Source: Actinomycetota bacterium (lineage in GTDB: Bacteria > Actinomycetota > Actinomycetes > Nanopelagicales > Nanopelagicaceae). Taken from it: a DNA stretch of 39,172 nucleotides. The stretch spans positions 1-39,172 of the forward strand of contig RFMS01000171.1 in the NCBI GenBank assembly GCA_009927575.1, read 5' to 3'. Both the position numbers and the translations under genes were made by a program. Every line of letters starts with the position of its first letter. The first letter of the stretch is position 1. The notes beneath the pieces were generated by a model that was given only the letters and a program-made list of their open reading frames with translations, was not told the origin of the DNA and did not search any database. Positions 1 to 39,172 of this stretch are shown in pieces.

Positions 1-447
1 ACAAGTAGTGGAACCGGAAGTTTTACGCCAATGTCAGCCGCATCTGGAGTACGAGTAATCAGCAAAGAGACGGCGCAAACTCTTCGTTTGATGCTAGAGA
101 GCGTGGTTTCAGATCAAGGAACAGCGCCTTCAGCGGCAATCAAGGGCTATCGAATTGCTGGAAAAACTGGAACTGCTGAGAGATTTAACGACGCATGTGG
201 TTGCTACAGCGGATACACAGCATCATTTATTGGCATGGCGCCAGCAGATAAACCTGCATATGTTGTCAGCGTTGCTATCCAAGCACCGCAAGGAATTCAC
301 TGGGGTGGTTACCTAGGTGGACCAGTATTTAAAAAAGTTATGAGTTATGTGCTTCAAGCAAAACATATTCCGCCAACTAATACTTTAGCGACTCGCTATC
401 CATTAAGCGAAGCGGATCTCACCGCTGGGTTGAAGGCAAAACAATGA
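1..447 (+). CDS. ftsI: FtsI (PBP3-type) transpeptidase, 3' end only
   Basis: This is the C-terminal end of the septal peptidoglycan transpeptidase (class B penicillin-binding protein), which crosslinks stem peptides outside the membrane at the division site. The gene begins before the window, and the frame is open from base 1. The KTG box is visible as KTGTAE (about 163-180), followed by the typical GYTASFIGMAP strand and a PVFKKVM-type ending. An ACGC stretch just after the KTG box places two cysteines in the extracytoplasmic domain. The stop overlaps the murE start by 4 bp (ATGA), as expected in a dcw operon. Identification rests on the KTG box plus position directly before murE. Confidence 0.93.
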   Translation, partial: TSSGTGSFTPMSAASGVRVISKETAQTLRLMLESVVSDQGTAPSAAIKGYRIAGKTGTAERFNDACGCYSGYTASFIGMAPADKPAYVVSVAIQAPQGIHWGGYLGGPVFKKVMSYVLQAKHIPPTNTLATRYPLSEADLTAGLKAKQ

Positions 448-2006
448 TGTGGCGAATGGTGGAGCCGCCTGTGCGATCACTTTCTGCCATTGAAGAATTT
501 CTCTCAAAACAATCTAACAACGTAAATAGCGCTAGTGAACTATCACATTCTTCCGAGATAAAAAAGTCAGAGACTAATATCTCTGGAATAACTTCTCGGG
601 CACAACATGTTGAACCAGGAGATTTGTTCGTTGCTCTTCCCGGAAAGAGCGTTCACGGTGCAGCGTTTTACAGCACGGCCCAAAGTCGAGGTGCAGCTGC
701 AGTTCTGACAGATCAGGCTGGCGCAGCACTAATAAAAGAGTCTTCTTTCGCGCCTGAAATACCGACAGTGACCATTGAATCACCACGACGATTTATCGGA
801 GATTTAGCTGCATGGTTCTTTGATAACCCAATTCGTTCGATGTTTAGCGCTGGAATAACGGGCACCAACGGCAAGACAACAGTTTCGACTTTGTTATATC
901 AACTCTGGCGAGATGCCACTATCGAAGCGGGCTTGATAGGCACTTTAGGTACATACATAAGTAGCGAAAGCATGGGAAGTGAAAGTGAAGCTGGCCAGCG
1001 GACAACTCCAGAAGCCGATGAACTTCAGAATACGTTTGCGGTGATGAAAGAGCGACATATTAAAAACGTCGCAATGGAGGTAAGTAGTCATGCTTTAAGC
1101 CAGCATAGAGTCGATGGTGTTCGGTTTTCAGTAGCAGGCTTTACAAATTTGACCCAAGATCATCTTGATTTCCATGGCTCTATGGCCGATTACTTTTCAG
1201 CAAAGGCAAAATTATTTACCGTTGAACGTGCAGAAAAGGCGTTCATCATGGTTGATGGAGAATACGGAAAAGAATTGGTAAACCGTTGCGAAATTCCTTT
1301 TGTGACACTTTCTCGATTTGATCGCAAAGCAACCTGGCATCTCTCTGATGCAACGCAAACGTCAATGGGTTGGGATATTTCGGTCCGTGGTGAAGGCGGA
1401 GTTCTTATTGAAGGATCGCTTCCATTGCTTGGAGAACACAATATTGAGAACGCACTTCTTGCTATTGCGATAGCTGTAGAGAGTGGTCTTGATCCGATTT
1501 TTGTTGGAACTCAATTAAGAAATCTACGTGGTGCGCAAGGACGACTTGAAAAAATTGAGGTAGGGCAGCCCTTCCATGCGCTTGTCGATTATGCCCACAC
1601 ACCTGATGCGGTCGAACGAGTTCTTACTTCTGCTAGAGAATTTACAGAAGGCAAAATTATTGCAGTGTTAGGTTGTGGTGGCGATCGCGATCGATCGAAA
1701 CGCCCTCTAATGGGCAAAGCGCTGCTTCATGGTGCAGATGTAGCGATTTGTACAAGTGATAATCCGCGAAGTGAAAACCCAGAAGTGATTCTGCAGGAAA
1801 TGACAGTTGGTCTCGCATTCGCCAAACCACATGCAGTAATTACTGATCGCCGCGAAGCAATCTCTTACGCGGTCTCACTGGCGCAACCAGGCGACACAGT
1901 CTTGCTCTTGGGTAAAGGCCATGAGAGTGGCCAAGAGATCAATGGCGTTGTTCATCCATTTAATGATCGAGACGAACTCGCCACTGCAATAGTTGGTGGC
2001 CGATGA
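444..2006 (+). CDS. murE: UDP-MurNAc-tripeptide synthetase (meso-DAP adding)
   Basis: This cytoplasmic ATP-dependent Mur ligase adds the third amino acid to UDP-MurNAc-L-Ala-D-Glu. It is 520 aa long. The P-loop GTNGKTT lies near residue 139, and central and C-terminal Mur ligase domains follow (EVSSHAL, GCGGDRDRSKRP, GKGHE). The DNPR motif near residue 439 is the signature of enzymes that select meso-diaminopimelate rather than lysine, so the cell wall is predicted to be of the DAP type. The start at 444 overlaps the ftsI stop by 4 bp; a second ATG lies at 447. The stop overlaps murF by 4 bp, so translation is probably coupled. Confidence 0.96.
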   Translation: MMWRMVEPPVRSLSAIEEFLSKQSNNVNSASELSHSSEIKKSETNISGITSRAQHVEPGDLFVALPGKSVHGAAFYSTAQSRGAAAVLTDQAGAALIKESSFAPEIPTVTIESPRRFIGDLAAWFFDNPIRSMFSAGITGTNGKTTVSTLLYQLWRDATIEAGLIGTLGTYISSESMGSESEAGQRTTPEADELQNTFAVMKERHIKNVAMEVSSHALSQHRVDGVRFSVAGFTNLTQDHLDFHGSMADYFSAKAKLFTVERAEKAFIMVDGEYGKELVNRCEIPFVTLSRFDRKATWHLSDATQTSMGWDISVRGEGGVLIEGSLPLLGEHNIENALLAIAIAVESGLDPIFVGTQLRNLRGAQGRLEKIEVGQPFHALVDYAHTPDAVERVLTSAREFTEGKIIAVLGCGGDRDRSKRPLMGKALLHGADVAICTSDNPRSENPEVILQEMTVGLAFAKPHAVITDRREAISYAVSLAQPGDTVLLLGKGHESGQEINGVVHPFNDRDELATAIVGGR

Positions 2007-3430
2007 TTCCTCTCTCTATTGCGAAAATAACCGAAGTAGCCAAGGGGCGATCTTTCGAAATCAATCCAGAGACAGTTATCTCGGCAGATTTTTCGATTGA
2101 TTCGAGAGCGATACATGCCGGTGGAATTTTCGTGGCGATTAAAGGCGAAAAAGTAGATGGCCGAGATTTTGCAGCCCAAGCGCTGGCGGCTGGTGCACTC
2201 TGTGTGCTTACAGAAAAGCAGATTGCTGGCCCTTGCATCGTTGTTTCAGATGTCATTCAAGCACTCGGCGAGATTGCTCATTATGTTCGCCAGCAGATTC
2301 CAAACCTTAAAGTAATTGGAATAACTGGATCGCAAGGAAAAACGACGACAAAGGATTTATTAGCCCACGTTTTAGGTGCAGCGGGTAAGACGCATGCTGC
2401 AAAAGGTTCATACAACAATGATCTCGGTGCGCCACTTACTCTGCTTGAATGTCAGAGCACAACAAAGTTTTGCATTGTCGAAATGGGAGCTCGCCATCCT
2501 GGCGATATCGCTCGACTGACAAAAATCGCTGAACCAAATGTGGGAGTGGTGTTAAAAGTTGGCAACGCTCATATTGGAGAGTTTGGCTCACGAGAGAATA
2601 TTGCGCGCACGAAAAAGGAATTGATTGATTATCTACCAGCATCGGGAATTGCAGTTCTTGGTACATACGATGAATTCACACCACACATGGTTGGAACCGA
2701 ACCAGCCACTCAAGAATCCGGAAATGCGAATGCGCGACGTACTCTTCGATTTGGCGAAAGACATGTAGACGATGTTCGAGCAGCCGATATTGAATTTCGA
2801 GAAGGTCGTGCACATTTTGATCTCGTCACTCCTGCTGGTCGAGAACCAGTCGGACTAAGAATTGTCGGTACTCATCAAATTGCGAATGCATTAGCTGCTG
2901 CTGCTGCAGCAACTGCTTTAGGACTTCCCATCGAACAAATTTCGGCAGCGCTCTCCACTGCTGAGGTATCGAGCAAATGGCGCATGGAGTTACACGATCT
3001 CAATGGATTACTTGTAATTAATGATGCATATAACGCCAATCCAGAAAGTATGGCTGCTGCTTTACGCACGCTGGCACTTCTCAGTCAGGAACGCGGTGGC
3101 AGATCATGGGCCTTCCTAGGAACGATGCACGAACTAGGTGAAGAAAGTTCTCGCGACCATTCTGAAATTGGCCAATTAGCGGAAAATCTAGGAATAGATC
3201 ATCTTGTTTCAATCGGTAATTCAGATTATTGCCGTAGCGTTGGCAGCGAGATTCAAACGCATCAATTTCAGTCAACTGATGATGCGGCTGAAATGTTTCA
3301 ACATTTCCAGAGCGGTGATGTTGTTCTCGTGAAGGCTTCGCGGGCCGAGGCGCTCGAACGACTTGCAGAATCAGCTCTGGTCTATTGGCGAGCGACACAT
3401 ATTGGCGAGATGGGGGAGACACAACAGTGA
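2003..3430 (+). CDS. murF: UDP-MurNAc-tripeptide:D-Ala-D-Ala ligase
   Basis: MurF attaches D-Ala-D-Ala to the UDP-MurNAc-tripeptide, completing the cytoplasmic pentapeptide precursor. It is 475 aa, normal for the family. The N-terminal substrate domain contains [19 protein letters not shown]. The ATP site reads [10 protein letters not shown] near residue 109, and the central domain carries [12 protein letters not shown], a MurF hallmark. It starts in an ATGA overlap with murE and ends in a GTGA overlap with the mraY start at 3427, so it sits inside a tightly coupled dcw transcription unit. Confidence 0.96.
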
Positions 3431-4484
3431 AAGGAATTCTTTTTGCTGGCGCTATCTCACTCCTCGTGAGTTTTTTTGCAACGCCAGCCTTGATACGAAT
3501 TCTTGCTCGTCGTGGTTATGGCCAAATAATTAGAGATGACGGTCCAACAACTCATCATGTCAAACGAGGAACTCCAACAATGGGCGGAATCGTTTTAATC
3601 ATTGCTTCTGCAATGGGTTATGGAATTAGCCATCTTTTAACTGGAGTTTCACTCAGCACTTCAGCGCTCTTAGTCCTTGGAATGGTTATTGGACTCGGTC
3701 TAGTTGGATTCCTCGATGACTGGTTAAAAGTTTCCAAGAAACGTTCATTAGGTTTGAAAGCTCGCCAGAAACTTTTCGGTCAAGCGCTTGTCGCTGCAGC
3801 ATTTGGTCTGCTCGCTATTCGCTTCCCAGACGAGAATTCACTGACGCCAATCTCTTTGAACCTTTCAGTTGTTCGCGATACCACGTTCGTATTGGGAAGC
3901 GTCGTCGTTGTAATTTGGGCAATCGTGATGGTGCTGGGAACAAGTAACGGCGTCAATCTTACCGATGGATTAGATGGTTTAGCCACTGGTGCAGCTGTAA
4001 TGACTTTTCTTTCCTTTATTTTGATTGGTGTATGGGAGTTTGGTCAAAGTTGCGCAATATCAATGGGACCAAAATGTTACGAGGTACGTGATCCACTCGA
4101 TTTAGCGGTTCTCGCTGCGGCATTTAGCGGGGCATGTTTTGGCTTCTTATGGTGGAATGCTTCGCCAGCGAAAATATTTATGGGCGATACCGGGTCGCTC
4201 GCGCTAGGCGGCGCGCTTGCAGGTCTTGCGATGACATTGCGTACGGAATTACTCCTTATTCCACTTGGCGGACTTTTCGTAATAATCACGCTTTCTGTAA
4301 TCATTCAGACGACATATTTCAAATTATCTGGCGGAAAACGCGTCTTTAGAATGGCGCCACTTCAACACCATTTCGAATTACTCGGTGGGGCGAAGTAACA
4401 ATCGTCATTCGATTCTGGATTATTGCAGGGCTATGTGTAGCAGTTGGACTTGCGCTCTTCTACGCCCAATGGGTTGTCGCATAG
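3427..4484 (+). CDS. mraY: Phospho-MurNAc-pentapeptide transferase, frameshifted near the 3' end
   Basis: MraY transfers phospho-MurNAc-pentapeptide to undecaprenyl phosphate at the inner face of the membrane, forming lipid I. It is polytopic, with catalytic motifs [12 protein letters not shown] (near residue 175) and [12 protein letters not shown] (near 250). The GTG start at 3427 overlaps the murF stop; an ATG at 3385 in the same frame would overlap murF by 46 bp and is less likely. As written, the frame stops at 4398 after [10 protein letters not shown]. In the -1 frame, 4395-4484 encodes [19 protein letters not shown] and then [10 protein letters not shown], which is the expected last MraY helix. 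One missing T near 4384-4386 (GGTGGGG for GGTTGGGG) would restore [16 protein letters not shown] and a 352-aa protein ending 4 nt before murD. Probably a sequencing error. Confidence 0.93.
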
Positions 4485-4488
4485 CGTT

Positions 4489-5871
4489 ATGAGCTCCTTC
4501 CTCACTGAGTTAAGTAAGCAACGTACGGTAGTTCTCGGTGGTGGTGTGACTGGAAAATCCCTCCGAGAATTTCTTGCAACTCATTCTTTATCAGTCACCG
4601 TTATCGATGAGAAGAAGAGTGATCAAGGTGAGGTAGCAGAACTCACTGAAGAACTGGCTTCGCGCTTTGATCTAGCAATTGTTTCGCCTGGTTGGCGAGT
4701 AGATCATCCATTTGTCCAGCGTCTAAAAAAACATAATGTGGCTATCTTGAGTGAGATTGATTTTGCATGGCAAGTGAAGAATGAAGTTGCGCCACACCAA
4801 CGATGGATTGGCTTAACTGGCACAAACGGCAAAACCACGACGATACAAATGGTTGAAAGTATTTTTTCTCATGGTCAGATTAACGGGACAGCGTGTGGAA
4901 ATGTGGGCGACACTGTTATTGAAGCCGTAATGCACCAACCTGCTTATGATTACTTAGCGTTGGAGCTCTCTTCATTTCAATTGGAGTGGAGTTCAATGGC
5001 ACGTTATGAAGCGGGCGCAATTCTCAATATTGCAGAAGACCATATTGATTGGCATGGTTCATTTGAAAATTACAGTCAATCAAAGCTCAAACTTCTTTCC
5101 GCCTCGAAAATTGCGATAGTTAATGGCGATGATGTATCGACGATGAATTCCGTAAAAGCGCTCAGTGGCAGAACCCCTGTCTATTTCACCTTAAATACTC
5201 CTGCTCGCGGTTCGGTGGGGCTCGTAGAAAATCTCCTCATAGATAGGGCCTTTGTAGGCGAAGGTGATGCAGAAGTTCTGAGTGAGTTATCAGATATTCA
5301 ACCAGCAGTTCCACATAATGTTGCTAACGCCCTCGCGGCCGGTGCGCTCTGTCGGGCAATTGGAATTTCTTCAGAAGTCGTTCAACGCGGAATTAAAAAC
5401 TTTACATTAGATCATCATCGGTTAGAAAAAGTATTAGTCCACAACGAGATTACCTGGATTAATGATTCAAAAGCCACCAATCCACATGCTGCGTTAGCTG
5501 CTCTTCATTCACAGATGAAAACCATTTGGATTGCTGGCGGTCTTGCAAAAGGCGCTTCAATGACAGAATTAATTCAGAGAGGACATAGTCGTATCAAGGC
5601 AGCAATACTTATTGGAACGGATGCACCGATAATCGAATTAGAACTTCAGAAATATGCGCCGAATATTCCGATTTATCGAGTTGGGGCAGATGGTTCACTC
5701 AAAGGTGAAGCGTTAATGGAAAAGGTAGTTACGCAAGCGAAACAGTTAGCATCGGCCGGAGATTCAGTGCTCCTTGCACCTGCGTGTGCCTCTATGGATC
5801 AATTCACGTCATACGCCGACCGCGGAAATTCATTTGCCCAAGCAGTGCGAAAATTGGTGTCGAATGCGTAA
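4489..5871 (+). CDS. murD: UDP-MurNAc-L-alanine:D-glutamate ligase
   Basis: MurD adds D-glutamate to UDP-MurNAc-L-Ala in the cytoplasm. The protein has an N-terminal Rossmann-like domain (VVLGGGVTGKS), the ATP-binding GTNGKTT near residue 110, LSSFQLEW in the central domain and the C-terminal ligase domain (WINDSKATNPHAA, IAGGLAKGA, LLAPACASMDQF). I chose ATG 4489, 4 nt after the repaired mraY stop, because the in-frame ATG at 4444 lies inside the mraY C-terminal coding sequence and adds non-homologous residues. From 4489 the length is 460 aa, normal for the family. The 3' end overlaps ftsW by 8 bp. Confidence 0.95.
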   Translation: MSSFLTELSKQRTVVLGGGVTGKSLREFLATHSLSVTVIDEKKSDQGEVAELTEELASRFDLAIVSPGWRVDHPFVQRLKKHNVAILSEIDFAWQVKNEVAPHQRWIGLTGTNGKTTTIQMVESIFSHGQINGTACGNVGDTVIEAVMHQPAYDYLALELSSFQLEWSSMARYEAGAILNIAEDHIDWHGSFENYSQSKLKLLSASKIAIVNGDDVSTMNSVKALSGRTPVYFTLNTPARGSVGLVENLLIDRAFVGEGDAEVLSELSDIQPAVPHNVANALAAGALCRAIGISSEVVQRGIKNFTLDHHRLEKVLVHNEITWINDSKATNPHAALAALHSQMKTIWIAGGLAKGASMTELIQRGHSRIKAAILIGTDAPIIELELQKYAPNIPIYRVGADGSLKGEALMEKVVTQAKQLASAGDSVLLAPACASMDQFTSYADRGNSFAQAVRKLVSNA

Positions 5872-7108
5872 AAGTTATTTCACGAAACCTGAATCGTCGT
5901 ACTACCTTATTTTGGGTAGCGCTACTGCGCTCACTGGTTTAGGTCTCACAATGGTGCTCTCTGCATCGGCGGTACGAGCGCTTCATGAATCTGGTAATTC
6001 ATTTGCCATCGTTGGCAAACAGCTCTTCTTTCTTGCACTTTCGCTACCCGCTGCCTACGCTGCTATGAAATTGAAGCCAGCGATATGGGCTCGGGTTTCG
6101 AACTTGGCCCTCCTTCTGTCATTTGGTTTCTTGGTATTACCGTTTGTGCCAGGTCTTGGAAAAACCGTAAACGGCAATACAAACTGGATTGCGTTTGCAG
6201 GTTTTACGCTACAACCAAGCGAATTTGCAAAATTCGGTCTGATCATTTGGTGCGCCGCGAAACTCAATTCATACGATAAGAATTTAGATCTAAGTTTTTC
6301 GCAAGGTAGCCAGCCACATGTAAGTAACTCATTTAAATTCCTGTGGTATTTGCTTCCTGGTTTTATCGCTATGGAATTACTCATTTTGAAGGGGCGAGAT
6401 CTCGGAACCGCCGTGATCATGATAATGATCTTCGCTGGCATTCTCTTTATCGCCGGCTTGCCATATCGATTCATGGCAATCACTGGTGGTGCAGCACTTG
6501 CTGTCGTATCTGCTTTAGTCGTAGCAAGCAGCAATCGTCGAAGCCGATTTGCAGCGCTTCTTAATCCATTTGCGGAGCAGTATTACAAAGGTGCCGGGTG
6601 GCAACCTGCTCACAGTTTGATGGGGTTAGCATCTGGTGGCTTACTCGGAATTGGAATCGGCGCAAGTAAGCAAAAATGGGGTGGACTAGCAGAAGCGCAT
6701 ACTGACTTTATCTTTTCGGTTATCGGTGAAGAGTTGGGTTTAGTTGGCACACTCATTGTCGTTCTACTTTTTGCAGTACTTCTCATTTCAATTTTTAAAA
6801 TCGCACTTGGAGCTCCGACAACTTTTGAGCGATATGCAACTGCTGGAATTGGGTGCTGGATTTCGATGCAGGTGGCAATCAATATGGGTTCGGTGCTGAG
6901 TTTGATACCAGTCGCTGGAGTAACTCTGCCTCTTGTTTCCTACGGTGGATCGTCGTTATTGTCGGTATATATCGCGCTCGGATTTGTACTTGGAGTTGCC
7001 CGCCGCACCGAACCAATTCGACAAGCCATTCTTGCGCGAAGAAAACCTAAAGCAGCTAAAAATTTTCAAGAACAAGCGAGCCCATTACATCGAGATAGAA
7101 GTAAATAG
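5864..7108 (+). CDS. ftsW: FtsW septal peptidoglycan polymerase (SEDS family)
   Basis: This multi-pass membrane SEDS glycosyltransferase polymerises lipid II at the septum together with FtsI. From ATG 5864 it is 414 aa with many hydrophobic helices. Family signatures include LQPSEFAKFGLIIW, the extracytoplasmic GLAEAHTDFIFSVIGEELG segment, and the C-terminal MGSVLSLIPVAGVTLPLVSYGGSSLLS motif. An in-frame ATG at 5774 would overlap murD by about 100 bp and adds unrelated residues, so 5864 (8-bp overlap with murD) is preferred. Position between murD and murG supports FtsW over RodA. Confidence 0.94.
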   Translation: MRKSYFTKPESSYYLILGSATALTGLGLTMVLSASAVRALHESGNSFAIVGKQLFFLALSLPAAYAAMKLKPAIWARVSNLALLLSFGFLVLPFVPGLGKTVNGNTNWIAFAGFTLQPSEFAKFGLIIWCAAKLNSYDKNLDLSFSQGSQPHVSNSFKFLWYLLPGFIAMELLILKGRDLGTAVIMIMIFAGILFIAGLPYRFMAITGGAALAVVSALVVASSNRRSRFAALLNPFAEQYYKGAGWQPAHSLMGLASGGLLGIGIGASKQKWGGLAEAHTDFIFSVIGEELGLVGTLIVVLLFAVLLISIFKIALGAPTTFERYATAGIGCWISMQVAINMGSVLSLIPVAGVTLPLVSYGGSSLLSVYIALGFVLGVARRTEPIRQAILARRKPKAAKNFQEQASPLHRDRSK

Positions 7109-7110
7109 AG

Positions 7111-8204
7111 ATGACGATACGAGTGATTTTGGCGGGTGGTGGAACTGCAGGACATATTGAACCTGCGCTAGCGGTCGCAACGGAATTGAAGAAAATAAAC
7201 CCCGATATTCAGTGTGAGTTCCTCGGAACAATCACGGGGTTAGAAAATGCACTAGTACCAGGGCGCGGTTTTCCGCTTCGAGTAATTCCAAAGGTTGCGA
7301 TGCCTCGCGAGCTTTCGTTATCAATTCTTTTCTGGCCATTTCGGTTGGCTGGAAGCATCGGTAAATGCTTGCGCATAATGCGCGGCGCACAGGTTGTCAT
7401 TGGATTTGGCGGATATGTGTCAGCGTCTGCATATTTAGCTGCAGTGATTTTGCGAATTCCTATTGTTATTCATGAAGCTAATGCCAAACCGGGATGGGCA
7501 AATCGACTTGGTAGATTCTTTGCTAAGAAAGTCTGCGTAAATTTCCAATCAGTCCAATCTAAATGGGCAGACTCAATTCACACAGGGATGCCGCTGCGAA
7601 GAGATATTGCGGAAATTTCGCGTTTAAGTGCAGAACAGATTCAGGAGATTCGTGAACGGAAAGCTCGTGAATGGGGATTTGATTCGAAAAAACCAATCGT
7701 TTCAGTATTCGGAGGCTCAACCGGATCGGAACGTATTAATGACGCTATTGCCGAATACTTAATCGCAAGTAATGGCTCGTCACCACAAATTGCTCATGCG
7801 GTTGGATTGCATAATACGTTGCCCATTAATCGAACTGGCTATTTCGCCACTCATTACTTCCACGATATCGCAGATGTATATATTGCTTCTGACTTACTTA
7901 TATGTCGCTCAGGAGCAGTGACGTGTGCGGAATTGGCAGTCGTTAATCGATATGCGGTTCTCATTCCATTGCCAATAGGAAATGGTGAACAAGAAGCAAA
8001 TGCTGACGAATTAATGGCGCGAGACTCTGCGACTATGGTCCGAAATTCCATCTTCTCGAGTAGTTGGTTACTTCAAAATTGACAACAATGCTTGATAAGG
8101 CGCTGAAGTTTCGTGGCGTTACGCGAGATGTCGTTGTATTGCCCACCGCACAAACCATCGCTGAAATGTCGCTGGCCATTGCACAAGCGGAGTCACAGCA
8201 ATGA
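7111..8204 (+). CDS. murG: MurG lipid II-forming GlcNAc transferase, frameshifted near the 3' end
   Basis: MurG transfers GlcNAc from UDP-GlcNAc to lipid I at the membrane surface, making lipid II. GT-B fold motifs are visible: GGGTAGHIEPALAVA at the N terminus, VVIGFGGYVS, HEANAKPGWANRLG, FGGSTGSERIND, CRSGAVTCAEL and PIGNGEQEANA. As written, the frame stops at 8082 after FSSSWLLQN. The -1 frame continues with LTTMLDKALKFRGVTRD through to AQAESQQ and stops at 8204, overlapping the murC start by 4 bp (ATGA). Adding one A to the AAAA run at 8075-8078 joins the halves into a 364-aa protein of normal length. Most likely a homopolymer error; a real truncation would remove the last roughly 40 residues. 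Confidence 0.93.
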
Positions 8205-9592
8205 CCACAATGACGTATAGGGAATTTGTGGGATCCACAATTCATTTTGTGGGTATCGGTGGTGGCGGTATGAGCGGCATTGCACGAATTTTGTTGGCAC
8301 TTGGCGCAGATGTCTCTGGATCTGATCTCAAAGACTCAGCCGCGCTAGATGGGCTTCGCACGTTAGGGGCTCGAATCTCAATAGGTCATCACGGAGCAAA
8401 CGTGCCGCAATCAGGAGTAATTGTTGCGTCAAGTGCAATATCCGAGAGCAATCCAGAGTTAGTTGTTGCGCGCGAACGAGGGTTGGCAATTCTTCTGCGT
8501 GCCGAAGCGCTTGCATTAATTATGTCGCAGAAACGCGCGATTGCTATAGCTGGTACACATGGCAAAACCACAACCACATCCATGATGACGGTGGCGCTGC
8601 AACGATGCGGAGCAGATCCATCGTTCGCGATTGGAGCAGCAGTAACTAATTCTGGAACTAATGCTCACCACGGATCGGGCGATATTTTTATTGCAGAAGC
8701 GGATGAATCAGATGGTTCATTCTTAGCGTATAAACCATTTGGCGCCATCATCACCAATATCGAATTAGATCACGTAGATAATTTTCATTCCATAAAGGAA
8801 ATGGATGAACTCTTTTTAGATTTCATTGGCTCCATCCAAGAAGGCGGTTTTCTCGTTGCATGTATTGATGATGCAGGCGTACAAAGAGCGCTATCAAAAA
8901 TCGATCGAAGTGATATCACCATCATTACGTACGGTGAAGCCGCTACAGCAGATTTAAAAGTGGATCGAATATCACTGACACAATCTGGCTCTGTTTCGCG
9001 AGTGACATGGAAAGGTCGAGTTCTAGGAGAACTCAACCTCAACGTGCCTGGTCGCCACAATGTGGCAAATGCTGCGGCAACCTTGGCTACTGCTCTGCAT
9101 CTTGGTTTCTCTACCGAACAACTATTCGCAGGACTTAAAAGCTTCACGGGTGCACGCCGTCGATTCGAAATCAAAGGCGTAGTTAATGGCATTACGGTGA
9201 TCGATGATTATGGTCATCACCCCACAGAAATTCGAGTGACGTTAGAAGCGGCCCGTAATTACGTTGGATCAGGGCAGATTTTTGTGATTTTTCAACCTCA
9301 TCGATTTAGTCGTACCGAAAAATTTGCCTCCGAATTTGCCGTGGAACTTTCTCGTGCCGATCATGTATTTCTCTTAGAAGTTTATGCGGCGAGCGAGAAA
9401 CCAATTCCAGGGGTAACGTCACTTTCAATTTCACGGCTGATGAAATCTGATCGTGTCACATACGAACCATCAATGCCTTCAGTAATAGAGCAGGTGGTAG
9501 CCAAGGCAAAAAGTGGCGATCTCATCATGACGCTTGGTGCTGGCGATGTAAATTCATTAGCGCCATTAATCGTTGATTTACTCCATCAATAG
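8201..9592 (+). CDS. murC: UDP-MurNAc:L-alanine ligase
   Basis: MurC commits UDP-MurNAc to the peptide-addition pathway by adding L-alanine. It is 463 aa. The N-terminal domain has VGIGGGGMSGIARIL and GSDLKDS, the ATP site is GTHGKTTTTSM near residue 117, and later motifs include EADESDGSFL, GRHNVANAAATLA, DDYGHHPTEI and a GAGDV near the C terminus, all MurC hallmarks. The start overlaps the repaired murG stop by 4 bp. A second ATG lies four codons downstream (8210). In this genome murC sits in the dcw cluster, between murG and ftsQ. Confidence 0.96.
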   Translation: MTTMTYREFVGSTIHFVGIGGGGMSGIARILLALGADVSGSDLKDSAALDGLRTLGARISIGHHGANVPQSGVIVASSAISESNPELVVARERGLAILLRAEALALIMSQKRAIAIAGTHGKTTTTSMMTVALQRCGADPSFAIGAAVTNSGTNAHHGSGDIFIAEADESDGSFLAYKPFGAIITNIELDHVDNFHSIKEMDELFLDFIGSIQEGGFLVACIDDAGVQRALSKIDRSDITIITYGEAATADLKVDRISLTQSGSVSRVTWKGRVLGELNLNVPGRHNVANAAATLATALHLGFSTEQLFAGLKSFTGARRRFEIKGVVNGITVIDDYGHHPTEIRVTLEAARNYVGSGQIFVIFQPHRFSRTEKFASEFAVELSRADHVFLLEVYAASEKPIPGVTSLSISRLMKSDRVTYEPSMPSVIEQVVAKAKSGDLIMTLGAGDVNSLAPLIVDLLHQ

Positions 9593-9608
9593 AAGAGCGA
9601 ACAGAGTT

Positions 9609-10313
9609 ATGTCACGAAAACTTCGGCGGCGATTGATCTGGATCGCTTCGATATTTGTGGTGAGCGCTCTAGCTTACGTTTTGGGTTGGTCTCAGATATT
9701 TCGTGTGACAGGAATTTCAATCGATGGCCTACAACCGCAGGCAACAGAATTGATCTCGTCCCAAATCAAGCGTGAGTCACTCATCGAGATCGGAAAGCCG
9801 TTAGCACGAGTCGACGGTCGAGTTGTTAAGAGAGCACTTTTAAAGAATCAATGGATTGAGAATGTCCGAGTTAATCGACATTGGTTCTCCGGCGAAATTC
9901 ATATCTTTGTCGATCAGATGAATGCAATCGCTCGCATCAGCTCAACGAATGGGTTTGAATACTTAACAGATCAAGGCGTCATTGCAGAGTTTCCTGAAGA
10001 GCTCACCATTTCGGTGCCAACAGTGTCGGGAAATGTCCAAGATAAAGCGAACGCAGAACGAGCCCAAGAGTTATTAGGAGAACTTTCCGGAGCCCTTGAC
10101 TCTCGATTAACCATCACAAGCATGTCGATTGGTTCACCCACCTCTTTCTCAACCGTTGCGACAATTGGTGAACAACAGCTCACTATTCGATGGGGAAGCG
10201 TGAGTGAAATACCGTTGAAAATCAAAGTTTTACAAGGCCTTTTAGCACTTCCTGAAAATTCAAAATTGCGACTTGTAGATCTCTCTGCACCACTGTCGCC
10301 AATCGTTAAATAA
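9609..10313 (+). CDS. ftsQ: FtsQ/DivIB cell-division protein
   Basis: FtsQ is a bitopic membrane protein that scaffolds the divisome through FtsL/FtsB-type partners. From ATG 9609 it has a short basic cytoplasmic tail (SRKLRRR), one transmembrane helix (about residues 10-28), then an extracytoplasmic POTRA-like region (FRVTGISIDGL) and the FtsQ domain (NQWIENVRVNRHWFSGEIHIFV). It is 234 aa. An in-frame ATG at 9573 would overlap murC by 20 bp and add 12 residues; 9609 is preferred because an AGAAGAG purine run lies upstream. Sequence similarity in this family is weak, but topology and position between murC and ftsZ are decisive. Confidence 0.9.
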   Translation: MSRKLRRRLIWIASIFVVSALAYVLGWSQIFRVTGISIDGLQPQATELISSQIKRESLIEIGKPLARVDGRVVKRALLKNQWIENVRVNRHWFSGEIHIFVDQMNAIARISSTNGFEYLTDQGVIAEFPEELTISVPTVSGNVQDKANAERAQELLGELSGALDSRLTITSMSIGSPTSFSTVATIGEQQLTIRWGSVSEIPLKIKVLQGLLALPENSKLRLVDLSAPLSPIVK

Positions 10314-10350
10314 CTTTCATTAAATAAAAATTTTAATTTCGTGTCGGTAT

Positions 10351-10379
10351 TTGCGTGGCCACTCGCGCGCGCCTAGTTT
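10351..10379 (+). promoter_or_regulatory. Candidate ftsZ promoter
   Basis: TTGCGT (10351-10356) and TAGTTT (10374-10379) are separated by exactly 17 nt, resembling a housekeeping actinobacterial promoter (TTGACA, TANNNT). It lies in the 134-nt gap between ftsQ and ftsZ and would start RNA near 10386, giving a leader of about 60 nt. This is a pattern match only. Confidence 0.4.
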
Positions 10380-10396
10380 TACGCATCGTTTAAGGA

Positions 10397-10427
10397 AACT
10401 CTCAGCCTCAAGTTGAGGTGAAGAGTT
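10397..10427 (+). promoter_or_regulatory. Hairpin in the ftsZ leader
   Basis: AACTCT (10397-10402) pairs with AGAGTT (10422-10427), and inside it CCTCA (10406-10410) pairs with TGAGG (10414-10418) around an AGT loop. The two nested stems end just before the purine-rich AGGGGAAAGG (10428-10437) that precedes the GTG start of ftsZ. It has no U-tract, so it is not an intrinsic terminator. A role in FtsZ translation or mRNA stability is inferred from position only. Confidence 0.5.
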
Positions 10428-10447
10428 AGGGGAAAGGCGTCTACATC

Positions 10448-11578
10448 GTGGCATCACCACAGAATTACCTCGCAGTTATCAAAGTTGTCGGTATTGGTGG
10501 CGGTGGCGGTAATGCAATTAATCGCATGATTGATGCTGGACTCAAAGGTGTTGAGTTCATTGCAATTAATACTGATGCACAAGATTTATTAATGAGTGAT
10601 GCAGATGTGAAATTAGATATTGGTAAGAAATTAACAAAAGGATTAGGTGCAGGTGCATCACCAGATTTAGGAAATCAAGCAGCGCTTGATCACGTTGAAG
10701 ATATTGAAGAAGTTCTTCGCGGCGCGGATATGGTCTTTATAACGGCCGGAGAAGGTGGCGGAACCGGAACTGGCGGCGCACCTGTTGTTGCAAAAATTGC
10801 AAAAGATTTAGGCGCACTTACAGTTGGTGTTGTCACTCGTCCATTTTCGTTTGAAGGTAAACGTCGATCGGCTCAAGCAGAAGAAGGAATTGAAAAACTA
10901 CGAAGCGAAGTTGACACTCTTATCGTTATTCCAAATGATCGATTGCTTTCGATATCTGATCGTTCAATTAGTGCAATTGAAGCCTTCAAAACAGCTGACC
11001 AAGTTCTCCTTTCAGGTGTGCAAGGAATTACAGATTTGATTACTACGCCAGGGTTAATAAATTTAGATTTCGCAGATGTTAAGAGCGTAATGGCTGGTGC
11101 CGGTTCTGCACTTATGGGAATTGGTTCGGCTCGTGGTGAATCACGATCAATTCGCGCAGCCGAGCTTGCTATTTCAAGTCCATTGCTAGAAGCATCTATT
11201 GATGGCGCACATGGTGTCTTGCTTTCAATCGCAGGTGGATCAGATCTCGGTCTCTTCGAAATTAGTGAAGCGGCTGAATTGGTTGCCAAATGCGCACATC
11301 CTGATGCCAACATCATTTACGGCACAGTGATTGATGATGCGCTAGGTGATGAAGTGAGAGTGACAGTTATCGCTGCCGGTTTCGATGGTGGTGCGCCTAA
11401 GAAAGTTGAAGTTCCAGTTATTGATTCAGCAACAATCACTGGTCAGGCAAACCCAGTACCAGCAAACGATCCAATTGCAGTGGCACAAGATTCCGGCGAA
11501 GTACGTCCTCGTCGTCGAATTACCTTTCAAGAGCTCGTCTCTGAGGATGAAATCGATATCCCTGATTTCATGAAATAA
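10448..11578 (+). CDS. ftsZ: FtsZ cell-division GTPase
   Basis: This tubulin-like GTPase forms the cytokinetic Z-ring on the cytoplasmic face of the membrane. It is 376 aa with a GTG start. Visible elements are [16 protein letters not shown] (nucleotide loop), the tubulin signature [13 protein letters not shown] near residue 102, the T7-loop region [11 protein letters not shown], a short variable linker and the C-terminal conserved peptide IDIPDFMK that binds partners such as SepF. It is preceded by its own promoter-like element and hairpin leader and is followed 2 nt later by pgeF. Confidence 0.98.
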
Positions 11579-11580
11579 CT

Positions 11581-12223
11581 ATGGTTCGCGAGTTCTTTAC
11601 CTCGCGCGCCGATGGAAATCTCGCGCTCCATGTGGGAGATGACCCCGAGATTGTGTCGCAGAATCGCTTATCACTTTCCACTCGGTTGCGGCTTCCTGCT
11701 CACCACGTGAAATATATGAACCAAGTTCACGGAAATGACGTTGGCATCGTTAATAAAGAATCTCCACTTGTTACTGCTGATGCGCTCTTCACGACTGAAA
11801 AAGAGATCGCTCTTGTGGTTCTGGTTGCCGACTGCGCTCCAATTTTACTTCGTTCCGAGCGAGCAATTGCAGCTGTTCATGTGGGTCGCCAAGGCTTAGT
11901 AAAGAACATCATTGATAACACCATCAAGGCATTTCACCAGATTGGCGATAGAGAAATTTACGCAACGATTGGCCCAGCTATTTGTGGTGCGTGCTATGAA
12001 GTTTCGCCGGAAATGTATCGCGACGTTATCGCTGAATTTCCAGCGTGTGCAACAAACGATAAAGATCATTCACTCAATCTTCGTTTCCGGAGCAATCTCT
12101 CAATTACAGAGCCATGGAGTTCATATTACGAACCAAAGCCGATGTACTCGGGAAAGTTCTGATCTGTACTCCTATCGAGCAGACCAGAAATGCGGAAGAT
12201 TTGCCGGAGTGATTTCATGGTAG
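11581..12223 (+). CDS. pgeF: PgeF/YfiH laccase-domain protein, frameshifted
   Basis: Members of this family (DUF152/YfiH) act as purine nucleoside phosphorylase/adenosine deaminase or as peptidoglycan-editing amidases. Metal-site motifs are present: MNQVHGNDV, VLVADCAPILL, AAVHVGRQGL and GPAICGACYEV. As written the frame ends at 12162 with an atypical tail. The +1 frame carries SGAISQLQSHGV followed by RCTRESSDLYSYRAD and CGRFAGVISW, the normal C terminus. Dropping one T from the TTT at 12084-12086 gives NLRSGAISQLQ and a 213-aa protein ending at 12223, overlapping yggS by 7 bp. ftsZ-pgeF-yggS order is typical of Actinobacteria. The frameshift is probably an error in the sequence. Confidence 0.9.
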
Positions 12224-12891
12224 ATCAACGCCAGCGAGAGATTGCTGAGAACCTAGAGAGCGTACGAGCACGGATCACTAGTGCAGCAAAGAGCTCAGGT
12301 CGAAATAGTGATGAGATCACCTTAATCGTTGTTACTAAAACCTACCCAGTAGAAGATATTCAGCGTTTACATGGACTTGGTCAAAGACATTTTGGCGAAA
12401 ATCGAATTCTTGAAGGTGCGGAGAAAGCTGCCATGCGTTTGCCTGATGCAATATGGCATTTCCAAGGACAAATCCAAAGTAACAAAATTAAAGATCTTGT
12501 GAATTGGGCAGATGTGATTCACTCACTTGATGATCTTCGCCATGCTGAAAAAATCAATGAAAGAGTGGACGTCAAGAAAGTGCTGATTCAAGTAAGTCTC
12601 GATGGCGAACTTCATCGAGGTGGCGTTGCCCCAGACCATATCCATGAATTGGCAGAAGAGATCATAGGAATGTCACATCTCGAGCTAAAAGGCTTGATGG
12701 CCGTTGCGCCACTCGAAGAAGAACCAGATATGGCCTTTTCGAGATTGGCCACGATTTTTCAGCGATTTATAAGGGATTTTCCACAATGCAACTGGCTATC
12801 AGCGGGAATGAGTAATGATTTTGAATCAGCAATTTCCCATGGCGCGACACATGTCAGGGTAGGTAGTTCAATCCTCGGAAAGCGCAGTTAG
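12217..12891 (+). CDS. yggS: YggS family PLP homeostasis protein
   Basis: This is a cytoplasmic pyridoxal-phosphate-binding protein of the alanine-racemase-fold PLPBP family, involved in vitamin B6 and amino-acid homeostasis with no established catalytic reaction. The PLP lysine is in LIVVTKTYP, and HFGENRILEGAEKA, IWHFQGQIQSNKIK and LSAGMSNDFESAI are family signatures. I chose ATG 12217 (MVDQRQREIAENLE), giving 224 aa; an in-frame ATG at 12190 would add residues encoded inside pgeF. It commonly sits between ftsZ and sepF in Gram-positive bacteria. Confidence 0.93.
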   Translation: MVDQRQREIAENLESVRARITSAAKSSGRNSDEITLIVVTKTYPVEDIQRLHGLGQRHFGENRILEGAEKAAMRLPDAIWHFQGQIQSNKIKDLVNWADVIHSLDDLRHAEKINERVDVKKVLIQVSLDGELHRGGVAPDHIHELAEEIIGMSHLELKGLMAVAPLEEEPDMAFSRLATIFQRFIRDFPQCNWLSAGMSNDFESAISHGATHVRVGSSILGKRS

Positions 12892-12897
12892 CCCTTC

Positions 12898-12903
12898 TAA
12901 AAT
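12898..12903 (+). promoter_or_regulatory. -10 element for leaderless sepF
   Basis: TAAAAT lies 6 nt before the ATG of sepF, so RNA would begin at or very near the start codon. No Shine-Dalgarno sequence is visible, consistent with leaderless translation, which is common in Actinobacteria. The -35 region is weak. This is one of several identical arrangements in the window. Confidence 0.45.
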
Positions 12904-12909
12904 TTAGCC

Positions 12910-13392
12910 ATGGTAAAAGCGCTACGAAAAGTAACCAACTATCTTGGTTTAACAGAAGACGATCTTGTAACTTCGACAGAAGTTGCGGAAGCTCCAGTTG
13001 TACGTCGTCCTGCAATGACACCGAGAGTGACATCAAGTGTCGCACCAGCAACTACGCCACGACTTACAGTTGCACAACCATTAGTTGAAGCTGAACCAAT
13101 CGCAGCACCAGCGCTTGATCGAATTGTCACGCTTCACCCTCGGTTCTACTCTGAAGCTCGAACAATCGGAGAACATTTCCGAACAGGTTCGCCAGTCATT
13201 ATGAATCTCTCCGACATGGAAGAGAGCGAACGTAAGCGACTTGTTGATTTCGCATCCGGACTTGTCTTTGGACATGCAGGAACAATTGAACGTGTGACAC
13301 CAAAAGTTTTCCTTCTCTCACCACCAAATGTGATGGTTAGTACTGAGATGAAGGCAGCGGCAGCGGACGCAAGTTTCTTTAACCAGAGCTGA
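12910..13392 (+). CDS. sepF: SepF Z-ring membrane anchor
   Basis: SepF tethers and bundles FtsZ at the membrane and is the principal FtsZ anchor in Actinobacteria, which lack FtsA. It is 160 aa. The N-terminal amphipathic region is MVKALRKVTNYLGL, followed by a Val/Ala/Pro/Thr-rich linker (about residues 25-65) and the folded SepF domain (about 75-150) with FRTGSPVIMNLSDMEESERKRLVDFASG and TPKVFLLSPPNV. No Shine-Dalgarno sequence is visible, and a -10-like TAAAAT sits 6 nt before the ATG. It lies 18 nt after yggS and just before yggT, the usual order. Confidence 0.95.
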   Translation: MVKALRKVTNYLGLTEDDLVTSTEVAEAPVVRRPAMTPRVTSSVAPATTPRLTVAQPLVEAEPIAAPALDRIVTLHPRFYSEARTIGEHFRTGSPVIMNLSDMEESERKRLVDFASGLVFGHAGTIERVTPKVFLLSPPNVMVSTEMKAAAADASFFNQS

Positions 13393-13395
13393 TTT

Positions 13396-13674
13396 GTGGG
13401 TAGCGCCGGGTCGTTAATTGCGACGCTTCTCGAACTCTATTTATTTATCCTCTTTGCTCGCTTAATTCTCGATTACGTTCGCATGTTTGCGCGTAATTGG
13501 CGTCCGCGAGGTTTGATGCTTCCGATCGCAGAAATCATTTATGCGCTGACAGATAAGCCGCTCTCGTTTATCCGACGGTTTGTGCCACCGCTGCGATTAG
13601 GCGCGGTCGCACTCGATCTTTCGTTCATCGTTCTCTTTTTTGTCGTTCAATTCCTAGCCAACGCACTGCGTTAA
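13396..13674 (+). CDS. yggT: YggT family membrane protein
   Basis: This is a small integral membrane protein of 92 aa with two hydrophobic segments (about 6-25 and 67-90) separated by a loop containing NWRPRG and DKPLSFIRRFVPPLRLGAVALDLS, typical of YggT. Family members are linked to osmotic tolerance and division-site organisation, but their biochemistry is unknown. The GTG start follows sepF by 3 nt. The stop codon overlaps the convergent ileS stop by 3 nt, leaving no space for a terminator. The actinobacterial divIVA gene that normally comes next is missing. Confidence 0.88.
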   Translation: MGSAGSLIATLLELYLFILFARLILDYVRMFARNWRPRGLMLPIAEIIYALTDKPLSFIRRFVPPLRLGAVALDLSFIVLFFVVQFLANALR

Positions 13675-16600
13675 GAACTTTTCGACACCTTCAGAGTTAG
13701 TTGCAGTTCATTCTCTGCAAGTTGAAGCGCGGGATCACGAACAATCGATAACGCAAGCACTTCTTGCGCTATCTCATCCGAATGGTTAGCAATCGCATTA
13801 GCTACTTCATCTGCAGCGTTCCAGGTAAGTGAAATTCGATCGGTTACCTCGAGCCCGACTCGTTTTCGCTCATCTTGGACAGCGCGAATTACCTCTCGCA
13901 CGTATCCGGCAGCAATTAACGAAGGCGTAAGTGTGAGATCAAGTGCAACGCTCTCTCCAGAGTGACTTGAGACCGACCACCCTTCGCGTGGCGTTTCGGT
14001 AATTACTAAGTCAGATTCGGTCAGTTCCGCGTTCGCTGAATTGCCCTGCGAATCGGTATAGGCAATTTCAACAACTTTCTGGCGCCGAAGTTCTTGAACA
14101 AGTTCTTCAGGATTAACAGAAGATAGTGCGCGAGCAATCGCTTGCACATCTGCACCGTAACGAGCGCCGAGCGATCGGAAATTAGCCTTAAGCGAGACAT
14201 CTACTAATCCACCACCGGCGGATGCCAGATCATCAAGTACGAGCACGTTGAGTTCATCAGCGATTTGATCTTTTAATTGTTGATCAAGCGCGGTCCAACC
14301 TGGTGCAGCAATGAGTGCACGGGAGAGTGGCTGTCGGATTTTCACTTGCGACTCGGCACGAGATGCTCTGCCTAATTCAACTAAGTCGCCTCGTCTGAGC
14401 AACCTGAGATGAGAGTGCGCTATCGATTACTGCCGTATCAACAGTAGGGAAATCTGCTAAGTGAACAGACTCAGCTGCAGAACTATTGACTGGTCGAATG
14501 AGTTCTTGCCATACATGTTCAGTAATAAATGGAACAAGTGGCGACATCAAAAGCGTGAGTTTCTCAAGGCACTCATAAAGTGTTTCAAGCGCCATCAGAT
14601 CACCATCCCAGAACCGGCGACGTGAACGACGAACATACCAATTCGAAAGATCGTCGATAAAAGTTGCTAAATGTTTTCCAGCGCTCTGAGAATCGAAATT
14701 TTCTAGAGCCGAATCAACGCTTTCAATCACCTGATGGAGCTCAGAGATAATCCAACGATCCATCATTGGACGCTGCGATATGGGCGAAGGCGAAGTAGGA
14801 AGTGAAAATTCTGAGGCACGTGCATAGAGAGAGAGGAATGAGACGGTATTCCAATATGTCAGCAGTGTTTTTCGCACGACATCAGAGATCGCATCATGTC
14901 CCACTCGTCGAGCGCTCCAGGGAGAGCCAGCCGCCAGCATGTACCAACGAACCGCGTCCGCGCCGTGTTGGTCCATCAAAGGAATTGGTTCAAGCACATT
15001 TCCAAGGTGCTTACTCATCTTGCGACCATCTTTATCCAAGATATGTCCAAGACAGAGGACGGTTTTATATGACGATTTATCAAAGACTAAAGTGCCAATT
15101 GCCATCAATGTATAGAACCAACCGCGAGTTTGATCAATCGCTTCGCAGATAAAGTCCGCAGGATAAGACTGATTAAATTTCTCGACTGAACCTGGTTTAT
15201 GAGGATAGCCCCATTGCGCAAAGGGCATTGCGCCCGAGTCATACCAACAATCGATGACTTCACTCACGCGCACCATCGTTGATTGACATTCTTTACAAGC
15301 GAAAGTGACATCATCAACAAATGGGCGATGAGGATTGATCTCGGTGACATCTCTACCTGCTACATCACTAAGCTCTTTAAGAGAACCTACGCAGATTTCA
15401 TGCTTATTCTCGCACCGCCAAATTGGCAGCGGCGTACCCCAATAACGGTTTCGTGAGACAGCCCAATCAATGTTGTTAGTTAGCCAATCACCGTAGCGAC
15501 CAGTCTTAATCGTTTCGGGATGCCAATCAGTCGAAGTGTTTTCTCGGATGAGCGCATCTTTAATTTGAGTGGTGCGGATGTACCACGATGGTTGCGCGTA
15601 ATAAATAAGAACGGTGTGGCAACGCCAGCAGTGTGGGTAAGAGTGTTCATACGGTTGATGCTTAAATAATTTACCTGATGTTTTAAGCGCTTTGACTAAA
15701 GTTTTATCGGCTTCTTTAAAGAAGAGCCCGCCTACCAAAGCTAGATCAGATTCAAAATGCCCATTAGAGAGCACTGGATTCACAACAGGAAGTCCATAAG
15801 CGCGACAGACTTGAAGATCATCCGCACCAAATGCAGGCGATTGATGAACTAATCCGGTGCCATCGTCAACTGTTACGTAGTCGGCCAAGACCACATAATG
15901 CGAGTTGGGAATTTCAACTAAATCAAAGGGACGCTCATACGTAGTCTTCTCAAGATCTTTACCCAATACTTTTTCGAGAACTTCATGTTCTGGCGAAACT
16001 CGAGCGATTAAATCCTCCGCAACGATAACTACTTCAGAACTATCTTCGTTCTTGATTCTCGCAACGACATACGTCACTCGCGGGTTTACTGCGACGGCTG
16101 TATTTGAAACCAAGGTCCATGGAGTTGTTGTCCATACAAGAAGTGATGCTTTAAGTTGAGCAAATTTCCCTGAAGTTACAGGGAAGCGAACGTAAACTGA
16201 GGGATCAGTTACAGTCTCATAGCCTTGTGCAAGTTCATGATCTGAAAGTCCAGTGCCGCATCGCGGACAGTACGGAGCAACTCGATGGTCTTGAACAAGT
16301 AGTCCTTTTTTCCAGATTTCAGAGAGTGACCACCAGACGCTCTCGATATATTCATGTGACATCGTCCAATACGCTTGATCAAAATCAACCCAAAAACCCA
16401 TGCGTTCTGTCATCGCAGTAAATTCTGCGACGTGGCGTTGTACTGATTCACGACATTTGTCATTGAATTCAGCGATACCGAATTTTTCGATATCTCCTTT
16501 ACCGGAGAAGCCGAGTTCTTTTTCGACGGCAATCTCTACGGGCAAACCATGACAATCCCAACCAGCGTTACGGATGACATGCTTGCCTTTCATCGTGTGA

Positions 16601-16833
16601 AAACGTGGAAAGACATCTTTAAATACGCGCGCTTCAATGTGGTGGGTTCCAGGTTTGCCATTAGCGGTCGGGGGACCTTCGTAAAAAGTCCAGGACGTTC
16701 CACCAGCTCGCGCGGCAACGCTTGCTTCAAAGATTTTCTTTTCTCGCCAAAACCTCAAAATTTCATGTTCAGTTTTCGGAAGATCGATTTGAGGTGCGAT
16801 AGATCGAAATGGTGAAGTGTTCTCTTTACTCAT
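13671..16833 (-). CDS. ileS: Isoleucyl-tRNA synthetase, frameshifted near the 3' end
   Basis: IleRS charges tRNA-Ile with isoleucine. The class I HIGH-type motif appears as PGTHHIE near residue 62 and KMSKS as KMSKH near residue 604. A CP1 editing domain lies between them, including the WTTTPWTL segment. This motif style resembles the eukaryote-like type 2 IleRS common in Actinobacteria. Start ATG 16833 (MSKENTSPF) follows GGAGG by 5 nt; an upstream in-frame ATG at 16911 lies inside the T-box leader and is rejected. As written, one frame ends at 14377 after AQTRRLS and the tail resumes in another frame (LVELGRASRAES...). Removing one base near 14380-14388 gives QTRRLVELGRASRAE and a 1053-aa enzyme, normal length. 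Its stop overlaps yggT's stop. Confidence 0.95.
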
Positions 16834-17005
16834 AACCGCCTCCGAATAACTCACTGGAGGGACGGTTCTTACAAACCGCGGTACCACCCGCCTTGCGCAG
16901 AAATGCGCCACTTACTTTGTTCGGCCCGTTCTACTCAGATTAAAGATCGTGTGAGACCTGTAAATCTTTTCTTCGAGCGGCTCAGAGGTGATTGCCTCAT
17001 CAACG
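16834..17005 (-). promoter_or_regulatory. T-box riboswitch controlling ileS translation
   Basis: On the minus strand the leader carries the conserved T-box core GGGTGGTACCGCGG (complement of about 16875-16888), which binds the uncharged tRNA acceptor end. Upstream, GAGG and CCTC (complement 16995-16998 and 16985-16988) form a short hairpin whose loop CAATCA contains ATC, an isoleucine codon (complement 16990-16992), as in the ultrashort stem I class of actinobacterial ileS T-boxes. Downstream, AACCG-TC-CCTCC (complement 16856-16867) can pair with GGAGG-CGGTT (complement 16834-16843), hiding the Shine-Dalgarno of ileS. There is no poly-U terminator, so control should be translational: uncharged tRNA-Ile would free the ribosome-binding site. 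Confidence 0.9.
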
Positions 17006-17021
17006 CCTTCGCGAGGTCACA

Positions 17022-17027
17022 ATTCTA
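17022..17027 (-). promoter_or_regulatory. Candidate -10 element for the ileS T-box transcript
   Basis: On the minus strand TAGAAT (complement 17022-17027) lies about 20 nt before the specifier hairpin and would start the RNA near 17015. The -35 region at a 17-nt spacing is poor (CACGTC), so this is a tentative call. It places the ileS promoter in the 79-nt space between the T-box and the divergent DksA/TraR-like gene start. Confidence 0.3.
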
Positions 17028-17081
17028 ATGCATTCTCTCGTGCAGACGTGAGCCTGAATGGCTTTTCGTGGCCAGAGCGCA

Positions 17082-17087
17082 TAGCCT
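17082..17087 (+). promoter_or_regulatory. Candidate -10 element for the DksA/TraR-like gene
   Basis: TAGCCT fits TANNNT and lies 8 nt before the GTG start at 17096. No Shine-Dalgarno sequence is visible. The spacing is slightly longer than the 6-7 nt of the other leaderless candidates in this window, and the -35 region is unconvincing. Confidence 0.25.
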
Positions 17088-17095
17088 TCGCGGCT

Positions 17096-17919
17096 GTGCC
17101 ACTGAAAAAACTTCTTAAAAAGGTAGCCAAGAAGGCAGCCCCAAAAAAATCTGCGCCGCAAAAAAAGGCGAATAAGCCCGCAGCAAAGAAGCCTGTTGCT
17201 AAGAAGAACTTAGCTAAGAAAGTTCCAGCTAAAAAAGCTCCTGCGAAGAAAGCCCCAGTAAAGAAGGCACCAGCGAAAATTGTTCCGGCCAAAGTTGCTC
17301 AGGCTAAAAAGGCGCCAGTCCGTCCAATTATTAAAGCGCCAAATAAGACAGCGCTTACCTCAAGTACCGCTAAAGGCGGAGCAACAACAATTTCCGTTTA
17401 CAAACCAGAGATTGAAGAACAAGCAGCGGCAGTTGTCGAAGAGAAGCGGTTATCACTTACTCCGCCACCACGACCTGTAAAGACTGGGAAGAAGAGCGCA
17501 CCACTCAAACCAATTAAGGCAGCTCCCGCTCCGTTGGTCGTGAAAGATGCCGATGAATCGTGGAGCGCGCCGAGTTGAAAGCAATTCGATCAGAGATTGC
17601 AAAAGATCTTGTTCGCCTCAAAGCAGAGTTGAAAGAAGTTGAGAGCGAGATGGATGATCTCATCGCGGCGTCAGGTGTTGGCGCGGGCGATGACCAAGCC
17701 GATGCCGGGACCAAGACTTTCGAACGAGAGCATGAGATGTCCCTTGTGTACAACGCACGTGACATGGTTTTGCAAACCGAACGAGCGCTTGAACGAATCG
17801 ATACAAAAACTTATGGACGTTGTGAAGATTGCGGGAATGCAATCGGAAAAGCTCGACTTCAAGTATTTCCACGTGCAACGTTATGCATGGTCTGCAAGCA
17901 GAAGGAAGAGCGTCGCTGA
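17096..17919 (+). CDS. DksA/TraR-type zinc-finger protein with Lys/Ala-rich N-terminal tail, frameshifted
   Basis: The C-terminal half is a TraR/DksA C4 zinc-finger protein: a coiled-coil region (ELKAIRSEIAKDLVRLKAE), DDQADAGTKTFEREHE, then the zinc ligands CEDCGNAIGKARLQVFPRAT and LCMVC. The N-terminal half has about 80 residues of Lys/Ala/Pro repeats (AKKAPAKKAPVKKAPAK), like histone H1-like tails that bind nucleic acid. As written the halves are in different frames: the first ends at 17578 with DESWSAPS, the second opens at GTG 17560. One extra G in GCGCGCC (about 17566-17571) gives SWSAAELKAIRSE, the junction seen in actinobacterial homologues, and a single protein of about 274 aa. Start GTG 17096 is preferred over 16988, which lies in the divergent T-box. 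A role in transcription near RNA polymerase is inferred from the family. Confidence 0.85.
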
Positions 17920-18437
17920 TCGCTCATCAGAAAAAAGTCCGCACTCTTCTTACGTGGTGTGCGTTCGCAGTATTTCTTCTTGATATGGCAACAAAGCGGT
18001 GGGCTGAAACTTCTCTGCAGGGCAAAGAACCAATTCGTGTCATTGGATCACTTCTCACATTGACGTACACCACAAATTCAGGTGCGGCGTTTAGTCTGGC
18101 AACTAACGCGACGATATTTCTCTCAAGTTTTGCTCTCATCGTTGGTGCGTTCGTTATTTATTTCTCACGAAAATTAACATCTCGTGCATGGGGGATTGCC
18201 GCCGGCCTTCTCTTAGGTGGAATCTCTGGAAATCTGTGGAATCGACTCTTCTCGCCACCAGGTGGTTTACAGGGAGAAGTTGTTGATTGGATCGAACTTC
18301 CGCATTGGCCGATTTTTAATATCGCAGATACGGCAGTGGTCTCCGCTGCAGTAATCGTCTGCATTTTGGCGATTCTCGATAAACCACCGTTTGACCGAAA
18401 TTCAGACGCCACGACGACTCCGCGAAAAACGGCGTAG
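17883..18437 (+). CDS. lspA: Lipoprotein signal peptidase II
   Basis: LspA is a membrane aspartyl protease that removes the signal peptide from diacylated prolipoproteins. It has four hydrophobic helices; the catalytic aspartates lie in VVDW (near residue 134) and NIADTAV (near 149), and TYTTNSGAAFSL is the conserved asparagine motif. The usual GNLxDR motif reads GNLWNR here, an Asp-to-Asn change at a well-conserved but non-catalytic position. ATG 17883 gives 184 aa and overlaps the DksA/TraR-like gene by 37 bp; a non-canonical CTG at 17916 after GGAAGA, or an upstream ATG at 17829, are alternatives. It works downstream of Lgt, also encoded in this window. Confidence 0.92.
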   Translation: MHGLQAEGRASLIAHQKKVRTLLTWCAFAVFLLDMATKRWAETSLQGKEPIRVIGSLLTLTYTTNSGAAFSLATNATIFLSSFALIVGAFVIYFSRKLTSRAWGIAAGLLLGGISGNLWNRLFSPPGGLQGEVVDWIELPHWPIFNIADTAVVSAAVIVCILAILDKPPFDRNSDATTTPRKTA

Positions 18438-18449
18438 GAGATTTCACAA

Positions 18450-19391
18450 ATGGCCATTCGCGAACAGAAAGTGCTTTCAATCCCAGACGGACTCTCTGGT
18501 GAGCGAATTGATAGCGCGCTTGCTCGTTTATTAGGTCTCTCGCGTAACGTTATTGCTTCACTCATTGAAGCAGATGACATAACAATCAATGGCAAAGTTG
18601 CAACGAAGTCAGATCGCGTAGCAGCAAATGATCAGATTGAAGTGTTACTTCCTGAACCGGCAAGTGCATCAACTCTTACTGCTACGCCAATAGAAAATCT
18701 TCAAGTTCTTCATGATGATGAACATGTCATTGTTATCAATAAGCCGGTTGGAGTCGCAGCGCACCCCAGTCCAGGGTGGAAAGGTGCAACAGTAAGTGGC
18801 GCATTACTTGCCGCGGGCTACACCGTATCTACAAGTGGCGCACCAGAGCGACAAGGAATTGTTCATCGACTCGATGTCGGTACAAGCGGTTTAATGGTTG
18901 TCGCAAAAACAGAGCGCGCGTACACCGGGCTAAAAGATCAATTTCGATTCCGCACCGTTTCTAAGATTTATCACGCGCTCGCTCAAGGACATATGGATCC
19001 GTCAACCGGAACAATCGATGCGCCAATCGATAGACATCCACGCGACGATTATCGTTTCGCCGTCGTTGCTGATGGGAAACCGAGTATTACTCACTACGAA
19101 GCGCTTGAATTTTTTCCGGCTGCCACGCTACTTAAAGTTGAACTTGAGACTGGGCGAACTCATCAGATTCGCGTTCATTTTTCAGCACTGCGCCACCCGC
19201 TCGTTGGCGATCTCACATATGGAGCTGATCCAACGCTGGCCGAGAAGATCAAGCTAAAACGCCCATGGCTCCATGCGCTTGAGTTGAGTTTCGATCATCC
19301 AATTAGCGGCGAGCATTTATCGTTCACTGCGCCTTACCCGGATGACCTCACAATGGCGTTGGCGTTGCTCTCAGATAAGAGTCATAGCTAG
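18450..19391 (+). CDS. rluD: RluA/RluD family 23S rRNA pseudouridine synthase
   Basis: This enzyme isomerises uridines in 23S rRNA to pseudouridine. It is 313 aa, with an N-terminal S4 RNA-binding domain (GERIDSALARLLGLSRNVIA, about 15-75) and a catalytic domain containing the motif HRLDVGTSGLMVVAKT, whose aspartate (near residue 141) is the catalytic nucleophile. ETGRTHQIRVHF is the second family signature. AGGAG about 9 nt before ATG 18450 supports the start. The lspA-rluD-dnaE order is standard in Actinobacteria. The exact modified position cannot be read from sequence; RluD is the usual assignment for this locus. Confidence 0.9.
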   Translation: MAIREQKVLSIPDGLSGERIDSALARLLGLSRNVIASLIEADDITINGKVATKSDRVAANDQIEVLLPEPASASTLTATPIENLQVLHDDEHVIVINKPVGVAAHPSPGWKGATVSGALLAAGYTVSTSGAPERQGIVHRLDVGTSGLMVVAKTERAYTGLKDQFRFRTVSKIYHALAQGHMDPSTGTIDAPIDRHPRDDYRFAVVADGKPSITHYEALEFFPAATLLKVELETGRTHQIRVHFSALRHPLVGDLTYGADPTLAEKIKLKRPWLHALELSFDHPISGEHLSFTAPYPDDLTMALALLSDKSHS

Positions 19392-19395
19392 GCAG

Positions 19396-19401
19396 TAACC
19401 T
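19396..19401 (+). promoter_or_regulatory. Candidate -10 element for dnaE
   Basis: TAACCT lies in the 18-nt gap after rluD, 8 nt before the GTG start of dnaE. No Shine-Dalgarno sequence is present. The arrangement resembles the other leaderless candidates but is slightly farther from the start codon. Confidence 0.3.
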
Positions 19402-19409
19402 CGCCAACC

Positions 19410-22400
19410 GTGAGCGGCGACAAATCTGGCAGATTAGGAAAATCTGGCACTTCGGAGAACTTCGTACATCTCCACGTACATACCGAGTACTCAATGCTCG
19501 ATGGTGCAGCTCGCCTTAAAGATCTCGCGTCAGAAGTAGCGCGACAAGAGATGCCTGCGATCGCCATGACAGATCACGGAAACGTTTTTGGCGCTTTTGA
19601 TTTTTACAAACAGATGAAGAAAGCAGGCGTCAAACCAATTATTGGTATTGAAGCGTATGTCGCACCTGAAAGTCGTTTCGATAAGAAGCGCGTCAAATGG
19701 GCCGAGGGTGGCGAAGATGATGTGTCAGGTGGTGGCGCATTTACTCACATGACACTTCTGGCATATAACAATGTTGGATTGGCAAATCTTTATCGACTCT
19801 CATCGTTAGCTTCGCTCGAAGGTTTCTACTACAAGCCGCGAATGGATCGAGAGCTACTCGCTAAATATTCGGAAGGTCTTATTGCAACTTCTGGTTGTCC
19901 AGGAGGCGAGATTCAAACTCGAATTCGCATGGGCGCATATGAAGAAGCACGGAGCGCTGCTGGCGAGTTTCGCGAAATATTTGGCGCAAATAATTTCTAT
20001 ATCGAATTAATGGATCATGGAATAGAAATAGAACGTCGCTCGCGAGAAGACTTACTCCGATTGAGTAAAGATCTTGGCCTACCACTCGTTGCAACAAATG
20101 ACCTTCACTACACCTATGCCGATGATGCCTCTGCGCATGAAGCGTTGCTGTGTATTCAATCTGGTTCAACGTTGGCAGATCCCAAGCGATTCAAATTTGA
20201 AAACGGCGAGTTTTATTTGAAATCTGCCGCACAGATGAGAGCGCTCTTTTCCGAGCTCCCCGCTGCATGCGACAACACGCTCCTCATTGCAGAGCGTTGT
20301 GAAGTCTCACTGCGTGAAAACGAGAATCTGCTACCAAAATTCAGCGTTCCAGAGGGCGAAACCGAAGTCTCATGGTTAATTAAGAAAGCAGAAGCTGGAT
20401 TGCGAGAGCGTTGCGGTGAGAATCCAGATCAGAAGTATGTTGAACGGTTGGCATATGAATTAGATGTAATGAGCAAGATGGGTTTTGCTGGCTACTTTTT
20501 AGTTGTTGCAGATCTTGTTGCCTATGCTCGATCGCAAAATATTTGGGTAGGACCGGGCAGAGGTTCTGCTGCCGGTTCATTGGTCTCTTACAGTTTGGGA
20601 ATTACGGGTCTAGATCCCATCAAGCATGGCTTACTTTTTGAACGGTTCCTCAATCCAGAGCGTATTTCCATGCCAGATATTGATCTCGATTTCGATGAGC
20701 GTCGACGCGGGGACATGATTCGTTATGCCACTGATAAATATGGTGAAGATCGGGTTGCTCAGATCATTACTTATGGAACGATCAAATCGAAACAAGCCAT
20801 CAAAGATTCAACAAGAGTTTTGGGTTATCCCTATGCGGCAGGTGACAAGTTAACAAAAGCACTTCCGCCGTCAGTCATGGGCAAAGATATTTCTCTGGCT
20901 GGCGTTTTTGATATGGAAGATGAGCGATTCAATGAGGCGAGTGAGTTTCGCACTCTTTACGAGACTGATCCGGATTCGAAACGAATTGTTGATACTGCGC
21001 GCGGAATCGAAGGCTTAAAGCGTCAGTGGGGAGTTCATGCTGCTGGAGTGATCCTGAGCAAAGAGCCGCTTCTTGATGTAATCCCAATTCATCGACGAGA
21101 TGCAGATGGCGCAATCATTACGCAATTCGATATGGGCGCTTGCGAAGCAACTGGATTGTTAAAAATGGATTTTCTTGGTTTACGAAACTTATCGGTGATT
21201 GATGATTGTCTGCGAAATATCACAATCAATTCTGGTAAATCAATTGATTTATATGCCATTCCATTAGACGACAAGAAAACATTCCAGCTCGTTGGCAAGG
21301 GGGAGACGTTAGGCGTATTCCAACTTGATGGTGCGCCAATGCGCGCACTCCTTCGTTCGATGGCGCCAGATTCTTTCGAAGATATTTCGGCGGTACTCGC
21401 GCTCTATCGTCCTGGGCCAATGGGAGTGAATTCACATAACGAATACGCCGATAGAAAAAATAAGCGGAAGAAAGTCGAACCAATTCACCCAGAATTATCA
21501 GAACCGTTGCAAGAAATCTTAGGTGACACCTATGGACTCATTGTTTACCAAGAACAAGTAATGGCAATCGCCCAAAAAGTTGCTGGCTTCTCACTTGGTC
21601 GAGCAGATCTTTTACGTAAAGCGATGGGTAAGAAGAACAAAGAGATTCTTGATAAGGAGTACGTGAATTTCGAAGCGGGAATGAAGAAGAATGGCTATTC
21701 AGAGATGGCAATTAGCAAACTCTGGGAGACGCTCATTCCATTCTCCGATTACGCATTCAACCGCGCACACACTGCCGGTTACGGACTCGTCTCGTATTGG
21801 ACTGCGTATCTCAAAGCTAATTTCCCCACTGAATATATGGCTGCGCTTCTAACAAGCGTGCGAGACGATAAAGATAAGAGCGCTCAATATCTCAATGAAT
21901 GTCGACGCATGGGAATAAAAGTCCTACCTCCAGATGTCAATGAATCATTCGCTGATTACACACCAATCAACAGCGATATTCGATTTGGTTTAGCTGCCAT
22001 CCGAAATGTAGGAGAGAACGTTGTCGCATCGATTGCAAAGAATCGCAGCGAGAAGGGGCGTTACACCTCGTTCAGTGATTTTCTTTCTAAAGTTGATGTC
22101 CACGTGTGCAATAAGAAGACAATTGAATCGCTTATCAAAGCCGGTGCATTTGATTCTCTGGGACATACCCGCAAAGGTTTAATGGCTGTGTATCTCGAGG
22201 CTATCGATTCTGTAATGGAGACCAAGCGCGCAGAATCTATTGGTCAGTTCGACCTCTTTGGTTCTGTAGAAACTCAAGAAGAGCAAGGGCTCTCATTAGA
22301 TATTCCAAAAGATGAATGGGAGAAATCGCTCCTACTTTCTTATGAGCGCGAAATGCTTGGACTGTATGTCTCAGATCATCCACTGCTTGGAGTTGAACAT

Positions 22401-22949
22401 GTTCTTCGCGCTGCCACCGATCGAGCAATTAGTTCAATCACAGATGAATCGGTAGCGCACGATCAAATAGTGACAATCGCCGGACTCATCACCACTATTC
22501 AACGTAAAGTCACTAAACAAGGTGCATCGTGGGCAATCGTTACGATTGAAGATCTGGAAGGTTCGATTGATGTTCGTTTCTTCTCTAATACATATGCCCA
22601 AACTGCGATGAACTTGGTAGAAGATCGAATTGTTGTCGTACGAGGTCGAGTAGATAAACGAGAAGAGGTAGCGCAGATATCAGCGCTTGAACTGACGCTG
22701 CCCGATATCAAGCAGAGCCCGACCGGGCCACTTGTTATTAAGCTTGATACCAATCACTGCACGCCTCCAGTTGTTGATCGCATGAAAGAAATTCTTCGCT
22801 CACATCCTGGCTCACGTGAGGTTCATTTACAGTTGATTGGTGGCGCGAAGAGCACAACCCTCAAACTTGATGAAGGCCTTAAAGTCACAGCGTCACCGAG
22901 TTTGAGTGCAGATTTAAAGTCAATCCTTGGACCGGACTGTTTAGTTTAG
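19410..22949 (+). CDS. dnaE: DNA polymerase III alpha subunit
   Basis: This is the replicative DNA polymerase catalytic subunit. It is 1179 aa, the length of actinobacterial DnaE1. Domains in order are: N-terminal PHP domain (HLHVHTEYSMLDGAARL, then AIAMTDHGNVFGA), which in Actinobacteria provides proofreading nuclease activity; palm with the catalytic aspartates in PDIDLDFDERRR (near residue 421); a second active-site region with GVHAAGVILS; fingers and HhH-containing tail; and a C-terminal OB-fold region (VTIAGLITTIQRKVTKQG). The GTG start at 19410 (MSGDKSGRLG) places the PHP motif about 20 residues in. Its stop overlaps the candidate hisD promoter. Confidence 0.97.
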   Translation: MSGDKSGRLGKSGTSENFVHLHVHTEYSMLDGAARLKDLASEVARQEMPAIAMTDHGNVFGAFDFYKQMKKAGVKPIIGIEAYVAPESRFDKKRVKWAEGGEDDVSGGGAFTHMTLLAYNNVGLANLYRLSSLASLEGFYYKPRMDRELLAKYSEGLIATSGCPGGEIQTRIRMGAYEEARSAAGEFREIFGANNFYIELMDHGIEIERRSREDLLRLSKDLGLPLVATNDLHYTYADDASAHEALLCIQSGSTLADPKRFKFENGEFYLKSAAQMRALFSELPAACDNTLLIAERCEVSLRENENLLPKFSVPEGETEVSWLIKKAEAGLRERCGENPDQKYVERLAYELDVMSKMGFAGYFLVVADLVAYARSQNIWVGPGRGSAAGSLVSYSLGITGLDPIKHGLLFERFLNPERISMPDIDLDFDERRRGDMIRYATDKYGEDRVAQIITYGTIKSKQAIKDSTRVLGYPYAAGDKLTKALPPSVMGKDISLAGVFDMEDERFNEASEFRTLYETDPDSKRIVDTARGIEGLKRQWGVHAAGVILSKEPLLDVIPIHRRDADGAIITQFDMGACEATGLLKMDFLGLRNLSVIDDCLRNITINSGKSIDLYAIPLDDKKTFQLVGKGETLGVFQLDGAPMRALLRSMAPDSFEDISAVLALYRPGPMGVNSHNEYADRKNKRKKVEPIHPELSEPLQEILGDTYGLIVYQEQVMAIAQKVAGFSLGRADLLRKAMGKKNKEILDKEYVNFEAGMKKNGYSEMAISKLWETLIPFSDYAFNRAHTAGYGLVSYWTAYLKANFPTEYMAALLTSVRDDKDKSAQYLNECRRMGIKVLPPDVNESFADYTPINSDIRFGLAAIRNVGENVVASIAKNRSEKGRYTSFSDFLSKVDVHVCNKKTIESLIKAGAFDSLGHTRKGLMAVYLEAIDSVMETKRAESIGQFDLFGSVETQEEQGLSLDIPKDEWEKSLLLSYEREMLGLYVSDHPLLGVEHVLRAATDRAISSITDESVAHDQIVTIAGLITTIQRKVTKQGASWAIVTIEDLEGSIDVRFFSNTYAQTAMNLVEDRIVVVRGRVDKREEVAQISALELTLPDIKQSPTGPLVIKLDTNHCTPPVVDRMKEILRSHPGSREVHLQLIGGAKSTTLKLDEGLKVTASPSLSADLKSILGPDCLV

Positions 22950-22952
22950 AAT
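22947..22952 (+). promoter_or_regulatory. -10 element for leaderless hisD
   Basis: TAGAAT overlaps the dnaE stop codon and lies exactly 6 nt before the GTG start of hisD at 22959. No Shine-Dalgarno sequence is visible. This would launch the histidine operon as a leaderless mRNA. The -35 region is not clear. Confidence 0.42.
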
Positions 22953-22958
22953 TTGTGA

Positions 22959-24335
22959 GTGGTTGAACCTTCCTCACTCTTGCGTCGTCTCGATCTTCGA
23001 GAGGTTCACTCTGGCTACGCAGAACTTTTACCCCGAGCAACGTTGGATGTAAAAGGCGCACTTGAAATTGTTGAACCCATTATTGAACGGGTAAAGAACG
23101 GAAGCGAGCGAGATTTACACGAGATCTCTCGCGAGTTAGATGGAATCGCACCAGAAAGTTTGCGCGTCCCTCAAGAAGTTATTGCAGCTGCGCTCTCATC
23201 ACTCTCCAACGAACTTAAAGTGGTGATTACAGAAGCGATCACACGGGTAAGAAAAGTTCACTCTGCACAGGTACGCACCACTTCTACTGTTGAAGTAGTA
23301 ACCGGCGGAACAGTCGAAGAACGATGGATTCCGGTTGACCGTGTTGGGCTCTATGTACCAGGCGGTCGCGCCGTTTATCCCAGTTCAGTAATTATGAATG
23401 TTGTGCCAGCGCAAATCGCTGGCGTTCAAAGTATCGCCCTTGCTTCACCACCACAGAAAGAAAATGGTGGCTGGCCACACCCAACAATTCTGGCTACCTG
23501 CGCGTTATTAGGCATCGATGAAATCTTTGCTATTGGTGGCGCACAAGCATTGCCATGTTCGCATATGGCGTAAAGAGTGATGACGGTTCGAAAATAATTT
23601 CATCTCCCGTAAATATGGTGACTGGCCCTGGAAATATTTACGTGGCCGCCGCAAAGCGAGCGCTGCGTGGGATTGTTGCCATTGACTCTGAAGCTGGACC
23701 AACCGAAATTGCGATTGTTGCTGATCAAAGCGCGGATGCGGGCGAGGTTGCAGCAGATCTCATTAGCCAAGCAGAGCACGACACAATCGCTGCAGCAGTT
23801 CTTATCACCAACTCGGATGAATTAATTAATAAAGTTCGAAAAGAATTAGAAGAGAGAGTTGCACAGACAAAACACAGAGAGCGGATTCGCACTGCTCTTA
23901 CTGGGGCACAATCTGGTGCGGTTTTAGTTCGCGATATACAGCAGGGAATTGATGTCGCAAATGCCTATGCGGCAGAGCACTTGGAGTTACATCTTGAGAA
24001 CGCTCGCCAATGGGCAAAGAAAATTGTTAATGCTGGCGCAGTATTTATTGGGCGCTATTCACCGGTTTCACTCGGCGATTATTTAGCGGGATCAAATCAC
24101 GTGTTGCCCACCTGGTGGCTGCGCCTGCCATTCCAGCGGACTCTCGGTTCAAACTTTTTTACGTGGACTCCACTTTATTGAGTATGACAAGAACGCACTC
24201 GCCGATATCGCCGACAGCGTTGTCATTTTTGCTAACGCTGAAGATCTTCCTGCGCACGGAGAAGCTGTAACAGCGCGTTTTGAAAATAATGACGATAAGC
24301 CACATTCATCTTCTAAGGGGAGTGCTCAGTCATGA
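22959..24335 (+). CDS. hisD: Histidinol dehydrogenase, two frameshifts
   Basis: HisD oxidises L-histidinol to histidine in two NAD-dependent, zinc-requiring steps. The product is visible in three frames. The first part (to about 23555) ends FAIGGAQAL. The second contains [43 protein letters not shown] and [12 protein letters not shown]. The third begins [18 protein letters not shown] and ends at 24335. Adding one G at about 23551 (GCATTGGCCATG) and removing one T at about 24112 (ACCGGTGGC) joins them into a 458-aa enzyme with SNHVLPTGG intact. The repaired stop overlaps hisC by 4 bp. The two shifts cancel in net length, and both look like sequencing errors. Confidence 0.92.
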
Positions 24336-25429
24336 CACCGTCGCAATGGCCAAGTTGGCTGCCGCTTCGCGAACAACTGGCCCCCATGAGTCCTTACGGC
24401 GCGCCACAAATTGATCTGCCAGTTCGACTCAACACCAATGAAAATCCTTATTCACTTCACAATGAAGTGACCGCTTCTATCGCGAGTGAGATCGAAAAAG
24501 TATTAACTGACTTGAATCGATATCCAGATCGCGACGCAGTGGAACTCCGATCGGCACTTGCTCAATACATCAATCAACAATCTGGTACACATTTCGAAAA
24601 AGATTCAATCTGGGCTGCAAATGGCAGCAACGAGATTTTGCAGAGCTTATTTCTTGCAATCGGTGGCGATGCGCTCGGTTTCCTACCCTCGTACTCCATG
24701 CATCCATTGATCGCGAAAATTACTAATTCGACATGGCATGATGGTCAACGAAAGCCAGACTTCACACTTGATATTGAGTCTGCGACAAATCACATCAAGG
24801 AGATAAAACCTGCTCTCACATTTATTACCACGCCAAATAATCCAACTGGTACAGCGCTAACTCTCGCTGAAATTTCCGACATAGCACGTGCTGTCGGAAG
24901 CGTCGGTGGAATTCTTGTTGTGGATGAGGCCTATGCAGAATTTTCCGAGGTTCCATCAGCAGTTACGCTCATTGAAAAATTCCCACAAATCGTCGTTGTG
25001 CGAACCATGAGTAAGGCATTCTCATTTGCAGGTGCGAGAGTTGGATACCTCATTGCGCATCCAGCAGTTATTAATGCAATGCTGTTAGTGCGCCTGCCGT
25101 ATCACTTGAGTGCATTGACTCAGGCAGCAGCTCGAGCTGCACTTTCACAATCCGAACATCTGTTAAAGAACGTTTCAACAATTCGACAGTCGCGAGATGA
25201 AGTGGCGCGCCAACTAGTCAATCTAGGTCTTTCTGTTGTGCCAAGCCAGGCTAATTTCCTTTTATTCACCGGATTCAAGAGGCCAGCTTCGGAAATATGG
25301 CGCGAGTTAGTTGATCAAGGAATTCTGATTAGAGATATTGGAATTTCCGGGTATTTGCGGGTAACGATCGGTACACCTACAGAGAATGCGCAATTTATTA
25401 CCGCGCTAACTCAGAGCATCGCGAAATAA
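24332..25429 (+). CDS. hisC: Histidinol-phosphate aminotransferase
   Basis: HisC is a PLP-dependent class II aminotransferase that converts imidazole-acetol phosphate and glutamate to histidinol phosphate. It is 365 aa. The N-terminal LNTNENPY motif, [27 protein letters not shown] and the PLP lysine in [15 protein letters not shown] (near residue 229) are all present, with the C-terminal substrate arginine in GYLRVTIGT. The ATG overlaps the repaired hisD stop (ATGA), consistent with coupled translation in the his operon. Confidence 0.96.
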
Positions 25430-25437
25430 CTCTCGGG

Positions 25438-25443
25438 TAAACT
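25438..25443 (+). promoter_or_regulatory. Internal -10 element for leaderless hisB
   Basis: TAAACT lies 6 nt before the hisB ATG in the 20-nt gap after hisC, with no Shine-Dalgarno sequence. This is the only clear break in the overlapping hisD-hisF series and may be a second promoter within the operon. Confidence 0.4.
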
Positions 25444-25449
25444 CACGCC

Positions 25450-26043
25450 ATGAATGCACCGCGCAAAGCTCGAGTTGAACGAACCACCAAGGAATCTTCA
25501 GTTCTTGTTGACCTAGTTCTCGATGGATCTGGCGAAATTTCAGTAGAGACTGGCGTTCCTTTTTTTGACCACATGATGTCGCAATTAGGTAAACACTCTG
25601 GTTGCAATCTCACAATCAAGACAACCGGCGATGTCGACGTGGACTCTCATCACACTGTTGAAGACACATCGTTAGCTTTTGGCCAGGCTCTTCGAGAAGC
25701 GCTCGGTGATAAATCTGGAATCCGACGTTTTGGCGATGCAACAGTTCCGCTTGATGAAGTGTTAGTACACGCTGCCGTTGATCTATCTGGTCGTCCGTAT
25801 TTAGTTCATCGACAACCTGAGATCGTTGAACTTATTGGAACTTTCGACACAACTTTAGGTCGTCACATCTGGGAATCAATTGTCGCTGAAGCTCGCATCG
25901 CTCTTCACATCAGAGTGCTTGAAGGTAGGAATGCCCACCACGTATTAGAAGCGCAATTTAAAGCAGTAGCGCGTGCGCTCCGTGACGCAATTGAACGAGA
26001 TGCGAGAGTTTCAGGAGTTCCGTCAACAAAAGGCGTCCTTTGA
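25450..26043 (+). CDS. hisB: Imidazoleglycerol-phosphate dehydratase
   Basis: HisB is a manganese enzyme that dehydrates imidazole glycerol phosphate to imidazole acetol phosphate. It is 197 aa and monofunctional, lacking the phosphatase domain of E. coli HisB. Metal-binding motifs are [21 protein letters not shown] and [13 protein letters not shown]; the N terminus [10 protein letters not shown] is typical. The ATG at 25450 is preceded by TAAACT 6 nt upstream and not by a Shine-Dalgarno sequence. The stop overlaps the TTG start of hisH by 4 bp (TTGA). Confidence 0.96.
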
Positions 26044-26684
26044 TCGCCATTCTCGATTACGGATCGGGAAATATCAGATCGGCCGAACGTGCGTTTGCTC
26101 GCACGGGTAACAACGTAGTTGTCACGAAAGATTCTGAACTTATTTCACGAGCTGATGCTCTTGTCGTTCCAGGAGTTGGCGCGTTCGGTGCTTGCATGTC
26201 TGGACTTCTCTCAGTGCAAGGAGATCAAATTATTTCTCGACATCTGGCAGCGAAGAAGCCGTTACTAGGAATTTGTGTTGGAATGCAGATTCTTTTTGAC
26301 TCCGGGACAGAAAATTTCACGGATAAAAGTTCATTAAATTCAAATGATTCACTTTCAAATGATTCAAATGTGGGGCTCGGAATTTTGCCTGGAGTTGTTT
26401 CGAAGTTACAACATCCTCGATTACCTCATATGGGGTGGAATACCGTAGTTCCGCCGCAAGGAAGCACACTTTTCCGAGGTGTTGAAAGCGAGAGATTTTA
26501 TTTCGTCCATTCATATGCGGTTCCATATTCTGCGCAAGCGTTACCTGGCGCAACCATCACAGAGTACGGAGAGAGTTTTATTGCTGCAGTTGAAAGTGGA
26601 AATATTTGCGCAACGCAATTTCATCCTGAAAAAAGTGGCGATGCTGGTCTACAACTCATACGTAATTGGAGTGACCAGCTATGA
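26040..26684 (+). CDS. hisH: Imidazole glycerol phosphate synthase, glutaminase subunit
   Basis: HisH is the class I glutamine amidotransferase subunit that supplies ammonia to HisF. It is 214 aa with a TTG start overlapping hisB. The nucleophile is in [15 protein letters not shown], and the catalytic His/Glu pair is in [10 protein letters not shown]. Between residues about 95 and 115 there is a Ser/Asn/Asp-rich insertion ([10 protein letters not shown]) encoded by an imperfect in-frame 15-bp duplication. The stop overlaps priA by 4 bp. It forms a heterodimer with HisF, encoded two genes downstream. Confidence 0.95.
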
Positions 26685-27400
26685 GTTTTCAATTATTTCC
26701 AGCAATTGATCTCAGAGCCGGTCGTTCAGTGCGTTTGTATCAGGGAGAGCTTTCGCAGACTACAGATTACGGTGATCCAATTAGCGCAGCTCAAAAATTT
26801 ATTGACAGTGGTGCGCAGTGGTTACACGTCGTCGATCTTGATGCCGCTTTTGGGCATGGCGATAATGGTGACGTTATTGGTCGACTTACTCAATTAGCAG
26901 GTATCAACATTGAACTATCGGGCGGTATTCGAGATGACGAATCACTCGAACGTGCATTAGCTACTGGTTGTACACGAGTAAACATTGGAACCGCAGCAAT
27001 TGAAAAACCAGAGTGGGTTGCTTCTGCGATAGCCCGCTTCGGAGCGCGAATTGCGATAAGTGTTGATGTGCGCGGTCGACAGGTCGCTACGCGTGGCTGG
27101 ACCGAATCAGCTGGAGATATTTTCGATCTGATTTCTCATTTTGATCGTATTGGTTGCGAACGTTATGTCGTAACCGATATTGAACGTGACGGTACTTTGA
27201 CTGGGCCAAACATCGAACTTTTACGCTCGGTTCTCTCTCATACATCTCGACCTGTGATTGCTAGTGGCGGTATTTCTCACCTCAATGATCTTCGAGAATT
27301 GGCGGCGCTACACGAGAACGGACTTGAAGGCGCAATCATCGGTAAGGCTCTTTATAGTGGCGCGTTCACAATTGCAGAAGCGATGGCGGTTCTTTCATGA
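26681..27400 (+). CDS. priA: Phosphoribosyl isomerase A (HisA, possibly HisA/TrpF bifunctional)
   Basis: This is a beta/alpha-barrel isomerase acting on ProFAR in histidine biosynthesis. In many Actinobacteria PriA also isomerises phosphoribosylanthranilate in tryptophan biosynthesis. It is 239 aa. Catalytic motifs are [17 protein letters not shown] (Asp near residue 9) and [15 protein letters not shown] (Asp near 128, with the Arg-Gly-Trp typical of PriA), plus ELSGGIRDD and [11 protein letters not shown] phosphate loops. It overlaps hisH and hisF by 4 bp each. Dual activity cannot be proven from sequence, and no trp genes are seen nearby. Confidence 0.93.
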
Positions 27401-28149
27401 GCCTTGCGATCCGCGTTATTCCATGTCTCGATGTTGATAAAGGTCGAACGGTAAAAGGTGTTAATTTTCAAAATCTCAGTGATGCCGGCGATCCGGTTTC
27501 ACTCGCTGAACATTACGGAACCAGCGGGGCGGATGAAGTTACCTTTCTCGATATCTCTGCATCTGTAGAAGAGCGAGCAACAATTCTTGATGTCCTGCGA
27601 CGTACAGCCGAAACACTTTTTATTCCCATGACAGTTGGTGGGGGAATTCGTTCAACTCATGATGTTGACCAATTATTGCGAGCTGGGGCAGATAAAGTTT
27701 CAGTAAACACGGCTGCGCTTAATCGTCCAGATCTCATCAATGACATCGCAGAGAAATTCGGTTCACAGGTACTCGTTCTCTCCGTAGATGCGCGACGAGC
27801 AGAAGGCAAATTTGAAGTGACAACACATGGCGGCAGACAAGGAACAGATATTGATGCACTGGACTGGATTAGCGATGCCCAACGTAGAGGCGTAGGAGAG
27901 ATTCTGCTCAACTCCATAGATGCTGATGGCACACAAGATGGCTTTGATATAGAAATGATTAGCGCTGTACGTCAAGTTACTTCGTTACCTCTCATTGCAA
28001 GTGGTGGAGCAGGCACGCTCTCAGATTTCCCGGCAGCGCTGAAAGCTGGCGCAGATGCAGTGCTTGCTGCCAGCGTATTTCATTTTGGAAAATTCACGAT
28101 CGCCGATGTGAAACGCGAAATAAGCCATGCGGGATTTGTGGTCCGTTAA
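27397..28149 (+). CDS. hisF: Imidazole glycerol phosphate synthase, cyclase subunit
   Basis: HisF is the barrel subunit that uses HisH-derived ammonia to make imidazole glycerol phosphate and AICAR from PRFAR. It is 250 aa. The catalytic aspartates are in [17 protein letters not shown] and [33 protein letters not shown] and IASGGAGTL are phosphate-binding and barrel motifs. The ATG overlaps priA by 4 bp. The following hisI begins 37 nt later, or overlaps if an upstream start is used. Confidence 0.96.
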
Positions 28150-28186
28150 TGTCGCACCAACAGACGTATTACGAGAGACTAAGCGC

Positions 28187-28537
28187 GTGAGTACTGATAA
28201 CCAATCCGCTATTGACGTAATTCTCAACTCGTTTACAGACGAGAGAACTCTTATACCTGTTATAGCGCAAGATGCGGTAAATAATCAGGTACTGATGTTG
28301 GCGTGGATGAATCGAGCTGCTTTTCAACAAACGATTGCGACGAAACGTGCCACGTACTGGAGCAGAAGTCGGAGTTCACTCTGGGTTAAAGGTGAAACGT
28401 CTGGAAATATTCAAGAATTAGTTTCATTAAGTTTCGATTGTGACGCAGACTCTATTTTGATTCGAGTGACGCAACATGGTCCGGCCTGTCATACCGGTCA
28501 ATTCACATGTTTCCATAACAGCGTGGAACTTCCGTGA
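28187..28537 (+). CDS. hisI: Phosphoribosyl-AMP cyclohydrolase
   Basis: HisI opens the adenine ring of phosphoribosyl-AMP in histidine biosynthesis and is a zinc/magnesium hydrolase. Motifs are VLMLAWMN, TYWSRSRSSLWVKGETSGN, FDCDADSILI (metal ligands) and HGPACHTGQFTCF. GTG 28187 gives 116 aa, normal length, with a GAGAG purine run upstream. An in-frame ATG at 28127 would overlap hisF by 23 bp and add 20 residues. There is no HisE domain. The stop overlaps the next small gene by 4 bp (GTGA). Confidence 0.94.
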   Translation: MSTDNQSAIDVILNSFTDERTLIPVIAQDAVNNQVLMLAWMNRAAFQQTIATKRATYWSRSRSSLWVKGETSGNIQELVSLSFDCDADSILIRVTQHGPACHTGQFTCFHNSVELP

Positions 28538-28695
28538 GTAAGATACTGACTTCAGTACTTCTCATCGTAGGCAGTTTATTTTTGCTTCGGGCGCTTTCAA
28601 TCTCGTCGCGACGTACAAGATTTGAACGGAAACCGCGGAATAGATGGCAAGCGCTCTCAGAGAACGTTGATCCCACACAATCGAACGAGAATTAA
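28534..28695 (+). CDS. Small membrane protein, possible remnant of the Trp-operon-associated membrane protein
   Basis: This is a 53-aa reading frame starting with GTG in a 4-bp overlap with hisI, which favours a real coupled gene. Residues 4-22 form one hydrophobic helix (ILTSVLLIVGSLFLLRALS), followed by a basic segment SSRRTRFERKPRN and a tail WQALSENVDPT. That tail resembles the W-ALD-G-DPT ending of the actinobacterial tryptophan-operon-associated membrane protein family (about 180 aa, several helices), which sits after trpE downstream of hisI in related genomes. If so, this is a one-helix reduced form. The function is unknown, and the family link rests on a short motif and position. Confidence 0.6.
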   Translation: MSKILTSVLLIVGSLFLLRALSISSRRTRFERKPRNRWQALSENVDPTQSNEN

Positions 28696-28727
28696 GTGAG
28701 AAAGAGAATAAAGAGAGATAGACGAGG

Positions 28728-28733
28728 CATAAT
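28728..28733 (+). promoter_or_regulatory. -10 element for leaderless MauE-like gene
   Basis: CATAAT lies exactly 6 nt before the ATG at 28740 with no Shine-Dalgarno sequence, so transcription would start at the start codon. It probably begins a new unit after the his operon. The -35 region is A/G-rich and unclear. Confidence 0.4.
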
Positions 28734-28739
28734 CGCACC

Positions 28740-29201
28740 ATGAGTGATTTTTCAATCAAGGGTTTGCTACCTTGGCTCACACTTATCTCTAGGCTAATTC
28801 TTGGCGGAGTTCTCTTGGCAGCAGGACTTTTGAAAGTTACACATCCCGCGAAATCTGCGATGGCGGTCCGTGCCTATGAAGTACTTCCAGTAACTTTTGC
28901 GAATTTTCTTGGTTACGCGCTCCCTTGGATTGAAGTGGGCATTGCACTTCTTTTAATTCTCGGAGTTGCGGTAAAATCTGCTGCACTATCAGGTGGGTTC
29001 CTGATGTTCCTCTTTATTGTTGCGATTGCTCAAGCCTGGGCCCGCGGATTAACGATTGATTGCGGTTGCTTTGGCGGTGGCGGGCAGGTTGCTAAAGGAG
29101 AGACTAAATATTTGGAAGAGATACTTCGAGATACTGGGCTAGTTTTGTTGGCTCTCTACCTCATGAAGTTTCCGCGTGGAAAATTTTCACTCGATCGCTG
29201 A
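28740..29201 (+). CDS. MauE/DoxX-like membrane protein with CGC motif
   Basis: This is a 153-aa membrane protein with about four hydrophobic helices (roughly 10-30, 50-70, 74-100 and 125-145). The sequence ISRLILGGVLLAAGLLKVTHP at the first helix and the loop motif DCGCFGGGG after TID are typical of the MauE branch of the DoxX-like superfamily. MauE proteins support disulfide formation or thiol redox of exported proteins, and many sit next to a thioredoxin-fold gene. Here a DsbA-like gene follows 91 nt downstream. The two cysteines (near residues 109 and 111) are likely redox-active; this is inferred from the family and neighbour. Confidence 0.8.
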   Translation: MSDFSIKGLLPWLTLISRLILGGVLLAAGLLKVTHPAKSAMAVRAYEVLPVTFANFLGYALPWIEVGIALLLILGVAVKSAALSGGFLMFLFIVAIAQAWARGLTIDCGCFGGGGQVAKGETKYLEEILRDTGLVLLALYLMKFPRGKFSLDR

Positions 29202-29292
29202 TAGATCAATTATCCGAGAGATTGAGTATGCTTCCGATTAGTTCAACGCTACTGAGATAACGAACCCAATCTGAAAGTGGAGTAACAAAGAG

Positions 29293-29982
29293 ATGGCTGC
29301 TAAACCAACCAAGTCGTCAGGTCAGAAAGATAATTTCACGAGAAATCTCGTCATCGGAATGGTTGCGCTCGTCGTCGGAGTTGGTGTTATTTTCAGCGTC
29401 ACTGGAAATCAAACTAAGGTTTCAAGCAAAATCCCAACTATCGCGAGCGAAGCCGAGGGATACGGTTTAGTTTTTAATCCAAGCGCGATGCCGGTAATTG
29501 ATATTTGGGAAGATTTTCAATGTCCAGTGTGCAGAAGTTTTGAGTCGGTCGTCGGTTCCTACTTGTCACAGTTAGTGAAAGAGAATAAAGCGAAAGTGAT
29601 CTATCACCCGCTTTCATTCATTGGACCAGAATCTGTGCGGGCAGCAAATGCAGCGGCATGCGCTGCAGAAGAGTCGAAATTTGATGAATTTCATACCTTG
29701 CTCTACAAAACTCAATCCACTACTGAAAATTCCGGTTTGTGGAGTAATGACAATCTTGTAGGACTTGGCGCAACCGTCGGATTGACTTCAGATTCATTTA
29801 AGAAGTGTGTTAATGATGGCGGCTTCTTGGGTTGGGTAAATAACATCGCCGCAGATGGTGCAAAGAAGAATGTGAACTCAACACCTACTGTATTTGTGAA
29901 CGGCAAAGAGATTGATCGAAATACCCAATACATGGATCTCAATGGCTTTACTGCCGCGTTGGTAGCAGCTGGCCTCAAGTAA
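29293..29982 (+). CDS. Membrane-anchored DsbA-like thioredoxin-fold protein
   Basis: This 229-aa protein has a short basic cytoplasmic tail, one transmembrane helix (about residues 19-37) and an extracytoplasmic DsbA/thioredoxin fold. The redox motif is CPVC in WEDFQCPVCRSFE (near residue 77), and the cis-Pro loop appears as NSTPTVFVNGK. Two more cysteines lie in the helical insertion (NAAACAAEE and FKKCVNDGG). Such proteins oxidise or isomerise thiols in exported proteins in Actinobacteria. The MauE-like gene upstream is a plausible redox partner. GGAG at 29279-29282 lies 10 nt before the ATG. lgt begins 2 nt after the stop. Confidence 0.88.
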   Translation: MAAKPTKSSGQKDNFTRNLVIGMVALVVGVGVIFSVTGNQTKVSSKIPTIASEAEGYGLVFNPSAMPVIDIWEDFQCPVCRSFESVVGSYLSQLVKENKAKVIYHPLSFIGPESVRAANAAACAAEESKFDEFHTLLYKTQSTTENSGLWSNDNLVGLGATVGLTSDSFKKCVNDGGFLGWVNNIAADGAKKNVNSTPTVFVNGKEIDRNTQYMDLNGFTAALVAAGLK

Positions 29983-29983
29983 C

Positions 29984-30796
29984 GTGTTGCGCGTTGCCTT
30001 TCTTCCCTCGCCAACTCGTTCAGTTATTTCGGTCGGTCCTCTCACAATCCACTTCTACGCGCTTGCAATAATTATTGGTGTAGCGGTCGCTATCTATGTC
30101 GGAAATAAGAGATTTGTTGCGATGGGTGGTGCGCCAGGAGTTGTCTCCGATGTCGCGTTGTTTGCCGTACCAGCTGGAGTTATCGGTGGGCGCATGTATC
30201 ACGTCATCACCACACCAGAGCTATATTTTGGAAAGAGTGGCCATTTGGTAGAAATTTTCTTTATGTGGAAAGGTGGATTGGGAATTTGGGGCGCGATATC
30301 ACTTGGATATCTCGGCGCTTATATTGGTTGGCGTAAAAGCGGTAAGGAAAGTTCACTCTCATTTCTTCATCTTGTCGATGCGCTTGCACCAGGAATAGTT
30401 CTTGCGCAAGCGATAGGTCGATGGGGGAATTGGTTTAATCGAGAGTTGTTTGGCCGCCCGACTGAACTTCCGTGGGGCTTAAAAATTCCACTCATAGATC
30501 GCCCTTCGGGATTTCTCAATTTTGAGACTTTTCATCCAACTTTTCTCTATGAGTCGCTTTGGTGTGTTGGAGTAGCGATTGTGCTTTTCTCCATGAGTTC
30601 GCTCGCTCTTAAACCTGGGAGCATCTTTATCGCATATGTCAGCCTTTACACATTGGGTCGAATCTGGATTGAAGCATTGCGAATTGACGATGCACATCAC
30701 ATTCTTGGTCTGCGATTCAACGTATGGATTGCGATTGTGATTTTTCTCTGGTCTACATCGCTTTTATTTCGTCGATTACAGAATAGAACCCGCTAA
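29984..30796 (+). CDS. lgt: Prolipoprotein diacylglyceryl transferase
   Basis: Lgt transfers diacylglycerol from phosphatidylglycerol to the lipobox cysteine of prolipoproteins, the first step of lipoprotein maturation. It is 270 aa and polytopic, about seven helices. The signature GRWGNWFNRELFG is intact, with PAGVIGGRMYHV, MWKGGLGIWGA and the C-terminal GRIWIEALRIDD. The GTG start at 29984 follows the DsbA-like stop by 1 nt. lgt downstream of hisI is conserved in Actinobacteria, although the trp genes normally between them are absent here. Confidence 0.95.
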   Translation: MLRVAFLPSPTRSVISVGPLTIHFYALAIIIGVAVAIYVGNKRFVAMGGAPGVVSDVALFAVPAGVIGGRMYHVITTPELYFGKSGHLVEIFFMWKGGLGIWGAISLGYLGAYIGWRKSGKESSLSFLHLVDALAPGIVLAQAIGRWGNWFNRELFGRPTELPWGLKIPLIDRPSGFLNFETFHPTFLYESLWCVGVAIVLFSMSSLALKPGSIFIAYVSLYTLGRIWIEALRIDDAHHILGLRFNVWIAIVIFLWSTSLLFRRLQNRTR

Positions 30797-30799
30797 GAT
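30794..30799 (+). promoter_or_regulatory. -10 element for leaderless VIT1-like gene
   Basis: TAAGAT includes the lgt stop codon and ends exactly 6 nt before the ATG of the next gene. No Shine-Dalgarno sequence is present. Same layout as the sepF, hisB, hisD and MauE-like starts. Confidence 0.4.
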
Positions 30800-30805
30800 T
30801 TCGCT

Positions 30806-31513
30806 ATGCCGCTAACAGATGTCCATGCCCGTAATGAACATCATCTCGTTCATCGATCAGGTTGGCTACGCGCCGCAGTTCTCGGTGCAAATGATGGGTT
30901 AGTTTCGACCGCAAGTTTGATGATTGGCGTTGCAAGTGCGCGCGCAGATAATTTCATTATCACCGCAGGGTTGGCAGGAATTGCAGCAGGAGCGCTCTCC
31001 ATGGCAGTGGGCGAATATGTTTCTGTAAGTTCTCAAAATGACATTGAAGATGCCGATCGTCGGTTAGAAGAAGAACACCTTCGCATTGACCCAGAAGGTG
31101 AGTTAGAGGAACTCGCGCATATTTACCAAAATCGTGGTTTGCCTAAGGAATTGGCGATGCAAGTTGCCATTGAAATGCATAAAGGTGATGCGCTTGAAGC
31201 ACATCTTCGTGATGAACTGGGACAGTTTGAACATACAAAAGCTCGACCAGTGCAAGCCGCGATTGCATCGGCGCTTTCATTTACTGCTGGCGGATTTGTG
31301 CCATTTATTGGCGCACTCGCACCTACGCTTGGCGCGAAGGCTCTCAGTATTGTGGCGATTACTTTGGTCGGTTTATTGATCTCTGGAATTGTGAGCGCTC
31401 GAACTGCTGGCGCACCTCTTGGTAAAACCACGCTTCGAGTATTTCTTGGCGGGTCAATAGGAATGGCGATTACTGCTGGAATTGGCCAACTCGTTCACTT
31501 ATCGGGGCTTTAA
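30806..31513 (+). CDS. VIT1/CCC1-family iron/manganese transporter
   Basis: This 235-aa protein has N-terminal HRSGWLRAAVLGANDGLVSTASLMIGVA, then a helix with SMAVGEYVSVSSQND, a cytoplasmic acidic domain (about 70-140) with EDADRRLEEEH and IEMHKGDALEAHLRDELG, and three further helices ending near the C terminus. GANDGLVS and the MAVGEYVS motif are hallmarks of the VIT1/CCC1 family, which moves Fe2+ or Mn2+ across membranes, with the acidic domain binding metal. Direction and substrate cannot be decided from sequence. It is inserted between lgt and gltB and appears to have its own leaderless promoter. Confidence 0.9.
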   Translation: MPLTDVHARNEHHLVHRSGWLRAAVLGANDGLVSTASLMIGVASARADNFIITAGLAGIAAGALSMAVGEYVSVSSQNDIEDADRRLEEEHLRIDPEGELEELAHIYQNRGLPKELAMQVAIEMHKGDALEAHLRDELGQFEHTKARPVQAAIASALSFTAGGFVPFIGALAPTLGAKALSIVAITLVGLLISGIVSARTAGAPLGKTTLRVFLGGSIGMAITAGIGQLVHLSGL

Positions 31514-31670
31514 AAACTCTCCAACTCAGCGGAATCATCCAAGCCACCTTCAACCACGGAGTCTTTAGCCACTGTGAGTTTAGATAGTGGGTTGATACAG
31601 TACGGGTCTCGATTTTGGGCCACTGGTGTCCCACCCGCAATCTCGCATGAGAACCTCTCGGAGGCTTTTG
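31514..31670 (+). promoter_or_regulatory. gltB leader with possible promoter and stacked hairpins
   Basis: This is a 157-nt gap. TACAGT (31596-31601) fits a -10 element and would give a leader of roughly 63 nt. Inside it, TGGG (31616-31619) pairs with CCCA (31630-31633); TCTC (31641-31644) pairs with GAGA (31649-31652); GAGA can alternatively pair with TCTC (31656-31659); and CCTC (31654-31657) pairs with GAGG (31661-31664), part of the Shine-Dalgarno GGAGG. The last two are mutually exclusive, so the Shine-Dalgarno could be switched. No ligand can be named. The stems are short and the regulatory role is speculative. Confidence 0.35.
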
Positions 31671-34600
31671 GTGGCACCGTTATTTTCTGCTCTTCCGCAG
31701 GCGCACGGTTTATATAACCCTGCCCACGAGCATGACGCATGCGGAGTTGCAATGGTTGCTACTCTCAATAAAAAAGCAACGCATGAGATTGTTCAACAAG
31801 GGCTCATTGCGTTACGAAACCTCGAACATCGTGGCGCTTCGGGTGCGGAAGTAAATAGTGGCGACGGTGCGGGAATTCTTATTCGAATTCCAGATCAGTT
31901 CTATCGCGACGTTGTTTCGTTTGAATTAGGCGATCCAGGAAGTTACGCAACCGGTATCGCATTCACAACTGAGAAACTGATGGCGAGCGAGAGCGCCGAG
32001 ATGAAGCGACTCAACGAGATTGCTCGCGAAGAGAAAGTAAAGATTCTTGGTTGGCGAGAGTTGCCAATTAATTCAACTTCGCTCGGAAAGACCGCGCTTT
32101 CTGTGATGCCGAATTTTCATCAGATATTTATTTCGGCTGAGAGCGGTGCACGTGGAATTGAACTGGAGCGCATCGCATTCTGTTTCCGTAAACGAGTAGA
32201 GCATGAACTATCGATCTATTTCCCATCTCTCTCATCACGAACGATTGTCTATAAAGGTATGTTGACAACAGGACAACTAGAAGAGTTCTTTCCGGATTTA
32301 TCTGATCAACGAGTTGTTTCACCTTTGGCCTTAGTTCATTCCCGCTTCTCAACAAATACTTTTCCTTCGTGGCCACTGGCTCACCCATATCGTTACATCG
32401 CGCATAACGGAGAAATTAATACTGTTAAAGGTAATCGCAATTGGATGCGTGCGCGCGAAACGCTTCTTGAAAGCTCGGTGATTCCAGGAGATATCAAGCG
32501 ACTCTTCCCAATTATCGATACGCAAGGAAGCGATTCAGCTTCATTTGATGAAGTGTTAGAGCTGCTGTATTTAGCGGGTCGATCCTTGCCACATGCGGTT
32601 TTGATGATGATTCCAGAAGCGTGGGAGAACCACACTTCGATGTCAGAAGATCGTCGAAATTTCTACGCGTTCCATGCATCGCTCATGGAGCCATGGGATG
32701 GCCCTGCCTGCGTAACTTTTACTGATGGAAATCAGATCGGTGCGGTGCTTGATCGCAACGGGTTACGACCATCGCGTTATTGGGTAACGAAAGATGGAAT
32801 GGTAGTTCTTGCGAGTGAAGTTGGCGTTCTCGATATCCCACAATCGAATATTGCTCGCAAAGGGCGGTTACAACCTGGTCGAATGTTTTTAGTTGATATC
32901 GAAGCAGGGCGAATTATCGAAGATGATGAAATTAAAGACGGTTTAGCGCACTCTGCACCATATGGGGATTGGCTCCATGCTGGATTAGTAAAACTTGAAG
33001 ATTTACCATCGCGCGAACACATTATTTATCCGCATTCATCAGTCGTGCGTCGCCAACGAGCTTTTGGTTATACCGAAGAAGAACTTCGAGTACTTATTAC
33101 TCCGATGGCAAAAACTGGCGGAGAACCGCTCGGCTCCATGGGAACGGATACTCCGATTGCTGCGCTTTCAGAGAAACCACGGTTGCTCTTTGATTATTTC
33201 TCGCAACTCTTTGCACAAGTAACCAATCCGCCGCTTGATGCTATTCGTGAAGAATTAGTGACATCGCTCGGTGGTTCAATCGGACCAGAACATAATTTGT
33301 TAGATCCCGGTCCAGCTTCTTGCCGTCAGATTTCACTCCCGTTCCCAGTCATTGATAATGATGAATTGGCAAAAATCATCCACGTTAACGCGGATGGAGA
33401 TCATCCTGGATTTGCAGCTCATGTAGTAAAAGGTCTATTTCCGATTGCTGGAGGCGGTGCTTCACTACGCGATCGAATTGAAGAGATTCGCCGCGAGGTG
33501 TCGCAAGCAATCAACGAAGGCGCACGACTGATTGTTCTTTCAGACCGCGATGGTGACGCAGAGAATGCACCTATTCCGTCGCTACTTCTGACATCAGCGG
33601 TACACCATCATTTAATACGAGAGAAGACGCGCACCAAAGTTGGCCTTATTGTCGAATCTGGTGATGTACGCGAAGTACACCATGTTGCACTTTTAGTTGG
33701 TTATGGCGCTGCAGCGGTTAATCCATATCTTGCGATGGAGAGCGCGGAAGATTTAGTTCTGCAAGGTGTCATTACTGGAATTGCTCCGGAAAAAGCTGTT
33801 CGCAATCTCATCAAAGCTCTTGGCAAAGGCGTGCTGAAAGTTATGTCGAAGATGGGTATTTCGACAATTGCGTCATATACCGGTGCACAAGTATTTGAAG
33901 CGATTGGTTTATCCAAAGAAGTTGTCGACGAATATTTTGTTGGAACTACTTCACGACTAGGTGGAGTTACGCTCGAGACCATCGCCGAAGAATCTATTCG
34001 CCGACATCATGTTGCTTATCCACCGGGCGGAGAAGTTCCAGGAAGTAAGCGGTTGACAATTGGTGGGGAGTACCAATGGCGCAGAGATGGCGAACCACAT
34101 CTCTTCAATCCAGAAACTGTTTTCACTCTGCAACATTCCACTCGAAATAAGCGTTACGACATCTTCAAGCGATACACCAAGAGCGTGGATGACCAAAGCA
34201 AACGATTAATGACACTTCGTGGTCTCTTCACATTTAATAATTCACTACGCAAGCCCATCGCCATTGATGAGGTAGAGCCAGTTACTGAAATAGTAAAACG
34301 CTTCTCAACCGGAGCAATGTCTTACGGTTCGATTTCCCAAGAGGCCCACGAAACACTTGCAATAGCAATGAACCGATTGGGTGGAAAATCAAATACCGGC
34401 GAAGGCGGGGAAGATCCAGAACGCTTTACTCCAATGGCAAATGGTGATTCGAAACGTTCTGCGATTAAACAAGTAGCAAGCGGACGCTTTGGTGTAACGA
34501 GCGAGTACTTAGTTAATTCCGACGATATTCAAATCAAAATGGCACAAGGTGCAAAGCCTGGTGAAGGTGGCCAGTTACCAGGAAATAAGGTCTATCCGTG

Positions 34601-36209
34601 GATTGCGAAAGTTCGCCACTCCACTCCAGGTGTCGGATTAATTTCACCGCCACCACATCACGATATTTACTCCATCGAAGATTTGGCGCAACTTATTCAT
34701 GATTTGAAGAATTCAAATAAGAACGCCCGTGTGCATGTAAAACTTGTTGCAGAAGTTGGTGTGGGCACTGTCGCTGCAGGTGTGAGCAAAGCGCATGCGG
34801 ATGTTGTCCTTATCTCTGGACACGATGGCGGAACTGGCGCATCGCCTTTGACATCGCTCAAACACGCTGGTGCGCCGTGGGAGTTAGGTTTAGCCGAGAC
34901 GCAACAAACATTAATTCTCAATGGCCTTCGCGATCGAATTGTTGTTCAAACTGATGGCCAGATGAAAACTGGTCGTGATGTTGTTATTGCGGCGCTACTT
35001 GGTGCAGAAGAATTCGGCTTTGCTACTGCGCCGCTTGTTGTTTCAGGTTGCGTAATGATGCGCGTCTGTCACCTTGATACCTGCCCAGTAGGTGTTGCTA
35101 CTCAAAATCCAGATCTACGTGCGCGTTTTACAGGTAAGCCAGAGTTTGTCGAAACTTTCTTCGAATATATCGCGGAAGAAGTGAGAGAAATTCTCGCAAC
35201 TCTAGGTTTCCGTTCCATCGAAGAAGCGATTGGACAAGTGGAGTTGCTCGACACGCAAGCAGCTGTCGATCATTGGAAGGCGAGTGGTCTTGATCTCTCA
35301 CCACTTCTTACCTTCCCTGATGTGCCTGCCGATGCGCCACGTAGAAATACCACTCACCAAGAACATGGCCTTGAAAACGCGCTTGATAATGAATTGATTG
35401 AAAAATCAGCGCCAGCGCTAAAAGATAAGACACCTGTTAAATTTGAAAGCCCAATAGCGAATCGAAATCGAACCGTCGGAACAATGCTTGGTGCTGAAAT
35501 TACTCGCAGATTTGGCGGTGCAGGTTTACCGCAGAACACGATCGATATCACTTTCCGTGGCTCGGCTGGTCAATCGCTCGGTGCATTTATTCCGCGTGGG
35601 CTCACGCTTCGACTCATTGGTGACACCAATGACTATTTAGGAAAAGGTTTATCTGGTGGACGATTAATTGTTCGCCCTGATGAGAGTGCAACGTTTGCAT
35701 CTCACGAAAATGTGATTGCGGGCAACGTCATTGGATATGGTGCAACGTTAGGTGAGATTTTCATCAGCGGAGTAGTTGGTGAGAGATTCTGCGTACGAAA
35801 TTCTGGCGCGACCGCTGTTGTTGAAGGCGTGGGCGACCACGGATGTGAATATATGACCGGTGGAACTGTTGTCATACTTGGAAAAACTGGTCGCAATCTT
35901 GCAGCAGGTATGTCTGGCGGAATTGCATATGTACTCGACCTCGATTCGCGGAACGTTAATGGCGAAATGGTCGATGTCCTCAAAGTTCCACTTGATCGGG
36001 CAGATGAACTTCACACAATTGTGAGCGCATTCGCTCGTGAAACGTCGTCAGCAATTGCAACCGAATTGCTCAAGAATTGGTCCGACTCACTCACGCGATT
36101 CTCGATGGTGATGCCACGCGATTATGCGCGAGTGTTGGCAGCGATAGCTCGCGCTGAACGCGAAGGACTTCCCGTAGAGAAACTCGTCATGGAGGTGTCA
36201 CATGGCTGA
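31671..36209 (+). CDS. gltB: Glutamate synthase large (alpha) subunit
   Basis: GltB with GltD makes two glutamates from glutamine, 2-oxoglutarate and NADPH. It has an N-terminal glutaminase domain whose nucleophile cysteine in [11 protein letters not shown] (residue 24 from GTG 31671) becomes the N terminus after propeptide removal, then a central domain, an FMN-binding synthase domain ([20 protein letters not shown]), the 3Fe-4S cysteines in [15 protein letters not shown] (near residue 1127) and a C-terminal beta-helix ([13 protein letters not shown]). GTG 31671 is chosen because GGAGG lies 6 nt upstream and the protein then begins [15 protein letters not shown]; in-frame GTG 31626 and ATG 31647 are alternatives. 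Length is 1512 aa. It overlaps gltD by 8 bp. Confidence 0.95.
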
Positions 36210-37656
36210 TCCCAAAGGTTTTCTCAAAACTGGTCGGGAAACTCCAAAACGTCGACCAGTGGATGTGCGCATTAAAGATTGGCGAGAAGTTTACGAAGAA
36301 CAGAGCTTTGAAGGATTACAAAAGCAAGCGGGCCGTTGCATGGATTGTGGCATCCCGTTCTGTCATCAAGGATGCCCACTCGGCAACCTCATCCCTGAAT
36401 GGAATGACCTGATCTGGCGTAATGAAAAATCAGATGCCATTGATCGATTGCATGCGACGAACAATTTTCCAGAATTCACTGGGCGGCTTTGCCCAGCGCC
36501 ATGTGAAACATCGTGTGTATTAGGGATTAACCAAGATCCAGTCACTATTAAACAAGTAGAGCTACGAACTATTGAAGATGCATTTAATGCCGGGTTAGTA
36601 AAGCCATTAGCGCCAGATCGACTTAGTGGAAAAACTGTTGCAGTAATTGGTTCTGGACCAGCAGGTCTTGCCGTTGCTCAGCAACTTACACGTGCTGGAC
36701 ATACTGTTGTTGTCTATGAGCGAGCAGAGAAAGTTGGCGGCTTACTTCGATACGGAATTCCGGAATTTAAGATGGAGAAATCAATTCTGGATCGACGTAT
36801 TGCTCAGATGGTCAGAGAAGGCACTCGATTCCGCACCGGAATCAATGTCGGCGTTGATGTTACGGCGGCAACACTTAAAACTAAATATGACGCGGTTGTT
36901 TTAGCAGTTGGAGCAACTCAAAGAAGAGAATTGAGTATCCCAGGTCGAGAATTCAAAGGCATCTATCAAGCGATGGAATACCTGCCATGGGGAAATAAAT
37001 ATGCCCTGAATGAGATTTCGCAATCACCAATTGATGCAAAAGATAAGCATGTGGTCATCTTGGGTGGTGGCGATACGGGTGCAGATTGTTTAGGCACCGC
37101 TGTTCGACAAGGCGCGAAGTCAATTACTCAGATTGAAATTATGCCGCGCCCTACCGAAGAGCGACCAAGTACCCAACCTTGGCCAACATACCCAATGATT
37201 TATCGAGTAAGTAGCGCGCACGAAGAAGCGGGCGACCGGCTCTACTCAATCTCAACCGAGAGTTTTATTGGGAATAACGAGGGGCAATTGACTGCGCTTC
37301 GTATCGTTGAAACTAAATTTGTTGATGGGAAATTTGAAAAAGTTCCGGGCACAGATCGAGAGATACCGGCAGATTTAGTATTTCTTGCGATGGGCTTTAC
37401 TGGACCTGAACAGAATGAACTCATCTCAACGCTCAATGTTGACATTGATCAACGCGGAAATATTGTGCGCGATGAAAATTTTGCTACCAGCAAAGAAGGA
37501 GTCTTTGTTTGTGGCGATGCCGGACGAGGACAATCCTTAATCGTGTGGGCTATTGCTGAAGGACGGAGCGCTGCCGCAGCGGTGGATAAATATCTTGTAG
37601 GGGCAACTCAACTTCCTGCGCCTATTGAACCAACTGCTCGACCATTAACTGTGTAA
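36202..37656 (+). CDS. gltD: Glutamate synthase small (beta) subunit
   Basis: GltD oxidises NADPH through FAD and passes electrons via 4Fe-4S clusters to GltB. It is 484 aa. The N-terminal cluster cysteines lie in [17 protein letters not shown] and CPAPCETSC; the FAD site is [15 protein letters not shown] (near residue 149) and the NADPH site [13 protein letters not shown] (near 290), with the second FAD segment [19 protein letters not shown] near the end. ATG 36202 overlaps gltB by 8 bp; a GGAGG lies about 7 nt before it inside gltB, indicating coupled translation. Confidence 0.97.
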
Positions 37657-37670
37657 GCAGATTCAACCAA

Positions 37671-37676
37671 TAGAAT
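37671..37676 (+). promoter_or_regulatory. -10 element for leaderless pyk
   Basis: TAGAAT lies 7 nt before the pyk ATG in the 27-nt gap after gltD. No Shine-Dalgarno sequence is present, so a leaderless pyk transcript is likely. The -35 region is unclear. Confidence 0.45.
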
Positions 37677-37683
37677 AGAACCT

Positions 37684-39123
37684 ATGCGCCGCGCAAAAAT
37701 TGTCTGCACGATGGGACCAGCTGTTCAATCTGCTGAAAAGATTTCAGCCCTTATTTCTGCCGGCATGAATGTTGCTCGATTAAATCTTTCACACGGTAGT
37801 TACGAAGAACATAAAGCTCGATTTGATCAAGTGCGGCACGCTGCATCAGCAGCTGGCAAACCGGTTGCGATTTTGGTCGATCTTCAAGGTCCAAAAATTA
37901 GATTGGCTCGATTTGCTGCCGGACCTCATGATTTAGCTCGCGGTGACATTTTTACAATCACTACGGATGATGTGGAAGGTACTCGAGAGCGAGTAGGAAC
38001 GACATACAAAGGACTTCCTGGAGATTGTAAAAGCGGCGATCGCATCCTTATTGATGATGGAAAAGTAACTGTCGAAGTAATTGAAATAAAAGGCAATGAT
38101 GTTGTAACAAAAGTTATTGAACCTGGACAAGTCAGTAATAATAAAGGAATCAATCTTCCCGGTGTTGCTGTCTCGGTTCCTGCAATGTCAGAGAAAGATA
38201 TTGAGGACTTAAAGTGGGGACTTGAGGTAGGAGCGGATTTCATTGCGCTCTCTTTTGTTCGAAGCGCAAAAGATATTCTGGATGTTCATCGGATTATGGA
38301 CCAAGTGGGCAAAAGAATTCCTGTTATCGCCAAGATAGAAAAGCCACAGGCAGTAGAAAATTTAGAAGAGATTGTGGATGTTTTTGATGGCATTATGGTG
38401 GCACGTGGTGATCTTGGCGTTGAACTTCCAATCGAAGATGTACCGATGGTGCAGAAACGTTGCATCACGCTAGCTCGTGAATCTGCAAAGCCAGTTATTG
38501 TGGCAACGCAAATGTTGGACTCAATGATTACTAACTCTCGACCAACTCGTGCTGAAGCAACCGATTGCGCTAATGCTGTTCTTGATGGCGCAGATGCTTT
38601 AATGCTTTCTGGCGAGACAAGCGTTGGAGATTTTCCTATCGAGGCAGTTCAAACGATGGCACGAATAATTGAAAAGACAGAGACTGATGCGCTCCATCTC
38701 ATCCCAGCACTGAAGCACAATCCACGCACAAAAGGCGGAGCTATCACTAAAGCTGCTGTTGATGTCGGTCAGATTATTGGTGCGAAATATCTCGTCGCTT
38801 TCACGCAGAGTGGCGATTCAGCAAGACGAATGTCTCGACTTCGATCAGCTATTCCAATCATTGCATGCACGCCAGATTCTGGAACATACAATCGATTAGC
38901 TCTCTCCTGGGGAATTGAGTCATTAATTGTCACTGTCGTAACGACTACTGATCAAATGGTGAAGCAAGTGGATTCAATTCTTATTGAATCGTCGAGAGTT
39001 CAAGAAGGTGAACAAGTAATGATTGTGGCCGGATCACCACCGGGAATTCCTGGATCTACAAATGCGATGCGAGTTCACCGAATTGGTGATGCGGTTGGTG
39101 GCGCAGCAGCTGCATATCGTTAA
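37684..39123 (+). CDS. pyk: Pyruvate kinase
   Basis: Pyruvate kinase converts phosphoenolpyruvate and ADP to pyruvate and ATP, the last step of glycolysis. It is 479 aa. The N terminus RRAKIVCTMGPA, NVARLNLSHGSYEEH, the signature IPVIAKIEKPQAVENLEEI with the catalytic lysine, VARGDLGVELP and ATQMLDSMITNSRPTRAEATD are all intact, followed by the C-terminal allosteric-type domain. Monovalent-cation-site residues in the N-terminal TxGP region look canonical. Placement after gltD is conserved in Actinobacteria. The ATG has a -10-like TAGAAT 7 nt upstream. Confidence 0.97.
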   Translation: MRRAKIVCTMGPAVQSAEKISALISAGMNVARLNLSHGSYEEHKARFDQVRHAASAAGKPVAILVDLQGPKIRLARFAAGPHDLARGDIFTITTDDVEGTRERVGTTYKGLPGDCKSGDRILIDDGKVTVEVIEIKGNDVVTKVIEPGQVSNNKGINLPGVAVSVPAMSEKDIEDLKWGLEVGADFIALSFVRSAKDILDVHRIMDQVGKRIPVIAKIEKPQAVENLEEIVDVFDGIMVARGDLGVELPIEDVPMVQKRCITLARESAKPVIVATQMLDSMITNSRPTRAEATDCANAVLDGADALMLSGETSVGDFPIEAVQTMARIIEKTETDALHLIPALKHNPRTKGGAITKAAVDVGQIIGAKYLVAFTQSGDSARRMSRLRSAIPIIACTPDSGTYNRLALSWGIESLIVTVVTTTDQMVKQVDSILIESSRVQEGEQVMIVAGSPPGIPGSTNAMRVHRIGDAVGGAAAAYR

Positions 39124-39124
39124 A

Positions 39125-39154
39125 TTGCCGAAGGTATAGCTCGTTGTCTATTCT
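39125..39154 (+). promoter_or_regulatory. Weak candidate promoter after pyk
   Basis: TTGCCG (39125-39130) and TATTCT (39149-39154) are separated by 18 nt in the final 49 bases after pyk, so a gene may start beyond the window. No hairpin terminator for pyk is visible here. The call is a pattern match only. Confidence 0.22.
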
Positions 39155-39172
39155 CTGCGGTGAAGCATTAAC

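Follow-up and report, generated by a model that had tools for sequence, protein, structure and literature searches.

A predicted pseudoknot-less ultrashort T-box upstream of ileS in Nanopelagicaceae

The ileS gene in the window (the whole 39,172-nt stretch of Nanopelagicaceae DNA analysed here) is preceded on the minus strand by a leader that is, with high probability, a tRNA-Ile-sensing T-box riboswitch controlling ileS translation. Judged from its predicted structure, the leader is an ultrashort ileS T-box with neither an elbow clamp nor the stem IIA/B pseudoknot. An ultrashort T-box without the pseudoknot is not described in the accessible portion of the four-class paper (PMC10482949), and an earlier mention elsewhere is possible. 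We consider it likely that the T-boxes of this family bind tRNA-Ile without elbow clamp or stem IIA/B hinge, that they evolved independently from a pseudoknot-less long-stem-I T-box, and that the hinge is dispensable or replaced in nature. The leader thus offers a natural test of how little a tRNA-sensing switch needs.

Identification of the leader

The Rfam covariance search that a preliminary description of this DNA had proposed gave a full-length match of the T-box model RF00230 to positions 17008-16855 of the minus strand (44.5 bits, E 8.8e-9, 371 nt searched). In a genome-wide search with the same model, the leader was the only match at E<=10. Its score was below the RF00230 gathering score of 93, which was reached by 0 of 247 sampled class members; in practice, the Rfam gathering score misses the T-boxes in all of them. 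BLASTN with the leader as query recovered no more than patches, in 10 of 60 relatives, which is why the comparison relied on covariance searches.

The leader lies directly before ileS (14377..16833, minus strand; start ATG at 16833-16831). The downstream open reading frame was identified as IleRS by TIGR00392 (905 bits) with the motif GPPTANGKPGTHHIEAR, and it carries the GXHH signature, as GTHH, at 16639-16650 of the minus strand. Its best-matching named loci were Nanopelagicaceae (acI) MAGs and Ca. Planktophila genomes. It was observed that the IleRS frame is split, with 844 aa encoded at 14377-16911 and a further 243 aa in another phase at 13671-14402, both on the minus strand. IleRS is a single frame of ~1050 aa in most relatives, and the split is either a single indel in the draft assembly or a real frameshift. 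A Lys/Ala-rich, histone-H1-like ORF at 16988-17578 of the plus strand is divergent from ileS; the GTG listed as its start overlaps the T-box, so translation probably begins at a more internal codon. The source genome, that of a freshwater bacterium, is a 1.41 Mb draft (80.6% complete) and encodes a tRNA-Ile with the anticodon GAU and the 3' end A73-CCA. It had been called a low-GC streamlined genome; it is that of a streamlined actinobacterium, but its GC content of about 46-47% is low only for an actinobacterium.

Predicted architecture

All positions in this section are on the minus strand. A candidate –10 box, TAGAAT, was found at 17022..17027, 19 nt before stem I. In 48 of 62 relatives a TANNNT-like box was present in the 60 nt upstream of stem I, compared with 8 of 119 control windows. 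This enrichment at the same place in relatives pointed to a probable transcription start immediately upstream of stem I, which would put the start of the leader near 17015.

Stem I is only 29 nt long (16979..17007) and reads, 5' to 3', GGC-GUU-GA-U-GAGG-CAAUCA-CCUC-U-GA-GCC. It comprises a GGC/GCC lower helix, a K-turn-like layout (GUU plus GA/GA) that was assigned by sequence pattern, and an upper hairpin of 4 bp (GAGG/CCUC, 16998-16995 / 16988-16985) with the 6-nt loop CAAUCA. The loop holds the specifier codon AUC (Ile, 16990..16992), which was invariant in an alignment of 27 leaders (alignment A1) and matches the GAU of tRNA-Ile. Stem II (16924..16978) abuts stem I with zero linker. Its base is formed by GCUCG (16978-16974) and CGGGC (16928-16924) and its upper helix by AGAUU (16967-16963) and AAUCU (16941-16937), with an S-turn (GAA / AGUA, the AGUA strand at 16935-16932) between the two helices. 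The UAGA and the 5' adenines of stem II were also invariant in alignment A1. The 15-nt linker CGAACAAAGUAAGUG (16909..16923) ends in the purine string AAGUG (RRRNG) and is followed by stem III, GCGCA-UUUC-UGCGC, and then AA (16895..16908; 85.2% paired). This arrangement agrees with the RRRNG-stem III-AA motif given in PMC7778990.

The antisequestrator (16856..16892) consists of helix A1, GG(C)GGG / CCC(U)CC, and helix A2, GCGGUU / AACCGU. The T-box core GGGUGGUACCGCGG was read from the sequence at 16889-16876, and the T-box bulge, UGGU (16886-16883) plus ACC, fits the ACCA end of tRNA-Ile. In the competing sequestrator (16834..16867), AACCG (16867-16863) is paired with CGGUU (16838-16834) and CCUCC (16860-16856) with GGAGG (16843-16839). 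The latter is the Shine-Dalgarno (SD) sequence before the ATG at 16833, which is masked by the sequestrator CCUCC.

The T-box core, the 4-bp hairpin with its 6-nt AUC loop and the sequester helix were thus all recovered on the minus strand where the preliminary description had located them. The extent it had given, 16834-17005, places the element correctly, but stem I begins a few bases earlier, at 17007. The specifier hairpin, which it had called minimal, indeed has 4 bp and a 6-nt loop; this is not unusual, as published class III loops have 5-6 nt (PMC10482949).

Comparative support and distribution

The single-sequence fold energy of the window's leader was ordinary (z –0.28), and the support for the structure is therefore comparative. 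Among 27 same-family leaders, 90.2% of the pair cells were standard, compared with 74.3±0.9% after shuffling, and 168 cells were double-changed, compared with 61.5±7.7. When the partners were slid by 1-3 columns, pairing fell to 40-47%. Within the same set, both stem I helices were 100% paired, with double changes at 3/3 lower and 2/4 upper pairs; the lower helix of stem II was 94.8% paired, with double changes at 4/5 pairs, and stem III likewise had double changes at 4/5 pairs. Antisequestrator pairing reached 100% in the A1 core and 96.9% in A2. Covariation was present in every helix but the invariant core of helix A1. In a covariation scan of 60 non-redundant leaders, the top nine covarying column pairs were all pairs of the model. 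A pairing of the stem II loop, GGUCU:GGGCC, was considered and dropped, because most of GGGCC is already accounted for by a strand of the covarying lower helix of stem II.

The covariance model R1, built from the 27 leaders with the window's own sequence among them, matched 159 of 296 genomes of the family (Nanopelagicaceae, acI), in 11 of 17 genera. In genera g6 and g14, matches were few and had the long-stem-I form. Model R1 matched none of the other four genomes in the window's own genus, and no T-box core was found in the ileS leaders of these genomes (G001-G004; L042-L045). The T-box thus appears dispensable in the four same-genus genomes that have lost it and in the roughly half of the family where the model finds no match. 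Such a pattern, with sister species that lack the element, might be expected if the leader were a decaying relic, in which pairing persists and tRNA binding and regulation were lost once the clamp and the pseudoknot had gone. This is very unlikely. The specifier, the UGGU, the S-turn bases and the antisequestrator are invariant, numerous compensatory changes mark the covarying helices, and the sequestrator has been retained, a picture not expected of a relic in streamlined genomes.

Absence of the stem IIA/B pseudoknot

The ultrashort ileS T-boxes of N. farcinica and M. tuberculosis possess a stem IIA/B pseudoknot with an F-box, and its removal is reported to cause a >1000-fold loss in tRNA binding (PMC10482949, PMC7583486). 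According to PMC10482949, stems I and II stack on each other once the pseudoknot is deleted, with Kd rising to ~29 uM; separating the two stems with a U linker partly rescues binding. With zero linker between the two stems, the window's leader leaves this remedy unused. Given the >1000-fold loss in the published deletions, function without the pseudoknot is not guaranteed.

The same stem I hairpin, K-turn pattern, S-turn and SD sequestration would be seen if the leader were an ordinary class III T-box of the N. farcinica type whose pseudoknot had diverged too far to be recognized. This reading is very unlikely on several grounds. The space between stems II and III is 15 nt, whereas the published pseudoknot alone takes 21 nt. 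The median linker was 18 nt in the ultrashort T-boxes of Nanopelagicaceae compared with 31.5 nt in ultrashort T-boxes with an F-box, both medians excluding scripted values of 1-5 nt, where stem III was mis-set. An F-box was found in 0 of the 86 Nanopelagicaceae leaders scored as ultrashort. In the F-box ultrashort T-boxes (L099-L110, L119, L120, L122, L124), stem II is followed by CGGG..CCCGU.ACAGCC, which is the stem IIA/B pseudoknot. A covariation scan of the linker columns in the 60 non-redundant leaders showed nothing pair-consistent and no hint of a substitute. The best linker covariations were weak, for example 14.8 with 34% pairing, compared with true pairs of up to 58 with 98%. The regulated IleRS also belongs to a different lineage, as described below. 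H-type pseudoknots were flagged mechanically in a few linkers and were unsupported by the linker scan; the flags in L007 and L113 were rejected because the end of stem II was mis-set there.

Relation to known T-boxes and IleRS lineages

The class III translational ileS T-box (PMC10482949, PMC7583486) shares with the leader an ultrashort stem I with a hexanucleotide AUC loop, the S-turn stem II, stem III with RRRNG..AA, the UGGN bulge, SD sequestration and the ileS target; it differs in owning the stem IIA/B pseudoknot and the F-box, neither of which the window's leader has. Helix A1 is GG(C/U)GGG:CCCUCC in the window's leader and GCGGGG:CCCCG-like in class III. Moreover, class III sits before HYGH IleRS, whereas the window's leader sits before GXHH IleRS, a separate IleRS clade. 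The leader had been assigned to the described actinobacterial class of translation-controlling T-boxes. Its translational nature and ultrashort stem I agree with that class, but the missing pseudoknot and F-box and the GXHH IleRS speak against membership. The preliminary description is thus partly supported: the predicted function is as it had stated, while lineage and anatomy appear to be otherwise.

Closer similarity was found to the long-stem-I ileS T-boxes of other Actinomycetia (L069-L096). They have the same stem II, a 15-20-nt linker without pseudoknot, the CAAGG..GGG / CCCUCC core, a GXHH IleRS and no F-box, and they differ in a long stem I that keeps the distal elbow-contact region. 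The middle position of helix A1 is a C.U or U.U mismatch in 27/27 leaders of alignment A1, and A:U in long-stem-I ileS T-boxes. The class IV ileS T-box of Actinomyces odontolyticus (PMC10482949) shares a shortened stem I without elbow clamp and the presence of stem II. Two leaders of family f5 (L111, L112) were observed to have a stem I of intermediate length in which the specifier lies next to a small helix, as in class IV; both are without F-box. The class II glyQS T-box of B. subtilis also works without the stem IIA/B pseudoknot, but it is glycine-specific, transcriptional and without stem II, and has a long stem I.

Among loci with a readable motif, all F-box T-boxes (15/15) were located before HYGH IleRS, and all F-box-less T-boxes, whether long, ultrashort or intermediate (46/46), before GXHH IleRS. 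In a maximum-likelihood IleRS tree (unrooted), the HYGH and GXHH groups were split with 100/100 support and a very long branch. Within the GXHH clade, the ultrashort form of family f14 (L113/L271) was nested inside long-stem-I relatives (95/82 and 97/94) and away from Nanopelagicaceae. The split and the nesting most likely reflect at least two, probably three, separate origins of the ultrashort stem, on two IleRS lineages. The lineage of the leader, as read from the regulated IleRS, is different from that of class III. Because the IleRS tree is unrooted, the direction of the stem I change is inferred. The leader probably descends, by shortening of stem I, from an ileS T-box that had a long stem I and no pseudoknot, and its origin would then be separate from that of the crystallised mycobacterial and nocardial class. 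The swapped GXHH signature has been linked to natural mupirocin hyper-resistance (PMC10485003).

Control of ileS translation

The SD was mostly paired to the 3' strand of the T-box in 50 of 56 relatives, some of this pairing being automatic because every T-box has a CCUCC that is similar to an anti-SD. The spacers folded better than shuffled sequences across relatives (mean z –2.1); the window's own spacer showed no excess folding (z +1.2). The predicted energy of the sequestrator was –13.1 kcal/mol, compared with –8.8 for the canonical pairs of the antisequestrator, so that the default state should be off. From these predictions, the leader is expected to control ileS translation by SD masking. 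Control by transcription termination, by which Firmicutes long-stem-I T-boxes mostly act, is highly improbable, Rho-dependent effects aside, because no U-tract terminator follows the competing helix, as the preliminary description had held, no terminator-like site was found on the minus strand from stem I to ileS, and in 50 of 56 relatives the SD itself is covered by the competing helix.

Proposed mechanism and implications

Uncharged tRNA bridges the specifier and the bulge of a T-box, and charged tRNA does not. When tRNA-Ile is charged, the AACCG/CCUCC strand would pair with the ribosome site and ileS would be off. Uncharged tRNA-Ile would pair through its GAU with the AUC and through its ACCA with the UGGU, stabilising the antisequestrator and freeing the SD. 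As in N. farcinica, the S-turn of stem II would support the helix formed by codon and anticodon. Without the pseudoknot hinge, tRNA binding would probably be weaker, and two-point attachment, at the anticodon and the acceptor end, together with the cellular tRNA concentration, could make up for it. Most likely, weaker binding aided by the acceptor-end contact, which is missing from truncated constructs, would be enough in the cell.

The conservation of pseudoknot-less ultrashort T-boxes suggests compensation by acceptor-end anchoring or by another contact. If such T-boxes do work, a hinge that is essential in vitro is dispensable, or replaced, in nature. As the pseudoknot is absent from the ultrashort ileS T-boxes across the family, with helices and contact bases conserved, the rule that it is required becomes directly testable.

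A second departure from published rules was observed in the ileS T-boxes L012-L016 and L114-L117, which have a long stem I with an AUC specifier and apparently no stem II. This form was found in the Nanopelagicaceae genera g6 and g14 and also in families f11 and f14. It runs contrary to the view in PMC7583486 that only glycine T-boxes manage without stem II, and would break that glycine-only rule.

Follow-up and report, generated by a model that had tools for sequence, protein, structure and literature searches.

The locus examined here raises the question of how a DsbA-type protein is returned to its oxidized state in the Nanopelagicaceae, which are small-genome bacteria that probably live in freshwater. 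Two membrane proteins, DsbB and VKOR, have mainly been described as reoxidizing DsbA in bacteria (see also PMC11208910). VKOR recharges DsbA or MdbA and delivers the electrons to menaquinone (PMC12421883; PMC9974433), and a vkor deletion mutant of M. smegmatis depends on cystine to stay alive (PMC12421883). The window, i.e., the whole stretch of 39,172 nucleotides that was analyzed, comes from a MAG of 1.41 Mb (80.6% complete). The first-pass annotation of this DNA had described a four-helix MauE/DoxX-like protein with a DCGCFGG loop encoded directly before a CPVC-containing DsbA gene, with lgt beside it, and had suggested that the two cysteine pairs exchange electrons as an alternative disulfide-forming module in a reduced genome. 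Pfam matches, an AlphaFold2 model and the coordinates (Table 1) confirmed this arrangement, and, in line with the suggestion, neither the VKOR nor the DsbB (PF02600) profile had a match in the source genome at its 80.6% completeness. We consider it likely that MauE stands in for VKOR and reoxidizes the neighboring DsbA at the membrane.

Table 1. Features of the mauE-dsbA-lgt locus; positions are those of the window.
Feature	Coordinates	Strand	Evidence
Integral membrane protein of the MauE family (PF07291) with four predicted TM helices, 153 aa	28740..29201	+	Pfam; AlphaFold2; 43 order members including its own
Codons of C108-G109-C110, TM3-TM4 loop	29061..29069	+	Sequence; invariant 43/43; predicted outside by charge in 37/43
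DsbA-like thiol-disulfide oxidoreductase of the Mt-DsbA/MdbA type, membrane-anchored, 229 aa	29293..29982	+	Pfam; phmmer
Active-site CPVC codons (residues 77-80)	29521..29532	+	Sequence; both cysteines 61/61
Codon of C123, first of the second conserved DsbA cysteine pair	29659..29661	+	60/61
Codon of C172, second of the second conserved DsbA cysteine pair	29806..29808	+	60/61
lgt, prolipoprotein diacylglyceryl transferase, conserved downstream neighbor	29984..30796	+	Pfam LGT 6.5e-59; after dsbA 61/61
VIT1-family membrane protein, conserved neighbor	30806..31513	+	Pfam VIT1 3.1e-62; 58/61 fetched stretches

The membrane protein matched the MauE profile with an E-value of 1.9e-27 and 96.5 bits, against a Pfam cut-off of 27, and gave an additional weaker match to DoxX (E 6.1e-8). 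It had no match to the VKOR profile (PF07884) at E-values up to 0.1. C108 and C110, found in the context TIDCGCFGGGG, are its sole cysteines, and the two cysteine pairs including a CxxC that characterize VKOR are not present. No mau genes and no MauD, which would mark the MauE of methylamine utilization proper, adjoin it; the neighbors are PRA-CH (hisI), dsbA, LGT and VIT1 by Pfam, as well as hisF and gltB by eye. The protein thus falls into the MauE family and into neither the VKOR nor the DsbB family, although it probably works like these two.

An AlphaFold2 model, built from 52 sequences (the window protein and 51 of 54 non-redundant homologues), reached a mean pLDDT of 93.1 and comprises four long helices together with a short one, the CGC motif lying between long helices 3 and 4. 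The motif itself (C108, G109 and C110) is invariant in all 43 MauE homologues of the order, the window included. Summed net charge favors an N-in/C-in orientation in 37 of the 43 homologues, and this pattern predicts that the CGC loop lies on the outer side of the membrane. The topology is not firm, since loop 1-2, which is predicted on the same outer side as the CGC, carries a net positive charge (+1.2). Other residues invariant in 43/43 include R18, K32, Y46, E65, R102, Y124, R130 and D131, and as a guess some of the invariant residues (R18, K32, Y46, E65, etc.) might line an acceptor site. Among the matches listed, the closest named relative is that of Candidatus Planktophila sp. BS7. One relative (L125) reads SIDGGCFGGGG, with GGC replacing CGC, which may reflect either a sequencing error or the loss of one cysteine.

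The partner is a DsbA-like protein. It matches Thioredoxin_4 (1e-29) and DSBA (1.3e-8) in Pfam, and phmmer against PDB chains placed M. tuberculosis DsbA (4k6x, 4.1e-13; 4jr4, 4.7e-13) and MdbA (6bo0, 6.3e-12) as its nearest solved relatives. It combines the CPVC site with a cis-Pro loop STPTV, as is characteristic of the Mt-DsbA/MdbA type, and inspection by eye shows a hydrophobic segment at its N terminus. M. tuberculosis DsbA is described as having a second cysteine pair and an N-terminal anchor (PMC12421883), and both traits were found in the window DsbA. A CPxC motif is kept in 61/61 genomes of the order and the second pair, C123/C172, in 60/61, the exception (G031) being a shortened ORF. 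In that genome dsbA is split over two frames (L051, G031:C39) while the adjoining VKOR and lgt look intact, and the split is probably an assembly error. Regarding spacing in the window, dsbA starts 91 nt past the stop of the MauE gene and lgt 1 nt past that of dsbA.

The distribution of the candidate reoxidases was examined in 61 genomes of the order, including the window's own, all of which belong to the one family Nanopelagicaceae. DsbA (Thioredoxin_4) was present in 61/61, with one Thioredoxin_4 locus found per genome, and DsbB had no match in any of the 61. MauE alone was found in 43 genomes, VKOR alone in 16, both in none and neither in two (G046 and G054; Fisher p 7.5e-13). The MauE count excludes DoxX-like matches of lower strength (E-values of 6.6e-7 or above); the split is clear, with a gap from E 2.3e-23 to 6.6e-7, and the cut was set after the table had been inspected. 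All four cysteines occupy the same positions in 16/16 VKORs of the order, which thus look functional. In an extended set of 251 order genomes the respective numbers were 153, 64, 5 and 29 (MauE only, VKOR only, both and neither; p 1.1e-30), so that with totals of 158 for MauE and 69 for VKOR the two co-occur in 5 genomes, against about 43 expected. Restricting the set to the best 108 genomes (completeness of 90% or more, contamination of 5% or less) gave 69, 32, 1 and 6 (p 3e-20). All 17 single-contig genomes of the order carry MauE and had no VKOR match. Of the three other genomes drawn from the window's genus, G290 (98% complete) and G324 (84%) carry MauE and gave no match to VKOR.

All five genomes with both genes (G285, G303, G392, G407 and G420) were kept in the counts. 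The VKORs of G285, G303 (two copies) and G392 are divergent, with 35-41% identity to the best-scoring of five family VKORs. G407 and G420 carry a family-type VKOR (64 and 69% identity) alongside MauE, on contigs of 6 and 12 kb. In two of the genomes the divergent VKOR (in G303 one of its two copies) lies next to a second divergent DsbA-like ORF, the two being transcribed away from one another (L218, G303:C7, 997-2448; L219, G392:C18, 440-1891), perhaps forming an auxiliary second module. Regarding genomes with neither gene, G046 and G054 are 98 and 95% complete, respectively, and have DsbA and no DsbB match, and a third member of the window's genus (G278, 90% complete) also shows neither MauE nor VKOR; either missing contigs or a further reoxidase would explain these cases.

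MauE adjoins DsbA in 43/43 order genomes that carry it, the window included, which fits the conserved adjacency expected from the first-pass annotation. It lies directly 5' of dsbA in these 43 of the 61 genomes, with a called gap of -77 to +91 nt. Together with the invariant CGC, this adjacency argues that the pairing is not due to chance. VKOR occupies the MauE slot before dsbA-lgt in 4 of the 16 VKOR genomes (G016, G031, G048 and G051). In the remaining 14 genomes dsbA lies 11-225 nt from its upstream gene, and 12 of these 14 have VKOR elsewhere. The gene upstream of the dsbA-lgt block is trpA (by eye) in 54/61 genomes and hisI in 7/61, and the window (stretch 28127-28740) is one of the latter.

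The DsbA stays while its partner changes between MauE and VKOR. For example, the DsbA of the VKOR genome G016 shares 75% identity with that of the MauE genome G033, and the DsbA of G051, also a VKOR genome, shares 66% identity with that of the MauE genome G004 and at most 54% with that of any VKOR genome. On a tree of the lgt and VIT1 proteins, which are two short proteins beside the trait and make the number of switches approximate, the MauE/VKOR state changed at least 9 times; label shuffles required 14.3 changes on average and 9 at minimum. Seven independent supported pairs differ in MauE; on average VKOR showed the reverse change in 6.1 of them, and no pair had both genes changing alike (median p 0.031, range 0.016-0.063). 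The replacement of VKOR by MauE in the Nanopelagicaceae is therefore well supported, and the idea of an alternative disulfide-forming module gains support from this exchange across the family, in four genomes within the same slot.

It could be argued that MauE has no redox role and instead serves the structure or assembly of DsbA or Lgt, that an unknown enzyme, oxygen or small disulfides reoxidize DsbA in MauE genomes, and that the mutual exclusion records lineage history. The 29 of 251 genomes with neither gene, many of them incomplete, would be compatible with such an explanation. However, the CGC motif is invariant in 43/43 homologues, and at least 9 switches with opposite sign in independent pairs are hard to obtain from lineage history alone, which makes a purely structural role improbable. 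Since MauE swaps with VKOR beside the same DsbA, sometimes in the same slot, and keeps its CGC without exception, it most likely does the job of VKOR.

As reoxidase, MauE would act as follows. DsbA would oxidize exported proteins and be left reduced; the exposed disulfide of C108-G-C110 would then take two electrons from the CPVC site of DsbA, and MauE would deliver them to an acceptor in the membrane, most likely a quinone, so that the CGC disulfide is renewed. The contact between CGC and CPVC, the direction of electron flow and the quinone as acceptor are all deduced features of this scheme. Because no second cysteine pair of MauE is conserved, the CGC would need to be accessible to DsbA as well as to the acceptor.

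The opposite direction of electron flow also has to be considered. DsbD/CcdA keeps DsbC or CcmG reduced, and MauE might similarly pass electrons outward and keep the DsbA-like protein reduced, making the pair an isomerase or reductase module. The source genome does contain a match to DsbD_TM (CcdA-type). Moreover, three MauE relatives (L110, L111 and L132) appear by eye to be fused to thioredoxin-like domains with CxxC; we count these fusions in support of a reoxidase, yet such TlpA/thioredoxin-like domains often belong to reductive pathways. Against a reductive role, MauE is replaced by VKOR, a family whose bacterial members oxidize DsbA, and the nearest solved relatives of the window DsbA, namely Mt-DsbA and MdbA, are described as disulfide-forming (PMC3792642; PMC9974433). 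Furthermore, CcdA does not track MauE, being found in 34/43 MauE and 11/16 VKOR genomes (p 0.50) at a cut of E 1e-8, near which many matches fall, so that CcdA absences are soft. An explanation of the MauE/VKOR exclusion by CcdA or a reductive pathway was rejected for lack of this association. Given the swap with VKOR and the missing link to CcdA, we regard a reductive module as unlikely and prefer MauE as the reoxidase of DsbA.

In 61/61 order genomes dsbA is followed by lgt, while VIT1 and gltB lie within the fetched stretches in 58/61 and 59/61, respectively; the VIT1-family neighbor is not thought to be part of the redox pair. A pair serving one dedicated client, e.g., a lipoprotein or an envelope enzyme, would be in keeping with the constant lgt, as well as with other MauE/DoxX loci that are described as single-product clusters, i.e., for lasso peptides (PMC6409603; PMC9266682) and RiPP candidates (PMC7794033). 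However, none of the 61 family genomes gave any Thioredoxin_4 locus but this one, MauE swaps with VKOR, and lgt is retained whichever partner is present. A dedicated client in place of general disulfide formation thus seems very unlikely to us.

Outside the order, a homologue scan yielded at least 596 stretches and at least 527 confirmed relatives, of which 80 named loci were kept. Among the matches listed, DsbA-linked MauE occurs in Nanopelagicaceae, Kribbella, Janibacter, Phycicoccus and Nocardioides, and MauE adjoins DsbA at 78 of the 80 named loci, including three at which the longest DsbA ORF starts before MauE and which were counted as adjacent; at the other two the contig breaks off 49 nt or less from the gene. 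VKOR was also present in 11 of 14 chosen non-Nanopelagicaceae genomes carrying the MauE-DsbA pair, and had no match in the other three or in IMCC25003, a complete genome with MauE. Isolates with the pair but no VKOR match include Phycicoccus sp. Soil748, Nocardioides potassii KLBMP 9356 and Kribbella sp. VKM Ac-2568. In 198 genomes of the phylum, where MauE of any kind was counted at E <= 1e-10, MauE and VKOR occurred together in 18 genomes against 16.8 expected (p 0.73), and the exclusion as a phylum-wide rule was rejected, the two genes being independent. Adjacency to DsbA as a general property of MauE was likewise rejected, as only 3 of 29 phylum MauE loci, read with 1.5 kb flanks, have a profile-found DsbA neighbor, and all three are of the same class. 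The pairing therefore belongs to the DsbA-linked type of MauE and the exclusion to the streamlined family, which seems to keep only one DsbA system. As for the proposal of a module of reduced genomes, the pair is not special to such genomes, being also found in Kribbella, Phycicoccus, Janibacter and Nocardioides, often with VKOR present. The confinement of the exclusion to the Nanopelagicaceae counts against MauE as reoxidase, as do the VKOR genes in most of the chosen genomes with the pair, the rarity of DsbA neighbors at the phylum MauE loci, the 2 of 251 genomes with MauE and a family-type VKOR and the 29 of 251 with neither gene.

The pair can be compared with several known systems. In the VKOR-DsbA pair of M. 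tuberculosis and the VKOR-MdbA pair of Actinomyces oris, a membrane-anchored DsbA of the same type likewise has a small polytopic partner, and in the Nanopelagicaceae these partners swap, in four genomes within the same gene slot; however, the MauE of the window has no PF07884 match and one CxC pair, in contrast to the four conserved cysteines of VKOR. The DsbA-DsbB system of Proteobacteria similarly has a four-helix membrane protein with a cysteine pair beside DsbA. DsbB is a four-helix membrane protein with a CxxC and a loop cysteine pair, whereas the window MauE has a single CGC pair, and PF02600 had no match in the source genome or in any of the 61. MauE-MauD, involved in the maturation of methylamine dehydrogenase in Paracoccus, includes a member of the same Pfam family as the window protein. 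MauE has been speculated to aid disulfide formation in methylamine dehydrogenase (PMC7794033, citing van der Palen 1997), and mauE homologues have also been reported in candidate RiPP clusters (PMC7794033). In contrast to that system, the MauE of the window has no mau neighbors and is partnered by DsbA, not MauD, and it looks like a general reoxidase.

By their description, the gene pairs SviE/SviF, MslE/MslF and AboE/AboF of class I lasso peptides are also alike, with a DoxX-type membrane protein beside a CxxC thioredoxin/DsbA gene; those pairs, unlike the one examined here, sit in secondary-metabolite clusters. They have been proposed to act in disulfide formation (PMC6409603; PMC9266682). 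According to PMC9266682, the loss of the DoxX-type or the thioredoxin gene in Streptomyces lasso clusters lowered yield or export, but the product still formed after deletion of sviF, mslE or mslF. That such losses did not stop the product is also counted against a reoxidase, although the Streptomyces hosts may hold other reoxidases.

Pairs of DsbA and a reoxidase are known as such; judging from the sequences, what is probably new is a pair with a different reoxidase family. In the open-access literature that was searched we found no paper joining MauE with VKOR and DsbA, or DoxX with VKOR. We lean towards the idea that MauE proteins with the DCGCFGGGG loop form a third class of enzymes that reoxidize DsbA, one that has no sequence kinship with DsbB or VKOR and works with a single CxC pair in place of two pairs, that MauE and VKOR replacing each other next to the same DsbA amounts to recurrent natural gene replacement, and that the class may fill a gap in VKOR-less Actinobacteria with DsbA/MdbA. 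C. diphtheriae is described as having no VKOR homologue, and the reactivation of its MdbA was called unclear in 2023 (PMC9974433). If the proposed role is true, a reoxidase of the MauE type becomes a concrete candidate for such VKOR-less Actinobacteria. It would also help to explain the occurrence of MauE and DoxX genes beside thioredoxin-fold genes, and would mean that one cysteine pair suffices where DsbB and VKOR use two.

Finally, the MauE model was compared with known structures for a possible kinship by fold with VKOR or DsbB. Foldseek returned no match at E <= 1e-3, and searching the PDB sequences with a profile produced three matches with E-values of 0.046 to 0.51, which were taken as chance. 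The top VIA-align match was NACHO/TMEM35A (9h9e_B; 119 residues, 2.8 Å) with a Z of 12.4, which falls below the value of about 13 at which the program cautions for helical bundles. The VKOR-like 6wvi aligned over 119 residues with a Z of 5.3 and 4.8 Å, amid other helical bundles, and DsbB chains were absent from the best 50 rows. Concerning domain architecture, a natural fusion of MauE to DsbA was not seen, and three relatives from one phylum family (L123, L129 and L135; f13) are about 380 aa long and consist of a multi-helix N-terminal part followed by the MauE domain.
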